A stretch of 57,784 nt of DNA from positions 86,429 through 144,212 of the forward strand of contig JAFVAL010000050.1 of NCBI GenBank assembly GCA_017480565.1, given 5' to 3'. The translations under genes were made by a program, and so were the position numbers. The number at the start of each line of letters is the position of its first letter. The first letter of the stretch is position 1. Positions 1 through 57,784 of this stretch are shown here, in pieces. Under the pieces are notes generated by a model. That model made no database searches and was not told the DNA's origin. It worked only from the letters and a program-made list of their open reading frames with translations. The DNA is from Lachnospiraceae bacterium (GTDB lineage: Bacteria > Bacillota > Clostridia > Lachnospirales > Lachnospiraceae).

Positions 1-240
1 GCGATGCGTCTGGAAGAGACGGATGAAAGACGCAATTCGCCGAGTAAACGAGCCAAAGATGTGATGGGCGGACAGTTGTCCTTCTTTGACTTAAATCAGG
101 CGCCGGATACGTCCTACCTTGTCAAAGAAGATCCCGCGGGCGAACAGATTTTACAAGAATTAAGAGATCTGGACATCAACCGGATGACCCCGATGGAAGC
201 GCTCACAAAGCTTTCTTCGTGGAAAGAGTTACAGAAGTAA
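1..240 (+). CDS. mutS: DNA mismatch repair protein MutS, C-terminal end (partial)
   Basis: The reading frame is open from the first base and ends just before mutL, so this is the tail of a gene that starts left of the window. About 79 residues remain. The last 30 or so (RDLDINRMTPMEALTKL) match the conserved helix-turn-helix tail of MutS, whose usual ending is a TPxEAL motif followed by a short Leu/Lys-rich helix. MutS recognises mispaired bases and recruits MutL. The ATPase and mismatch-binding domains are outside the window. Identification rests on this tail plus the adjacent mutL; a MutS2-type protein is unlikely in this setting. Confidence 0.9.
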   Translation, partial: AMRLEETDERRNSPSKRAKDVMGGQLSFFDLNQAPDTSYLVKEDPAGEQILQELRDLDINRMTPMEALTKLSSWKELQK

Positions 241-268
241 TCCACACAGTATGCGATGAGGTGTTAGC

Positions 269-2155
269 ATGCCAGTGATTCATGTTTTAGATGAAAATAC
301 GATCAATCAGATTGCAGCCGGGGAAGTCGTGGAACGTCCCAGCGCGGTTGTCAAGGAATTGGTGGAAAATGCGATCGATGCGATGGCGACGGTGATCACC
401 GTGGAGATCAAAGACGGCGGAACGTCCTTGATTCGTGTCACGGACAATGGCTGCGGCATCCCTGCCGATCAGGTCGAAGAGGCATTTGTCCGGCACGCGA
501 CGAGCAAGATTTTGGACGTGAGTGATCTGGATCATATCATCAGCCTGGGATTTCGCGGTGAGGCACTTTCTTCAATCACAGCCGTTGCGATGGTGGAGAT
601 CGTGACCAAAACCAGGGAAGCTCTGACAGGAACGAGGCTCGTCATCGACGGTGGTGTTAAAAAGTCGTTGGATGAGATCGGCTCGCCGGAGGGTACGACG
701 ATTCTGGTGCGAAATCTGTTTTACAATACGCCGGCAAGAAAGAAGTTTTTAAAAAGCAATGTGACGGAAGGCAATTATATTGCGGAACTCATGGAGCGAC
801 TTGCCCAGGCGCATCCGGAGATCAGTTTTAAATTTGTGACGAACAATCAGGTGAAGTTGCATACCGGTGGCAACGGGGATCTGCAGAGCGTGATCTATCA
901 CATTTACGGGAGAGAGACCGCAAAGAATCTGGTGCCGATACACTACGACGTGGATGGAATTCGGATCGAAGGCTTTGTCGGAAAGCCTGTGGTTTCCAGG
1001 GGAAACCGTGCCGCGGAGAATTATTTCATCAATGGCAGATATGTAAAGAATGCTGTGATCTTTAAGGCGATCGAAGAGGCGTATCATCCCTATCTGATGA
1101 GTCATCGGTATCCATTTACCTCGCTTGCGGTCACGATCGATGCTTCCCGCGTCGATGTCAATGTGCATCCGACAAAGATGGAGGTTCGGTTCCGGGACAG
1201 CGAACTCATTTTCCAGGCCTTCTATCATGCAATCTCGGACGCCCTCGCGGGCAAAAATATGACGGTGGAGGTGACGGCTGTCGAGAAAAAGCCGGAGACT
1301 GCCAAGGAAGAGAAGATTCCGGAGCCGTTTGAGACCAAACGGATGGCCACAGAGACTTCCTTAAAGCAGGTGAAGCCGAATGCGACACTGCCGAAGAAGA
1401 ATCTGGAGTTTGATATCGATCAGCTGCCAAATGTGCTCAAAGAACCACCGCTTTATCATGTCAATGAAGCGGCAGGCGAAGTGCAAAAGATCGGTGAAAA
1501 GATCCCTGTGATGAAGCCTGAGCAGCTTACGATCACGTTTGAGGAACCGGTGAATCTGATGGAAGCCAAAGGGCAGGAGGATTACCGGATCATCGGACAG
1601 GTCTTTGAGACGTATTGGCTCGTGGAATACGGGAAAGAATTGTTCTATATCGATCAACACGCCGCGCACGAGAAAGTGCTTTATGAGAAGGCGTATGCGC
1701 ATTATAAAGAAAAACAATTGACGTCGCAGATGCTTCTGCCGCCGCTCATTCTGTCAGTGACGGCAAGACAAGAAGAAGTGTTGCTTGCAAATCTTAACCT
1801 GCTCGCTGAGCTTGGGTTTGAGATCGAGCCATTTGGCGGCAGAGAGTATCAGGTGCGTTCGATTCCTGCGGATCTGTACAATCTAAATGAAGTGGATCTG
1901 CTTATCGAATTTTTAGATGGGATCGACCTTGAGACCGGGCAAAAGCAGACGCCGGAGCTGATCTTATCGAGACTTGCAACGATGTCTTGTAAAGCAGCTG
2001 TGAAAGGCGGCGACCATCTGTCAAAGGAAGAAGCGCAGGCTCTCATCGATGCGCTGATGAAACTGGAGGATCCGTACCATTGTCCGCATGGAAGACCGGT
2101 GATTGTGTCTGTCAGCAAAAAAGAGCTTGAAAAGAGGTTTAAGCGTATTGTATAA
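269..2155 (+). CDS. mutL: DNA mismatch repair endonuclease MutL
   Basis: MutL couples mismatch recognition by MutS to strand removal. The N-terminal GHKL ATPase motifs are all visible: INQIAAGEVVERP near residue 12, DNGCGIP near residue 64 and GFRGEALSSI near residue 98. The C-terminal half carries DQHAAHEKVLYE starting at Asp462, which fits the DQHAx2Ex4E metal-binding endonuclease signature of MutL proteins from bacteria without MutH. At 628 residues it has normal length. A GAGGTG ribosome binding site precedes the ATG. It lies 28 bases after mutS and its end overlaps the proposed start of miaA by 8 bases, so the three are probably co-transcribed. Confidence 0.97.
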   Translation: MPVIHVLDENTINQIAAGEVVERPSAVVKELVENAIDAMATVITVEIKDGGTSLIRVTDNGCGIPADQVEEAFVRHATSKILDVSDLDHIISLGFRGEALSSITAVAMVEIVTKTREALTGTRLVIDGGVKKSLDEIGSPEGTTILVRNLFYNTPARKKFLKSNVTEGNYIAELMERLAQAHPEISFKFVTNNQVKLHTGGNGDLQSVIYHIYGRETAKNLVPIHYDVDGIRIEGFVGKPVVSRGNRAAENYFINGRYVKNAVIFKAIEEAYHPYLMSHRYPFTSLAVTIDASRVDVNVHPTKMEVRFRDSELIFQAFYHAISDALAGKNMTVEVTAVEKKPETAKEEKIPEPFETKRMATETSLKQVKPNATLPKKNLEFDIDQLPNVLKEPPLYHVNEAAGEVQKIGEKIPVMKPEQLTITFEEPVNLMEAKGQEDYRIIGQVFETYWLVEYGKELFYIDQHAAHEKVLYEKAYAHYKEKQLTSQMLLPPLILSVTARQEEVLLANLNLLAELGFEIEPFGGREYQVRSIPADLYNLNEVDLLIEFLDGIDLETGQKQTPELILSRLATMSCKAAVKGGDHLSKEEAQALIDALMKLEDPYHCPHGRPVIVSVSKKELEKRFKRIV

Positions 2156-3098
2156 AGAGAAACCACCGCTTGTCATCTTAACGGGGCCGACTGCGGTCGG
2201 GAAAACGGGCTTATCCATCGCGCTTGCAAAAGCGATTGGCGGGGAGATTATCTCGGCTGATTCGATGCAGGTTTACCGCGGCATGGATATCGGTACCGCG
2301 AAGATCAAGCCGGAAGAGATGCAGGGCGTCAGACATCATTTGATCGATGTGTGTGATCCGACCGAGGATTACAACGTTGCTAGGTTTTGTGAAGAGGCGG
2401 GAAAGATTCTGTCTGAGATCTATGAACGCGGCCACGTGCCGATCATCGTCGGCGGCACCGGATTTTATATTCAGGCCCTGCTTTATCAGGTAGACTTTTC
2501 TGAGCAGGACACCGGTGGTGCGGTGCGGCAGAAGTATCAGCAGATCCTTGAGGAAAATGGTGCTCGTTATCTGCATGAACTGCTGCGAGATGTGGACCCG
2601 GCATCTGCCGAGGCGATCCATCCCAATAATGTGAAACGCGTGATGCGTGCCTTGGAGTTTTATGAGCTTTCCGGGACGAAGATTTCGGATCACAATGAAG
2701 AGGAGCATGCAAAGGAAGCGGCTTACCATTTTGCCTACTTTGTGCTTACCATGAACCGGGAAATGCTTTATGAGAGAATCAATGCGCGCGTGGATCAGAT
2801 GTTTGCGGATGGTCTCATAGAAGAAGTGAAGGGACTCCTATCGAAGGGGATTCCCCGCAGTGCGGTTTCGATGCAAGGACTGGGGTATAAAGAGACCGTG
2901 GCCGCGCTTTTGGGAGAGATGAGCTTTGATGAGGCGCGGGAGATTATTAAGCGTGATACCAGACATTTCGCCAAGAGGCAGATGACCTGGTTTCGAAGGG
3001 AGAGGGATGTCATCTGGCTTTCGAAAGATGAGTATCAGACAGAGGAAGCACTCCTTTCACAGATTTTGAAAATATTAAGAGAAGAAGAGGTAATTTGA
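2148..3098 (+). CDS. miaA: tRNA dimethylallyltransferase MiaA
   Basis: MiaA transfers dimethylallyl from DMAPP to A37 of tRNAs reading UNN codons. The P-loop GPTAVGKT lies near the N-terminus, followed by the family motifs ISADSMQVYRGMDIGTAK and GGTGFYIQAL. The open frame extends upstream to 2103 inside mutL, but I choose a TTG start at 2148. It places AAGAGG about 10 bases upstream and gives an N-terminus (MYKEKPPLVILTG) like that of other MiaA proteins. With this start the protein is 316 residues and overlaps mutL by 8 bases. The next modification step is done by MiaB, which is encoded further right on the other strand. Confidence 0.95.
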   Translation: MYKEKPPLVILTGPTAVGKTGLSIALAKAIGGEIISADSMQVYRGMDIGTAKIKPEEMQGVRHHLIDVCDPTEDYNVARFCEEAGKILSEIYERGHVPIIVGGTGFYIQALLYQVDFSEQDTGGAVRQKYQQILEENGARYLHELLRDVDPASAEAIHPNNVKRVMRALEFYELSGTKISDHNEEEHAKEAAYHFAYFVLTMNREMLYERINARVDQMFADGLIEEVKGLLSKGIPRSAVSMQGLGYKETVAALLGEMSFDEAREIIKRDTRHFAKRQMTWFRRERDVIWLSKDEYQTEEALLSQILKILREEEVI

Positions 3099-3101
3099 CC
3101 G

Positions 3102-4385
3102 ATGGATTCGTTAGATCAGATCTATACATCCTTAAAGATTTCACCGGAGGTGCTTGCGTTTGGCGGGCAGGTGGAGGCAAAGTTATCCGAACGATTTGCA
3201 GAGATTGACCGGATCGCGGAATATAACCAAATGAAAGTGATCGGGGCGATGCAGAAAAATCGCCTGAGCGATATTCATTTCGCGGCGTCAACGGGATATG
3301 GCTACAACGATCTGGGACGTGAGACGTTAGAGGCGGTTTACGCGGATACCTTTCATGCAGAGGCAGCGCTTGTGCGTCCGCAGTTAACCTGCGGGACACA
3401 TGCACTCACTGTTGCACTCGCGGCAAATCTTCGTCCCGGAGACGAGCTGTTATCCCCTGTGGGAAAGCCTTATGATACGTTGGAAGGCGTGATTGGAATT
3501 CGTCCCTCCAGAGGCTCGCTTGCAGAGTACGGTGTGGCTTATCGGCAGGTCGATCTGCTCCCGGACGGGACATTCGATTACGAGAAGATCAAAGAGGCGA
3601 TCAACGAGAAAACGAAAATGGTGACGATTCAGCGTTCCAAAGGCTATCAGACTCGTCCGACCTTCTCTGTCAAACAGATCGGAGAACTGATTGCTTTTGT
3701 GAAAGGGATTCGCCCGGATCTGATCGTGATGGTGGACAACTGTTACGGGGAATTTGTCGAGACGATCGAACCGACCGATGTCGGGGCAGATCTGTGTGTG
3801 GGGTCTCTGATTAAGAACCCCGGCGGTGGTCTTGCACCGATTGGCGGCTATATCGTGGGACGCAAAGATCTGATCGAGGAATGTGCCTATCGTTTGACTG
3901 CGCCTGGTCTTGGCATGGAAGTGGGTGCAACCTTAGGACTAAATCAGTCATTTTTCCAAGGATTTTTCCTGGCTCCGACCGTGACGGCAGGTGCGCTAAA
4001 GGGAGCTGTCTTTGCGGCAAATTGTTACGAAACTTTGGGTTTTGGCGTGGTACCGAACGGCAGTGAAAGCAGACATGACATCATTCAGTCTGTTGTGCTT
4101 GGATCGCCTGAGGGTGTCATTGCCTTTTGTGAAGGGATTCAGGCAGCCGCACCGGTGGATAGCTTTGTGACCCCCGAGCCTTGGGCGATGCCCGGATATC
4201 ATTCCGACGTCATTATGGCTGCGGGTGCATTTGTCCAGGGATCTTCGATTGAATTGTCTGCGGACGCACCGATCGAACCCCCTTATGCGGTCTATTTCCA
4301 AGGCGGCTTGACCTGGTATCATGCAAAATTAGGAATTTTAATGTCCTTGCAGAAACTATTTGAGAAAAACTTAATTCGGCTATGA
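3102..4385 (+). CDS. Methionine gamma-lyase family protein (aluminium resistance protein family, PLP enzyme)
   Basis: A 427-residue fold-type I PLP-dependent protein of the family often labelled aluminium resistance protein (Met_gamma_lyase, PF06838). The PLP lysine is the one in SLIKNPGGGLAPIGGY, preceded by the Asp-bearing segment MVDNCYGEF. The substrate is not established for this family; neither methionine lyase activity nor metal resistance can be read from the sequence. It begins 3 bases after miaA, and the miaA-to-this-gene order is common in Firmicutes. Start at ATG 3102 with a weak upstream GAGGTAA. Length is normal for the family. Confidence 0.88.
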   Translation: MDSLDQIYTSLKISPEVLAFGGQVEAKLSERFAEIDRIAEYNQMKVIGAMQKNRLSDIHFAASTGYGYNDLGRETLEAVYADTFHAEAALVRPQLTCGTHALTVALAANLRPGDELLSPVGKPYDTLEGVIGIRPSRGSLAEYGVAYRQVDLLPDGTFDYEKIKEAINEKTKMVTIQRSKGYQTRPTFSVKQIGELIAFVKGIRPDLIVMVDNCYGEFVETIEPTDVGADLCVGSLIKNPGGGLAPIGGYIVGRKDLIEECAYRLTAPGLGMEVGATLGLNQSFFQGFFLAPTVTAGALKGAVFAANCYETLGFGVVPNGSESRHDIIQSVVLGSPEGVIAFCEGIQAAAPVDSFVTPEPWAMPGYHSDVIMAAGAFVQGSSIELSADAPIEPPYAVYFQGGLTWYHAKLGILMSLQKLFEKNLIRL

Positions 4386-4390
4386 GCGCG

Positions 4391-4419
4391 TTGTAAAGAT
4401 TCCCTTCCTATGGTATACT
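4391..4419 (+). promoter_or_regulatory. Sigma-A type promoter for radC and the mre genes
   Basis: A -35 box TTGTAA (4391-4396) and a -10 box TATACT (4414-4419) are separated by 17 bases. A TGG just before the -10 box makes it an extended -10. It lies in the 92-base gap between the methionine gamma-lyase-like gene and radC, so it probably drives the radC-mreBCD-mrdA-minD-rodA run. Confidence 0.7.
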
Positions 4420-4477
4420 AAAGGTTGTATGTTTGGCGAGAGCTCCTTTTTCTGGCAAAGACAGAGAGGAGTTATCT

Positions 4478-5203
4478 ATGGAAAAGACACATTTAACCCA
4501 AAAGGAATACCCGGTCAGTGAACGGCCTTATGAGAAAGCACTCAAGTTTGGCATTGAGTCGCTGACGGACGGGGAACTCTTAGCAGTGATCATCAGAAGC
4601 GGTACCAAGAATATGACCGCGCTGGAGCTTGCAAGGAAGATTTTGTCACTTGATGAGAACAATTATCCCGGGCTTCTGATTTTGCGGCATGCCACCATCG
4701 AAGAACTGACGGAGATGGAAGGCATCGGAACCGTGAAGGCGATTCAACTAAAGGCGATCGGAGAGCTTGCCGGACGTTTTGTGAAGGCGAAGCGGCCCGG
4801 AATGATTACACTGTCGAGTTCAGACCAGATTGCAGAGCATTACATGGAGGATTTCAGACACCTTGGCTATGAGCAGATTTTGCTGGGCATGACCAACAAC
4901 AAAGGGGGTCTGATTGGGGATGAGATTATCAGCCGCGGGACGGTCAATCAAAGCCTACTATCAGTCAGGGATTTGTTTCTCCGGGCGATTAAGAAGGGTG
5001 CGGTGCGCATTTTTCTGGTGCACAATCATCCCAGCGGGGATCCGACACCGAGCAGCGAAGATATCGCACTGACAAAGCGTGTGGTGGATGCCGGGAAGCT
5101 CTTAGAGATTCCCTTGATCGATCACATCATCCTGGGGGATTTGGAATATAACAGCTTGATTCAACAAGGACAAGTGGTTTCGTCTAGCTGGGAATATCAT
5201 TGA
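4478..5203 (+). CDS. radC: RadC family JAB1/MPN-domain protein
   Basis: A 241-residue RadC protein. An N-terminal helix-hairpin-helix region (EELTEMEGIGTVKAIQLKA) is followed by a JAB/MPN metalloprotease-like domain with the metal ligands in HNHPSGDPTPSSED. The open frame extends upstream to 4433, but the ATG at 4478 has a clear AGAGAGGAG ribosome binding site and the expected N-terminus (MEKTHL). The cellular role of RadC is unresolved; the old repair assignment in E. coli was withdrawn. It sits directly upstream of mreB, a placement seen in many Firmicutes. Confidence 0.94.
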   Translation: MEKTHLTQKEYPVSERPYEKALKFGIESLTDGELLAVIIRSGTKNMTALELARKILSLDENNYPGLLILRHATIEELTEMEGIGTVKAIQLKAIGELAGRFVKAKRPGMITLSSSDQIAEHYMEDFRHLGYEQILLGMTNNKGGLIGDEIISRGTVNQSLLSVRDLFLRAIKKGAVRIFLVHNHPSGDPTPSSEDIALTKRVVDAGKLLEIPLIDHIILGDLEYNSLIQQGQVVSSSWEYH

Positions 5204-5214
5204 GGATGTAACTT

Positions 5215-6243
5215 ATGAAGATGGGCGGATATTACGGAATTGATTTCGGCAGCAATTCCATCAAAGTCTATAAAGCCGAAGAAGGACTGGTTTACAGCCA
5301 GAAAAACCTGATCGCCAAGCGCGGCAAGAGTGGTGTCGTCGCTTACGGTGACGAAGCCTACGAGATGATGGAAAAGGCACCGGAGGACATTCAGATTACG
5401 AATCCGGTCAAGAATGGCGTCATTACGGATATCGATAACATGCAGTATATGTATGACCGTATTTTAAAGGAACTTAAGGTACGGTCCTTTCCGCTGTACC
5501 GCCCGAACTTCCTGGTCGCATTTCCCTTTGACATCACGGAAGTAGAGAAGAAGGCTTTCTATGATGTCGTTGAGAGTTCCCAGATCAGGCCGGGCTCTGT
5601 TCTTTTGATTGAACGTGCGATTGCGGATGGCGTGGGAATCGGCCAGAATGTCGTGGGTGCCCGCGGTATGATGATCGTGGATGTCGGTTATGAGGTGACG
5701 GAGGTTTCGGTCATTTCTCTGGGCGGCATTGTGATCAGCCGTCTGGTCGTCAACGGCGGAGAGAAGTTTGATGAAGCCATTTTAAATGTCATCAAGCGTC
5801 AGTATAACGTCTCTGTGGGTCAGAAGACGGCGGAGCAGCTTAAGAATCGTCTTGGCGAGAGCGAGATCGAAGACGGCTCTTCCTTTACCGCCTATGGCAG
5901 ACACATTGTGACCGGCCTTCCGGCGGAAGTGGAAGTGGAGGCGTCCGTGCTTTCCGATTCGATTCATGACCTTTTGTTAAATATTGTCGATTCGGTCAGA
6001 ATTATTCTTGAGAAAACGCCCCCGGAGATTTCCTCAGATATCAAAAAGAGCGGGATCTATCTGACGGGTGGTTCTGCGAGAATCCCGGAGCTTCGCAGGC
6101 TCCTTGCCGAGCAGACCGGTCTTGAGATTTTCATTGCCGATAACTGTGAGACCTCCGCGGTGGATGGCCTCGGACAGATCATGGAGTCGAAAGAACTCTT
6201 AAAGTTTTTTAAGGAACTAAAGAAACTGCACAGATTTTATTGA
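5215..6243 (+). CDS. mreB: Rod shape-determining protein MreB
   Basis: Bacterial actin homologue that orients the elongation machinery along the inside of the membrane. The phosphate-1 loop GIDFGSNSIKVY is at the N-terminus, the phosphate-2 loop is around MIVDVGYEVTEVS, and the adenosine motif is YLTGGSARIPEL. At 342 residues it has normal MreB length. The first phosphate loop reads FGSNSIKV where classic MreB has LGTANTLV, so this is a divergent clostridial MreB/Mbl-type copy. GAGG lies 9 bases before the ATG at 5215. It is followed by mreC and mreD. Confidence 0.92.
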   Translation: MKMGGYYGIDFGSNSIKVYKAEEGLVYSQKNLIAKRGKSGVVAYGDEAYEMMEKAPEDIQITNPVKNGVITDIDNMQYMYDRILKELKVRSFPLYRPNFLVAFPFDITEVEKKAFYDVVESSQIRPGSVLLIERAIADGVGIGQNVVGARGMMIVDVGYEVTEVSVISLGGIVISRLVVNGGEKFDEAILNVIKRQYNVSVGQKTAEQLKNRLGESEIEDGSSFTAYGRHIVTGLPAEVEVEASVLSDSIHDLLLNIVDSVRIILEKTPPEISSDIKKSGIYLTGGSARIPELRRLLAEQTGLEIFIADNCETSAVDGLGQIMESKELLKFFKELKKLHRFY

Positions 6244-6258
6244 TAGTGTGATGGATCT

Positions 6259-7149
6259 ATGAGAAGACGCAAGAGAAAGTTTTCCAGATTTACGATCCGA
6301 TCGAAATATATCTTTATTTTACTGACATTGCTTTGTGCACTGCTCTTGTTTTTCTCTTACCGGTACCAGAGACGGTTTGCATCGGTCAAGGATGCGGTCT
6401 ATGCGGTCTTTGAACCGGCAGAGAAAGCATTTTACAATGTGAAGGGATTCATCGGGCAGAAGGTACAGTATTTTAAAGAAAAAGGCGATCTGATCGCAGA
6501 AAATGAACAACTGAAAAGTGAACTGGAGGAGAAGACTGCGCAGAATACGGTCTTGCTTCAGGAAAAGTATGAGTTGGAGGATCTTCGTGCGCTCTTTGAA
6601 CTGGATCAAACGTATGGAGACTATCCAAAAGTTGCCGCGCGCGTCATCAGCAGGAATACCTCGAACTGGTATGACATGTTTGTGATCGATAAAGGCTCGG
6701 AGGATGGGCTGAGCGTTGGCATGAATGTCCTTGCAGGCAATGGCCTTTGCGGCATCATCAATGAATGTGGTGCGCATTATAGCCGGGTGCGGGCGATCAT
6801 CGACGATGGCAGCTATGTGACCGGCAATTTCCAGGGAACCAAGGAAACCTGTTTGGTTCGCGGGGATCTGACGGAGACGGAAGAGGGCCTGCTTTCACTG
6901 GAAGTATCCCTGATCGATAAGGACGCAGACATTAAGACCGGTGCGGCGATTGTGACTTCACAGTTATCTGACCAGTTTTTGCCGGGCATCCTGATTGGCT
7001 ACTTGACGGATGTGAAAGTAGATGCATCGACGCTTACGATGTCCGGACATCTCTCGCCCGTCGTGGACTTTTCAGATCTTACGACGGTGCTCGTCATTAC
7101 TGAAGTGAAGAATTCGGAAGAGCTTGAAAGCATGCTCTCCGGGGATTAA
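6259..7149 (+). CDS. mreC: Rod shape-determining protein MreC
   Basis: A 296-residue bitopic membrane protein. A basic N-terminus (RRRKRK) is followed by a single membrane segment at about residues 16-33, a coiled coil at about 75-115 (ENEQLKSELEEKTAQ), and then the two beta-barrel domains of MreC, including the conserved DKGSEDGLSVGMNVLAGNGLCGII. MreC sits outside the membrane and links MreB and MreD to PBP2. The ribosome binding site is weak (GATGGA). The mreD start lies 16 bases after its stop. Confidence 0.93.
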   Translation: MRRRKRKFSRFTIRSKYIFILLTLLCALLLFFSYRYQRRFASVKDAVYAVFEPAEKAFYNVKGFIGQKVQYFKEKGDLIAENEQLKSELEEKTAQNTVLLQEKYELEDLRALFELDQTYGDYPKVAARVISRNTSNWYDMFVIDKGSEDGLSVGMNVLAGNGLCGIINECGAHYSRVRAIIDDGSYVTGNFQGTKETCLVRGDLTETEEGLLSLEVSLIDKDADIKTGAAIVTSQLSDQFLPGILIGYLTDVKVDASTLTMSGHLSPVVDFSDLTTVLVITEVKNSEELESMLSGD

Positions 7150-7165
7150 AAGGTGGGATACAACG

Positions 7166-7672
7166 ATGATTATGATGTTGATATCCTTCCTTTTTACGGC
7201 TTTTTGTATCTTCTTGCAGGGTACGGTCTTTCAGAGCTTGGCCCTGGCAGGCGTGGTTCCGAATCTTGCGCTAGCGTCTGTGTTGTGCTTTTCCTACCAG
7301 CGCGGGCACAGATTTGGACTGATTCTTGGCTTTTTGACAGGCCTTCTGATGGATATTCTTTTTTCGACCATCATCGGGTTAGATGCCCTGATCTTTATGA
7401 CGATCGGTGTGCTGATTTTCCTGATCGAGAGGATCGAGTTTCGAAATCCGCTTTATTTTTCCCTGACCGTGATTGGCGGGGGAAGCCTGATTTATAGTTT
7501 GCTCTACTATGTTTTGCATTTTCTGCTGCGCGGCAAGATGGCGTTTGGAACGTATTTTGTCACGATCATTTTGCCGGAGATGCTCTATACGGTGCTTGTG
7601 GGAGTGATTTTATTTCCCATCATTCGTGCGATTCACCGTTGGTACCAAAAGTTTGAATTCCGGGAGGAATGA
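7166..7672 (+). CDS. mreD: Rod shape-determining protein MreD
   Basis: A polar-poor integral membrane protein with five or six predicted hydrophobic segments and the typical MreD pattern (VVPNLALASVLCFSYQRG, then GLLMDILFSTIIGLDAL). The frame is open from 7124, inside mreC, but AAAGGTGG at 7148-7155 points to the ATG at 7166, giving 168 residues. MreD partners MreC in the elongasome. Its TGA stop overlaps the ATG of the PBP2 gene (ATGA), which suggests translational coupling. Confidence 0.9.
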   Translation: MIMMLISFLFTAFCIFLQGTVFQSLALAGVVPNLALASVLCFSYQRGHRFGLILGFLTGLLMDILFSTIIGLDALIFMTIGVLIFLIERIEFRNPLYFSLTVIGGGSLIYSLLYYVLHFLLRGKMAFGTYFVTIILPEMLYTVLVGVILFPIIRAIHRWYQKFEFREE

Positions 7673-10521
7673 CTTTGTTTGACGTGATTTTTGATTATCT
7701 GAAACGGCTGGTAAAATCCCGCTTGATCTTTGTCGTGATCATTTACGGGGTTTTATTTGGCATGTTGATCCACAGCATTTTCTCGCTTCAGATTCAAAAT
7801 CGTCAGGTGTATGAGCAGGTAGATGCGCAGACCAAAGAAGTCACAAGAGAGCTGAAGGCCACGAGAGGAAAGATCTATGACCGCAACGGAGTGTTGCTTG
7901 CAACCAATGAGCTTTGCTACAACATTACGTACTCGGATACCGGGGAACTGAAGTCTGCAGAGCAGATCAATCAGATGTTCTACCGGCTGCTCAAGCTGCT
8001 CGATCAGTATGACTGTAAGCTTGAGACGACATTTCCGATACGCCAGAATGACAAGGGAGAACTTGAGTTTTCTGTCAGCGGTAGCACGTTAACGAGATTC
8101 TTAAAAGATGCCTATTCTACTGAGAATCTGTCGGAAGAGCAGGCAAATGCCGACGCGCAGACGGTCTATGAATTCCTAAGTTATGACAAGTCGGTCAACA
8201 GCCCGCGGTTTTTGATCCCGGACACGTACAGTGTGGAAGATACCCTTAGGATTCTATCGATTCGGTTTACGCTGTTTATCAATCGATATTCGAAGCAGAC
8301 GACCGAGATTGCGATCGCAAGCAATGTCTCGATGGAAGCTGTAGCTGCCTTTTCTGAGCACAGTCCGGAGCTTCCGGGCGTCTCGATCTCGCAGGAGACA
8401 AGGCGTATCTATGAACACTCTGAGGCAATTGCTCATATTGTCGGTTACACAGGGTTGATCACGCAAGATCAGCTCGAGGAGAAAAATGCGTCCGGCGACA
8501 CCTATTATTCCGCGAGTGATCAGATCGGAAAGACCGGGATTGAAGCGGACATGGAAGAGGAGCTGCGTGGCCAGAAGGGCCTGCAGACGATCACCTATGA
8601 TGAGAACGGAAAAGTGATCTCAAATGTGATCACGAAAGAGCCTGTCCCCGGCAACGACATTTACCTCACGATCGATGTGGAGTTGACAGAGCAGTTATAC
8701 ACGGTGCTTGAGAATCATCTTGCGGGTATTTTGCTGGATAAGATCCACAGCGGGTCGGATCACGGCAGCATGGGAGAGTCCTCTGGAGACATTACGATTC
8801 CGATCTATGATGTCTATAATGCCTTGATCGAGAACAATGTGATCGATATCAGGCATTTTAATGCGGAAGATGCGTCCGATTTGGAACGGTCGGTTTATGC
8901 AATGCATGTAAGCCGCAAAGAGGAAGTGCTTGCGGAACTTAAGAAGTATCTTGCACAAAATGCGATCGTGACAGGCAGTGAACTGGATGAGACTATGGCG
9001 GGATATCTATCCCACGTTTATGATGCGCTTTTAGAGGACGGTGTTCTGGATTCCGAGGCGCTTGACCGCAACGACAGTGTCTATCGCAACTACCGGAATG
9101 GGAAGATTGGGTTAAACCAGTTTTTAACCTATGCATTTTCAAAGAGCTGGATTAAACTTGGTAAGCTCCATGTGGAGAGCGGTGCCTATTATGATACCGG
9201 AGAGCTCTATGAGCTTTTGATGGATTACACCTGGAATCTTCTGGAAAATGACAGCGCATTTACCAAGATGATCTATGCGGATTTGATTTATTCTTACCGG
9301 CTCTCCGGCAAATCGATCTGCCTGCTTTTGTTTGAGCAAAATGTGCTGACCAATGCGGAGGAAGAGGCGCAGATTCGCGGAGACTTACTCTCGCCGTACG
9401 GCTTTTTGACCCAAAAGATTCGTTCGCTTGAGATCACGCCGGCAGACCTTGCGCTGGAGCCGTGTTCCGGAGCGATCATCTTGACCGATGCGAATTCCGG
9501 CGAAGTCAGGGTCATGGTCTCGTATCCGACTTATGACTTAAATCACATGGCCAATTCTGTGGATACGGCTTATTATGCGAAGATGTATGACAACCAGTCA
9601 GCACCGTTCTATAACCGGGCGACATACACGAGACTGGCACCCGGATCCACGTTTAAGATCGTCTCGACAGTCGCGGCACTGAACGAAGGTGTGGTTTCTA
9701 CGAGTGAGACAGTGGAAGATCAGGTCATCTTTACCAATGTCAATCCGTCGCCGCGGTGCTGGATTTCTCCGTATTCCCACGGCGCTGTCAATGTGACCAC
9801 CGCGATCGAAGTGTCCTGCAACTATTTCTTCTATGAGATGGCATATCGCCTGGGAAGCAAACAGTCCGGGACGTTTAACGATGCAAGAGGCTTGCAGGCA
9901 TTGAATCGTTATGCGAAAATGTTCTGTCTGGATCAAAAGACCGGCGTTGAGATCGGAGAGATCGAGCCAAAGATTTCTGACGATGACGCGATCCGTTCCG
10001 CGATTGGACAAGGTACGAATGCATTTGCCCCGATCCAGCTATCAAGATATGTGACTACCATCGCCAATGGAGGTAAGGTGTTTGCCTTGACGATGGTCAT
10101 GCAGGTCAATGATAACGAAGGGCATACGATCTACCGACACGAGCCTGATGTGGTCAATGAGACTTCTGAGATCTCAGGAAGCACCTGGAATGTCATTCAT
10201 ACGGGCATGTACCGCGTGGTCAATGCGGGATCGGTCAGAGAACTGTTCTCAGACTTGAACAGTGCAGGTATTACGATTGCTGGCAAGACCGGTACGGCAC
10301 AGCAGAATGATTACCATCCGAACCATTCCTGGTTTATCTCGTATTCGCCTTACCAGGCACCGGAGATTACTTCTACGATCTTAATTCCGAACGGATATGG
10401 CTCTACCAACGCCGTGGAGCTGTCAGCTGACGTCTATAAGGTCTATTATCAGACCAGTGAGTATGAGGCGCTGCTGACACACGAGGCAATTGCACCGAAG
10501 TCGAATGCGACGACGGACTAA
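7669..10521 (+). CDS. mrdA: Penicillin-binding protein 2 (class B transpeptidase) with a large helical insert
   Basis: Class B PBP that cross-links peptidoglycan during elongation. One N-terminal membrane anchor (about residues 18-40) precedes the dimerisation domain (ATRGKIYDRNGVLLATN). The transpeptidase motifs are intact: Ser660-T-F-Lys663, Ser716-C-Asn718 and Lys873-T-Gly875. At 950 residues it is far longer than typical PBP2 (about 600-700). The excess is an insert at about residues 357-597, between TIDVELTEQLYTVLENHL and SGAIILTDANSGEVRV. The ATG overlaps the mreD stop. A TTG two codons downstream (7675) is better spaced from GGGAGG and could be the true start. RodA, its glycosyltransferase partner, is encoded two genes on. 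Confidence 0.93.
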   Translation: MTLFDVIFDYLKRLVKSRLIFVVIIYGVLFGMLIHSIFSLQIQNRQVYEQVDAQTKEVTRELKATRGKIYDRNGVLLATNELCYNITYSDTGELKSAEQINQMFYRLLKLLDQYDCKLETTFPIRQNDKGELEFSVSGSTLTRFLKDAYSTENLSEEQANADAQTVYEFLSYDKSVNSPRFLIPDTYSVEDTLRILSIRFTLFINRYSKQTTEIAIASNVSMEAVAAFSEHSPELPGVSISQETRRIYEHSEAIAHIVGYTGLITQDQLEEKNASGDTYYSASDQIGKTGIEADMEEELRGQKGLQTITYDENGKVISNVITKEPVPGNDIYLTIDVELTEQLYTVLENHLAGILLDKIHSGSDHGSMGESSGDITIPIYDVYNALIENNVIDIRHFNAEDASDLERSVYAMHVSRKEEVLAELKKYLAQNAIVTGSELDETMAGYLSHVYDALLEDGVLDSEALDRNDSVYRNYRNGKIGLNQFLTYAFSKSWIKLGKLHVESGAYYDTGELYELLMDYTWNLLENDSAFTKMIYADLIYSYRLSGKSICLLLFEQNVLTNAEEEAQIRGDLLSPYGFLTQKIRSLEITPADLALEPCSGAIILTDANSGEVRVMVSYPTYDLNHMANSVDTAYYAKMYDNQSAPFYNRATYTRLAPGSTFKIVSTVAALNEGVVSTSETVEDQVIFTNVNPSPRCWISPYSHGAVNVTTAIEVSCNYFFYEMAYRLGSKQSGTFNDARGLQALNRYAKMFCLDQKTGVEIGEIEPKISDDDAIRSAIGQGTNAFAPIQLSRYVTTIANGGKVFALTMVMQVNDNEGHTIYRHEPDVVNETSEISGSTWNVIHTGMYRVVNAGSVRELFSDLNSAGITIAGKTGTAQQNDYHPNHSWFISYSPYQAPEITSTILIPNGYGSTNAVELSADVYKVYYQTSEYEALLTHEAIAPKSNATTD

Positions 10522-10535
10522 GCGGAGGTTCTTTC

Positions 10536-11282
10536 ATGAGCTTGGGAAATGTGATTTCTGTGATCTCCGCCAAGGGCGGCAGCGGCTCGACGACGGTGAC
10601 CGCAAATTTCGCCTGTGGTTTGGCAAAACTTGGGAAAAAGGTTCTTGCGATCGACTGTAACTTCGGATTTCGAAGCCTTGATGATGCCCTCGGTTTGCAG
10701 GAGAGGGTTGTCTTTGACTGCACGGATGTGTTGAGCGGACGAAGAGAGGCGGACGAGGTGTGCCTGGAACATCCAAGATACCCCGGCTTGTATCTAATCC
10801 CTGCACCGCAGAGACTTGCGCTTCATGAGGATGAAGATGAGCAGACGATATCGGTGCAAGAAGCACTGGCATCTTTTGTCACACAAGTATCAGAAGCCTA
10901 TGATTACGTTCTGCTAGATCTGCCGACAGCAAACCTTGATTGGCTCCTTCCGATGAGTACGATCTCAAAGGAAGTCCTGATCATCTCCACGCAAGAGCGA
11001 GTATCGCTTCGTAACGTGGATCAGCTGTATCATCTTCTAAAAAAACAAGGCTGTGTAAGATGCAGATTCTTGTTAAATCATTATGTTGATGCAGTAAATT
11101 GCAGAGGAATCTACCCGGAAGTCGATCAGATTTCAGATTATTTATCTTGTGAACTGCTTGGCATGCTCATAGAAGAGGACGAGGTCCGAGACTGCATGGA
11201 GCAGGGAAAGCCGATCATCGGAAAGGCTTGTGAGAGCGGACAGGTGCTTAGGTATCTGGTCAAAGAATTTTTAAAGAAGTAA
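10536..11282 (+). CDS. MinD-like protein with a degenerate ATPase site
   Basis: A 248-residue member of the ParA/MinD family. Two MinD landmarks are recognisable: the deviant Walker A region (ISAKGGSGSTT) and the stretch GFRSLDDALGLQERVVFD, which parallels the MinD switch region. The signature Lys13 is present, but the P-loop lysine of KGGxGK(T/S) is Ser18, and the Asp of DxDxG is Asn42 (Asp40-Cys-Asn42). A Walker B-like LLDLP remains. The C-terminus VLRYLVKEFLKK could form a short membrane-binding amphipathic helix. In related genomes this position is usually held by minC-minD-minE; here neither minC nor minE is present. I infer a former MinD that may no longer hydrolyse ATP. GGAGG lies 7 bases before the ATG. 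Confidence 0.8.
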   Translation: MSLGNVISVISAKGGSGSTTVTANFACGLAKLGKKVLAIDCNFGFRSLDDALGLQERVVFDCTDVLSGRREADEVCLEHPRYPGLYLIPAPQRLALHEDEDEQTISVQEALASFVTQVSEAYDYVLLDLPTANLDWLLPMSTISKEVLIISTQERVSLRNVDQLYHLLKKQGCVRCRFLLNHYVDAVNCRGIYPEVDQISDYLSCELLGMLIEEDEVRDCMEQGKPIIGKACESGQVLRYLVKEFLKK

Positions 11283-11311
11283 GCAAAGTATCATGACGAA
11301 AGGAGGAGGCC

Positions 11312-12430
11312 ATGTTTACATTTCGCAATTACAACTGGAGAAAGTATGATGTTGGCCTTCTGGTCATCGTCTCGATCCTGGTTGGCATCAGTGCATTTTT
11401 ACTGTATGCCTCCGGGGATCTACCCCACATGAAGCGACAGATTGCCGCCTTTGCCGTTGGCCTTGTGATCGCTGGTATCGTCTCTGTTCTCGATTATCAT
11501 TTCGTGTCGAAGATGAGCTTCTTATACTACTTCGTCGTGATGGTCATGCTCTTTATGGTGCGTTTTACACGATTCGGTGATGACCTGACCACGGGTGCAT
11601 ATCGGTGGTTAAACCTCGGCTTTATGGAGATTCAGGTGTCTGAGCTTGCAAAGATCGCATTGATTTTGATTCTGGCGGATTATTTCATGCGCCACAAAGA
11701 CAATGTCAATCAGTTCCGGTATCTGATGCTTGCGGTTTTAATTGCTGCTGCGCCGACGTTTTTGATCATGATCCAGACAGATCTTTCGTCGAGTATGGTT
11801 ATGATTTTCATCTTCGTGATCATGTATTTTGTGGCGGGGCTTAGCTACAAGATCATCGGGCTTGTGACCTTGGTCGGTGTTCCTGCGTTTGTTGCGCTTT
11901 TGTGGTATGTGCAACAGCCATGGCAGGTGATACTAAGCACCAAGCAACAGCAGAGAATTCTTGGATTCTTTGATCCTGAGACCTATGCGCAGTCTTATAT
12001 GTATCAACAAAATCAGTCTGTGGCGGCGATTTCGTCCGGCGGACTTTTGGGCAAATTTATTGAAGGCGTAAAGCCGATGACGGGACTGTCATCCAAGGTT
12101 TACGTCAACGAGAGCGACTTCATTTTCTCGGTGGCAGGAGAGGTGTTAGGGTTCCTTGGATGCCTGCTTTTGATCATCCTTCTTGCGCTGATTATCGTTC
12201 GCTGTGTGATGATTGCAAGAAATGCCAGAGACAAGCTGGGGTATTATATTGCGATTGGTGTTTCTGCGATGTTTATGTTCCAGTTCTTTGTCAACATCGG
12301 TGTTGCGACGGCTCTGCTTCCGAACACGGGTCTGCCGTTACCATTTTTAAGTTACGGCATGAGTTCTTTGATCAGTTCAATGATTGCCATCGGTCTGATC
12401 TTAAATGTCGGTCTTCAACAACAACGTTAA
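11312..12430 (+). CDS. rodA: RodA/FtsW family peptidoglycan glycosyltransferase
   Basis: SEDS-family lipid II polymerase, 372 residues with about ten membrane segments. The C-terminal family signature is present as LLPNTGLPLPFLSYGMSS, with Met where most members have Gly (SYGG). Position among mreBCD, PBP2 and mgsA supports RodA (elongation) rather than FtsW (division). A strong AAAGGAGGAGG site precedes the ATG, and the protein would work with the class B PBP encoded two genes upstream. Confidence 0.92.
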   Translation: MFTFRNYNWRKYDVGLLVIVSILVGISAFLLYASGDLPHMKRQIAAFAVGLVIAGIVSVLDYHFVSKMSFLYYFVVMVMLFMVRFTRFGDDLTTGAYRWLNLGFMEIQVSELAKIALILILADYFMRHKDNVNQFRYLMLAVLIAAAPTFLIMIQTDLSSSMVMIFIFVIMYFVAGLSYKIIGLVTLVGVPAFVALLWYVQQPWQVILSTKQQQRILGFFDPETYAQSYMYQQNQSVAAISSGGLLGKFIEGVKPMTGLSSKVYVNESDFIFSVAGEVLGFLGCLLLIILLALIIVRCVMIARNARDKLGYYIAIGVSAMFMFQFFVNIGVATALLPNTGLPLPFLSYGMSSLISSMIAIGLILNVGLQQQR

Positions 12431-12442
12431 TCGAGGAGAATC

Positions 12443-12808
12443 ATGAATATCGGATTGGTGGCCCACGACGGCAAGAAAAAACTGATGCAAAACTTTTGTG
12501 TCGCCTATCGTCAAATTTTAGGCAAACACACGATTTACGCCACGGGAACGACCGGAAGACTGATTGAGGAAGCTGCCGGTCTCACGGTGCATAAGTACCT
12601 TTCGGGGCATCTGGGTGGAGAGCAGCAGATGGCGGCGCAGATTGAACACGGCGAGATGGATCTGGTCATTTTTTTGAGAGATCCCGAAAATAAAAATCCA
12701 CACGAGACCGATTTAAAATCGGTGATTCGTCTGTGCGATGTCTATAACATTCCGCTGGCTACCAACCTGGCGTCTGCGGAGCTTTTGCTTACATCTTTAA
12801 GCCGATAG
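12443..12808 (+). CDS. mgsA: Methylglyoxal synthase
   Basis: Converts dihydroxyacetone phosphate to methylglyoxal and phosphate, an overflow route of glycolysis. The 121-residue protein shows the family hallmarks: VAHDGKK at the N-terminus, phosphate-binding YATGTTGRLIEE, SGHLGGEQQMAAQI, the catalytic-Asp segment LVIFLRDP and the closing IPLATNLASAELLL. The start lies 12 bases after rodA with GAGGAGA upstream. Its link to rod-shape genes is a conserved clostridial neighbourhood, not a known functional coupling. Confidence 0.95.
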   Translation: MNIGLVAHDGKKKLMQNFCVAYRQILGKHTIYATGTTGRLIEEAAGLTVHKYLSGHLGGEQQMAAQIEHGEMDLVIFLRDPENKNPHETDLKSVIRLCDVYNIPLATNLASAELLLTSLSR

Positions 12809-12824
12809 AGAGGAATGAAGGATA

Positions 12825-13796
12825 ATGAAGAAAGAATTGCTACAAAGAGTGCTTCGTTGTTTCATGGTTTGTTTTCTCGTGACACTTTTGATCGGCTGTG
12901 GAAAGGCCAACGAGAGTTCGCTGACCGCCTCTTTTGACGCATCGATGGAAGTGCCGGAAGCGAAGGTCGAGCAGGAGACACTGATGGCGTCGGAGCTTTC
13001 GGTTTTTGATCCGGACGTGATCACGGAGGAATTTCCGGAAGTGTATGCGGCGCTTCTGGCGGATGAGACGACGGGGGAAGCAATCTTAGGCGAGCACGTC
13101 TACGATAAGTTCTACCCGGCGAGTATCACAAAGATTTTCACGGCTTATATGGCCTTAAAATATGCGGATCTCGACGACACCGTCACGGTCAGTTACCGGG
13201 CGTCTCACATTACCACTTGGGGCGCACAGCTTTGCAAGCTCGAAGAGGGTGATCAGATCAACATGAAGAATCTGCTAGAGGCGATGCTTTGCTATTCGGG
13301 AAATGACACCTCAATCGCGATTGCAGAGCACATTTCCGGGTCGGTGGAAGACTTCTGTGATCAGATGAATGAGGAGGCAAGAAAATTAGGGTGCGTCAAT
13401 ACGCATCTTGTCAATCCCCATGGACTTCACGAAGATGATCATTATACGAGTGCGTATGACATTTATCTTGTGATGCGCGAGCTGATGAAAGACGAGCGGT
13501 TCCGCGAGATGGATAACGCCCCCAAGGCAGTGCTTCATATCACACATGCCAACGGGGAGACGGAAGACCGTGAATTTGTGGCAACGAACCGGTATTTTAA
13601 CGGGGAAGTTGAGATGCCGAAAAATGTGGAGTTAATCGGCGGAAAGACTGGAACGACCAGCCAGGCAGGGTATTGTCTGGTGCTTGGCAGTACCGGAAAA
13701 GAGTCCGGAGATCTTTATATTTCCGTGATCTTACATGCAAAAAACAAAGACAGACTCTACCAGTATATGACAGAACTTCTTGCGAATGCAAAATAG
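12825..13796 (+). CDS. D-alanyl-D-alanine carboxypeptidase, predicted lipoprotein
   Basis: A 323-residue low-molecular-weight PBP (peptidase S11). The N-terminus is a lipoprotein signal with lipobox LLIG-Cys, so the enzyme is probably tethered to the outer face of the membrane. All active-site motifs are present: SITK in the segment YPASITKIF, SGN in CYSGNDTS and KTG in IGGKTGTTSQ. It trims the terminal D-Ala from pentapeptide stems. It ends the cell-elongation gene run with a TAG stop; the next gene has its own promoter. The C-terminal anchoring helix of DacA/PBP5 is absent, consistent with lipid anchoring. Confidence 0.92.
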   Translation: MKKELLQRVLRCFMVCFLVTLLIGCGKANESSLTASFDASMEVPEAKVEQETLMASELSVFDPDVITEEFPEVYAALLADETTGEAILGEHVYDKFYPASITKIFTAYMALKYADLDDTVTVSYRASHITTWGAQLCKLEEGDQINMKNLLEAMLCYSGNDTSIAIAEHISGSVEDFCDQMNEEARKLGCVNTHLVNPHGLHEDDHYTSAYDIYLVMRELMKDERFREMDNAPKAVLHITHANGETEDREFVATNRYFNGEVEMPKNVELIGGKTGTTSQAGYCLVLGSTGKESGDLYISVILHAKNKDRLYQYMTELLANAK

Positions 13797-13803
13797 TTTG
13801 CGG

Positions 13804-13832
13804 TTGATATTCTGGCGTGATTAGGGTATAAT
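13804..13832 (+). promoter_or_regulatory. Sigma-A type promoter for the small P-loop gene
   Basis: TTGATA (13804-13809) and a perfect TATAAT (13827-13832) are separated by 17 bases. It begins 7 bases after the stop of the carboxypeptidase gene and leaves a leader of about 50 bases ending in AAGGAGG (13876-13882). Confidence 0.8.
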
Positions 13833-13890
13833 TTATATACAGATCCAAGGTGTTGGACATTGGTCCGATCGATCTAAGGAGGAAAAGAAT

Positions 13891-14310
13891 ATGATTCAGA
13901 TCATTTGCGGTGAAAAGGGAAAAGGGAAGACGAAGATTCTTCTCGATCATGTCAACAAAGCAGTGAAGGAAGCCAATGGCAGTCTGGTTTATTTGGACAA
14001 GAGCAATCAACATATGTTTGAGCTGAATAACCGTGTCCGTCTGGTCAACTGTACCGAGTACATGATTTCCAATTCCAGCGAATTCATCGGCTTTATCAGT
14101 GGTATCATCTCGCAGGATCACGATCTCGAGACCATCTATCTGGACAGCTTTTTGAAGGTTTCCAGAACAGATAAGGATACGGTAGAACCGGTGCTTAAGA
14201 AACTCAACGATTTGTCGGAAGCTTTTCATGTTACGATCATCATCAGTATCTCCATGAATCAGGAAGATCTTCCTGAGAGCGTCAAGGACAAGATTCTGGC
14301 TGCATTATAA
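13891..14310 (+). CDS. Small P-loop NTPase-like protein of unknown function
   Basis: I do not recognise a characterised family. The 139-residue protein begins with a Walker A motif (GEKGKGKTK, residues 7-15). Near residue 90 it has a Walker B-like strand ending in Asp (LETIYLDSF). No other domain, signal peptide or membrane segment is visible; the ending (SVKDKILAAL) is helical. It has its own strong promoter, an AAGGAGG site and a downstream hairpin terminator, so it is probably a single-gene transcript. The whole protein is little more than a minimal P-loop core. A role in signalling or regulation is possible, but nothing here specifies one. Confidence 0.75.
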   Translation: MIQIICGEKGKGKTKILLDHVNKAVKEANGSLVYLDKSNQHMFELNNRVRLVNCTEYMISNSSEFIGFISGIISQDHDLETIYLDSFLKVSRTDKDTVEPVLKKLNDLSEAFHVTIIISISMNQEDLPESVKDKILAAL

Positions 14311-14325
14311 TCACGGTTTCACTCT

Positions 14326-14356
14326 GAGCTCTGCACGGTGCAGGGCTCATTTTTTA
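14326..14356 (+). terminator. Rho-independent terminator after the small P-loop gene
   Basis: The arms GAGCTCTGCAC and GTGCAGGGCTC are complementary with one G-U pair. They are followed by ATTTTTTA. It lies 15 bases after the stop codon. Confidence 0.85.
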
Positions 14357-14367
14357 TGAATCAGGTA

Positions 14368-14396
14368 TGGAAAAATGCAAGCATTATAGGTATAAT
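14368..14396 (+). promoter_or_regulatory. Probable promoter for the HlyD-like/yggS/sepF/divIVA genes
   Basis: A perfect TATAAT (14391-14396) has a weaker TGGAAA (14368-14373) 17 bases upstream. It lies between the preceding terminator and the HlyD-like gene. The -35 box matches the consensus at only four of six positions. Confidence 0.55.
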
Positions 14397-14437
14397 ATAA
14401 TTTGATTTATTTTGATCAGAAGAGAGGAGGACGAAAG

Positions 14438-15868
14438 GTGGCCAGAAACAATTCGAGACGCAGCGCAAGAAACGATGAGAATGTCGTTCGTTATCAGAAG
14501 CCGATCAGGATTAATATTGGCTTGATCGTCTTTTCCTTGATCTTTATCTATATGCTGGTCAACATTATCATCTATATGGGGCGCGATAAGATTGCGATCT
14601 ATGAGGTCTCGAAGCTTAGCATTGCAGATGATAATACGGTAAGAGGCCTTGCCCTGCGGGAAGAGACGGTGTACTCTGCAGGCCGTGCAGGCTATATTAA
14701 CTTCCTCTACCAGGAAGGCAGCCAGGTTTATAAGAATTCTCCGGTGTATACGGTGGATGAGAGCGGATCGGTATATAACATTTTATCCGCGAGCGAGGGA
14801 AATGTAGTTCTCTCCGATACTGATATCGATAAGGTGCGTGCAAGCATCAAGACGTTTCAGAACTCCTACAGCTCGGATCACTATGAGAAGCTGACGAATC
14901 TGCAATATGATTTAAGCAGTGATATCATGGATATCACGAACGCTGCGATGATGGACCGGTTGGAGGAGATTTTGGGAGATTCCGCGAATACCACGGTCTT
15001 TTCGCAGGTGAGATCGACGTCCTCCGGCATCATTTCTTATACGATCGATGGCATGGAGGATTTAAAGCTTGAGAATCTGAAAAAGTCAGATTTCGACTCT
15101 TCTGACTATGCATCGAAGGTGCAGAATACCCGCACGGCCGAGCTGGTCGGTTTGGGAGACTCTGTTTATAAGCTATCCAAGAGCGAGAACTGGCAGATCG
15201 TCATTCCGTTAACGAAGGATCAGCAGGAGAGACTGACGGACGTCAAGACGATCTCAATCACATTTATGAAGGATCACGTCGACGCGAAGGCATCCGTGGA
15301 ACTGACGGAGATTGAGGGATCGCCTTATGCGATCTTATCTCTGAGCCGTTTTATGGTGCGTTACGTCAATGACAGATATCTCGATATCGAACTGCATTTA
15401 AATCAAGTGACAGGTCTTAAGATTCCTGTGACGGCTCTGACAACCAAGGACTTCTATGTTGTGCCAAACGACTACTACGTGACGGATGAAGGAACCGGCG
15501 CAACGGGCGTTTACGTGCAGACTTACAGCGAAGAACAGAAGGCGGTTGTCAAGGAATTTGTCGACATGGACATCTATATGAAGGATGAGGAGAATTTCTA
15601 CATCGCGGCAGCCGCCATCGAGGGAGGCACGGTATTGCTGCCGACAGACGATGCGGAGACGACGGACTCCTTTGTTCTAGCCGAGAAGGCAGCGTTAACC
15701 GGTGTCTTTAATGTCAATAAAGGCTATTATATCTTCCGACAGGTGGAAGTCTTATACCAGAACGAAGAGTACTGCATTGTCGCGGAGAATACGCCTTACG
15801 GGCTTTCTGCCTATGATCACATTGTGGCGGATGCGACCGGCGCGGTGGAAGACGCTGTTATCTATTAA
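14438..15868 (+). CDS. HlyD-like membrane-anchored protein in the division gene cluster
   Basis: A 476-residue protein with a short basic cytoplasmic N-terminus, one membrane segment at about residues 26-47 and a large extracytoplasmic part. After the membrane segment, GRAGYINFLYQEGSQVYKNS resembles the lipoyl/barrel-sandwich motif of HlyD-type adaptor proteins, and a helical region follows (about residues 130-170). I choose the GTG at 14438 because AGAGGAGG lies 7 bases before it; an ATG at 14402 has no ribosome binding site. No transporter gene is adjacent. The neighbours are yggS, sepF and divIVA, so a role at the septum or cell wall is more likely than export; this is inference from context. 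Confidence 0.7.
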   Translation: MARNNSRRSARNDENVVRYQKPIRINIGLIVFSLIFIYMLVNIIIYMGRDKIAIYEVSKLSIADDNTVRGLALREETVYSAGRAGYINFLYQEGSQVYKNSPVYTVDESGSVYNILSASEGNVVLSDTDIDKVRASIKTFQNSYSSDHYEKLTNLQYDLSSDIMDITNAAMMDRLEEILGDSANTTVFSQVRSTSSGIISYTIDGMEDLKLENLKKSDFDSSDYASKVQNTRTAELVGLGDSVYKLSKSENWQIVIPLTKDQQERLTDVKTISITFMKDHVDAKASVELTEIEGSPYAILSLSRFMVRYVNDRYLDIELHLNQVTGLKIPVTALTTKDFYVVPNDYYVTDEGTGATGVYVQTYSEEQKAVVKEFVDMDIYMKDEENFYIAAAAIEGGTVLLPTDDAETTDSFVLAEKAALTGVFNVNKGYYIFRQVEVLYQNEEYCIVAENTPYGLSAYDHIVADATGAVEDAVIY

Positions 15869-15879
15869 GGGGAATGGAT

Positions 15880-16575
15880 ATGATCGCTGAGAATTTGGAA
15901 AATGTGCGGGCAAGGATCGCAGAGGCCTGTCAGCGTGTTGGCAGAGATCCTTCGGAAGTGACCCTGATTGCCGTGAGCAAGACCAAACCGCTTTCGGATA
16001 TCGAAGAAGCGATGCAGGCAGGGCAGATTGATTTTGGAGAGAATTATCCGCAGGAGTTAAAGCTGAAGGCGGAAGCACTTTCCGGGACGGCTGCAAAGTT
16101 CCACCAGATCGGACATTTGCAGCGCAATAAGGTGAGAGCAATCATCGATCACGTTGTCTTGATTCATGCGGTGGATTCGGAACGACTTGCCGCACAGATT
16201 GAGGCGGAAGCCGCAAAACGTGATCGGATCTGTGATGTTTTAATTGAAGTCAATGTGGCAGGGGAAGAGAGTAAGTTCGGTGTGTCGCCTAAAGATACGC
16301 TTCCATTGATCCTAGAGATCGCAAAGCTGCCGCATGTGCATGTGAGAGGCTTGATGACAATTGCGCCTTATGTGGAAGATCCGGAATCAAACCGGATACA
16401 TTTCCAAAATCTTCATGCTTTAGCGGTTGACATCAAAAGTAAAAACATTGATAATGTTTCCATGGATGTGCTTTCCATGGGGATGACCGGAGACTTTGAA
16501 GTTGCGGTCGAAGAAGGTGCAACGATGGTTCGCGTCGGCACCGGCATTTTTGGGGCAAGAGATTATACTGTGTAA
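15880..16575 (+). CDS. yggS: YggS family PLP-binding protein (PLP homeostasis)
   Basis: Single-domain TIM-barrel protein that binds pyridoxal phosphate and buffers its supply. The PLP lysine is in LIAVSKTKP, and the family motifs FGENYPQELK, FHQIGHLQRNK and MGMTGDFEVAVEEGATMVRVG are all present. Two ATGs are available (15874 and 15880). The second is spaced correctly from AAGGGGA and gives 231 residues. In Bacillus the homologue (YlmE) also precedes sepF (YlmF). Here it lies 11 bases after the HlyD-like gene. Confidence 0.93.
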   Translation: MIAENLENVRARIAEACQRVGRDPSEVTLIAVSKTKPLSDIEEAMQAGQIDFGENYPQELKLKAEALSGTAAKFHQIGHLQRNKVRAIIDHVVLIHAVDSERLAAQIEAEAAKRDRICDVLIEVNVAGEESKFGVSPKDTLPLILEIAKLPHVHVRGLMTIAPYVEDPESNRIHFQNLHALAVDIKSKNIDNVSMDVLSMGMTGDFEVAVEEGATMVRVGTGIFGARDYTV

Positions 16576-16615
16576 GACACAGTGAATGATAAAAAGGTTT
16601 TAGGAGAATAAAGAG

Positions 16616-17425
16616 ATGGCCAGTTTTGTTCAGCGTTTTTTGGATTACCTGAAGTTAAGTGATGATTATGACGAGGACGATTACGATCAGTATGAAGATG
16701 AGATAAATGAGGAGAAAGAACGCCAGGAGAAGGAAGAGCGCGCAAGACAGCGTGCAGCCAGAAAGGCGATGAAGCAGGAAGCGCGTGCCCGCAGACGTCT
16801 GGAAGATGACGATGAGGATGACGGTGATGAGGATGAGCCGGTTCGCCGCACGTCCCGCCCGGCACGTACGCAAAATACCCGTACGCAGGCTGCGCCTGCA
16901 AGAGGTGAGACAGCTTCTACGAGAGCGACGTCCACCAGAAGCACGACGCAGGAGAGAGAAAGACGCTACGGGACCGATACAAGGAATCGTTCCAGAAGCG
17001 AGGATATTCCTGTGCGCAATGTCAGCACAGATACGGCACGTACTTCTCAGACAACGCGTTCTGCGACGACCGGAACCCGCATGGAGAGAACGACAACGAA
17101 CAAAGTGGTGCCGATCCGCACAACGTCCAGAGGTCTCGAAGTCTGCGTGATTAAGCCGAGAGCATTTGAAGAGGCGCAGGATGTCTGCGATATGCTTTTG
17201 GTTGGAAGAGCTGTCATCTTGAACCTGGAGGGGATTGACCAGGGTGAAGCACAGCGTATTATCGACTTTGTTTGCGGTACGGTATATGCGGAGAACGGTA
17301 AGCTTCACGCAGTTTCCCGTTACATTTTCATTTTCTCCCCGGTGAATGTAGATATCTCCGGTGAGTTTGCAGAGTTTTTCGCGGAAGATGGTTTTGGTGT
17401 TCCGAAGTTTGGCAAGGACTTCTAA
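16616..17425 (+). CDS. sepF: Cell division protein SepF with a long low-complexity linker
   Basis: SepF anchors and bundles FtsZ filaments. The N-terminal amphipathic membrane-binding helix (ASFVQRFLDYLKL) and the C-terminal globular domain (about residues 175-269: VCVIKPRAFEEAQDV, VILNLEGID, FIFSPVNVDISG) are typical. Between them is a linker of about 150 residues: an acidic stretch, then a basic helical stretch, then an Arg/Thr/Ser-rich region. With 269 residues it is much longer than Bacillus SepF (about 150). The linker DNA generates long spurious frames on both strands. AGGAGA precedes the ATG. Confidence 0.93.
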   Translation: MASFVQRFLDYLKLSDDYDEDDYDQYEDEINEEKERQEKEERARQRAARKAMKQEARARRRLEDDDEDDGDEDEPVRRTSRPARTQNTRTQAAPARGETASTRATSTRSTTQERERRYGTDTRNRSRSEDIPVRNVSTDTARTSQTTRSATTGTRMERTTTNKVVPIRTTSRGLEVCVIKPRAFEEAQDVCDMLLVGRAVILNLEGIDQGEAQRIIDFVCGTVYAENGKLHAVSRYIFIFSPVNVDISGEFAEFFAEDGFGVPKFGKDF

Positions 17426-17452
17426 TCAGACACAGAAAGGCAGAGCAGACGG

Positions 17453-18337
17453 ATGTTAACCCCCATTGATATTCAGAATAAGACATTAAAAGCCGGAATG
17501 GGCTACAAGAAGAGTGATGTCGATGAGCTGATTGTTGAGATCTATACCGATTATGATTATCTCTACCGTAAGAATGCTGAGCTTCGTGAGAAGATGCATA
17601 TTTTGAGCGAAGGAATTCAGTATTATAAGAAGATTGAAAAGACCATCCAAGGTGCTCTGGTGCTTGCAGAACAGACGGCGGAGGAGACCCAGAGGGTTGC
17701 CGAAGAGAAGGCTGCCACGATCGTTTCGCAGGCGAACAATCAGGCGGATGCAATTGTCGCGGATGCGAAGGTGGAGCGGAGCAATATTGAAGCTGCGACG
17801 CGGGAATTGCTGCAGGAGTACGAGCGGTATCGCTTAAACTTTAAGCACATGATGAATGCGCAGCTGGAGTTCTTAGAGAGTGAAGACCGCAAGTTAATGC
17901 CTCTTTCCGATCGTTTGAGCAGACTGCTTCATGAGCCGATCGCGAAGACGGAGAGTAAGCCGGTAGAAGCTGTCGAGACAGCCGCAGAGACGGTCGTTGA
18001 AGAAACAGTAGAAACAACGGTAGAAGAAGTAGTCAAGGAAGAGGAAGTTAAGGAAGAGAAGAAGGAGAAGGCTCAGGTTTCCAGTCCAGTTCTTTCTGAT
18101 ATCGATGCGCTCAAGGAAGAGGGAAAAGAACTTTCGGAGAAGATCGCTTCGATCGAAGAGGAGAAGGAGTTGGCTTCCGATGTCGTCGAGGAAGACGAAG
18201 CTAGGGAAGCTGAAGAGACCCAGCAGATTGAAGACTTCATCGAATTTGCCGCGACCAAGGATCTTTCTTCTGAGACCAAGACCATCATGGAGATGTTAAA
18301 GAAGATGGACGAGGAGAAGGAATCTGCTTCTGAATAA
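17453..18337 (+). CDS. divIVA: DivIVA domain cell-division/polarity protein
   Basis: DivIVA binds negatively curved membrane at septa and poles. The N-terminal lipid-binding domain (LTPIDIQNKTLKAGMGYKK, VDELI) is conserved, followed by coiled coil at about residues 30-150. The C-terminal half (about residues 165-294) is very rich in Glu, Val and Lys, has low complexity, and probably is an extended helix or disordered tail. Length is 294 residues. It follows sepF by 27 bases and a hairpin terminator comes after it. The ylmG and ylmH genes that lie between sepF and divIVA in Bacillus are missing here. Confidence 0.9.
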   Translation: MLTPIDIQNKTLKAGMGYKKSDVDELIVEIYTDYDYLYRKNAELREKMHILSEGIQYYKKIEKTIQGALVLAEQTAEETQRVAEEKAATIVSQANNQADAIVADAKVERSNIEAATRELLQEYERYRLNFKHMMNAQLEFLESEDRKLMPLSDRLSRLLHEPIAKTESKPVEAVETAAETVVEETVETTVEEVVKEEEVKEEKKEKAQVSSPVLSDIDALKEEGKELSEKIASIEEEKELASDVVEEDEAREAEETQQIEDFIEFAATKDLSSETKTIMEMLKKMDEEKESASE

Positions 18338-18355
18338 TTTCGGACAATCATCTAT

Positions 18356-18388
18356 GGGCTGTCCCACTTGCGGGGCAGCCCGTTTCTT
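18356..18388 (+). terminator. Hairpin terminator after divIVA
   Basis: The arms GGGCTGTCCC and GGGGCAGCCC form a 10-bp stem with one G-U pair around the loop ACTTGC. The following T-run (GTTTCTT) is short, so termination may be partial and aroB could be reached by readthrough. Confidence 0.7.
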
Positions 18389-18416
18389 ATGAATGAAAAG
18401 AATGATGAGGTACTCT

Positions 18417-19517
18417 ATGGAAGAAATGAATCATACGATCACCATCTATCAGGATGATGCACCGATCTATGATATCTATATACGCGAGGATCTCCATGAC
18501 CTTGCAAATGCGTTATATGGCCTTAAAATCGAAAATAGGAAGCTTTTTATCGTGACTGAGTCAACGGTAGCCAGTTACTATTTAGAGGCCTTAAAAGAGG
18601 CTCTGCGGCCTCTGGGAAGATTTGTGCATGCCTATGTCTTTCCTGCTGGAGAGCAGAATAAGAATCTGGATATTGTAAGAGGGATCTATACATTTTTGAT
18701 TGAGCAGAAAGCAGACCGGAATGACGTGATCTTTGCCCTTGGCGGAGGCGTGACCGGAGACCTTGCCGGCTATACGGCTGCAACATATCTTCGCGGGATT
18801 CGGTTTGTGCAGATGCCAACGTCTCTGCTTGCGATGGTGGACAGCAGTATCGGTGGCAAGACCGGTGTGGATTTTGATTCTTATAAAAACATGGTGGGTG
18901 CATTTCATCAACCATCGGCGGTCTACATGAATCTATCATCCCTTCTTACTTTAAACGAACGGCAGTATCTGTCTGGATTTGCCGAGGTGATCAAGCACGG
19001 ACTTTTGTGTGATGCACCTTTGTATGCCTGGATGAAAGAGAACCGGGAAGCACTGCTTGCAAGAGATCTTCCTGTTCTTCAAGAGATGATTACAAGAAGT
19101 TGTCTGGATAAGAAGGCGATCGTCGAGAAAGATCCGAAGGAGAAGGGAGACCGCGCCTTGTTAAATCTCGGTCACACCATCGGTCATGCGGTAGAAAAGT
19201 GCAAAGACTTCACATTGCTGCACGGAGAATGCGTGGCCATTGGCACTGTAGCTGCGGCGTATCTTTCGTGGAAACGCGAGATGATTACAAAAGAGGAGTA
19301 TCTGGAGATTAAGGATACATTTGCAAATTATCATCTGCCGGTCAATGTGTCTGGACTCTCCAGTCAAGAGATTCTATCTGCGTCGAAGTCAGATAAAAAA
19401 ATGGACGGAGGACACGTCAAGTTCATTTTGCTGGAAGAGATTGGTCATGCAGTGATTCGACGTGATGTAGAAGATGCAGAATTGCTTTCGGCAATTGATT
19501 CTATCCTTGTAGAATAG
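18417..19517 (+). CDS. aroB: 3-dehydroquinate synthase
   Basis: Second enzyme of the shikimate pathway: converts DAHP to 3-dehydroquinate using NAD and a divalent metal. The glycine-rich NAD site GGGVTGDLAGYTAATYLRG and the segment VDSSIGGKTGVDF are diagnostic, and metal-ligand segments such as LNLGHTIGHAVE and LLHGECVAIG follow. The frame is open from 18393, but GATGAGG sits 6 bases before the ATG at 18417, giving 366 residues. No other shikimate gene is in the window. Its stop is TAG, showing that amber acts as a stop in this genome. Confidence 0.94.
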   Translation: MEEMNHTITIYQDDAPIYDIYIREDLHDLANALYGLKIENRKLFIVTESTVASYYLEALKEALRPLGRFVHAYVFPAGEQNKNLDIVRGIYTFLIEQKADRNDVIFALGGGVTGDLAGYTAATYLRGIRFVQMPTSLLAMVDSSIGGKTGVDFDSYKNMVGAFHQPSAVYMNLSSLLTLNERQYLSGFAEVIKHGLLCDAPLYAWMKENREALLARDLPVLQEMITRSCLDKKAIVEKDPKEKGDRALLNLGHTIGHAVEKCKDFTLLHGECVAIGTVAAAYLSWKREMITKEEYLEIKDTFANYHLPVNVSGLSSQEILSASKSDKKMDGGHVKFILLEEIGHAVIRRDVEDAELLSAIDSILVE

Positions 19518-19530
19518 AGGTGATTTTCTT

Positions 19531-20061
19531 TTGAAAAGAAAATATCTTTGGATTTGGATTCCGGTCTTGATCCTGATCGATCAACTGACTAAGTACTGGG
19601 CACAGTCGTGGTTATCCGTAAACGGCCCGGTGGAACTGATTCCCGGCGTATTTGAGCTTCATTTTCTGACAAATCGAGGCTCAGCCTGGGGGATGTTGGA
19701 AGGACAGTTTGGTCTTTTCTATGTACTGACCGGAATCGCACTGATTTTGTTTGTCTATGTATTGCTGCGTATTCCGGAGGAGAAGAAGTATCGCAAACTT
19801 CAGATCATCACTGTGTTTTTAATTTCGGGTGCGCTGGGCAATCTGATCGACCGCGTGATTCATCAATATGTTGTCGATTTTTTGTACATCAGTCTGATTG
19901 ATTTTCCAATCTTTAATGTAGCGGATATGTATGTGACGATTCCAGTTGTCTTTTTGATGCTTTTTGTTTTAACTACCTATAAAGATGATGAGTTTGCGTT
20001 CTTATCCCTTAAAAAGTCGTCGAAGGATGTAGAAGAGGAAGGTGCGAACCATGATCTTTGA
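19531..20061 (+). CDS. lspA: Lipoprotein signal peptidase (signal peptidase II)
   Basis: Membrane aspartyl protease that removes signal peptides from prolipoproteins. Four membrane segments are visible. The conserved LIDQLTK, NRGSAWG, GALGNLIDRV, VVDFL (catalytic Asp116) and FNVADMYV (catalytic Asp132) motifs are all present. The start is TTG at 19531, preceded by AGAGGTGAT. Likely substrates in this window are the D,D-carboxypeptidase and the DUF3048 lipoprotein. The end of the gene overlaps the start of rluD by 11 bases. Confidence 0.95.
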   Translation: MKRKYLWIWIPVLILIDQLTKYWAQSWLSVNGPVELIPGVFELHFLTNRGSAWGMLEGQFGLFYVLTGIALILFVYVLLRIPEEKKYRKLQIITVFLISGALGNLIDRVIHQYVVDFLYISLIDFPIFNVADMYVTIPVVFLMLFVLTTYKDDEFAFLSLKKSSKDVEEEGANHDL

Positions 20062-20971
20062 GATCCAGGAAAGTGAGGAAGCCGGTATCCGCTTGGATCA
20101 CTACCTCGTGCAGGCTTTGCCGGAAATGTCTCGAAGCTTTCTACAAGGACGCATCAAGGAAGAGCTGGTATTGGTCAATGGGCAGCCCTCAAAGCCAGGA
20201 TATCTGACAAGACTGGGCGATGAGATTTCGGTTGCAGAAATCTCTTTCAAAGAGCCAGAGATTCTTCCGGAGGATATTCCACTGGATATTCTCTATGAAG
20301 ATAACGATGTGATTCTCGTCAATAAGCCAAAGGGAATGGTGGTACATCCGGCACCGGGACATTATTCCGGGACGTTGGTCAATGCCTTGATGCATCACTG
20401 TAAAGACAGTCTGTCAGGGATCAACGGGGTGCTTCGGCCGGGAATTGTGCATCGTATTGATAAAGACACTACCGGTGTTCTGATTGCCTGTAAAAATGAT
20501 CACGCACATCGTCATATCGCTGCGCAGCTGAAAGAACACACGATTACACGCAAGTACAATGCAATTGTATACAATGTGATCAAAGAAGATGGTACCGTGG
20601 ATGCACCGATTGGGAGAAATCCTTCGAAAGACTCTACGGAACGCAAGAAAATGGCGATTGATCCGGTTCACGGAAGAAGAGCAGTCACGCATTATCACGT
20701 GATTGAGAATCTGGGAAGTAAGTATGCACATGTAGAATGCCAATTAGAGACAGGCAGAACACATCAGATTCGCGTTCATATGGCTTCGATCGGACATCCT
20801 TTGGTGGGTGATAATATTTACGGAAAATCTAAGTCATATTTAGAATATGGACAAGTTTTGCATGCCCGCGTTTTAGGCTTTATTCATCCTTCTACAGGTG
20901 ACTACATGGAGTTTGAAGCCCCGTTACCGGACTATTTCACCCACTTATTATCGGTTTTATCGAAAAGTTAA
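20051..20971 (+). CDS. rluD: RluD-type ribosomal large subunit pseudouridine synthase
   Basis: An N-terminal S4 RNA-binding domain (about residues 10-75, IRLDHYLVQALPEMSRSFL) is followed by the RluA-family catalytic domain with HRIDKDTTG, whose Asp is the catalytic residue, and the closing RTHQIRVHMASIGHPLVGD. The protein has 306 residues. GAGGAAGG lies 8 bases before the ATG at 20051; an upstream in-frame GTG (20042) overlaps that site and is less likely. The lspA-rluD pair is conserved in Firmicutes (lspA-ylyB). Its exact target uridines cannot be read from sequence. Confidence 0.92.
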   Translation: MIFEIQESEEAGIRLDHYLVQALPEMSRSFLQGRIKEELVLVNGQPSKPGYLTRLGDEISVAEISFKEPEILPEDIPLDILYEDNDVILVNKPKGMVVHPAPGHYSGTLVNALMHHCKDSLSGINGVLRPGIVHRIDKDTTGVLIACKNDHAHRHIAAQLKEHTITRKYNAIVYNVIKEDGTVDAPIGRNPSKDSTERKKMAIDPVHGRRAVTHYHVIENLGSKYAHVECQLETGRTHQIRVHMASIGHPLVGDNIYGKSKSYLEYGQVLHARVLGFIHPSTGDYMEFEAPLPDYFTHLLSVLSKS

Positions 20972-20989
20972 GAAATTGTGAATTCCTCA

Positions 20990-21018
20990 TTGACAATTGC
21001 ATTCTAAGGTTGTAGAAT
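20990..21018 (+). promoter_or_regulatory. Sigma-A type promoter for the BlaI-like repressor gene
   Basis: A consensus TTGACA (20990-20995), 17 bases, then TAGAAT (21013-21018). The -10 box is part of an inverted repeat that may be the operator of the repressor. Confidence 0.8.
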
Positions 21019-21051
21019 TAAGCTACGCCAAGTTTCGGGGGCGATTCTACA
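21001..21051. promoter_or_regulatory. Candidate operator half-sites for the BlaI/MecI-type repressor
   Basis: ATTCTA (21001-21006) is inverted against TAGAAT (21013-21018). The longer half-site TGTAGAAT (21011-21018) is inverted exactly against ATTCTACA (21044-21051). The half-site overlaps the -10 box and recurs in the leader, which suits autorepression. BlaI/MecI operators of other Firmicutes use TGTA/TACA half-sites; the wide spacing here is unusual. Confidence 0.5.
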
Positions 21052-21093
21052 TGAATAGTCTTTGGCAAGAATACTTGAGGATGGAACAATAAG

Positions 21094-21459
21094 GTGAAGG
21101 ATGTAAGACTCCATGAGGGTGAGCTCAATGTCATGGAACTGCTGTGGTTTAACAAATCATTGGCGGCTAAGGACATTGCGAAGATCATCAAGGAATATAT
21201 CGGTTGGGAGAAAAACACAACATATACAGTGATCAAGCGATTGATCGATAAAGGTGTTGTCATACGTGAAGATCCCGGATTTATCTGCAAGGCAACGATT
21301 ACCAAGCAGGAAGTACAACAGATTGAGACGGATGCATTAATCGAGAAGTTGTACAACGGATCCCTGGATCACTTCATTCAAGAGTATCTGCGCAACAAAG
21401 AGTTGTCAACCTTTGAGATTTTAGCTTTAGAGCAGATTATAACCGAACAGAAGTTTTAA
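21094..21459 (+). CDS. BlaI/MecI/CopY family transcriptional repressor
   Basis: A 121-residue winged-helix repressor. The N-terminal HTH matches the family (LHEGELNVMELLW, then WEKNTTYTVIKRLIDKGVV, the recognition helix and wing), and a C-terminal helical dimerisation part follows. The start is GTG at 21094. In beta-lactam systems these repressors pair with a BlaR1/MecR1 sensor protease; no such gene, beta-lactamase or copper ATPase is adjacent. It has its own promoter, candidate operators and a downstream hairpin, so it is an orphan regulator. Its targets could be itself and cell-wall genes elsewhere. Confidence 0.88.
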   Translation: MKDVRLHEGELNVMELLWFNKSLAAKDIAKIIKEYIGWEKNTTYTVIKRLIDKGVVIREDPGFICKATITKQEVQQIETDALIEKLYNGSLDHFIQEYLRNKELSTFEILALEQIITEQKF

Positions 21460-21465
21460 GAACTT

Positions 21466-21491
21466 AGACTCTCCTGGAGACAGGGGAGTCT
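21466..21491 (+). terminator. Hairpin after the BlaI-like gene
   Basis: The arms AGACTCTCC and GGGGAGTCT form a 9-bp stem with one G-U pair. It lies 7 bases after the stop. No real T-run follows (ATCTATATTT), so it may be a weak terminator. Confidence 0.5.
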
Positions 21492-21495
21492 ATCT

Positions 21496-21533
21496 ATATT
21501 TATTCGCAAAATGCAAGTTTAACGAATAAATAT
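21496..21533. repeat. 38-bp imperfect inverted repeat upstream of the xerC-like gene
   Basis: ATATTTATTCG (21496-21506) and CGAATAAATAT (21523-21533) are perfect 11-bp inverted arms. Counting inward, AAA and TTT also pair, giving arms of 15 with two mismatches around the 6-base centre TGCAAG. The core TATTCG appears a third time at 21561-21566, just over the transcription start. The shape (two arms around a 6-base centre) fits either a tyrosine-recombinase core site or an operator for the recombinase gene. Confidence 0.6.
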
Positions 21534-21561
21534 TGCCTTTTTTGAAGATATTTGCTACAAT
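21533..21561 (+). promoter_or_regulatory. Promoter for the xerC-like recombinase gene
   Basis: TTGCCT (21533-21538) and TACAAT (21556-21561) lie 17 bases apart. The TGC before the -10 box makes it an extended -10. The -35 box abuts the 38-bp inverted repeat. Confidence 0.65.
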
Positions 21562-21623
21562 ATTCGTGGAATTGGTCTATGACAGGCCTGAATTGTGTTT
21601 TGTGTGTTTAGAGGTAATTTAAC

Positions 21624-22673
21624 ATGGAACGTAATTATCATGAACAAATGAATATCAAAAATGAATTGCATTTGCGGGAACTCATCAAAGAACTTCCAAA
21701 GTTTTCTGGTGAATTTTTCCGCGGCATTGAACCAACAACTTCTTCACGAACCAGAATTGCGTATGCATTTGATCTTGGGATCTTTTTTCATTTTTTACAG
21801 GAACAAAACAGTTACCTAAAGGATAAGCCAATTCCGGAATGGCCGATTGGTATTCTGGATCAGATTAAAGCGGTTGATATTGAGGAATTCCTCTCGTGGC
21901 TTCGATTTTACGTCAAAGACGGAAAAGAAATCACGAACGATGAACAAGCCAGAAAACGCAAATTAATTGCGCTTCGAAGCTTTTATACGTATTTCTATAA
22001 AAAAGAACGCATTACGACCAATCCTGCGATTCTGGTGGATATTCCTAAGACGCACCAAAAAGAAATCATACGGCTGGATATTGATGAGGTTGCAAAGCTT
22101 TTAGATGAGGTGGAATCCGGCGAGGATTTATCCGATCGACAAAAGGCATTCCATGATCGAACAAAAGTTCGAGATTTAGCGATGATGACATTATTATTAG
22201 GTACCGGAATTCGTGTATCTGAATGTGTCGGACTGAATATCAGCGACGTAGACTTCAACAATAATGGCATTAAAGTGCGACGCAAAGGTGGTTCCGAGGC
22301 TGTTGTATACTTTGGAGATGAAGTTCGAGAGGCATTGGAGGATTATTTGATCGAACGTGAGAAAATTATCCCTTGCAGTGGCCATGAAGACGCCTTGTTC
22401 TTATCATTACAGAACAAACGAATGGGCGTTCGAACCGTTGAAAAAATGGTGAAAAAATACGCGGGACTGGTGACTTCGCTGAAGAAAATCACGCCGCATA
22501 AGCTGCGTTCTACGTACGGTACCAATCTATACCGCGCTACAGGCGATATCTACCTGGTTGCGGACGTATTAGGTCATAAAGATGTGAATACCACGAGAAG
22601 ACATTATGCAGCCTTAGAGGAAGACAGACGCCGCAGTGCAGCCAATATTGTAAAACTAAGAAAGGAAGAGTGA
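21624..22673 (+). CDS. XerC/XerD-like tyrosine recombinase
   Basis: A 349-residue site-specific recombinase. The N-terminal SAM-like DNA-binding domain covers about residues 10-140, and the catalytic domain holds the full set: Arg197 (GTGIRVSE), Lys221 (RRKGG), His292 and Arg295 (HKLRSTYG), His318 (LGHKD) and nucleophile Tyr328 (RRHYAALE). It is longer than standard XerC (about 300). No excisionase, transposition gene or att repeat is adjacent, so a chromosomal resolvase role is more likely than an integrase one. AGAGGTAA precedes the ATG. Its stop codon lies inside the bidirectional terminator. Confidence 0.88.
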   Translation: MERNYHEQMNIKNELHLRELIKELPKFSGEFFRGIEPTTSSRTRIAYAFDLGIFFHFLQEQNSYLKDKPIPEWPIGILDQIKAVDIEEFLSWLRFYVKDGKEITNDEQARKRKLIALRSFYTYFYKKERITTNPAILVDIPKTHQKEIIRLDIDEVAKLLDEVESGEDLSDRQKAFHDRTKVRDLAMMTLLLGTGIRVSECVGLNISDVDFNNNGIKVRRKGGSEAVVYFGDEVREALEDYLIEREKIIPCSGHEDALFLSLQNKRMGVRTVEKMVKKYAGLVTSLKKITPHKLRSTYGTNLYRATGDIYLVADVLGHKDVNTTRRHYAALEEDRRRSAANIVKLRKEE

Positions 22674-22698
22674 ATGATCACTCTTCCTCTTCTGCTTT
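22663..22698. terminator. Bidirectional terminator between xerC-like gene and deoC
   Basis: The perfect 11-bp arms AGGAAGAGTGA and TCACTCTTCCT enclose the loop ATGA. The stem includes the TGA of the recombinase gene. T-rich sequence follows on the plus strand (CTTCTGCTTTTT), and T-rich sequence also follows in the minus direction (TTTCTTAGTTTTAC). It separates the two convergent halves of the window. Confidence 0.8.
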
Positions 22699-22716
22699 TT
22701 ACTATATTAGGATAGA

Positions 22717-23379
22717 TTACTTGGCAGCTTCTTCGGCCTTCACAGCCTTCACTAGGCGGCTGGTTCCAAGTCTGCTGGCACCTGCTTCGATAAAGGCAGC
22801 CCCTTGCTCCATCGTATTGACGCCCGCAGAAGCCTTAATGCGAACATTCGGACCCACATGCTCCTTAAAGAGCTTCACATCCTCAAGAGTTGCACCACCG
22901 GTCGAAAAACCAGTAGATGTCTTGATGAAATCTGCACCAGCAGCGGTGATAAGCTCACAGATCTTTACCTTTTCTTCTTCGGTCAGAAGGCAGGTCTCAA
23001 CGATTACCTTCAAGATCTTGTCGCCTGCAGCTTCCTTCAGTGCACGAATCTCCGCCTCAACGGCATCGTAATCCTTATCGCGGAGCAATCCGACATTGAT
23101 AACCATATCGACTTCATCGGCACCGTTGGCAATGGCATCCTTCGTCTCGAACACCTTGCATGCGGTTGTGTTATAGCCATTCGGGAAACCAATGACCGTA
23201 CAGATGGCCATTCTTCCTGCCGCATATTCCTTGCCGCGCTTGACAAAACTCGGCGGAATGCATACAGAAGCCGTCTGATAACGAATCGCATCATCGATCA
23301 AACCCTTGATCTCATCCCAGGTAGAATCCACACGAAGCAGTGTGTGGTCTACTTTGCTTAAAATCTCTCGCTTATCCAT
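22717..23379 (-). CDS. deoC: Deoxyribose-phosphate aldolase
   Basis: Splits 2-deoxyribose 5-phosphate into acetaldehyde and glyceraldehyde 3-phosphate in deoxynucleoside breakdown. Family motifs are VDHTLLR, the Asp-bearing GADEVDMVINVG, the Schiff-base lysine in DFIKTSTGF, and IKASAGV. The frame is open from 23421 but the ATG at 23379 has AAGGAAGGA upstream and gives 220 residues of normal length. It lies 13 bases downstream of lexA and probably shares its SOS-controlled promoter, an unexpected pairing since other deo genes are absent here. Confidence 0.95.
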   Translation of the reverse strand: MDKREILSKVDHTLLRVDSTWDEIKGLIDDAIRYQTASVCIPPSFVKRGKEYAAGRMAICTVIGFPNGYNTTACKVFETKDAIANGADEVDMVINVGLLRDKDYDAVEAEIRALKEAAGDKILKVIVETCLLTEEEKVKICELITAAGADFIKTSTGFSTGGATLEDVKLFKEHVGPNVRIKASAGVNTMEQGAAFIEAGASRLGTSRLVKAVKAEEAAK

Positions 23380-23392
23380 CTTGTGTCCTTCC

Positions 23393-24013
23393 TTATCTGT
23401 AGCTGCGATACAATCCGACAACCTTGCCTAAAATCGATACATCCGGAACGATAATCGGATCCATCGTATCGTTCTCCGGCTGCAGTCGGATGTGACCGTT
23501 CTCACGATAAAATGTCTTGACGGTTGCGGAGTCGTCCACAAGCGCCACAACCATTTCTCCGTTCTGTGCGGCAGATGTCTGTTCCACAATCACATAATCG
23601 CCACTGAAAATGCCGGCGTTGATCATGCTTTCCCCGCGCACTTTCAACATAAACACATCTTCATGAGGAAGCGCCTCCGGCAGCATCGGGAAATATCCCT
23701 CGATATTCTCCACCGCAAGAATCGGCTCCCCTGCGGTGACGGTGCCAACGATCGGAACCTGTATAAGCTTCTGGGGTCTTGCAGATGCAAACTCCTGATC
23801 ACAGATCTCGATGGCTCTAGGCTTCGTCGGATCCCTCCGAATATAACCGTTGCGCTCCAATGTCTCTAGATGTGAATGGACGGACGATGTGGACTTCAGC
23901 CCTACTGCCTGACAGATCTCTCTGACCGCCGGCGGATAACCGCGCTCCGCGGTACATTGCTTGATATATTCTAAAACTTCTCGCTGTTTTGCGGTAATCT
24001 TACCAAGTGCCAT
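23393..24013 (-). CDS. lexA: SOS repressor LexA
   Basis: A 206-residue repressor. The N-terminal winged helix-turn-helix ([29 protein letters not shown]) binds SOS boxes. The C-terminal S24-type domain carries the autocleavage site Ala94-Gly95 (GTVTAGEP), nucleophile Ser129 (VRGESM) and general base Lys166 (SATVKTF). The frame is open to 24073, but GGAGG lies 7 bases before the ATG at 24013 and that N-terminus (MALGKI) is typical. Its promoter contains a perfect LexA box, so it is autoregulated. Confidence 0.97.
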
Positions 24014-24040
24014 ACCAGAACCTCCGTTCGATTTTTTCTT

Positions 24041-24069
24041 AGTATAACACAACGAGAAATCAAAGTCAA
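24041..24069 (-). promoter_or_regulatory. lexA promoter
   Basis: On the minus strand, TTGACT (24069-24064) and TATACT (24046-24041) lie 17 bases apart, with TGT before the -10 box (extended -10). The -35 box overlaps the LexA box. Confidence 0.8.
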
Positions 24070-24080
24070 ACATTTGTTCG
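24067..24080 (-). promoter_or_regulatory. LexA binding site (SOS box)
   Basis: CGAACAAATGTTTG on the minus strand fits every position of the Gram-positive SOS consensus CGAACRNRYGTTYG. It overlaps the -35 box of lexA by three bases, so bound LexA would block its own promoter. No second match was noticed in the window. Confidence 0.88.
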
Positions 24081-24085
24081 AAAGA

Positions 24086-24433
24086 TTATAATTCTTCTCC
24101 GGCAACGACTTTACCATCTCTCCAGATTCTCTCCAGATCATAAAATGCACGATCTTCTCTAGAGAAAATGTGAATGACGATATCACCGTAATCCATTAAT
24201 ACCCAGCTGGAATTGCCCATGCCTTCGATGCGCTTTGGCAATACATCAATCTTTGCAAGCTCTTGTTCCACGCTGTCAACGAGTGCACTGACCTGGTTGG
24301 GGTTGCTGCCGTTTGCAATCACAAAATAATCTGCAATGACAGAGATATCACCGATCTCGATGATGCGAATGTCTTCTGCTTTCTTGTCTTCCAAGGCATC
24401 ATAGATAATCTTGACCTGATCTTTGATCTCCAT
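24086..24433 (-). CDS. rsfS: Ribosome silencing factor RsfS
   Basis: A 115-residue Iojap-family protein that binds ribosomal protein L14 and blocks subunit joining when nutrients are short. The family pattern is clear: DIRIIEIGDISVIADYFVIANGSN near residues 21-44 (shown in parts as DISVIADYFVIA), then GNSSWVLMDYGDIVIHIF. AAGGAAA precedes the ATG. It lies 3 bases after yqeK, and the nadD-yqeK-rsfS order is widely conserved in Firmicutes. Confidence 0.95.
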   Translation of the reverse strand: MEIKDQVKIIYDALEDKKAEDIRIIEIGDISVIADYFVIANGSNPNQVSALVDSVEQELAKIDVLPKRIEGMGNSSWVLMDYGDIVIHIFSREDRAFYDLERIWRDGKVVAGEEL

Positions 24434-24436
24434 TCG

Positions 24437-25030
24437 TTAGTTTCCTTTCTTTTGATTGTGTATATTTTTATAATACTCATAAGTGTCGTACGTATGAGTA
24501 TCAATACTCGAAGCACTTACGGAATTCTCAAGATAGCCGATGGTATTCTTGTTGATCATATAGACGGTCTCTTCCAGATCCACAAAAGCCATCGCCCGAA
24601 TCTCTTCCATCCCCGGAATCATCTTTCGGTTCGGCTCAATATAATCCGCAGTAAAAATGATCATCTCAAGTAAAGACATGGCAGGCTTGCCTGTTGTATG
24701 CCAGGTAACCGCCCCCAAGATGTCAGGATCCGTGATATCAAACTTCTCCTTTCCGTAGGCTGCCGCCAGCTTTCCATGAAGCAGATAGGGATTCTCCTGC
24801 TCAATCTTGCTGATTGGCAAATGTCTTCGCTTGGCCTGTGAGAGCATCTCTTTATCACTTAGCCCCTTACAGTAGTCATGTAAAAGCGCTGCAATGATCG
24901 TGGCCTCAAAATCCGCGCCATAGCGCATCGCAAGACACGCAGCGGTATCTTTTACCCCAATGATATGCTCAAACCGTTTATCTGAGACGACTTTATAAAC
25001 TTTTCTCTGTAATTCTTTGCTGTCAATCAT
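24437..25030 (-). CDS. yqeK: YqeK-type HD domain hydrolase (predicted Ap4A hydrolase)
   Basis: A 197-residue HD-domain phosphohydrolase. The metal ligands are visible in KRFEHIIGVKDTA, AALLHDYCKG, the later TWHTTG and FTADYIEPNR. YqeK proteins of Firmicutes cleave diadenosine tetraphosphate symmetrically. The frame extends upstream to 25069, but the ATG at 25030 gives the usual N-terminus and overlaps the nadD stop by 8 bases, so translation is probably coupled. Former annotations call this a nicotinate-related HD protein because of its link to nadD. Confidence 0.9.
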   Translation of the reverse strand: MIDSKELQRKVYKVVSDKRFEHIIGVKDTAACLAMRYGADFEATIIAALLHDYCKGLSDKEMLSQAKRRHLPISKIEQENPYLLHGKLAAAYGKEKFDITDPDILGAVTWHTTGKPAMSLLEMIIFTADYIEPNRKMIPGMEEIRAMAFVDLEETVYMINKNTIGYLENSVSASSIDTHTYDTYEYYKNIHNQKKGN

Positions 25031-25637
25031 CGAGATCCTCCACGTAAGCGTGATGTTCGTATAAATCATCTTCTACCGCCTGCGGTACCAGAAAATGAAT
25101 GCTTCGTCCATTTAAGAGACGTTCTCTGATATTCGAAGAAGAAATATCAATCTCAGGGATGTCAATTAAAACAACATCAGCGGCATACTTTGTTCTGACC
25201 GCCTCTGCCTGCGCCTCAATATCGGAATACACCACAGAATCACGTCTTGCTGCGGCAAAAGAACATAGCTTTAGGATTCTTGCAGGCTCACGCCACGAAT
25301 CCAACTGATACAAAGAATCTGCGCCTGCGATAAATACGAAGGAATCCTCCGGGTAGTTCTCATGCAGATATTCTAACGTATCCACCGTATATGTGGTTCC
25401 CTGACGCTCAATCTCTAACAATGACAGCTGAAAATATGGGGTCGATGCGATGGCTTTTTCCACCATCCTGACACGGTCTTCATTCGGCAGAATCTCAGAA
25501 TTCTTCTTGTGGGGTGGCTTGCCGGAAGGCATAAACCAAACGACATCCAGATTTAACTGACGATAAGCATTCTCCGCCAGGATCAAATGTCCCAGATGAA
25601 TGGGATTAAATGTTCCACCCATAATTCCGACCTTCAT
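25023..25637 (-). CDS. nadD: Nicotinate-nucleotide adenylyltransferase
   Basis: Adenylates nicotinate mononucleotide to deamido-NAD. The nucleotidyltransferase signature GGTFNPIHLGHL is at the N-terminus, MPSGKPPHKK near residue 36 binds substrate, and SSSNIRERL near residue 165 is the second signature (ISxTxxR equivalent). Length 204 residues is normal. The stop overlaps the yqeK start. Confidence 0.96.
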   Translation of the reverse strand: MKVGIMGGTFNPIHLGHLILAENAYRQLNLDVVWFMPSGKPPHKKNSEILPNEDRVRMVEKAIASTPYFQLSLLEIERQGTTYTVDTLEYLHENYPEDSFVFIAGADSLYQLDSWREPARILKLCSFAAARRDSVVYSDIEAQAEAVRTKYAADVVLIDIPEIDISSSNIRERLLNGRSIHFLVPQAVEDDLYEHHAYVEDLDD

Positions 25638-25664
25638 ACGGACCTCCCAATCATTGATACTACG

Positions 25665-25967
25665 TTACGGAAGCGTGATCTTTCTCTTCGCCTCATCAGG
25701 ATTCTCTTTATAAAGCACGATCTTTTTCCCGATCACCTGAACAACCTGCGACTTCGTGCGCTCTGCCAGCACCTGTGCAAGTTCCTTCGGATCGTCCAGA
25801 CAGTTTTGCAGTACCGCAACCTTTACCAGTTCTCTGGCGTCGAGTGCCTGCCTGACACCTTCGGTCAGTTCCGGACTGATACTATCCTTGCCGATGCGAA
25901 AAATCGGGTCAATCGTCATCGCCAGACCTTTTAAATAAGCTCTCTGCTTTGTTGTCATAGAATTCAT
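25665..25967 (-). CDS. yhbY: YhbY family RNA-binding protein (CRM domain)
   Basis: A 100-residue single CRM domain, associated with pre-50S ribosomes. Recognisable features are LTxKQRAYLKGLA at the start, the glycine-containing RIGKDSISPELTEGV and the closing strand VVQVIGKKIVLY. GAGGAC precedes the ATG. Located between obgE and nadD as in many Firmicutes. Confidence 0.93.
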   Translation of the reverse strand: MNSMTTKQRAYLKGLAMTIDPIFRIGKDSISPELTEGVRQALDARELVKVAVLQNCLDDPKELAQVLAERTKSQVVQVIGKKIVLYKENPDEAKRKITLP

Positions 25968-26003
25968 AGAATTCGTCCTCTCTCATACTTCTATCATAAC
26001 AAA

Positions 26004-27293
26004 TTATTTGTAATAGTCAAACTCTAAACCGTACATTCTGACGGTGTCACCCTCTTCGATGCCCAGTTCTTCCAACTTTTCATACACCTCATTCTCGCGC
26101 ATGAACTTCTGGAAAAACTCAAATCCTTTCTCATCATCGATATTGGTATAGCCAAGCATGCGATCCACCCTGGGGCCTTCCACACGAAAGACATGCTCTT
26201 CCACCTGTTCGATTTCGATCGGTTCATCTCCGGAAAGAATGGCTTCTCCAGGATCGTATTCTTGCTCGTAAATGATCGGTTCTTCCGGCAAAGAATCGAG
26301 AAGACTGCGCACATGATATAACAGGTCCTTCACACCACGTCCGGTCACCGCGGAAATCGGATACACAAGCATCCCCTGCGGCTCAAACTCCTCTTTTAAA
26401 AGAGAAATGACCGTGTCTTCTTCATTTCCATAGAAGACATCACACTTATTCGCGGCAATGACTTGAGGCTTCTTTAGCAATTCCGGGTCATAGGAAGCCA
26501 GCTCTTCATTGATCGCTTTGATATCGTTGATCGGATCTCTGCCTTCCGTGGACGCGGCGTCCACCATATGAATAATGACTTTGGTACGCTCGATATGACG
26601 AAGAAACTCATGTCCGAGGCCAATGCCTTCGGAAGCGCCTTCGATCAAGCCAGGAATGTCTGCGATCACAAAACCATCCGCATCCGGTAAATCTACCACA
26701 CCAAGATTCGGATTTAAGGTTGTAAAATGATAGTTTGCAATCTTTGGTCTGGCATTGGACACCACGGATAAAAAGGTAGACTTACCGACGTTCGGGAAGC
26801 CGACCAAGCCGACATCCGCGATCACTTTTAACTCCAACGTGACTTCCAGCTCAATCCCAGGCTTTCCGGGCTGCGCATACTTAGGCACCTGCATCGTCGC
26901 GGTCGCATAATGCATGTTGCCCTTGCCCCCACGGCCACCTTTTAACACGGTGACACGCTGGTTGTCATGAGACATATCGACAATGACCTTGCCCGTCGCT
27001 GCGTCGCGTACGATGGTTCCTTCGGGTACCTTGATAACAAGGTCTTCCCCGTCGGCACCGTGACAACGTCTTTTGTTGCCCGGCTCTCCGTTGGTCGCCG
27101 CATATTTTCTGCGATGACGGAATTCATTTAACGTATTCAGACCCTTATCGACTTCGAAAATGAGGTCGCCGCCCTTGCCGCCATCTCCGCCATCCGGTCC
27201 GCCGGCAGCCACAAACAATTCTCTACGAAAACTGACATGTCCATCTCCGCCGTTGCCGGAACGGATGATAATCTTTGCACGATCTGCAAACAT
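26004..27293 (-). CDS. obgE: Ribosome-associated GTPase Obg
   Basis: Essential GTPase in late 50S assembly. Three domains are present in 429 residues: the glycine-rich Obg fold (1 to about 158; GNGGDGHVSFRRE, GGPDGGDGGKGGD), the G domain (about 159-330; GFPNVGKST, DIPGLIEGA, NKCD) and the C-terminal OCT domain. The frame is open to 27335, but GAGGTG precedes the ATG at 27293 and that start (MFADRAKI) is typical. A hairpin lies between it and rpmA. Confidence 0.97.
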   Translation of the reverse strand: MFADRAKIIIRSGNGGDGHVSFRRELFVAAGGPDGGDGGKGGDLIFEVDKGLNTLNEFRHRRKYAATNGEPGNKRRCHGADGEDLVIKVPEGTIVRDAATGKVIVDMSHDNQRVTVLKGGRGGKGNMHYATATMQVPKYAQPGKPGIELEVTLELKVIADVGLVGFPNVGKSTFLSVVSNARPKIANYHFTTLNPNLGVVDLPDADGFVIADIPGLIEGASEGIGLGHEFLRHIERTKVIIHMVDAASTEGRDPINDIKAINEELASYDPELLKKPQVIAANKCDVFYGNEEDTVISLLKEEFEPQGMLVYPISAVTGRGVKDLLYHVRSLLDSLPEEPIIYEQEYDPGEAILSGDEPIEIEQVEEHVFRVEGPRVDRMLGYTNIDDEKGFEFFQKFMRENEVYEKLEELGIEEGDTVRMYGLEFDYYK

Positions 27294-27326
27294 GTCATCA
27301 CCTCTTTCTGCAAATAAATAGACAAT

Positions 27327-27355
27327 AAGCCCCACACACAGAGTGTATGGGGCTT
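27327..27355 (-). terminator. Hairpin between rpmA and obgE
   Basis: AAGCCCCA and TGGGGCTT are perfect 8-bp arms around a 13-base loop that can pair further. In the minus direction it is followed by ATTGTCTATTTATTT, which has no strong T-run, so it may reduce rather than stop transcription into obgE. Confidence 0.6.
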
Positions 27356-27369
27356 ACAAGATCACATTC

Positions 27370-27657
27370 TTATTCTGCATCCACCGGATAAACAGAAGCC
27401 TGCTTTAAGAAACGGCCCTTTCTCTCGAAACGTACTACGCCGTCAACCTTAGCAAACAGGGTATCATCGCTTCCGCGGCCAACGTTAAGGCCGGGATGAA
27501 TCTTGGTACCACGCTGTCTATACAGAATATTACCTGCCAGTACAAACTGACCGTCCGCTCTCTTGGCACCCAGTCTCTTGGACTCGGAATCACGGTTGTT
27601 CTTGGTAGAACCAACACCCTTCTTATGAGCGAACATCTGAAGGTTCATCTGAAGCAT
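27370..27657 (-). CDS. rpmA: 50S ribosomal protein L27 with Prp-cleaved N-terminal extension
   Basis: Ribosomal protein at the peptidyl transferase centre, 95 residues. The start [20 protein letters not shown] shows the Firmicutes-specific extension that Prp removes after the Phe, exposing the mature N-terminus (AHKKG). The Prp gene lies directly upstream. GGAGGTG, at the very end of prp, serves as the ribosome binding site. Confidence 0.98.
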
Positions 27658-27660
27658 ATC

Positions 27661-28005
27661 TTACACCTCCTCAACTGCAACTGAAATAAATTCTTCATAC
27701 TCTTCCCGGATCTGGGCAAGTCCCAGAACCAGAGACTTCATCAAGAGAACCGCTTCGGGCGTCGCTTCCAGTAACTGATAGTCGACGCGGTCGATCTCAC
27801 CGTTCTCTTCTTCTCCATCTGCAGGCACGACAGACTGTGAAAACTTCGCATCTGTAAGTGACTCGATGGAATTCATGGTATTGATGATAAGTACGGAAAC
27901 TGCCGAACAGACAATGTCACTGCCATAGGCTGCATAATCCGCATGTCCGGAAGAATGAAACCCAATCGGCTGACCTTCCCGATACAACAATGTAATACTT
28001 ATCAT
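27661..28005 (-). CDS. prp: Ribosomal-processing cysteine protease Prp
   Basis: A 114-residue cysteine protease that cleaves the L27 N-terminal extension. The catalytic pair lies in the conserved GHADYAAYGSDIVCSAVSVL stretch: His21 in the SGHA motif and Cys33 in the IVCSAVS motif. The gene sits between rplU and rpmA, the arrangement found where L27 needs processing (B. subtilis ysxB). Confidence 0.95.
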   Translation of the reverse strand: MISITLLYREGQPIGFHSSGHADYAAYGSDIVCSAVSVLIINTMNSIESLTDAKFSQSVVPADGEEENGEIDRVDYQLLEATPEAVLLMKSLVLGLAQIREEYEEFISVAVEEV

Positions 28006-28020
28006 ATCGTCACCTCTAAG

Positions 28021-28329
28021 TTATGCGTTGATCTTCTCGATCTTAACCTCGGTGTAAGACTGTCTGTGACCGTTCTTCTTGTGATACCCGGTCTTGGGTT
28101 TGTAACGGTAAACAATGACCTTCTTCGCCTTGCCATCCTTGATTGCGGTTGCAGTAACAGTTGCTCCGGCAACAGTAGGATTGCCTACCTTCACTTCTTC
28201 GTCGCTCACAAACAGAACCTGATCAAAAGTAACTGTCTCGCCGGCTTCCACGCCAAGCTTCTCAACTCGAATGATATCGCCTTCCGCTACCTTATACTGC
28301 TTCCCTCCGGTTGCAATAATCGCGTACAT
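28021..28329 (-). CDS. rplU: 50S ribosomal protein L21
   Basis: A 102-residue protein binding 23S rRNA. Typical motifs: [14 protein letters not shown] at the start and [14 protein letters not shown] near the end. The frame is open to 28374, but AAAGGAGGAG precedes the ATG at 28329. It begins the rplU-prp-rpmA operon. Confidence 0.97.
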
Positions 28330-28406
28330 ATCGGCTCCTCCTTTTATCATTACTCGCCAACTTCGGTGGTGCAAAAGGGCACACTTCTACCTCGCTGAGC
28401 GGCACA
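28330..28406 (-). ncRNA. Probable L21-type ribosomal protein leader
   Basis: The 5-prime untranslated region of about 75 bases contains small complementary segments, for example GTGC/GCAC around CCTTTT and CTC/GAG around AGC, before the AAAGGAGGAG site. L21 leaders controlling rplU are known in Firmicutes. I could not match the consensus structure by eye, so this is a positional and structural guess. Confidence 0.4.
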
Positions 28407-28413
28407 CTGAAAT

Positions 28414-28442
28414 AGTTTATCATTCAAAGGAAGTCCAGTCAA
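28414..28442 (-). promoter_or_regulatory. Promoter for rplU-prp-rpmA
   Basis: On the minus strand TTGACT (28442-28437) and TAAACT (28419-28414) are 17 bases apart, with TGA before the -10 box (extended -10). The -35 box overlaps the stop codon of the ybaK gene. Confidence 0.75.
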
Positions 28443-28918
28443 GTGTTTTCGTGAATTAAATCTGCAAATTTTGCACCGACCATTACCGCAAGATCATCTG
28501 GAGCAAGAAAGATCTGCTCACCGCGCAGGCCGGCGCTGACACCGATCTTTTCAAATGATTTTGCACTCTGATGGATAAACGTCGGAAATTGCTTCTTCAT
28601 GCCGATCGGGGAACAACCGCCGCGGATATAACCAGTGACGGCGGTCAGGTCTTTGAGCGGAAGCATCTCGACTCTCTTATCGCCGCAGGCAGCGGCGCAT
28701 TTCTTTAAATCTAATTCTTCTGCGACCGGAATGCAGAAGACACAGTATCCTTTTCGCTCTCCTTTGGCGACCAGGGTTTTAAATAACATTTCCGGATTCA
28801 CACCGAGCAGCGCTGCGGCATGCACACCGGATAAATCAGATTCATCTACTTCATACTGCGCAGTTTCATAAGAAATCTTCTTTTGATCTAACTTGCGCAT
28901 GACATTTGTTTTTACCAT
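28439..28918 (-). CDS. ybaK: Cys-tRNA(Pro)/Cys-tRNA(Cys) deacylase YbaK
   Basis: A 159-residue trans-editing factor of the YbaK/EbsC family. It hydrolyses Cys mischarged on tRNA-Pro. Key elements are FKTLVAKGE with the conserved lysine near residue 46, the loop GYIRGGCSPIGMKKQFP, and the closing LAPDDLAVMVGA. It has a weak AAGGATA ribosome binding site and lies 11 bases downstream of rng. Confidence 0.92.
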   Translation of the reverse strand: MVKTNVMRKLDQKKISYETAQYEVDESDLSGVHAAALLGVNPEMLFKTLVAKGERKGYCVFCIPVAEELDLKKCAAACGDKRVEMLPLKDLTAVTGYIRGGCSPIGMKKQFPTFIHQSAKSFEKIGVSAGLRGEQIFLAPDDLAVMVGAKFADLIHENT

Positions 28919-28929
28919 ATTATGTATCC

Positions 28930-30111
28930 TTATGTGAGGGATTCCATCTGTTCCTTTAACGAGGGTCTGATGGTTTTTCTCGTCAGTTCCACAAGCTGCA
29001 ATTTGGTCATATCAACGACCTGACAAGGTGTCGGATCTTCTTCTACAAACCCTGCCAGAGCCTTCAGAAGGCTTTTTTTGGCACTTTCTGCGGAGAGGTC
29101 GATAAAATCCACAAGAATGATGCCACCGAGGTTTCTGAGGCGAATCTGGCGGGCTGCTTCCTTGGCAGCTTCTAAATTGATCTTTAAAAAGGTCTCTTGG
29201 CTGGCACCTGCGCCGTGGATTGCCTTTCCGGTATTGACATCAATCACCGACAACGCTTCCGTCTGTTCAATGACAAGGTAAGCGCCAGAGGAAAGCCAGA
29301 CACGCTTAAATGACGCCCGATCAAGCACAGTATCGATCTGGTAAATGCGAGCGAGAGAAATCTCATCCTCATAAAGCCTGATAGGCGCGTTAAGTCCTTG
29401 TAAATGAACTTCATCTTCCAGTTCTTCTTTTAAAATAAGGCTGTCTGTCACAATCTCTTCTAAGGAAGCCAGTTCATCTGCGCGATAAGCACTAAGCCAC
29501 TGAGAAGATGCCCTTCTAAGACAGGTAAATGCAGTCGCATGCGTTCCCAGCTGCAGCAGATGATGAAATTCTTGCAGCTGCGCCTCAAATGCATTCTTTA
29601 AGTCCTCTTCTCCCATCCCGGCACTTGCGGTGCGCAGAATAAACCCGATCTGATCTGTCTGATAGAATCTTGCAATTGCCTTTAATCTTTTTTTTTCTTC
29701 ACCGGATGTGATTTTCGAAGAGATACCGATGGTAGGATCACCGGCTCTTAGAACCACATTTGGTGACGTGAAATTCAAAACGCTGGATAAAGACGGTGGC
29801 TTGGTTTTGATTGCATCTCTTGTAATCTCAACGAGAAGTTCATCTCCGATCACAGGGGTGTCAGAGGAGCCTTTCTTTTGTACATAGTAAGGATGCTTTA
29901 GCTCTGATAACCGCAGATATCCGATCTTTCCCTTTTGATACTCCACGAAGACCGCGCCGATATTTTTCACAATGTTCTGGATTCTTCCGACATAAATGTT
30001 GCCGACTTCACTTTCATGCCCGGAGGATTTCAGGTCTATCTGAAGAAAACGCCCCTCCCGGTACAATCCACAGAAGGCAGCGTTTCCTATCGTTGTCAGG
30101 ATTAGTTTCAT
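28930..30111 (-). CDS. rng: Ribonuclease G/E family endoribonuclease
   Basis: A 393-residue single-strand-specific RNase of RNase G size. The N-terminal S1-like part (VGNIYVGRIQNIVKNIGAVFVEY) is followed by the catalytic domain with metal-binding Asp residues in SVIDVNTGK and ILVDFIDL. The C-terminal scaffold of RNase E is absent. The two-cysteine zinc link of RNase E is not evident. Its ATG overlaps the stop of the upstream zinc-ribbon gene (ATGA). The rng-rplU-prp-rpmA order is common in Clostridia. Confidence 0.94.
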   Translation of the reverse strand: MKLILTTIGNAAFCGLYREGRFLQIDLKSSGHESEVGNIYVGRIQNIVKNIGAVFVEYQKGKIGYLRLSELKHPYYVQKKGSSDTPVIGDELLVEITRDAIKTKPPSLSSVLNFTSPNVVLRAGDPTIGISSKITSGEEKKRLKAIARFYQTDQIGFILRTASAGMGEEDLKNAFEAQLQEFHHLLQLGTHATAFTCLRRASSQWLSAYRADELASLEEIVTDSLILKEELEDEVHLQGLNAPIRLYEDEISLARIYQIDTVLDRASFKRVWLSSGAYLVIEQTEALSVIDVNTGKAIHGAGASQETFLKINLEAAKEAARQIRLRNLGGIILVDFIDLSAESAKKSLLKALAGFVEEDPTPCQVVDMTKLQLVELTRKTIRPSLKEQMESLT

Positions 30112-31034
30112 TTGGATGTTTCCTGTGTCAATTCATCAAAGTACTCTTCTGCCAGTTCATCCAGGAACTCTTCGCTCGAGTCAAACTGCTCTTTTAGCTT
30201 ATTCCCGATAAACTCAAGCTGTTTCATGGCAGTGATCTCATCTGCCTGGCCTTCTTTGGCAAAGGCACGTAACATGTCACTGGTAACATTTTCCCGCAAC
30301 CACGCTTCCGCGATCTGACGGGACTGCTTTTCTTCCCGGATCTCATACTGGAGTTCGCTCGAACGACGCAGAGAAGAAATACCTGCATACAAAAATCCAA
30401 GCGCAAGCAGGGTAAATACAACCAGAGGAAGCCATCCGCTGAAAAGCTTGATCACACTGAGGGCATTTAAAATGGTAAAGATACCAACCGCAACTGCGGC
30501 AATGATCAGGGTGATGCCTGAGGAACGAAAATCAGAGTATTTTTCCTTCTTATCCTGATAGACACCAACGAGTTCTTCCTCTTCTTCCTCCTCAGAACTT
30601 TCTTCTTCTTCGAGCTCTTCAGCGGGTTCGAGATCCTCTTCTACGGTCTCCTCACCATCTTCGTTAAGATACCCTTCTTCCACTTTTGCGATATCATCGC
30701 TCATGGCTTCGTTTCGCTTCGCTTCCTTCTTTGCCTCTTCTTTTGCCTTCCGAAAACCAGCGTAAAGCTTTGCGGCTTCTCTTCGATGATCCGGATGCAC
30801 GAAGATCTGGTAGGTCTCCATCACCTCATCATATTCTGCATAGGCTTCCGGCATCTCAGAATAATGCAGAAAATCGAGGATCTCATCGACCTCATCGACG
30901 TCTTTGGCGAGTACGGTATTAAAAACATACGTAAACTCTTCGCCATCTATCTCAAAAACAGTATGATTGCCGCATTCTGTGCAGACATACACACCATCTT
31001 CAAATTCAGTTTTACATACGGGACAACGCGTCAT
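30108..31034 (-). CDS. Zinc-ribbon membrane protein of unknown function coupled to rng
   Basis: No named family recognised. A zinc ribbon at the N-terminus (CPVCKTEFEDGVYVCTECG, residues 4-22) is followed by a soluble stretch that includes a segment reminiscent of DUF2007-type domains (about 35-90). A Lys/Glu-rich region and a very acidic tract come next (about 119-155, with runs of Glu). Two membrane segments lie at about 173-195 and 201-222, and a helical C-terminal domain ends the 308-residue protein. GGGGAGGAAAT precedes the ATG. The overlap with rng suggests co-production; the acidic tract and zinc ribbon may engage protein or nucleic acid at the membrane. Confidence 0.75.
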   Translation of the reverse strand: MTRCPVCKTEFEDGVYVCTECGNHTVFEIDGEEFTYVFNTVLAKDVDEVDEILDFLHYSEMPEAYAEYDEVMETYQIFVHPDHRREAAKLYAGFRKAKEEAKKEAKRNEAMSDDIAKVEEGYLNEDGEETVEEDLEPAEELEEEESSEEEEEEELVGVYQDKKEKYSDFRSSGITLIIAAVAVGIFTILNALSVIKLFSGWLPLVVFTLLALGFLYAGISSLRRSSELQYEIREEKQSRQIAEAWLRENVTSDMLRAFAKEGQADEITAMKQLEFIGNKLKEQFDSSEEFLDELAEEYFDELTQETSK

Positions 31035-31075
31035 ATTTCCTCCCCACAGCCAAACATGCGGCTGATTGATTTAGC

Positions 31076-31104
31076 GAAAAGCCTGCCGTAACGACAGGCT
31101 TTTC
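31076..31104 (-). terminator. Terminator after the transketolase genes
   Basis: GAAAAGCCTG and CAGGCTTTTC form a perfect 10-bp stem around CCGTAACGA. On the minus strand the stem ends in a short T-run. It lies 23 bases after the stop of the second transketolase gene. Confidence 0.8.
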
Positions 31105-31126
31105 CTAGAAAATATCTATGATGAAA

Positions 31127-32050
31127 TTATAAGAACTTCTTTGCCTCTTCCACCATGTGTTCGGGTGTCAGGCCATAAGCCTCAAACAGTGCATCCGGGG
31201 TGCCAGACTTACCAAACTTATCCATCACGCCTACCTGTGCGAACTTTCCGCCAGGAACACCTGCAATCACTTCTGCGATTGCGCTGCCAAGGCCGCCGTA
31301 AATGGAGTGCTCTTCGCATGCAACAATGCCCTTGCACTTCTCATGATATTCACGGACGATCTCGGTATCCAAAGGCTTAATTGTGTGATGATTGATCACT
31401 GCGCAGCTGATGCCTTCTGCCTCTAACATCTCAGCAGCCTTTAAAGCCGGGCCAACCATCAGACCGGTTGTCATCAGGCAGACATCGGTACCATCTTTTA
31501 ATACCTGTGCTTTTCCGACTTCAAACGGAGTCTCAGCGGTTGTAATCTCATCGACCACAGGACGAGCAACACGGACATAGACAGGGCCGTCAATCTCTGC
31601 AGCGGCCTTCACACACTTCTTGGTCTGCTCATAGTCGCAAGGAACCAGAATGGTCATATGAGGCAGAACTCTCATCAGGGCAATGTCTTCAATTGCCTGG
31701 TGAGAACCACCGTCTTCACCAACAGAAAGGCCGGAATGGGTCAGAGCAAACTTTACATTTGCATTGACATAGCAGACAGAGTTACGAATGATCTCGAATG
31801 CACGGCCTGCACCAAAGAGTGCAAATGTGCTGACAAAAGGAATCAGGCCACTGTGAGCCATACCAGTTGCTTCTGCAATCATGTTGTTCTCAGCAATACC
31901 GAAGTTAAAGAAACGATCGGGATGCTTTGCCGCAAAAATATTCGTCATCGTTGCATGACCAAGGTCAGCGTCGCAGACAACGATCTTATCGTTGGTCTCG
32001 GCGATCTCATTTAACGCCTCACCGTAAGCGATACGAATTGATTTTCCCAT
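31127..32050 (-). CDS. Transketolase, C-terminal subunit
   Basis: Pyrimidine-binding and C-terminal domains of transketolase as a separate 307-residue chain. Characteristic segments are the catalytic Glu in FGIAENNMIAEATG, FALTHSGLSVGEDGGSHQ and GPVYVRVARP. Together with the upstream chain it forms a thiamine-diphosphate enzyme of the non-oxidative pentose phosphate pathway. Separate N- and C-terminal chains are common in Clostridia. The start lies 1 base after the stop of the N-terminal chain. Confidence 0.95.
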   Translation of the reverse strand: MGKSIRIAYGEALNEIAETNDKIVVCDADLGHATMTNIFAAKHPDRFFNFGIAENNMIAEATGMAHSGLIPFVSTFALFGAGRAFEIIRNSVCYVNANVKFALTHSGLSVGEDGGSHQAIEDIALMRVLPHMTILVPCDYEQTKKCVKAAAEIDGPVYVRVARPVVDEITTAETPFEVGKAQVLKDGTDVCLMTTGLMVGPALKAAEMLEAEGISCAVINHHTIKPLDTEIVREYHEKCKGIVACEEHSIYGGLGSAIAEVIAGVPGGKFAQVGVMDKFGKSGTPDALFEAYGLTPEHMVEEAKKFL

Positions 32051-32051
32051 C

Positions 32052-32852
32052 TTAGTTCACCCCCAGTTCTGCCAGAGCTTTGGCAAGTTCATCCGCGGAA
32101 GGAGCCTTGCCGTGCCATCCTGCCTGATTCTCCATGAAGGAAACGCCTTTGCCTTTGACTGTCTTCGCACAGATGAATTTCGGTTTGCCATGAACCGGTG
32201 TCTTTAACACATCGGTCAAAGCATCGATATCATGTCCGTTGACTGTAAATGTCTCAAAACCGAATGCTTTGTACTTCTCAACAGGATCACCGAGGCTCAT
32301 GACTTCGTCGTTCGTTCCGTCAATCTGCAGTCCGTTGTGATCCAGAATGACGGTCAGATTGTCGAGTTTATAATGTGCTGCCGCCATCGCAGCTTCCCAG
32401 ACAAGACCTTCCTGGCACTCGCCGTCGCCGACGATGGCATAGACATGATAGTTCTTGCCAAGATGCTTTGCAGCGATTGCCATACCGGTTGCCACTGCTA
32501 CGCCCTGGCCAAGAGAACCCGTATTCAGATCAACGCCAGGGGTCTTCTTCATATCCGGATGACCCTGCAGGTGGCTGTCGATCTTACGAAGGGTCCAAAG
32601 ATCTTCCTTCGGGAAATATCCCTTGTCTGCCAAAACGGCATAAAGAGCCGGGCAAGCATGTCCTTTGGAAAGAACGATGCGGTCACGATCTTCCCACTTC
32701 GGATTGGACGGATCGACGTTAGCAACGTTGTAATAAAGAGCAACCAAAATATCAATCACAGACAGAGACCCGCCCGGATGACCGTTGCCGGCTGCATGAA
32801 TCATTTTTAAAATGTCACCGCGCAGCTCGGCAGCTTTTTCTTGTAAAACCAT
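32052..32852 (-). CDS. Transketolase, N-terminal subunit
   Basis: Thiamine-diphosphate-binding half, 266 residues. Diagnostic motifs: GNGHPGGSLSVIDILVALYY, GSLGQGVAVATGMA and the ThDP motif GDGECQEGLVWEAAM with its LDHNGLQIDG. The frame is open to 32900, but AGGAGG sits 8 bases before the ATG at 32852. It precedes the C-terminal subunit gene by a single base. Confidence 0.95.
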   Translation of the reverse strand: MVLQEKAAELRGDILKMIHAAGNGHPGGSLSVIDILVALYYNVANVDPSNPKWEDRDRIVLSKGHACPALYAVLADKGYFPKEDLWTLRKIDSHLQGHPDMKKTPGVDLNTGSLGQGVAVATGMAIAAKHLGKNYHVYAIVGDGECQEGLVWEAAMAAAHYKLDNLTVILDHNGLQIDGTNDEVMSLGDPVEKYKAFGFETFTVNGHDIDALTDVLKTPVHGKPKFICAKTVKGKGVSFMENQAGWHGKAPSADELAKALAELGVN

Positions 32853-32924
32853 GATATGTTCCTCCTGAAATCTATCGCGAAGCCATGCAAAATCCATCAT
32901 TCACAGGCTCCAAGTTCTATCTCT

Positions 32925-32952
32925 ATTGTACCTGTTTTTGTTCAATTTTCAA
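32925..32952 (-). promoter_or_regulatory. Probable promoter for the transketolase genes
   Basis: TTGAAA (32952-32947) and TACAAT (32930-32925) on the minus strand, 16 bases apart. The -35 box overlaps the last codons of miaB. Confidence 0.55.
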
Positions 32953-34417
32953 GAACGAGTTCACCAATATAATAAAAACCTCTGCATTCGATCAATTGGA
33001 CATCCACAATCTGACCGATGAGCCGTTTTCCGCCGCGAAAATGTACCAGCAGGTTGTTATCCATCCGCCCGGTAACCATCGCATCGTCTTGCTCATTCGG
33101 CTCTTCCACAAGCACGGAGACGGTTTGTCCCAGATGCAGGCCGGTACGTTTTTCAGAACTCTCTCCGACTACTTTTAAGAGTCTGGAGAATCGATCTTTG
33201 ATGACATCCTCCGGCACCTGATTTTCCATCTTTGCCGCAGGCGTGCCGGTCCGCTTGGAATAGATAAATGTGTAACAGCTGTCATATTCAACCTGTTTTA
33301 CAACATCGATCGTCTCTTCAAAATCCTCTTCTGTTTCTCCCGGGAAACCAACGATGATATCCGTTGTGAGGGAGATATCAGGGATTGCTTCGCGAAGGCG
33401 TTTCACCAGATCAAGATACTGTTCTTTTGTGTAGTGCCGGTTCATTTGCTTTAAGATCCGGGAACTGCCGGACTGTACAGGCAAATGCAGGTGTTTGCAC
33501 ACTTTAGGAAGCTCTGCCATCGCATCAATCAACTCTTGGGAGAGATCTTTCGGATGAGACGTCATAAACCGGATCCGTTTGATGCCTTCTACTTCCGAGA
33601 CCATACGAAGAAGCTGCGCAAAACTCACCGGCTCTGCAAGACCTTTTCCGTAAGAATTGACATTTTGCCCCAGAAGCATGATCTCGACAACACCGTCATC
33701 AGCCAGGCGCTTTACTTCCTCCACAATCTCCTTCGGATCACGGCTGCGCTCCCTGCCCCGGACGTAAGGCACAATACAGTAACTGCAGAAATTATTGCAG
33801 CCAAACATGATATTGACACCGGATTTAAAGGAATACTTTCTCTCGGTCGGGAGTTCTTCGACGATTCCTAATTCTTTGTTCCAGATCTCAACGACCATCT
33901 TCTTGCTCTGCATCCGGCGCACCATCAGCTCGGCAAGCTGGTAGACGTTGTAGGTTCCAAAGATCAGATCGACAAACCGGTAACTCTTCTGGATCTTTTC
34001 CACCACATGCGCTTCCTGCATCATGCAGCCGCATAAGATGATCATCAAATGTGGTTTCTTTTTCTTTAAGCTGTTAAGATAGCCAAGTCTTCCGTACACA
34101 CGCGTGTTCGCATTTTCACGCACTGTGCAGGTGTTATAGATGATGACATCCGCTTCCTCTTCTTTTTCCGTCAAATGATATCCCGCGGACTTTAAGATGC
34201 CTTCGATCTTCTCAGAGTCCCTGGCTTTCATCTGACACCCAAAGGTTTTCGTGCAGGCATAGAGCGGATGCCCAAGTTGTTCTTCCTTTTGCGCGCGAAG
34301 CTTTCTTAACACACCCACATAATAATATTGTCTGAGAGGCTCAACATCCGGCGCCTGCAGCGCATTTTGATAATCATCGGAAGCCAAATATGCTTCCATC
34401 GAATCTAATACACTCAT
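32942..34417 (-). CDS. miaB: tRNA-2-methylthio-N6-dimethylallyladenosine synthase MiaB
   Basis: Radical-SAM enzyme adding a methylthio group to i6A37. The N-terminal UPF0004 domain binds the auxiliary cluster (TKTFGCQMKARDSEK, YNTCTVRENA, LCGCMMQ), the radical-SAM cluster motif is CNNFCSYC, and a TRAM domain ends the 491-residue protein. An unusually long N-terminal lead of about 50 residues precedes the first cysteine motif. The ATG overlaps the stop of the upstream small membrane protein (ATGA). MiaA, the preceding enzyme, is encoded on the plus strand about 30 kb away in this window. Confidence 0.96.
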   Translation of the reverse strand: MSVLDSMEAYLASDDYQNALQAPDVEPLRQYYYVGVLRKLRAQKEEQLGHPLYACTKTFGCQMKARDSEKIEGILKSAGYHLTEKEEEADVIIYNTCTVRENANTRVYGRLGYLNSLKKKKPHLMIILCGCMMQEAHVVEKIQKSYRFVDLIFGTYNVYQLAELMVRRMQSKKMVVEIWNKELGIVEELPTERKYSFKSGVNIMFGCNNFCSYCIVPYVRGRERSRDPKEIVEEVKRLADDGVVEIMLLGQNVNSYGKGLAEPVSFAQLLRMVSEVEGIKRIRFMTSHPKDLSQELIDAMAELPKVCKHLHLPVQSGSSRILKQMNRHYTKEQYLDLVKRLREAIPDISLTTDIIVGFPGETEEDFEETIDVVKQVEYDSCYTFIYSKRTGTPAAKMENQVPEDVIKDRFSRLLKVVGESSEKRTGLHLGQTVSVLVEEPNEQDDAMVTGRMDNNLLVHFRGGKRLIGQIVDVQLIECRGFYYIGELVLEN

Positions 34418-34641
34418 TTTTCTTTCTTACTCCGAATGATATTGCGAATGGAGATAAAGATACCGATTCCACAGGCAACAAAGGCTGCAATGGAGAAGAA
34501 ATCAAAACCGATATAAAGGGAAGCCCAGACATTTAGCCCGGTCAGGACTAACATCGCAATCAACATGGCCCAAGGGTTTACGGACACCTTTTTCTGATTG
34601 CGATTCGGATTGAAATTATAGTTATAATTGTTCTTCGGCAT
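34414..34641 (-). CDS. Small membrane protein, unknown function
   Basis: A 75-residue protein with an Asn/Tyr-rich N-terminus (MPKNNYNYNFNPNRNQKK) and two membrane segments (about residues 24-43 and 46-65), ending in Arg/Lys. GGAGGAACTT precedes the ATG at 34641. It overlaps fthC by 20 bases and miaB by 4, so the three genes are tightly coupled. I recognise no family. Confidence 0.75.
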   Translation of the reverse strand: MPKNNYNYNFNPNRNQKKVSVNPWAMLIAMLVLTGLNVWASLYIGFDFFSIAAFVACGIGIFISIRNIIRSKKEK

Positions 34642-35218
34642 AAGTTCCTCCATTCTTTTTGCAAATGATTTCTCTCATCGGCGTGATCAAAAGATCAACG
34701 GGCCGATCCCACGCTTCCGTCATATCTGATAAAGATGCAATCTGCTCCTCAAAACAGACACCGATCGTAGGGTAACACGGGTGTTCTTTTAGAAAATGAT
34801 CATAATAACCACCGCCGTATCCGAGGCGATAGCCGTTTATGTCAAACGCAAGCCCTGGCACCAGAATCAGTGCATCCGTATCAAGCTCCTCACGCCCGAC
34901 TGGCTCCATGATGCCGTAGAACCCCTCTGAGAATTCTTTAGAAGATTTCACGCGGTAAAAGTGCATCACATGGTCTTCGATCCGCGGGAAATACACCGCA
35001 ATGTTCTCCTCCCACAGCCATCCAGCAAGGGCAGATAGATCTACCTCGGCACGCATGGCATGATAGAGACACACGTGAGAAATGTCTGCGCCAGAGATCT
35101 GTCTCATCAGTGTTTCACAGATCTTTAACGATCCTTCTCTCCTGTTTTCCACAGAAATCTCACATCTTTTGATTCGATATTCATCCCGAAGGCGCTTTTT
35201 TTCATCCTTCCGGGTCAT
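34622..35218 (-). CDS. fthC: 5-formyltetrahydrofolate cyclo-ligase
   Basis: ATP-dependent conversion of 5-formyl-THF to 5,10-methenyl-THF, returning stored folate to the one-carbon pool. The signature PGLAFDINGYRLGYGGGYYD is intact near residue 128, and the basic N-terminus KKRLRDEYR is typical. Length is 198 residues. The start overlaps the YnzC-like gene by 17 bases; the ribosome binding site is weak, which fits translational coupling. Confidence 0.94.
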   Translation of the reverse strand: MTRKDEKKRLRDEYRIKRCEISVENRREGSLKICETLMRQISGADISHVCLYHAMRAEVDLSALAGWLWEENIAVYFPRIEDHVMHFYRVKSSKEFSEGFYGIMEPVGREELDTDALILVPGLAFDINGYRLGYGGGYYDHFLKEHPCYPTIGVCFEEQIASLSDMTEAWDRPVDLLITPMREIICKKNGGTYAEEQL

Positions 35219-35417
35219 ACTTTTTCTTTAGCTCCGTGATCGAACCGTCCGGCTCGACGATGGAAATACTATTGAGGGTACTGCGCATTCCGTTGCGCCA
35301 CTCCTGAATATAAGCGGCACGCAGTTCTGCTTGTTCGATGCGCTCTTCCTCTGTCAAGCCCTCTGTCTTGGACTTGTGATAAAGCTCGTTGATACGATTC
35401 AGTCTTTCTTGATTCAA
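35202..35417 (-). CDS. DUF896 (YnzC) family protein
   Basis: A 71-residue cytosolic helical protein of the DUF896 family. The conserved helices ERLNRINELYHKSKTEGLT and EERIEQAELRAAYIQEWR are clear. B. subtilis YnzC forms a short helical hairpin; its role is unknown. The start is TTG at 35417, preceded by AGGAG seven to eight bases upstream. Confidence 0.9.
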   Translation of the reverse strand: MNQERLNRINELYHKSKTEGLTEEERIEQAELRAAYIQEWRNGMRSTLNSISIVEPDGSITELKKKYDPEG

Positions 35418-35442
35418 GGTTTTCTCCTAACTTTTATATAAA

Positions 35443-35462
35443 TTCTGGCCTAAAAACCAGAA
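35443..35462 (-). terminator. Weak hairpin between the flavoprotein gene and the YnzC-like gene
   Basis: TTCTGG and CCAGAA form a 6-bp stem with an 8-base loop. On the minus strand it is followed by TTTATATAAAAG. The short stem makes termination uncertain. Confidence 0.35.
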
Positions 35463-35465
35463 AAT

Positions 35466-37064
35466 TTATCGTGATTTTAAAGGCGCATAAAAAGTTGCGA
35501 TCGCTTCGTAGACACGAAGTCCGTCCATTGCGGCGGACGTAATGCCTCCTGCATAGCCAGCACCTTCCCCGCACGGGTAAACACCGGCGATGTTGCTTTG
35601 CAGCGTGTCATCCCGGTTCATGCGAATCGGGGAGGAAGTTCTGGATTCGATGCCGGAAAACAAGGCATCTGGCCGATCAAAGCCTTTGATTTTCCTGCCA
35701 AATGCACTCATTCCTTCTGCAATGGCATCCCCCAGATAGTCTGGCACGGCATCACGAAGGTTACAGAGCGTGTAACCACCCTTTATGTTTGGAAGCACCT
35801 CACCCAGTTCGGTGGTTTTTCGGTGCAGCAGGAAATCATCCAACCGCTGCAAAGGAATCTGGCCTTCGCCTGCCGCATACGCAGCTTCTTCCAACCTTCT
35901 CTGATAATACATGCCGGCAAGGACATCTTCGCCGTGATAATCCTTCGGGGAGACGGTCACAACGATGGCACTGTTTGCATTTTTTCCGTCACGCAGATAA
36001 TTACTCATCCCATTGACTGCAATGCGGCCGGGTTCGGACGAAGCATTGACCACAAAACCACCTGGACACATACAGAAGGAATAAACTCCTCTTCCGGTAC
36101 TCGTCTGGTGTGTTACCTTATAATCGGCGGGAGGAAGCTTCGCATAGGCATCCTTATATTGTGCCCGACCGATCATTTCCTGCGGATGCTCCACGCGAAG
36201 CCCAACCGCAAATGATTTCGCTTCCATCGACAATCCGCATTGATACAGCATCTCAAAGGTGTCTCTTGCGCTATGGCCAAGCGCCAGCACGGCAACTTCA
36301 CAGGGCAAAACCTCACCGGAAGAAAGAACCAAACCGGTCAGATGCCCCTCTTTCATCTTGATCTCTGTCATCTGGGACCGAAATCTAACTTCGCCTCCAA
36401 GAGTCTCGATCTCCTGCCGCATTCGCTTCACAATCACCTTCAAATGATCCGTGCCGATGTGCGGTTTTTGCAGGTACAAGATCTCCTGCGGCGCTCCGTA
36501 CGAAACGAAGGTCTCTAAGACTTTTCTGCCGCGATGATGCGGATCTTTTACCATGGTATTTAATTTTCCATCGGAAAATGTGCCCGCACCGCCTTCGCCA
36601 AACTGAACATTGGAAGAAGGGTCGAGAGGCGCATCGCCCGACCAAAAGGCAGTTACCTTATCTGCGCGCGTATCGACATCATCGCCGCGCTCTAACAAAA
36701 TGGGCTTGTAACCGGCCTTTGCTAAAGATAAGGCACAGAACAAACCTGCAGGGCCGGAACCAACCACGACGGGCCGATGTGCTAAAGTCTTTGTCCCCGT
36801 AGGAACAAAAGAATACGCTTCCGGTACGTACTGAGTCACAGCAGAATTCTTCCGACACCGATGCAAGGCACTTTCTTCTTTTTTCACAGAAACTGCGATG
36901 GTATAGACGAAACGAACCGTCTGCTTTCTGGCATCAATCGACCGCCTTAACAGCTGAAAGGATAAAATCTCCTCTTTGGAAATGTGTAGCGTATCTGCGA
37001 CAGCCTTTTGAAATTCTTCTTCCGTATGATCAAAAGGAAGAGAAAGATCTCGGATCTGAATCAT
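35466..37064 (-). CDS. FAD-dependent oxidoreductase (COG2509 type)
   Basis: A 532-residue flavoprotein. An N-terminal domain of about 85 residues precedes the Rossmann motif VVVGSGPAGLFCALSLAKAG. It is followed by the conserved NVQFGEGGAGTFSDGKL and a C-terminal second FAD motif (GVYPCGEGAGYAGGI). The substrate is unknown; the family is often annotated as an uncharacterised FAD-dependent dehydrogenase. The frame is open to 37130, but AGGAGG precedes the ATG at 37064, which overlaps the stop of the upstream gene (ATGA). Confidence 0.85.
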   Translation of the reverse strand: MIQIRDLSLPFDHTEEEFQKAVADTLHISKEEILSFQLLRRSIDARKQTVRFVYTIAVSVKKEESALHRCRKNSAVTQYVPEAYSFVPTGTKTLAHRPVVVGSGPAGLFCALSLAKAGYKPILLERGDDVDTRADKVTAFWSGDAPLDPSSNVQFGEGGAGTFSDGKLNTMVKDPHHRGRKVLETFVSYGAPQEILYLQKPHIGTDHLKVIVKRMRQEIETLGGEVRFRSQMTEIKMKEGHLTGLVLSSGEVLPCEVAVLALGHSARDTFEMLYQCGLSMEAKSFAVGLRVEHPQEMIGRAQYKDAYAKLPPADYKVTHQTSTGRGVYSFCMCPGGFVVNASSEPGRIAVNGMSNYLRDGKNANSAIVVTVSPKDYHGEDVLAGMYYQRRLEEAAYAAGEGQIPLQRLDDFLLHRKTTELGEVLPNIKGGYTLCNLRDAVPDYLGDAIAEGMSAFGRKIKGFDRPDALFSGIESRTSSPIRMNRDDTLQSNIAGVYPCGEGAGYAGGITSAAMDGLRVYEAIATFYAPLKSR

Positions 37065-38278
37065 AGATGAAACGCCTCCTTTTGCCCTGCAGCAGCTCTG
37101 CCCGCTAACATCCCGGTTGTCCATGCCCACTGCAGATTATAGCCGCCACAGATCCCATCGACGTCCAGTAGCTCTCCGGTCAGATAAAGGTTAGGCACAA
37201 TTTTTGATTCCATCGTCTTCGGATCGACTTCATGCAAAAGAATCCCGCCAGCCGTGACCTGTGCATCCTCGTAGCCACGCACGCCGAATGTGTGAAAGAT
37301 CGCAGATTTGATGCCTTTGGTAAGCGTCTCTGCATCCTGCTTTGCGCAACCATGTACCAGTGCATTTGCCAGTTTTTCCGGAAGCAAACCGGAAAGAATC
37401 TCCTCCCAGGTTTTCTTTGGATGCAGGTCCTTTTGCGATGAAAGAAACTCACAAAGAGCTACGGCGTTTAGATCTGGCAGAAAATCTGCCTCAATGAGAC
37501 AACTCTCCCCGTGAAGCGCCGCCATGCCGACATGTCTTGATAAAATCATGGCCGGAATACCGGAAAGCCCATAAGAAGTAAACTGCACTTCCCCGCGTTC
37601 CTCAACAACTTGCGCATCGCCTCGCAAACGTAATTGAGTCGATACACGCACGCCTGCTGTCTTAGCAAAGAAATCTTTCTCTTCACACAGAATGCCTGTC
37701 AGTGCAGGTGATGTCGGCGCCATTTGATGGCCTAATTTTTGGGCAAATGAAATTCCATCCCCGTCAGAACCAAAAACGGGCGCAGCCAAACCACCGGCGG
37801 CAAGGATAACACATTTGCCAAAATATGCATATCCATCCACTTCGACGCGAAATCCTTCCGCGAGAGGAACGATCTCCTTGACACAGGTATTGAGCTTTAA
37901 CTTCGCACCTTTCTCGGTCACTTCAGACAATAAGGCATGAAGCACGCTCTTCGCTTGCTCGGAATGCGGATAGAGATATCCGTTATGGCTCACCGTCAGA
38001 ATGCCAAGCTGCGCAAAATGATCCAGAATCTCAGAAAGAGATATCTGAGATAAGATCTCCTCGGCAAGAGCATGCTCGGAGGAATGATAACAAGACATCT
38101 CTAGCACTTCATTTGCCAGATTGCACCTGCCATTGCCTGTGGCAAGCAGCTTCTTGCCTGGCTGTTTCATTTTCTCAAGAATCAGCACACGGGACGAGCG
38201 GCTCACGGCAACCGAAGCTGCCATCAGTCCGGACGCCCCGGCTCCGATGATAATAATATCATAAATTGTCTCGTTCAT
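37061..38278 (-). CDS. BaiN/HI0933-family flavoprotein
   Basis: A 405-residue member of the HI0933-like (BaiN/RdsA) FAD family. The N-terminal FAD site IIIGAGASGLMAASVA and the glycine-rich KKLLATGNGRCNL loop are diagnostic; GGICGGYNLQWAWTTG near the C-terminus completes the FAD site. The physiological substrate is unclear, and a bile-acid reductase role should not be assumed. It starts 1 base after the flippase stop and overlaps the next flavoprotein gene by 4 bases. Confidence 0.88.
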   Translation of the reverse strand: MNETIYDIIIIGAGASGLMAASVAVSRSSRVLILEKMKQPGKKLLATGNGRCNLANEVLEMSCYHSSEHALAEEILSQISLSEILDHFAQLGILTVSHNGYLYPHSEQAKSVLHALLSEVTEKGAKLKLNTCVKEIVPLAEGFRVEVDGYAYFGKCVILAAGGLAAPVFGSDGDGISFAQKLGHQMAPTSPALTGILCEEKDFFAKTAGVRVSTQLRLRGDAQVVEERGEVQFTSYGLSGIPAMILSRHVGMAALHGESCLIEADFLPDLNAVALCEFLSSQKDLHPKKTWEEILSGLLPEKLANALVHGCAKQDAETLTKGIKSAIFHTFGVRGYEDAQVTAGGILLHEVDPKTMESKIVPNLYLTGELLDVDGICGGYNLQWAWTTGMLAGRAAAGQKEAFHL

Positions 38279-38279
38279 A

Positions 38280-39977
38280 TTAGAGTAAACGGAAGCGTGT
38301 CAGAATCTTAACGATTCTCGCGCCCATCGGGAAGTCATATAATTCCTCTTTTGTGAAGCAGCGCAGCACGCAAAGCATGATGACATAGACGATCACGGCA
38401 ATCAGAATTGCCCCCAAACAAGCCAACGCATTGCTCTTAAAAATCAGGTAAAAAAGCTGATACATTCCCCAGGCAACGACACCCATCGCAACAGAGGAGC
38501 CAAGAGGCATTGCAAATGTCGTGATCAATTCTTGCTCGTAACCAGTTTCTTTTCTCACAGAGATCCAGTTGAGGATCGAAACAATCAGCGGAAACATGAT
38601 GTTAACGACGACAAGTGAGAAGATGCTTAGGCCGGTAAAACGAAGCAAAAGCACAACCAAAATCAGGTTAATTCCGAGGGATATCGCCGAATGCTTCACC
38701 GGAACGCTCATACGATTGATGCCTTGCAGGACACCGTTATACACGGTCGATAACGCATAAAAGATCACGGCATAAGCACCGAAGCGAAGAATCGTGTAGG
38801 CGACCTCCGTGTTGTTGTGGAATAACAGATTGATGATCGGCTTTGCAAGGACAGAAAGACCAACCGCAGCCGGGATCGCAATCATCATATTAAACTTCAC
38901 GGCATTGCCAATCTTCTTCTGAATTGCCTGTGTGTCCTTTTGGACGACAGACGCCACCAAAGAAGGCACCATCGCAGTCTCCACTGCCTGTGAAATGGCG
39001 ATCGGCACATTGATTAACGTACGGTATTTACTGCCATAAATGCCTGTCAGCGTACTTCTCGTGCTTTCATCCATGCCCTTTGCGGACATGATCTTGTTGA
39101 ATAAAAAGGTATTGAGAACACCACTGATCTGATAGATCGTCTGGCTTAAGATGACCGGGATGATCGTAAAGATCAGCACTTTAAAGATCGCGCCCCAGGT
39201 TTCCTCATCCACGAGGCCTTCTTTCTGATCCTTGCGCTCCTGTCTGCGAATCTGCTTTAATACCGTCGGACGATATGCCAGATAGACCAAGGCCAGGAAA
39301 ATGAGTCCGATCAGAGCACCAGAGAAGGTGCCAAGGGTAGATCCTGCCGCTCCGTGAGAATATACGGAAGGGTCATTCGCGTATTTTTTCATCAGGATCG
39401 CAGCCGCACCGACACTGACCGCGGCATTGACGATCTGTTCTAAGATCTGGGACAATGCGGTCGGAATCATGGTATGCTTGCCCTGATAGAAACCACGCAG
39501 TACGCCTAAGATAGCGCAGACCAAAATCGTAGGTGCGAGCACGCGCAGCGGAATCACGACACCAGGCATATCGAAGAATTTCTCCGCGATAAAACCTGCG
39601 CCTAAGAAGATGATCAAGCTCATCAAAAGGCCACTGACAATGGCAAATGCCATCGCGCAGACAAATAGCCGGAACGACTGCTTGTACTTCTTCTCCACTT
39701 CCCTTGCTGCCATCAGCTTAGAAACCGCTAAAGGCAGGCTGTACGAAGAAAGAATCAGCGCAATATTGTAGATCTCATAAGCAACCTGATAATAGCCGCT
39801 GCCCTGCTCTCCGATGATATTCGTGACCGGAACCCGGTACAAAAGTCCGATGATACGGACGATGATGCCGGACACGGCAAGAATGGAACCCTGCGCGAGG
39901 AAATTCCCTCCGTGCTGGCGCTTTCTTGCTTCATTGCCGGCTGTTTTCTCATTCGGTTGATCCGAAGGTGTTCTCAT
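38280..39977 (-). CDS. MOP-superfamily flippase (SpoVB/MurJ-like)
   Basis: A 565-residue membrane protein with about fourteen hydrophobic segments, beginning with NFLAQGSILAVSGIIVRIIG and GEQGSGYYQVAYEIYNIAL, both typical of the SpoVB/MurJ/oligosaccharide flippase family. It probably moves a lipid-linked sugar such as lipid II across the membrane. A polar N-terminal lead of about 25 residues is present. The sequence alone does not separate a MurJ role from a sporulation SpoVB role. Confidence 0.85.
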   Translation of the reverse strand: MRTPSDQPNEKTAGNEARKRQHGGNFLAQGSILAVSGIIVRIIGLLYRVPVTNIIGEQGSGYYQVAYEIYNIALILSSYSLPLAVSKLMAAREVEKKYKQSFRLFVCAMAFAIVSGLLMSLIIFLGAGFIAEKFFDMPGVVIPLRVLAPTILVCAILGVLRGFYQGKHTMIPTALSQILEQIVNAAVSVGAAAILMKKYANDPSVYSHGAAGSTLGTFSGALIGLIFLALVYLAYRPTVLKQIRRQERKDQKEGLVDEETWGAIFKVLIFTIIPVILSQTIYQISGVLNTFLFNKIMSAKGMDESTRSTLTGIYGSKYRTLINVPIAISQAVETAMVPSLVASVVQKDTQAIQKKIGNAVKFNMMIAIPAAVGLSVLAKPIINLLFHNNTEVAYTILRFGAYAVIFYALSTVYNGVLQGINRMSVPVKHSAISLGINLILVVLLLRFTGLSIFSLVVVNIMFPLIVSILNWISVRKETGYEQELITTFAMPLGSSVAMGVVAWGMYQLFYLIFKSNALACLGAILIAVIVYVIMLCVLRCFTKEELYDFPMGARIVKILTRFRLL

Positions 39978-39990
39978 ATGTCAACTCCAA

Positions 39991-41115
39991 TTATTCTGCG
40001 TCAGCAAACTCCAATTTGTCCAAATTATATTCAGGATACAGGCAGATATAAGTCTTGCCGGGATTGATCGTAAGCAGTTCACCGCTCTCGTCATAGTACT
40101 GCATAAACTGCTTCGACTCGGACTTTTCCCAGGTAATCGGGACATATTTTCCATCGGTCACATAATATCCTTTGCCGGTATTCTCTTCCATCTCATAATT
40201 GACATGGCCATCATTATCTACGACAGAGCACGGTGCCACAAGAATGATCAGGTTCTTAAAAGCCAGCTGTTCGCCGGTAGATTTGTCTTTGTGCGCATGC
40301 CCAAACTGATAACGCTTATAGATCTTCTGCTCCTCATCGTAGGTGAAGTAAGGGCTGTTATAATTGGAAAGATGAAGGGTGACCTTCTTTGCGGTCTCAC
40401 CGCCGGTAAGCTCGGTATCCTCGTGATAGAAAGTGAAATGATTGTTGAGGTCTTTCGCTTCCATCCGATATCCAGCCTTGTCGATACATTTCATAATGCG
40501 GTCATAGCTGGTAAACGCATTGTGAGGCATCTTGATGGAATTATCACGGTAAAATGCATTGACACCGGCACCTTTTAAGCCATCCAGATCGTTGACTTTA
40601 AGCTTTGCGATACGCTCATCACCGATGTTGCTTGATCCAATGTGGCAGAGGATCGCATCATATTCTTCCGAAGCGCTGATGAAATCATGTCTCGCACTTC
40701 TGACAGAACCAATGCGGTCGTTATCAAACTCTTCAAAGATACCCATTGTACGGGTAATTCCGCCTTCAACAAGTGCTTCATAGAGAATCACCGCAGAGCC
40801 AATACCGTCCTGAGGATCTACGACTTTCAGATTGCTGATCATCACCGCAATCGGGCGGCGCTTTCCGATCTCTTCCGTGACAGGAAGGCCGGTCAGCTTA
40901 CTGTACATCATTCCCTCATCCAGTTTCCAGGGATCTTCGGTGGTTGTCTCCTCCGTGGTGGTTTCCACGGTGGTTGTCTCTTTGGTGGTTGTTTCAGCCT
41001 TCGTCGTCGTTGTCTGCAGATCAGCAACATCCGGCTCATCTGCGGTCTTCTTTCCGCAGCCGGCAAGGAGTGTTACGATCAATACTGCAAAAACCAACAA
41101 TTTCCACTTTTTCAT
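39991..41115 (-). CDS. DUF3048 domain lipoprotein (YerB-like)
   Basis: A 374-residue predicted lipoprotein: signal peptide with lipobox LLAG-Cys at about residue 20, then a Thr/Glu-rich spacer of about 27 residues built on repeated ETTT units, then DUF3048 (RRPIAVMISNL, SAVILYEALVEGGITRTMG, GSVRSARHDFI). The N- and C-terminal DUF3048 parts are both present. Function is unknown; the spacer probably lifts the domain through the cell wall. AGGAGG precedes the ATG. Confidence 0.9.
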   Translation of the reverse strand: MKKWKLLVFAVLIVTLLAGCGKKTADEPDVADLQTTTTKAETTTKETTTVETTTEETTTEDPWKLDEGMMYSKLTGLPVTEEIGKRRPIAVMISNLKVVDPQDGIGSAVILYEALVEGGITRTMGIFEEFDNDRIGSVRSARHDFISASEEYDAILCHIGSSNIGDERIAKLKVNDLDGLKGAGVNAFYRDNSIKMPHNAFTSYDRIMKCIDKAGYRMEAKDLNNHFTFYHEDTELTGGETAKKVTLHLSNYNSPYFTYDEEQKIYKRYQFGHAHKDKSTGEQLAFKNLIILVAPCSVVDNDGHVNYEMEENTGKGYYVTDGKYVPITWEKSESKQFMQYYDESGELLTINPGKTYICLYPEYNLDKLEFADAE

Positions 41116-41151
41116 TGTTAGCCTCCTAACCCATCGGTTGATGTGATATTT

Positions 41152-41658
41152 TTATCGCACAATTCCCAGTCGATCCAGAATTGTACGTTGCTTTTCTTCC
41201 ATTTGTGCGCGTTCCTCATCAAGCATATGGTCATAACCGCAAAGGTGCAGCAGACTGTGTACAATGAGGAACGAGAATTCGCGGTCAACAGAGTGACCAT
41301 ATTCTTCCGCTTGCGAAAAGACACGGTCCAGATTCAAAACGATATCTCCCAGAAGAAGTTCTCCGGTATCGGGATCAAAGAAATCCTCATCTTCGGAAAT
41401 GAAGGAGAAATCCCCCGGCGTCTCAAAGGTCAGCATCGGGAAGGATAACACATCCGTCGGGGCATCGATCTGTCTGGTTTCGGCATTCACCTCACGGATC
41501 CCTTCATTGTCCGTCATGACCACCGAAAGCTCAAAATCATACTCTAAGCCCTCTTCTTCTAGTACAGCCTCAGCGAGCATCCGGATCTGTGCTTCCGGGT
41601 CAAAAGAGAAGGAAGAAGCATCTTTGGTACTTGCTTCCCAAGAACAGATTAACGTCAT
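41152..41658 (-). CDS. ybeY: Endoribonuclease YbeY
   Basis: Zinc endoribonuclease involved in 16S rRNA 3-prime maturation and rRNA quality control. The metal motif HSLLHLCGYDH near residue 132 is complete, and the conserved RQIDAPTDVLSFP precedes it. At 168 residues the length is typical. Its ATG overlaps the phoH stop (ATGA), a conserved pair. Confidence 0.95.
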   Translation of the reverse strand: MTLICSWEASTKDASSFSFDPEAQIRMLAEAVLEEEGLEYDFELSVVMTDNEGIREVNAETRQIDAPTDVLSFPMLTFETPGDFSFISEDEDFFDPDTGELLLGDIVLNLDRVFSQAEEYGHSVDREFSFLIVHSLLHLCGYDHMLDEERAQMEEKQRTILDRLGIVR

Positions 41659-42686
41659 GAATCTTTCTCTTCTCTGCGATACGCAGACTTTCTTACATGA
41701 TAATTGTTGCGATCCCTTTGGGATTGCGATTTCTTGCTCTCATAGGTATCATATGCCTGAACAATCTTTTGAACGAGCGGATGACGCACGACATCCTGAG
41801 AGGTCAGATAACAAAAACCAATATCATCGACATCTTTTAAGACTTTGACCGCTTCGTCCAGACCGGAAGTCTGTCCCGCGGGCAGATCCTTCTGCGTCAG
41901 ATCGCCTGTGATGACGACTTTCGAACCAAACCCGATTCGGGTTAAGAACATCTTCATCTGTGCAGGAGAAGTATTCTGCGCCTCATCCAGAATGATAAAT
42001 GCATTATCCAGCGTTCTTCCACGCATATAGGCTAGCGGCGCTACTTCGATTAAGCCCTTTTCCGAGTTTTTTACAAAGCTTTCTGCACCCATAATCTGGT
42101 AAAGCGCATCATAGAGAGGACGCAGATAGGGGTCTACCTTGCTTTGCAGATCGCCGGGGAGAAATCCAAGCTTCTCGCCCGCTTCGATCGCCGGGCGCGT
42201 CATGATGATGCGGCTCACCTCATCATTCTTAAACGCGGTGATCGCCATCGCCATGGCAAGATACGTCTTACCGGTACCGGCAGGGCCAATGCCAAATACG
42301 ATCATCTTCTCACGGATCGCGTCAACATAAGACTTCTGCCCCAAAGTTTTGGGCTTAATCGGCTTTCCTTGTACCGTATGACAAATGAGATCCTTATCAA
42401 TCACAGAAAGATGCTCTTCTTTATTCTCCATACAAAGAGAGATCGCATAATTGACATTCTGCTCCGTGATGGCGGTCCCGTTTTTGGAAAGCGCAAGCAG
42501 CTGATTTAAAACACGTTCTGTGCGCTCAATACTCTTCGGTTCTCCGATGATCTTCATGCCCCCGCTGCGGGATATCATCGTCACACGAAATGACTTTTCA
42601 ATCCGTTTCAGGTTTGCGTCAAATTCGCCGAAAATGTTCTGTGCATGTTCCGACGGAATCTCAAAACTCATTTCCTGAATACTCAT
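41655..42686 (-). CDS. phoH: PhoH family ATPase
   Basis: A 343-residue PhoH-like protein. An N-terminal KH-like segment (about 1-90) is followed by the ATPase domain with Walker A GPAGTGKTYLA, Walker B AFIILDEAQN and the segment GDLTQKDLPAGQTSGL. PhoH proteins are linked to RNA metabolism, and the pairing with ybeY supports this. The frame extends to 42764, but AAAGGAG precedes the ATG at 42686. Confidence 0.92.
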   Translation of the reverse strand: MSIQEMSFEIPSEHAQNIFGEFDANLKRIEKSFRVTMISRSGGMKIIGEPKSIERTERVLNQLLALSKNGTAITEQNVNYAISLCMENKEEHLSVIDKDLICHTVQGKPIKPKTLGQKSYVDAIREKMIVFGIGPAGTGKTYLAMAMAITAFKNDEVSRIIMTRPAIEAGEKLGFLPGDLQSKVDPYLRPLYDALYQIMGAESFVKNSEKGLIEVAPLAYMRGRTLDNAFIILDEAQNTSPAQMKMFLTRIGFGSKVVITGDLTQKDLPAGQTSGLDEAVKVLKDVDDIGFCYLTSQDVVRHPLVQKIVQAYDTYESKKSQSQRDRNNYHVRKSAYRREEKDS

Positions 42687-42731
42687 AGAACTCCTTTCCG
42701 GCGACAACGGCCAAGAAAGTGATAGATATAC

Positions 42732-42759
42732 AAAACCCCCAAGCGAAACCGCTCGGGGG
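42732..42759 (-). terminator. Rho-independent terminator after rpsU
   Basis: On the minus strand CCCCCGAGCG and CGCTTGGGGG pair fully (one G-U) around GTTT and are followed by TTTTG. It lies just after the rpsU stop and separates rpsU from phoH. Confidence 0.85.
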
Positions 42760-42769
42760 CTCATATTGC

Positions 42770-42946
42770 TTATTTAAACTTACGTTTTCTGGCAGCTTCG
42801 GATTTCTTTTTACGTCTCACGCTGGGCTTCTCGTAATGTTCTCTCTTCCGAATCTCCTGCTGGATACCAGCCTTCGCACAGTTTCTCTTGAATCTGCGAA
42901 GAGCGCTGTCCAGTGTCTCGTTCTCTTTTACGATAACATTTGACAT
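42770..42946 (-). CDS. rpsU: 30S ribosomal protein S21
   Basis: A 58-residue basic protein that assists translation initiation. The translation starts [19 protein letters not shown] and contains the typical [16 protein letters not shown], ending in RKRKFK. The ATG has GGAGGGAGG upstream. It has its own promoter and terminator, so it is monocistronic. Confidence 0.97.
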
Positions 42947-43024
42947 AGTCTCACACCTAACCTCCCTCCAGTTGTGGATTGTGCTGATACAACTGTTTGG
43001 GTTTTCATAATAGCACTAGACTGT

Positions 43025-43052
43025 ATTATATCAGATTTATTGCAAGAGTCAA
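43025..43052 (-). promoter_or_regulatory. rpsU promoter
   Basis: TTGACT (43052-43047) and a perfect TATAAT (43030-43025) on the minus strand, 16 bases apart, with TGA before the -10 box (extended -10). A leader of about 75 bases separates it from rpsU. Confidence 0.82.
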
Positions 43053-43103
43053 GACATTTTTTCCGAGCATTACACGGTATGAAATTGTCTTAGAAAAATC
43101 CCA

Positions 43104-45746
43104 TTAAGATAATTGAGAAGCCAAAACCTCAGCCGCTTTCTTTAATGCCTCATCGATGCCGGCTGGATTCTTGCCGCCTGCTTGCGCCATGTTCGGTCTA
43201 CCACCGCCACCGCCGCCGATACAGCCTGCGATTGCCTTGATCAGATTGCCGGAATGTGCACCTGCCTTCATAGCCTGCTCGGTCGCAGTCACGATCAGTG
43301 TTGCCTTGTCGGCGCCTTCACTCGAAGCCAGAACAACAACGCCCTCGCCCAGCTTTTCTTTGAGCTGATCTCCGAGATTGCGAAGCTCATTCATCGAGAC
43401 ATCATTCATCTTCACAGCAAGCAGTTTGACACCGCCAATCTCCTGCACCTGATTCATGACATCTCCCATCGAAGAGCTGGCAAGTTTGTTCTTTAACTTG
43501 TCATTTTCTGACTTCGCAGCCTTTAATTCGTCCTGCAGGGAGGTAATGCGGTGCAGAAGCTGAGAAGGATCACATTTACATGCTTTTGCAAGCTCAGAGA
43601 GCTGATCTTCTAACTTCTTGTAATAATCAAAGACACCCTGCGCGGTCAACGCTTCAATTCTTCTGACGCCCGCAGCGATACCGCTCTCAGAAATGATCTT
43701 GAAAGCGCGGATCTCGCCGGTATTGTGCACATGCGTACCGCCGCAAAGCTCGATACTGAAGTCGCCCATATTGACAACTCTGACGCGGTCGCCGTACTTT
43801 TCTCCGAACAGAGCCATCGCACCGGTCTTCTTTGCCTCTTCCATCGTCATGACGTCGGTCTTGACGGAAAGATTCGCAGCGATCTCTTCGTTGACGAGCT
43901 CTTCGACTTTCTGAAGTTCTTCCGCGCTCATCGCCTGGAAATGCGTAAAGTCAAAGCGCAGGTGATCCTGATCCACCAGAGAGCCAGCCTGCTCGACATG
44001 GCTGCCAAGGACGGTTCTTAAAGCCTTCTGGAGCAAATGTGTCGCACTGTGATTCTTGCAGGTCGCTTCTCTGCGCTCGGCATCGACCGTCAAAGTAACC
44101 GTCTCACCTACAGCAAACTGGCCATCTTCCACGTAGCCGACATGACCGATCTTGCCACCCTTTAAGTGGATGGTATCTGTCACGACAAAGGTTGCCTCTG
44201 TGGTGGAAATGATGCCGGTATCCGCAAGCTGTCCGCCCATGGTCCCGTAGAAAGGTGTCTCATCGACGATGATCGTGCCTTCCTGATCCTGGGTGAGAAC
44301 ATCGACGATCGCATCCTTTGTGGTCATCACAGAGATCTTCGACTCGTGGGTCAGACGATCATATCCGACGAAGGTCGAGGTCAGTGCGGGATCTAATTCA
44401 TCATAAATGGTTGCGTCTGCACCCATATAGTTGCTCTTCTTACGTGCATTTCTCGCAGTGACGCGCTGCACTTCCATGGCTGCCTTAAAGCCATCCTCAT
44501 CAACAGAGAATCCCTTTTCTTCAAGGATCTCCTTGGTCAGATCCAGAGGGAATCCATACGTGTCATAAAGCTTAAATGCATCATCGCCATTTAACGTAGA
44601 CTCACCATTCTTCGTCATCTGTTCTTCCATATCCGCAAGGATAGAAAGACCCTGATCGATCACGGCGTTGAAATTATTCTCTTCCTGCGTGATGACCTTC
44701 AGAATCATCGCGCGCTTCTCTTCCAGCTCCGGATAGCCATCTTTAGAACCGTCAATAACGGTCTGTGCAAGTTCTGCGAGGAATCTTCCCTGAATGCCAA
44801 GAAGTCTTCCGTGTCTAGCCGCACGGCGCAGAAGTCTGCGCAGCACATAACCACGTCCTTCGTTGGAAGGCATGATACCGTCAGACGCCATAAATGTCAC
44901 AGAACGGATGTGGTCTGTGATCAGACGAATCGACATATCCTTCTTAGGATCGGTCTCGTATTCGACATTAGCCAATCTGCAGACATGATCACGCAGAGAC
45001 TTTACGGTATCAACGTCAAATAAGGAGTCGACATCCTGGCAGACAACCGCCAGACGCTCAAGCCCCATGCCGGTATCGATATTTTTCTGAGCCAAATCCG
45101 TGTAATTGCCATGGCCGTCGTTATCAAACTGCGAGAAAACGACATTCCATACTTCCATGTAACGGTCGCAGTCACATCCGACCGTACAGGTAGGCTTACC
45201 GCAGCCATACTTCTCACCGCGGTCATAGTAGATCTCTGTACAAGGACCGCAAGGGCCGGAGCCATGCTCCCAGAAGTTATCTTCCTTGCCGAACTTAAAG
45301 ATCCGCTCAGGCGCGATGCCCATCTCCTCGTTCCAGATCCGGTACGCTTCGTCATCATCCACATAGACAGAAGGATACAGACGATCCGGATCAATACCGA
45401 CCGTCTCGGTTAAAAACTCCCAGGCCCACGGGATAGCTTCTTTTTTAAAATAATCCCCGAAAGAGAAGTTGCCGAGCATCTCAAAGAAGGTGCCATGACG
45501 CGCGGTCTTACCGATATTCTCGATATCGCCCGTGCGGATGCACTTCTGACAGGTGGTCACTCTTCTTCTCGGCGGAATCTCCTGCCCGGTAAAATAAGGC
45601 TTTAAAGGCGCCATACCGGAGTTAATCAACAACAAACTGTTATCATTGTGCGGGATCAAAGAAAAGCTGTTCAGTCTTAAATGTCCCTTGCTCTCAAAGA
45701 ACTCCAGAAACATCTTCCGGAGTTCATTCACACCATAAGCTTTCAA
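43104..45746 (-). CDS. alaS: Alanyl-tRNA synthetase
   Basis: An 880-residue class II synthetase. Order of parts: catalytic core (RRVTTCQKCIRTGDIENIG, GNFSFGDYFKKEA, GSGPCGPCTEIYYD), tRNA-recognition helices, the editing domain with zinc motifs HSATH and CGGTH, and a C-terminal oligomerisation region ending in the glycine run CIGGGGGGRPNMAQAGG. All elements are intact. It starts 4 bases after a 46-residue membrane protein and appears to share its promoter. No T-box structure fits in the short leader. Confidence 0.98.
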   Translation of the reverse strand: MKAYGVNELRKMFLEFFESKGHLRLNSFSLIPHNDNSLLLINSGMAPLKPYFTGQEIPPRRRVTTCQKCIRTGDIENIGKTARHGTFFEMLGNFSFGDYFKKEAIPWAWEFLTETVGIDPDRLYPSVYVDDDEAYRIWNEEMGIAPERIFKFGKEDNFWEHGSGPCGPCTEIYYDRGEKYGCGKPTCTVGCDCDRYMEVWNVVFSQFDNDGHGNYTDLAQKNIDTGMGLERLAVVCQDVDSLFDVDTVKSLRDHVCRLANVEYETDPKKDMSIRLITDHIRSVTFMASDGIMPSNEGRGYVLRRLLRRAARHGRLLGIQGRFLAELAQTVIDGSKDGYPELEEKRAMILKVITQEENNFNAVIDQGLSILADMEEQMTKNGESTLNGDDAFKLYDTYGFPLDLTKEILEEKGFSVDEDGFKAAMEVQRVTARNARKKSNYMGADATIYDELDPALTSTFVGYDRLTHESKISVMTTKDAIVDVLTQDQEGTIIVDETPFYGTMGGQLADTGIISTTEATFVVTDTIHLKGGKIGHVGYVEDGQFAVGETVTLTVDAERREATCKNHSATHLLQKALRTVLGSHVEQAGSLVDQDHLRFDFTHFQAMSAEELQKVEELVNEEIAANLSVKTDVMTMEEAKKTGAMALFGEKYGDRVRVVNMGDFSIELCGGTHVHNTGEIRAFKIISESGIAAGVRRIEALTAQGVFDYYKKLEDQLSELAKACKCDPSQLLHRITSLQDELKAAKSENDKLKNKLASSSMGDVMNQVQEIGGVKLLAVKMNDVSMNELRNLGDQLKEKLGEGVVVLASSEGADKATLIVTATEQAMKAGAHSGNLIKAIAGCIGGGGGGRPNMAQAGGKNPAGIDEALKKAAEVLASQLS

Positions 45747-45750
45747 TCAA

Positions 45751-45891
45751 TTATTCCTCCCCAGTCTCTGTAATCTTCTTCGCATCTTTTCTCTCGCGAA
45801 GCTTCTTCCCGACCAAAATACCGCAGACCGCGATCGCGCAGTAAGCGATAAACTTCAGGAAATATCCAAGAAATCCCAATAATAATGTCAT
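45751..45891 (-). CDS. 46-residue single-span membrane protein upstream of alaS
   Basis: Translation from the ATG at 45891 gives a short protein with one hydrophobic span (LLLGFLGYFLKFIAYCAIAV, about residues 3-28) and a basic, then mixed-charge tail (KKLRERKDAKK). AAGGAGG lies 6 bases before the ATG, and a good promoter lies about 60 bases further upstream. It ends 4 bases before alaS. Function unknown; the precise ribosome binding site and spacing make it likely to be real. Confidence 0.7.
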   Translation of the reverse strand: MTLLLGFLGYFLKFIAYCAIAVCGILVGKKLRERKDAKKITETGEE

Positions 45892-45951
45892 GGGCAACCT
45901 CCTTGAAATCGGTGGCATATCTTTGAAAACCCTGCCACACATTCTTTATAA

Positions 45952-45980
45952 ATTTTACACCATAGCAAGATAAAGTGCAA
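45952..45980 (-). promoter_or_regulatory. Promoter for the small membrane protein and alaS
   Basis: TTGCAC (45980-45975) and TAAAAT (45957-45952) on the minus strand, 17 bases apart. It begins just after the hisIE stop. Confidence 0.65.
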
Positions 45981-45983
45981 GCA

Positions 45984-47168
45984 TTAATGGCGGTTTGCAA
46001 GCTCTGCGGTGATATCTTCCCACGTAAGATCACGCACATTCATTAATACCATGAGATGGTACAAATAATCCGCAATTTCGTACTTTAATTCTTCAGAATC
46101 CGGATTTTTGGCGGCGATCACGATTTCCGTCGATTCTTCACCGCATTTCTTTAAAATCTTATCAATGCCCTGATCAAACAGATAATTGGTATACGACCCT
46201 TCCTTCGGATGCAGTCTCCGCTCCTTGATGGTATTGTAGACTTCCTTTAAGATTTGAAGATCCGAAGGTGCAGCGGGCATATCCCCTGCAATCTCACGGT
46301 AAAAACAGCTGCGATTTCCTGTGTGGCACGCTGCGCCGACCTGCTCGACCTTTGCAAGTAAGGTGTCGTTATCACAATCGATAGAAAGCGATTTCAGATA
46401 CTGAAAATGTCCGCTGGTCTCCCCTTTGACCCAAAGAGACTGACGGCTGCGGCTAAAGTATGTCATGCGTCCCGTGGCAAGCGTCTTCTCAAATGCCTCC
46501 CGGTTCATCCAGGCCATCATCAGCACTTCGTCATTTTTCACATCTTGCACGATGCAAGGGATAAGGCCTGCGTCGTTACACTTGCAATCATCAAATGGTA
46601 TCGCAGTGCGAAATGCATCCGTACAGATGTGAAGATTTTCAAGCTTTTCTCTGTGATCCGGCGTGCCGGGAACGATGACCTTCCCTTGGTAGTTTGTAAG
46701 AAGAGCTGTCAAAACCTGATCAAGATGTGGCTTCATCAACAAAACGGGCGGATTCTCATGATCATTTAGCCAAAGCATAACCTCAGGCTTTAGAACCACA
46801 GTTTCTTCGGTAAAGGAATAGACAATGGCTTCCTTTCCAAATCTTCCGACAGCCTCCTTTAGAACCTCATCGGCAGGACGATCTTCAAAGCAGATCACGA
46901 CTTCTGAGGCACCTGTATAAAAAGCTTTCTTTACATCTTCAAAACGCTTTACGTAAGCGCTCACCATAGCAGGAATCGGAAGATCCGCTAAGATATGGCG
47001 AACCGCAGTTTCCTGCAGCTTTATCTTTGCCACATCTTTTTCTGAATAAGAAAAGAACAGACGGGAGGCACCCCCTCGAACTTCTTCGAGAGCTGCCAGA
47101 CGCATCTGTTCTTCTGTCTTATCGGTACTGTCAATCAAAGAAACGAGCGAACAGTAGAAATCAGACAT
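45984..47168 (-). CDS. hisI: HisIE bifunctional enzyme with an extra N-terminal HisA/HisF-like domain
   Basis: Two catalytic domains are evident. The first is phosphoribosyl-AMP cyclohydrolase at about residues 189-300 ([35 protein letters not shown]). The second is phosphoribosyl-ATP pyrophosphatase at about 305-394 ([27 protein letters not shown]). They catalyse steps 2 and 3 of histidine synthesis. In addition there are about 188 N-terminal residues. Residues 64-119 there ([19 protein letters not shown], then [18 protein letters not shown] and [14 protein letters not shown]) align with the HisA/HisF half-barrel, but the glycine-rich phosphate loop (VGGGI in HisA) reads VSAYV. The added domain is probably not catalytic. 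Last gene of the his operon. Confidence 0.9.
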
Positions 47169-47191
47169 AATTATCTCCTTAAAAATGGTCT

Positions 47192-47779
47192 TTATAATGA
47201 TCCTTTCGTCGATAGAACACCTTCGATCCGAGGATCGATTGAAACAGCCATATCCAAAGCTTTGGCAAATGACTTAAACATCGCCTCAATGATATGATGA
47301 TCGTTGTTGCCGCGAAGAACGGTAAAATGCAGATTCATTTCTGCTGCATAGGAAATGGAATAAAAGAATTCGTTGACGAGTTGTGTGTCAAACTCTCCCA
47401 CCATCGGTGCGGTAAATGTGGCATCACTTACATAGTAAGGTCGCCCAGATAGATCGACAGCACAGGCAACCAATGCTTCATCCATCGGCAAGAGGAAATA
47501 GCCATATCGGCGGATGCCTTTTTTATCGCCTAAGGCACTCTTAATAGCCTTGCCGAGCACGATTCCGCAGTCTTCCACGGAATGATGCCCATCGACGTTC
47601 AGATCCCCATGACAGGTAAGGCTCAGATCAAAGAACCCGTGGCGGGAAAAGGCGTCCAGCATGTGGTCAAAGAAACCGATGCCGGTCTCAACGGAAGCAT
47701 TGCCGGAACCGTCGAGTTCCAGAATCACAGAGATATCCGTCTCTTTGGTCTGTCGGGATAACATGGCTCCTCTACTCAT
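47192..47779 (-). CDS. hisB: Imidazoleglycerol-phosphate dehydratase
   Basis: Monofunctional HisB, 195 residues, step 6 of histidine synthesis. Metal-binding motifs are present: [28 protein letters not shown] and the mirrored [29 protein letters not shown] at the end of hisD precedes the ATG at 47779, and the genes overlap by 8 bases. Confidence 0.96.
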
Positions 47780-49076
47780 TTTCCCCCTCCTCAAAACGTA
47801 CGTGAATCGAATTGGCGTGTGCGGTTAAATGTTCAGCATTCGCAAATGCTTGGATATCGTCGGAGGCTGCCCGTAAGGCCTGCTCCGAATAATAGATAAT
47901 GCTGGATTTCTTGATAAAATCATCGACACCGAGGGGCGAGAAAAACTTGGCAGTCCCATTGGTCGGCAAAATGTGATTTGGCCCAGCATAATAATCACCT
48001 AAAGGTTCACTCGAATACGGTCCCAGGAAAATTGCACCGGCATTGCGAATCTTTGTCATCACTTCAAACGGATTGGCCGTCATGATCTCCATGTGCTCGG
48101 AGGCAATTTCATTGACCGTTTCAATCGCATCATCTAATGTCTCGGTAACGAGAATGTACCCATAATTCTCCAAAGATTGGGAAATGATCTCGCTGCGAGA
48201 CAGGGTTGGCACCATGCGGTCGATCTCTTTCGATACTTCCTCAGCAAGTGGCTTACTTGTTGTCACCAAAATCGCGGAAGCGAGCACATCATGCTCCGCC
48301 TGGGAAAGAAGGTCTGCCGCGACATATCTCGGATTGGCGGTTTCATCTGCAAGCACCAGGATCTCGGAAGGCCCTGCGATCGAGTCGATGCTCACATAGC
48401 CATAGACCGCTTTTTTGGCAAGCGCGACGTAGATGTTGCCAGGACCTACGATCTTGTCAACCTTCGGAATGCTGGCAGTCCCGTAGGCAAGCGCAGCGAT
48501 TCCCTGTGCCCCACCGACTTTGAAAATGCGATCTGCCCCGGCTTCTTTGGCAGCAACTAAGGTAACCGCTGGGACTCTTCCATCCTTCCCGGGCGGTGTG
48601 GTCATAATGATCTCATCAACACCGGCCACCTTTGCAGGAAGAATGTTCATCATCACGGAAGATGGATAAGACGCGGTTCCGCCGGGGACATAAACACCAA
48701 CACGCTTAAGCGGTGTGATCTTTTGTCCTAAGATCGTGCCATCTTCGGTGGTCGAGAACCAGCTGTTTCTTTTTTGTAGGCTGTGATAGCTGCGAATGTT
48801 CTCTTTGGATCTTCGCATCACTTCGATCAGTGCAGGGGTGACTTCGCGGTAAGCTTCTTCGATCTCCTCGGACGTCACCTGCACGGTCTCTTTCGTAAGT
48901 TCGACGTGATCAAATTGTCTGGTATAGTCAAATAACGCGATATCGCCTTCTTCTTTGACACGTGCTAGGATCGCAGAAACGCGCTCCGCGTAAGCATCGT
49001 AATGATTCGGGCTGCGCTTTAATAGCGTATTTAATAAATCTTTTCGTGACTGATCGTTTAACGCAACGATTCTCAT
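47772..49076 (-). CDS. hisD: Histidinol dehydrogenase
   Basis: A 434-residue zinc- and NAD-dependent enzyme carrying out the last two oxidations of the pathway. Conserved motifs are GVYVPGGTASYPSSVMMN, VGGAQGIAALAYGT, IVGPGNIYVA, AGPSEILVLAD and SQAEHD. It ends in TAG within the hisB overlap. Family and length are unambiguous. Confidence 0.97.
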   Translation of the reverse strand: MRIVALNDQSRKDLLNTLLKRSPNHYDAYAERVSAILARVKEEGDIALFDYTRQFDHVELTKETVQVTSEEIEEAYREVTPALIEVMRRSKENIRSYHSLQKRNSWFSTTEDGTILGQKITPLKRVGVYVPGGTASYPSSVMMNILPAKVAGVDEIIMTTPPGKDGRVPAVTLVAAKEAGADRIFKVGGAQGIAALAYGTASIPKVDKIVGPGNIYVALAKKAVYGYVSIDSIAGPSEILVLADETANPRYVAADLLSQAEHDVLASAILVTTSKPLAEEVSKEIDRMVPTLSRSEIISQSLENYGYILVTETLDDAIETVNEIASEHMEIMTANPFEVMTKIRNAGAIFLGPYSSEPLGDYYAGPNHILPTNGTAKFFSPLGVDDFIKKSSIIYYSEQALRAASDDIQAFANAEHLTAHANSIHVRFEEGENE

Positions 49077-49096
49077 GAATCCTATCCCCCAAATGC

Positions 49097-49744
49097 TTAT
49101 GAGTTTTGAAGCAAGACATCCCGCAGTCCCCGGATAATTTCCTCGATGCGGTCATGCTCCATCTTCATACTGACTTCATTGACAACCATGCGTGCCGAAA
49201 GATCACAGATCTCTTCTAACACCATGAGTCCATTTTCCTTTAATGTCGTGCCGGTCTCCACAATATCGACAATGACATCGGCAAGCCCGACGATCGGACC
49301 AAGCTCGACAGAGCCGTTGAGCTTGATGATCTCTACGGTCTGATGCTTTCGGTTGAAGAAATAGTCCTTCGCGATATTCGGATACTTCGTTGCAACACGG
49401 AAGTTTTCACCGCGCGCAACGAGTTCACGGGCGCTATCTGGACCGCAGACACACATCTTACAGGCTCCGATTCCAAGATCCAGCACCTCATACATCCGGC
49501 GTCCTTCTTCTAAAATGGTATCCTTGCCCACGATTCCGATGTCGGCAGCCCCGTACTCGACGTAGGTCGGCACGTCGCTTGCCTTGGCGAGGAAAAACCG
49601 AAGATGTAAATCCTCATTGGTAAAGATTAACTTTCTGGACTTCGGATCCTGCATCTCGGTGCAAGTAATGCCCATCTGTGCGAGAAGTCGCATCGCATTT
49701 TGCGCAAGCCTTCCTTTTGCCAGGGCAAATGTAATCTCTCTCAT
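49097..49744 (-). CDS. hisG: ATP phosphoribosyltransferase catalytic subunit, short form
   Basis: First enzyme of histidine synthesis, 215 residues. It is the short form (HisG_S), which lacks the C-terminal regulatory domain and therefore depends on HisZ for activity and feedback control. The PRPP-binding segment is [20 protein letters not shown]. The ATG overlaps the hisZ stop (ATGA), so its translation is probably coupled to hisZ, which contains a premature stop here. Confidence 0.96.
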
Positions 49745-50976
49745 AGATCTGCCTCCTTTACCGGAAGCGTATGAACCTCATCTGGATTCTCCATCCACAG
49801 GATTTGTGAAAACCCTTGCTTTTTTGCATAGGCAAGATACTCTTCCATCTCTCTGCGGGAGGACTTACGGATCAAGCTTACAAGACGTCCCTCGGATCGA
49901 AGCGCATGGCCATAAGCGATGGCTTCCCTGCGATATGTGGCAGGGTACAAAAGTAACGTTCTCTCCTCGACAGAGATCGTTTCCTCCTGGGAATGCAGTG
50001 CATTTAACAAAGAATCCACAAGGATGGCAAATCCGATCGAAGGCGCTTCTTTGCCAAACTTTGCGATCAGATGATCGTAACGCCCGCCGAGCGCGATCGG
50101 ATCCCCGGTACCATAGGTGTAAGCTTTAAAAATGATGCCGGTATAGTAATCATGTTGACTGAGCAGACCCAGATCAAAGGTCAGATACTGCTGAAAACCG
50201 TAGGAATCCAGCACTTCATACAAATGTGCCAGGCGGGCAACCGCATCCAGCGCACGTTTATTATGCGTACGTGCAACCGCCGCGGAGAGATTCTCTACAT
50301 TGCCAAAGAGCATCGGCAGATCGATCAGGAGATTTTTGACCTCCGGATCCATCACCTTATCGCGCAACAAGATCTCAAGACCCGACATATTTTTTTGCTC
50401 TAGATATGTCTTAAGGAGATCGACTTCCTGGTCGGATAAATCCACTTCCTCAAGCAGTCCGTTAAAGAAGTCCGCATGACCGATCTCCACCTGAAACGCG
50501 GAGAGCCCCGCTTGCTTTAGGCACTCGATGACCATCGCGATCATCTCGGCATCTGCATCCACAGAGGCATCATTGATCAATTCTGCGCCTAACTACGTGA
50601 TCTCCTTCGATCTTCCCTGATACCGCTCCGTATTGACAAAGGTATGCCCTTGATAACAGAGTCGCAGAGGGAAAACCTCATCGGTATAATACTTCGCAAC
50701 GCACCTGGCGATGCTCGGTGTAAAATCAGGCCGAAGCACCAGGGTGTTGCCGTCCCGGTCAAAGAACTTCACCAATTCTCTGGAGGAAACAATCGTCCCC
50801 TCCTGCAAGAATAAATTCAAGTACTCAAAGGAAGGCGTCTCAATATCTTCAAATCCGTACAGTTCCATCACCTTATGCATCCGATGTTCCACCGCACGCT
50901 TAATCGCACAAGCACGGCCATAGACATCACTCACACCGTCAGGGGAATGCAAAAGTTCTTGTTCCATCTGTATCAT
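49741..50976 (-). pseudogene. hisZ: ATP phosphoribosyltransferase regulatory subunit HisZ, interrupted by an in-frame amber codon
   Basis: HisZ is a class II synthetase-like paralogue of HisRS that activates short HisG. The full frame is 411 codons, but codon 128 is TAG (50595-50593). Both sides are in the same frame and read on as normal HisZ: upstream LRPDFTPSIARCVAKYY and ERYQGRSKEIT, then the stop, then LGAELINDASVDADAEMIA. HisZ/HisRS proteins have Gln at this place (the pattern is E-F/I-T/Y-Q-x-G-x-E), so a single C-to-T change of CAG to TAG explains it. Later motifs (QYYTGIIFKAY type, here HDYYTGIIFKAY, and GGRYD) are intact. AAGGAGG precedes the ATG. The stop could be a true mutation, a sequencing error or a read-through site. 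Confidence 0.9.
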
Positions 50977-51060
50977 AATGTACGCCTCCTTCCTTCTCTT
51001 CTTCTATTTCAGCCAAGACACGTTCTTACTTCTACCGGGCGCTTTCGCGCGTTAAAATGT

Positions 51061-51070
51061 TAGCATGCTA
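51061..51070. promoter_or_regulatory. Palindrome in the his leader, candidate operator
   Basis: TAGCATGCTA is a perfect 10-bp palindrome, with partly symmetrical flanks (GTTAGCATGCTACCAAC on the plus strand). It lies roughly 13 to 22 bases into the his transcript, a position suited to a repressor. A TrpR-like HisR regulator of his genes exists in some Firmicutes; I cannot confirm this is its site. Confidence 0.5.
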
Positions 51071-51089
51071 CCAACTGAAATTATTCCAC

Positions 51090-51118
51090 ATTATACAAAT
51101 CTTCTAAAAGAAAGTCAA
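51090..51118 (-). promoter_or_regulatory. Promoter of the his operon
   Basis: TTGACT (51118-51113) and a perfect TATAAT (51095-51090) on the minus strand, 17 bases apart. It lies in the gap after recU and gives a leader of about 105 bases before hisZ. The leader has a GCGC-GAAA-GCGC hairpin but no T-box signature that I can see. Confidence 0.82.
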
Positions 51119-51131
51119 TTCTGTTTTCGCG

Positions 51132-51680
51132 TTAATTCTCTTTTTCTTTTTCCCGGTCATCTAAATCCTGGGCGATCATCTCCAGATAGTGCACAAAAAC
51201 ACCGCTTTTATGCGGAGAAATCTCGTAATTGGGTGTCAGTTCTTCATAGCGAAAGCTCTTTCTTCCGCCATTTTCTGCACGCTCCCAGAACGGATAGAAT
51301 TCACGAAAACGCAGATAGTAATACAGATCTCTCTCTGCAAAATAAATCAGGAAGAATGCGATGCCGCCTTGCTGCTCAAACTCCTTCATGAACTGCACCT
51401 GGTGCGGATGGATGTTTTGCAGACGAAAGGTATCCCCGGCATTCTCCTTGGCATCAAAACAGACCGGGATCCCCTGTACGATCCCGATGTAATCGACCGT
51501 ACTCTTCTGTTCAAAAAATGCCTTTGTGATGATCCCCTCTTTTTTGTTGATCTCAAGCGGTGTAATCGGGGTCGGCACCTTTTGGATCAGGGAAAGTTGA
51601 TGCTCCCGGTACTTTTCATTTGTCATATTGATCAGATTTTCCAAGGTAGAACCGCGAAGGCCTCTAGAATTCCAAGTCAT
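51132..51680 (-). CDS. recU: Holliday junction resolvase RecU
   Basis: A 182-residue PD-(D/E)XK nuclease of the Firmicutes RecU family. The motifs are visible in order: RGLRGSTLENLINMTNEKY, QKVPTPI, the catalytic STVDYIGI and FDAKE pair, and HQVQFMKEFEQQGGIAFFLI. RecU cleaves Holliday junctions during recombination and DNA repair. In Bacillus it pairs with ponA; here it stands at the end of an operon of RNA-modification genes. The ribosome binding site is GAGGG. Confidence 0.92.
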   Translation of the reverse strand: MTWNSRGLRGSTLENLINMTNEKYREHQLSLIQKVPTPITPLEINKKEGIITKAFFEQKSTVDYIGIVQGIPVCFDAKENAGDTFRLQNIHPHQVQFMKEFEQQGGIAFFLIYFAERDLYYYLRFREFYPFWERAENGGRKSFRYEELTPNYEISPHKSGVFVHYLEMIAQDLDDREKEKEN

Positions 51681-51707
51681 GTAAATCCCTCATCTAGCAT
51701 AAATCTG

Positions 51708-52682
51708 TTATGGCAGCCGTAGACCAGTCTGTGCGCAAAAACGTTCAAAAGCAGTGGGTGGTGCAGCTGTAATCTTCTTTTCAGATACTGTAGATAACAC
51801 GCCATCATTTTCCGGCACCACAATCTGCCAGGCGTGTAAGAGCTGTGATGTGATCTGAAAGGCGTGTTTTACCTCGCCATTGACTTTCGCATCGCCGTAT
51901 TTATAATCCCCGACAATCGGATGTCCGATGGAGGACAAATGTGCACGAATCTGATGCGTTTTTCCGGTGACCAGTTCCACTCTTAGAAGCGTAAATCCAC
52001 CTGCGCAGGAAATGGGCTCGTAGATGGTCTCAATCTTTGCACTGCCCTCCACAGGGTTCTCATAGATCTGCACCTGATTGGTAGCTTCGTTCTTAAAAAG
52101 CCATCCGGAGAGCGTCTGCTTTTTCTTCAGTTCTCCGCAGACCACCGCAAGATAATATTTTTTTAAAGACCGATCTTTCAACATCCGGCTCAGTTCCTGA
52201 AGGCCTGCAAGACTCTTTCCGGCAAGGACAATTCCACTCGTGTTGCGGTCCAGGCGATTACAGATGCCAGGCGTAAAGCTTTTTAGCGCATCTTCTGTGA
52301 TCTGGCCGGTGGAGAGCAAGTACCCTAAAAAGTACTCATTTAAAGAGACATCCTTCGCTTCTGCCTTTTGAGAAAGCATGCCTGTCGGCTTGTTGATCAC
52401 ACAGAGATCTGCGTTTTCAAAGATAATATCAAGCTTTCGCACCGGATAACGCTTGCGTTCATGATCCTGAAACCCTGCAATGGTATCCTCGGAAAGAAAG
52501 AGGATAATCTGATCCCCGAGGGCAAGAATCTCATGACCGTCTGCTTTTTTGCGATTGAGCACAATATTCTTTTTTCGCAGCATTTTATAGACAAAGCCGG
52601 CACCTGCTTTGGGCAGATACTTAAAAAGCAGCTTATCGAGCCGCTGCCCAGCTTCATTTGTCCCAACGGTCAGTTCTTTCAA
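51708..52682 (-). CDS. RluA family pseudouridine synthase
   Basis: A 324-residue protein with an N-terminal S4 domain (AGQRLDKLLFKYLPKAG) and the RluA catalytic domain (CNRLDRNTSGIVLAGKS, then KTHQIRAHLSSIGHPIVGD). The catalytic Asp of RLDRNTSG is present. Start is TTG at 52682 with GAGGTGATGAGGG just upstream. It is most similar to RluC-like clostridial enzymes; the target uridine is not deducible. A second RluA-family gene lies on the plus strand next to lspA. Confidence 0.9.
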   Translation of the reverse strand: MKELTVGTNEAGQRLDKLLFKYLPKAGAGFVYKMLRKKNIVLNRKKADGHEILALGDQIILFLSEDTIAGFQDHERKRYPVRKLDIIFENADLCVINKPTGMLSQKAEAKDVSLNEYFLGYLLSTGQITEDALKSFTPGICNRLDRNTSGIVLAGKSLAGLQELSRMLKDRSLKKYYLAVVCGELKKKQTLSGWLFKNEATNQVQIYENPVEGSAKIETIYEPISCAGGFTLLRVELVTGKTHQIRAHLSSIGHPIVGDYKYGDAKVNGEVKHAFQITSQLLHAWQIVVPENDGVLSTVSEKKITAAPPTAFERFCAQTGLRLP

Positions 52683-52712
52683 CCCTCATCACCTCTCGGT
52701 TTTTGTCGTCTA

Positions 52713-53384
52713 TTATCGCGAATCGTCCCATTCTGCAAGCACTTCTTCGAAACTATCGATATAGTAATCTGCTTCTTGCAGTTTCTCCTCACGGCTCCAC
52801 GCACTGTATGGATCTTCGATCGCACAGGTGCGCATCCCGGCTGCATTTCCGGCCCGCAGACCCTGCACAACATCCTCAAAGACCAGACAATGTTCCGGAG
52901 AGACACCGACTTCCTTTGCAAGCATCAGATAGATGTCCGGCCTGGGCTTTCCGTTCTTGACTTCTTTGGACGTTAAAATGCAGTCGAACAGATCCATGAC
53001 ACCGTGGGACACCAAAACTTCCGTGGTCAGCTCCCTGGAATTGCTGGTTGCAATCCCGGTGCGAATCCCTCGCGCGCGGCAAGCCTTCAAAAAATCAAGG
53101 ACGCCTTCTTTTAACGGTACTTCATTGCGATATTTCAGCCTCGCCATCTCATTCCAGTCATCGATCATCTTCTCCTCAGGATCCGGGATCTCATATCTGG
53201 CTTTCATATAGACGGCTGTCTCGTGAATGCTTTTACCGTCCAGTTCCCGTGACAGATCCGGCGTATACTCTTTGCCAAACCGCGCCAGATACTCCTCGTC
53301 GATGGCTTTCCACATCCACATGGAATCCACGAGCGTTCCGTCAAGATCAAACAAAACGGCCTTGATTTCTTCTAACATTCTCAT
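52713..53384 (-). CDS. HAD family phosphatase/phosphomutase
   Basis: A 223-residue HAD superfamily hydrolase, subfamily IA with an alpha-helical cap. Motif I is FDLDGTLVDS, motif II is in ATSNSREL, motif III includes the Lys of NGKPRPD and motif IV is VFEDVVQGLRAG. The layout matches the beta-phosphoglucomutase/phosphatase group; the substrate is undefined. The ATG at 53384 overlaps the rsuA stop, but an ATG two codons on (53378) has better spacing from GGGGGA. Confidence 0.85.
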   Translation of the reverse strand: MRMLEEIKAVLFDLDGTLVDSMWMWKAIDEEYLARFGKEYTPDLSRELDGKSIHETAVYMKARYEIPDPEEKMIDDWNEMARLKYRNEVPLKEGVLDFLKACRARGIRTGIATSNSRELTTEVLVSHGVMDLFDCILTSKEVKNGKPRPDIYLMLAKEVGVSPEHCLVFEDVVQGLRAGNAAGMRTCAIEDPYSAWSREEKLQEADYYIDSFEEVLAEWDDSR

Positions 53385-54079
53385 TCCCCCAACAATTCCC
53401 TTTTCTCTTCTTCTGTCAATTCTCTGAACTCTCCCGGCCCGAGATCGTCCGGCAAGCGGAGTCCTCCCATCTGGACACGCTTTAAGGCGACGACTTCATT
53501 TCCCAAAGCCTCCCACATGCGCTTCACCTGGTGAAACTTCCCCTCATGCAGGGTCACTTTGGCAAATGTCCCCGCAACTTCACATGTTGCCGGAAGGCAG
53601 ACCGTACCATCCTCCAGCACGATTCCTTTTGCAAATGCGTCCACACAGGAGGCATCCGCTTCCCTTAAGAGCGTGCACTCATAGACTTTATCGACATGCC
53701 TGCCAGGCGCAAGAAGCGCGTGCGCGAGGGCACCTTCGTTTGTAATCAGTAATAGTCCCTCGGTATCAAGATCAAGCCGTCCCACAGGGGAGAGATTCTT
53801 ATCTTTCACCCCGGTCAAAAGATCCATCACGGTGCGATGATAACTGTCTGTCGTCGCTGTGATGACGCCTTTTGGCTTGTTTAGTAGATAATAGGCATAA
53901 CGTTGGTACTTCACTGCCTGCCCGTCGACACAGATGGTCACGCTTTCCGGATCTACTTTACGATCCGGAGAAGTCTCAACCTTACCATCCACGGTCACAC
54001 GCTTTGCGCGAAGAAGCTTTTTTACTTCACTTCGCGTGCCAAAGCCTGCATCCGCGAGCAATTTATCTAATCGGATCAT
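53381..54079 (-). CDS. rsuA: RsuA-type 16S rRNA pseudouridine synthase
   Basis: An S4 domain (IRLDKLLADAGFGTRSEVKKL) precedes the RsuA/RluB/RluE catalytic domain with the active-site Asp in GRLDLDTEGLLL and a KFHQVKRMWEALGNEV motif. RsuA makes pseudouridine 516 in 16S rRNA in E. coli. I choose the ATG at 54079, which overlaps the stop of the upstream gene (ATGA) and has GGAG 6 bases before it, giving 232 residues. Confidence 0.9.
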   Translation of the reverse strand: MIRLDKLLADAGFGTRSEVKKLLRAKRVTVDGKVETSPDRKVDPESVTICVDGQAVKYQRYAYYLLNKPKGVITATTDSYHRTVMDLLTGVKDKNLSPVGRLDLDTEGLLLITNEGALAHALLAPGRHVDKVYECTLLREADASCVDAFAKGIVLEDGTVCLPATCEVAGTFAKVTLHEGKFHQVKRMWEALGNEVVALKRVQMGGLRLPDDLGPGEFRELTEEEKRELLGE

Positions 54080-55455
54080 AGCAGTCTCCATCCCGGATGA
54101 TATTTATTTTTCAGGCGTCTGCCATCAGACTTCGCCCAGCCTAAGGGATAGCCGTCTACACCGACCAACACCCAGCCTTTTTCGATGAATTCCTCTTCTT
54201 TTAGATCGATGGTCTCGCCTTTTAAGTACTTTTTCACGCGTTCATCTTCACAGGCAAATGAAATCGAACGGGCGTATTCTTCCATGCGAAGTGCCATAGC
54301 AAAGGCTTCCACCGGCTCAAAGCGGTCTTTCTTTAAGATGCCAAGGAATAACCCTTCTCTTTGCACGCGAAGGCCCGTCAGATCTGGTTCGCCTTCTGGC
54401 AGGAAATAGACATGATCGCGGATCACGCGGATTCTTCCGGGATCCATCTGCCAGGAAACGTCCTTGAAAAAGGCCATGACATCTTCAGGCACACGTCCTT
54501 TTCTTGCAGGAGAGACAGCCCGCTTTTCCGAGACGCCTTCCTTTTGTAACAGGCATACGAAATGCCCTTCACCTTTTAACTTATGTGGGAAGAAACGAAC
54601 TGCCTTTTTAAGATCGTTCCAGGCATCTTCCGGGATCTGGCTGCTCCACTGCGGCCTGCCATCACATTTGCCTGGAAAATCAGGCAAAGATACGATCTGA
54701 AATCCTTCTCTTTGGGTCAGCAGATGCCAGATGACTTCTTCATCTTCTTCCGGTGCAAAGGTACACGTAGAATATAATAAATATCCGCCGGGCGCGAGCA
54801 TATCGGCACCCTGCAGGATCAATTCTTTCTGAATCTCACAATAATAATCCGGCCCATGTTCAAGCCAAAACTTGCTCATACCGCCTTTTTTGCGGAACAT
54901 CCCCTCACCGGAACAAGGTGCATCAATGAGGATCGCATCGAAAAAGGCGGGAAAATGTGGTACCAGATGTGAAGGTTCTTCACAGAGCACCACCGCATTC
55001 TTCACCCCAAACAATTCGATGTTTTTCTGCAGCGCTTTGATTCTGGATGCACTGATGTCATTGGCGACTAAAAGTCCTTCTCCTTGCAGTTTAGAGGCCA
55101 GTTCCGTTGTCTTTCCGCCAGGCGCGGCACAAAGGTCAAGCACGCGGTCCCCTGGCGTTACGGGCAAAAAGGCAGCAGGAGCCATTGCACTTGGCTCCTG
55201 CAGATAATAAAGTCCCGCGTAATAATAGGGATGATCTGAAGGCTTCTCCCCCTCGGAGAGAAACCCGTTTTTTGTCCAGGGAACCGGCTCAAAAGAAGTC
55301 AGTACCTTCCTTGCCACTGCATCGCCCTCACTTTTGAGCCCATTGATGCGGATCGCACTATAAGGATCACGCTCCAACGAGGCCAGATAAGCGGCGAACT
55401 CTTCTGCGCCAAGACAACGAAGCATACGATCTAAATAAGCCTGCGGCAGCTCCAT
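54076..55455 (-). CDS. RsmF-like rRNA cytosine-C5 methyltransferase (NOL1/NOP2/Sun family)
   Basis: A 459-residue m5C methyltransferase. The SAM-binding core shows VLDLCAAPGGKTTELA and VANDISASRI, and the two catalytic cysteines lie in LIDAPCSGEGMF and YSTCTFAPEEDEE. The C-terminal region (about residues 290-459) contains RsmF-type extra domains. Its target in this species is not known. It opens the run rsmF-like/rsuA/HAD/rluA-like/recU. Confidence 0.9.
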   Translation of the reverse strand: MELPQAYLDRMLRCLGAEEFAAYLASLERDPYSAIRINGLKSEGDAVARKVLTSFEPVPWTKNGFLSEGEKPSDHPYYYAGLYYLQEPSAMAPAAFLPVTPGDRVLDLCAAPGGKTTELASKLQGEGLLVANDISASRIKALQKNIELFGVKNAVVLCEEPSHLVPHFPAFFDAILIDAPCSGEGMFRKKGGMSKFWLEHGPDYYCEIQKELILQGADMLAPGGYLLYSTCTFAPEEDEEVIWHLLTQREGFQIVSLPDFPGKCDGRPQWSSQIPEDAWNDLKKAVRFFPHKLKGEGHFVCLLQKEGVSEKRAVSPARKGRVPEDVMAFFKDVSWQMDPGRIRVIRDHVYFLPEGEPDLTGLRVQREGLFLGILKKDRFEPVEAFAMALRMEEYARSISFACEDERVKKYLKGETIDLKEEEFIEKGWVLVGVDGYPLGWAKSDGRRLKNKYHPGWRLL

Positions 55456-55475
55456 AAACTCCCAGTTCCTTTCTT

Positions 55476-56282
55476 TTACTCTTCCAGGCTCTGCGCCCTT
55501 CTGCCTTCCGCGATGATATCCAGTTCCTTGTTAAACCGTTCCAAATCCTTGATGTTACCGGTTTTATGAATCCTGAAAAACTCATCCTGGATTTTCTTAA
55601 TCTCTCGTTTATTCGAATATCTGACGAGATTCTGGATATTGTTTAAGATGTCAGAGACCACATTTGCCTCAAGCAGGAAGGAATTTTGCGCATCCAGGAT
55701 CTCCTGTCTGACATAAGACATCTCAGAATCCAAGATGACGATTGCATCCGAAGCGTTGGTCAGGCGCTCTCTGATCTCATCCGGGATATCTCTGTCATAC
55801 TTATACTGCAGCGAGTGCTCCACGGTCGCCCAGAAATTCATCGCCAGGGTTCGAATCTGAATCTCCACCTTAACTTCACGTGGGCCATCGATGGTGTGCA
55901 CCTTGTATAAGACAATCATGTGATAGCTGCGGTATCCGCTGTCCTTGCTTTCGGTGATGTAGTCCTTCTCGCTGATCACTTTTAAGTCTTCACGGTCATG
56001 GATAATCTCCACAACCTTCTCGATGTCTTCGACAAACTGGCAAATGATACGAATGCCGGCAATGTCATCGAGCTGTTCTTCAAAATGGTCAATCTCGATA
56101 TTTTTTCTCTGTACCTTATCCAGAATGCTGGAAATGGTCTTAAGACGTCCATCGACCTGTTCAATCGGCGAATACAGCCCCCTCTTACGATATCCGTCTC
56201 TGACCTGCGTGAACTTTAGCATCAATTCATCGACTGCCATGCCGTAGGGCTCTAAAAGCTCACGCCATAACATGATTTCCAT
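55476..56282 (-). CDS. relQ: RelQ-type small alarmone synthetase
   Basis: A 268-residue single-domain (p)ppGpp synthetase. The RelA/SpoT synthetase motifs are seen in DDIAGIRIICQFVEDI, the G-loop region SGYRSYHMIV and EIQIRTLAMNFWATVEHSLQYK. Hydrolase, TGS and ACT domains are missing, as in RelQ/YjbM. The frame is open to 56312, but GGAGATAA precedes the ATG at 56282. The C-terminal helix bundle (from about residue 185) fits the RelQ tetramerisation region. Confidence 0.92.
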   Translation of the reverse strand: MEIMLWRELLEPYGMAVDELMLKFTQVRDGYRKRGLYSPIEQVDGRLKTISSILDKVQRKNIEIDHFEEQLDDIAGIRIICQFVEDIEKVVEIIHDREDLKVISEKDYITESKDSGYRSYHMIVLYKVHTIDGPREVKVEIQIRTLAMNFWATVEHSLQYKYDRDIPDEIRERLTNASDAIVILDSEMSYVRQEILDAQNSFLLEANVVSDILNNIQNLVRYSNKREIKKIQDEFFRIHKTGNIKDLERFNKELDIIAEGRRAQSLEE

Positions 56283-56323
56283 AAAGTTATCTCCATTCCG
56301 GAGCGTATGCATTGACTCCTGAG

Positions 56324-57784
56324 TTAAAACTTTGCCTCCAACTGATCAAAATCCTTGACCAAATCTTTGACCAGTGCAAGCATCTTGTCACAATCTCCGG
56401 GGCGATCCCCTTCGATGTTGAGTGGCATCTGCGGATCGTGAAGAGACACACGAAGTAAGAGCCATCCCTTGATATCCTCCCCATCAAAGGATAATCGGAT
56501 TCCTTCGTAGGAGTTTGGAACCACATAGTAACCGCGCGCTTTCGCTCTTTCTTCAAATGCTTTTAACACATTTGCCCCGTAAGGACGAAACTCCGGTGCG
56601 GTGATGCGGAAGCGATACTCTCTCTCTTCAAATCCATCCGGAAGATCCTCAATGTAGGAATAGAGTGCTCTTCCTTCTTTTTTTGCCAGTGCGGCTGCAA
56701 TTAAAATCTTGACCGCCATATAAGCGCCGTCATCCAGATAATAATTCTCACTCAGCGCACCGTGACCGCTGGTCTCAATCGCAAGCGGTGTGACCACGCC
56801 GGCCTTGTTGAGTTCGATCTGCTTATTGATGACGTTCTTATATCCACGCATGTAGCGCAGATGCTTCATGCCGAGCTTCCCTTCAATGAAGCGGGTCAGA
56901 CGGTCGGAGGTAACGGAATCTGTGACGATGGTTCCGCCGGGATAGGTGCTTGCAAGAATTGCAGCCATCATACCGATGATCTTGTCACGGTTGACTTCGT
57001 TGCCATCCGGGAGCACGGCAGACATCCGATCAACATCCGTATCAAAAATGATGCCGAGATCTGCATGGTTTGTGAGGACTGCTTCACGAATCGCAGCCAT
57101 CGCCTGCTTATTCTCCGGGTTCGGAATGTGATTCGGGAACATTCCGTCCGGCTCCAAAAACTGGCTGCCACAGATGTCTGCACCAAGCGGTGCCAGCACC
57201 TTTTCTGCAAAGAACCCGCCTGCGCCGTTGCCGGCATCTACCACAACGTGAAGACCTGCAAGAGGTGAATCGCCTCTGCCAACGCCTTCGATGATCTTGG
57301 TTTTTAGATGATTGCAATAGACATCCAGGCTGTTCACCTTTGACACCAGAGTAAGGTCACCTTCCCCAGGCTCTAAGGTCTCCGCTTCGCCAAGAAGCGC
57401 ATCGATATCCTCATGTTCGAGGCCGCCGTTCACATCAAAAAACTTTAATCCGTTGCGGTTAAAAGGCAGATGGCTGGCGGTGATCATGATCGATCCCGTG
57501 AACGTAAACTCCGGGAAAACGGTCGTCATAAACATGGACGGGGTCGATACTAACCCACAGTCATAGGCATGCGCACCGGTCGATGTGATACCAGATAACA
57601 CTGCGTCTTTGATCAGATCGGCGGTGATTCTGGAATCATGTCCGACACCAACCCGAACCGCCTGCGGCGCGAGATTCCATTTCTTACAAAGCCAGTGTAC
57701 AAATGAGACTGCGATCACATTGGCTGCCTCTGGGGTCAGATTGATGTGTTCTCCTTCCACACCCTCCACAGCAATTCCACGAAC
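56324..57784 (-). CDS. Phosphomannomutase/phosphoglucomutase (N-terminus cut by window end)
   Basis: An alpha-D-phosphohexomutase. The frame stays open to the edge (VRGIAVEGVEGEHINLT), so the true start is outside the window; the GTG at 57769 is internal to a conserved segment and not the start. The phosphoserine is in ITASHLP, the metal loop is FDTDVDR and the sugar-specificity region is ETSGHGAL. The ending with the phosphate-contact domain (SYEGIRLSFDG) is complete. Substrate preference between glucose, mannose and glucosamine phosphates cannot be fixed by sight. Confidence 0.9.
   Translation of the reverse strand, partial: VRGIAVEGVEGEHINLTPEAANVIAVSFVHWLCKKWNLAPQAVRVGVGHDSRITADLIKDAVLSGITSTGAHAYDCGLVSTPSMFMTTVFPEFTFTGSIMITASHLPFNRNGLKFFDVNGGLEHEDIDALLGEAETLEPGEGDLTLVSKVNSLDVYCNHLKTKIIEGVGRGDSPLAGLHVVVDAGNGAGGFFAEKVLAPLGADICGSQFLEPDGMFPNHIPNPENKQAMAAIREAVLTNHADLGIIFDTDVDRMSAVLPDGNEVNRDKIIGMMAAILASTYPGGTIVTDSVTSDRLTRFIEGKLGMKHLRYMRGYKNVINKQIELNKAGVVTPLAIETSGHGALSENYYLDDGAYMAVKILIAAALAKKEGRALYSYIEDLPDGFEEREYRFRITAPEFRPYGANVLKAFEERAKARGYYVVPNSYEGIRLSFDGEDIKGWLLLRVSLHDPQMPLNIEGDRPGDCDKMLALVKDLVKDFDQLEAKF

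Follow-up and report, generated by a model that had tools for sequence, protein, structure and literature searches.

An in-frame amber codon in the single hisZ gene of a Lachnospiraceae draft genome, most likely an ordinary loss-of-function change or a base error

The window analysed here, a stretch of 57,784 nucleotides that corresponds to positions 86429-144212 of contig C42 in a Lachnospiraceae draft genome (76 contigs totalling 2,781,598 bases, with a completeness of 98.76%), carries on its minus strand a histidine biosynthesis operon. The gene for the ATP phosphoribosyltransferase regulatory subunit, hisZ (49741..50976, minus strand), is interrupted there by a stop codon: CTA on the plus strand at 50593-50595 is TAG on the hisZ strand, where it forms codon 128 in a frame of 411 codons, with the flanking residues EIT-stop-LGAEL. 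A reading made from the sequence only had described hisZ as a single frame broken at this codon, and the sequence and its open reading frames confirm it. Past the TAG the frame stays open for 283 codons to a TGA at 49741-49743, a run whose chance probability is about 6e-7 if stops are as dense (0.049) as in the other two frames on that strand. With the stop read as X, the whole frame scores 310 bits against TIGR00443 (cut-off 271.65) and 250.7 bits against Pfam PF13393 (cut-off 25). The N-terminal open piece, of 127 residues (50593..50976, minus strand), matches positions 2-111 and 1-111 of these two profiles, and the C-terminal open piece, of 279 residues from a TTG that would be a possible but poor restart (49741..50580, minus strand), matches positions 118-312 and 119-308. 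Both halves thus match the same family, in order, and the family's uninterrupted frame is broken by the TAG.

The neighbouring gene is a short-form hisG, as expected beside a hisZ; it is intact, encodes 215 residues (49097..49744, minus strand; TIGR00070, 207.8 bits) and overlaps hisZ in an ATGA at 49744-49741. Beyond it lie intact hisD (47772..49076; TIGR00069, 554.7 bits) and hisB (47192..47794; profile match) and an open hisIE with an N-terminal HisA/HisF-like half (45984..47168; profile matches), all on the minus strand. A sigma-A-like promoter, TTGACT-17-TATAAT, can be read directly before hisZ (51090..51118, minus strand), and no leader or T-box in the window exceeds the Rfam gathering score. 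The ATGA overlap, on which a polar effect of the stop on hisG had been proposed, is real; hisG, however, has a ribosome-binding site of its own, AAAGGAGG (49752..49759, minus strand), seven bases before its ATG, so that polarity from the hisZ stop is probably weaker than first proposed. To judge from this arrangement hisG can probably be translated independently of hisZ; a reduced hisG output is possible, whether because coupling is lost or because transcript is.

Between the promoter and hisZ lies the palindrome-like GTTGGTAGCATGCTAAC (51059..51075, minus strand), a candidate operator. A near-identical palindrome precedes hisZ in G001, the one other genome of the same genus that was compared, and similar ones precede hisZ in some relatives. 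Within its own genome GTTGGTAGCATGCTAAC has one match at up to two mismatches, against two for a reversed control, and it is unlike the common HisR consensus given in excerpts of PMC9413887; any regulatory role for it is a guess.

The assembly holds one hisZ and one hisG (next-best hisG match, E 0.054), with no second hisZ or long-form hisG elsewhere in it. The sequence-only reading had pointed out that an intact hisZ in the same isolate would change the picture, and none was found in the assembly; the other HisZ match, an open frame of 438 residues that is 26% identical, is presumably HisRS and not a second hisZ. As to other histidine genes, hisF is intact on contig C49, preceded by an open hisH-like gene (so labelled by reading), and a likely hisA lies at C12:52293-53018 with 61.4 bits to TIGR00007, below the cut-off. 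Comparably weak TIGR00007 matches occur in many sampled genomes of the family, and a suspected hisA gap was therefore dropped; the weakly matching hisA is possibly of the eukaryote type.

The residue replaced by the stop is a conserved one. At the column of codon 128, 36 other HisZ-like sequences (27 from relatives and nine from named contigs, which were found by HisZ and bear the titles Lachnospiraceae or Lachnoclostridium) have Gln in 31 cases, Glu in four and Val in one. Gln also stands there in all four PDB alignments listed, two of ATP phosphoribosyltransferase regulatory subunits and two of histidyl-tRNA synthetases, so that the claim of a conserved Gln is borne out. In HisRS this Gln presumably contacts histidine. 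None of the 36 relatives has a stop at the column, and the conservation of the stop that would be expected of programmed read-through is thus absent. The same rarity is seen more widely. A survey that covered 397 genomes of the family gave a hisZ match at E 1e-40 in 350 of them, and among the 150 matches listed (at least that many were) an internal stop is found in one, that of the present genome; no other internally split hisZ is among them. Nine other listed matches were flagged for a stop, which in eight falls close to the match end, where the gene itself finishes, and in one (G292) is at the first codon. By title and abstract, no paper was on point for a hisZ nonsense mutation or for histidine auxotrophy in Lachnospiraceae.

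Nor does the second half of hisZ show the decay expected of a pseudogene, which a recent allele need not show either. Measured against 25 outgroups, hisZ breaks one of 47 highly conserved columns after the stop and eight of 47 before it; unique changes number nine after the stop and eight before it in the present genome, and 12 and 13 in G001. These outgroups are the 36 relatives less the test partner (L003), two sequences that at this site nearly duplicate L040 (L038 and L039) and eight rows that are distant or partial (L020, L022 and L024-L029). On alignment evidence of this kind, the undecayed second half would fit a recent change, a base error or continued use. According to the portion of PMC7918605 available, in-frame stops in bacteria are mostly short-lived.

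Does the genome have the means to decode the amber codon? RF1 is present, with a score above cut-off. The search for an amber-suppressor tRNA recovered 50 tRNAs, 49 as Rfam matches over cut-off and one tRNA-Trp from ARAGORN alone, and a CTA anticodon is absent from this incomplete set. Because the GAT (Ile) and GAA (Phe) anticodons are also missing from it, a suppressor tRNA in an assembly gap is possible. ARAGORN was given 25 of 30 tRNA loci and 11 of 14 stretches, those omitted overlapping those given. Two tRNA matches below cut-off were rejected as suppressors, one being an interrupted tRNA-Arg-like sequence and the other having no ARAGORN gene; the former, resembling tRNA-Arg(CCT) at 17.7 bits (C55:251-357, L084), lies next to an intact tRNA-Arg(CCT). 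An array of nine tRNAs, three of them low-scoring in Rfam, resembles those of a prophage or mobile element (C50:88699-90093, L074:6700-8094) and includes no CTA anticodon. The PylS score is 23.4 bits against a cut-off of 178.15, and PylS is below cut-off in 12 of 13 control genomes as well. TAG is not avoided as a stop: the 889,613 bases (32%) of the genome that were scanned contain 686 coding-like frames, and 48 of these end in TAG, a figure that may include the hisZ stop. In the window it ends three of the 49 long open reading frames listed, including hisD (47772-49076) and 18393-19517; the claim that other genes in the window end in TAG is upheld, among the genes that had been named, for hisD.

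Other in-frame stops were sought in the same 32% of the genome, and in 271,189 bases of G001, by a scan with frame competition. This superseded earlier runs, of which one missed hisZ, another returned hisZ among 38 rows and a third, on G001, was noisy; it covers stops and not frameshifts, and its sensitivity is incomplete, the TAG in G001 hisF having been missed. The scan returned 72 coding continuations in the same frame past a stop, 66 of which have a start and a ribosome-binding-like site nearby and are read, like 23 rows in G001, as ordinary gene junctions. Four of the remaining six, judged singly, were also set aside as gene junctions. Kept were hisZ and a Ca/Na antiporter with TAG at codon 28 (C63:16552, L196:16552), which with X at the stop scores 194.4 bits against TIGR00367 (cut-off 179.65). 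In G001, hisZ is open and its HisZ is 59% identical, while hisF (L103:3242-4009, minus strand, C105) has TAG at codon 19, where the present genome has Lys. Two further stops in G001 are a TAG within part of a sugar isomerase gene and a TGA that interrupts a transporter permease (L166:148, L202:5427), the latter putatively metal-transporter-like; three of the five G001 scan rows (L164, L166 minus and L217) were judged antisense-like. The G001 draft is the poorer one, with 340 contigs, 83% completeness and 5% contamination. Since these stops are of mixed type and lie at mixed sites, nonsense changes or errors at scattered places are a better explanation than a change of the code, a leaky amber being a less probable alternative.

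What, then, does the TAG in hisZ represent? The stop is most likely an ordinary loss-of-function change or a base error, and not a new reading of the code. The explanation we favour, with a confidence somewhat better than even, is that a recent single-base nonsense change put the TAG into hisZ, giving an ordinary amber allele. It is based on the in-frame TAG at a conserved column, the single hisZ, the presence of RF1, the failure to find a suppressor and the lack of decay; no means of decoding this premature stop was found, within a recovered tRNA set that is incomplete. The claim that hisZ is disabled by its stop stands as far as the in-frame amber at a mostly-Gln column goes; a base error could account for the TAG as well.

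That second possibility, a base error or a minority variant in the draft consensus, with an intact hisZ in the population sequenced, is the less probable of the two, yet it has to be taken seriously. The genome is a draft in 76 contigs, the second half of hisZ is undecayed, the second TAG of the scanned part is likewise isolated, and the poorer G001 draft contains several in-frame stops; PMC7918605, in the part available, expects a substantial share of in-frame stops in databases to be artefacts. An error is made harder to argue by the site itself, at which no homopolymer or repeat is visible, and by the rarity of convincing in-frame stops, of which the scan gave two where it counted 686 coding-like frames.

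Improbable, in our judgement, is a leaky amber codon, read at a low level by a near-cognate tRNA to give a little full-length HisZ at low dose. The conserved frame past the stop would suit it, and so would the TAGs in the Ca/Na antiporter, in G001 hisF and in the sugar isomerase fragment, which draft errors would explain as well; excerpts of PMC7918605 argue for read-through at many of the in-frame stops of bacteria. Both convincing stops of the scanned part are TAG, but from the codon usage of 31 window genes a nonsense change at random would produce TAG in some 45-50% of cases, so that two out of two is not telling. The stop has no counterpart at its column in the relatives, the RNA that follows it is not unusually folded (z -0.38), and the base at +4 is T, which lowers read-through in E. 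coli, mainly for UAA according to the part of PMC5289835 at hand. RF1 and the absence of a suppressor from the incomplete set of 50 tRNAs also weigh against leakiness. A broader version, in which leaky decoding of UAG lets the genus tolerate amber codons at scattered sites, with hisZ among the low-dose genes and HisG uncoupled from feedback, and with the antiporter and the hisF and isomerase of G001 affected likewise, we consider slightly more doubtful still.

A two-piece HisZ, in which termination at the TAG is followed by a new start at the TTG, 12 bases on, and the N- and C-terminal pieces assemble, is very improbable. The TTG does open 279 codons and both pieces keep their family matches, but there is no ribosome-binding site at a usable distance (a GGAG lies 21 bases from the TTG), the cut falls within a conserved stretch of the core with loss of residues 128-132, and no split hisZ is seen among the 150 matches listed. 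Genome-wide recoding of amber as an amino acid, which the two in-frame TAGs of the scanned part might suggest, is extremely improbable, as had been anticipated, in view of the 48 of 686 frames that end in TAG, the presence of RF1, a PylS score below cut-off and the lack of a CTA tRNA among those found.

If the stop is a recent nonsense allele, as we favour, ribosomes would stop at codon 128, within the HisRS-like core, and the product would be a 127-residue piece without the remainder of the fold. HisG would still be produced, perhaps in smaller amount, from the intact promoter-like sequence and its own ribosome-binding site. Alone it would be slow and without histidine feedback, so that the strain would either be auxotrophic for histidine or synthesize it slowly. 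The stop, the single hisZ of this assembly, the intact neighbours and the failure to find a suppressor are observed, whereas we infer the loss of HisZ function, the hisG output, the effect on growth and the genuineness of the base. For a Roseburia genome, PMC7478625 states that HisG likely requires HisZ. The short-form HisG of Acinetobacter baumannii, in contrast to a dead enzyme, keeps a low rate alone, and short forms are described as histidine-insensitive without HisZ in the sections of PMC10795190 available. The prediction of histidine auxotrophy was on this evidence too strong; given a low HisG rate and no feedback, reduced histidine synthesis that escapes feedback is as open as full auxotrophy.

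Should the stop be real, the strain probably needs the histidine of its neighbours or makes histidine without feedback control, and the case would counsel caution in inferring histidine prototrophy from the presence of genes alone. Should it be an error, it would be a reminder to back isolated stops in draft assemblies with reads. Either way, what is known of the genetic code and of HisZ is unchanged.

Compared with known systems, the present hisZ resembles HisZ as defined by TIGR00443 and PDB entries 3od1 and 1z7m in the content and order of both halves, and differs in having TAG at codon 128, where the 36 aligned relatives have no stop. It also resembles the in-frame stops in conserved bacterial genes described in the available part of PMC7918605, in that the stop is isolated and the frame after it well kept; the worked example there is also a TAG. 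The difference is that the hisZ stop is known here from one genome. The operon order, hisZ-hisG-hisD-hisB-hisIE, may be set beside that of the R. gnavus operon, written hisZGDB(FIE) in excerpts of PMC9413887. The N-terminal half of the present hisIE is weakly HisA/HisF-like (Pfam His_biosynth, 19.2 bits, below cut-off), and frames of about 430 residues with similar weak matches, which may be compared with the (FIE) of R. gnavus, occur in several genomes of the family.
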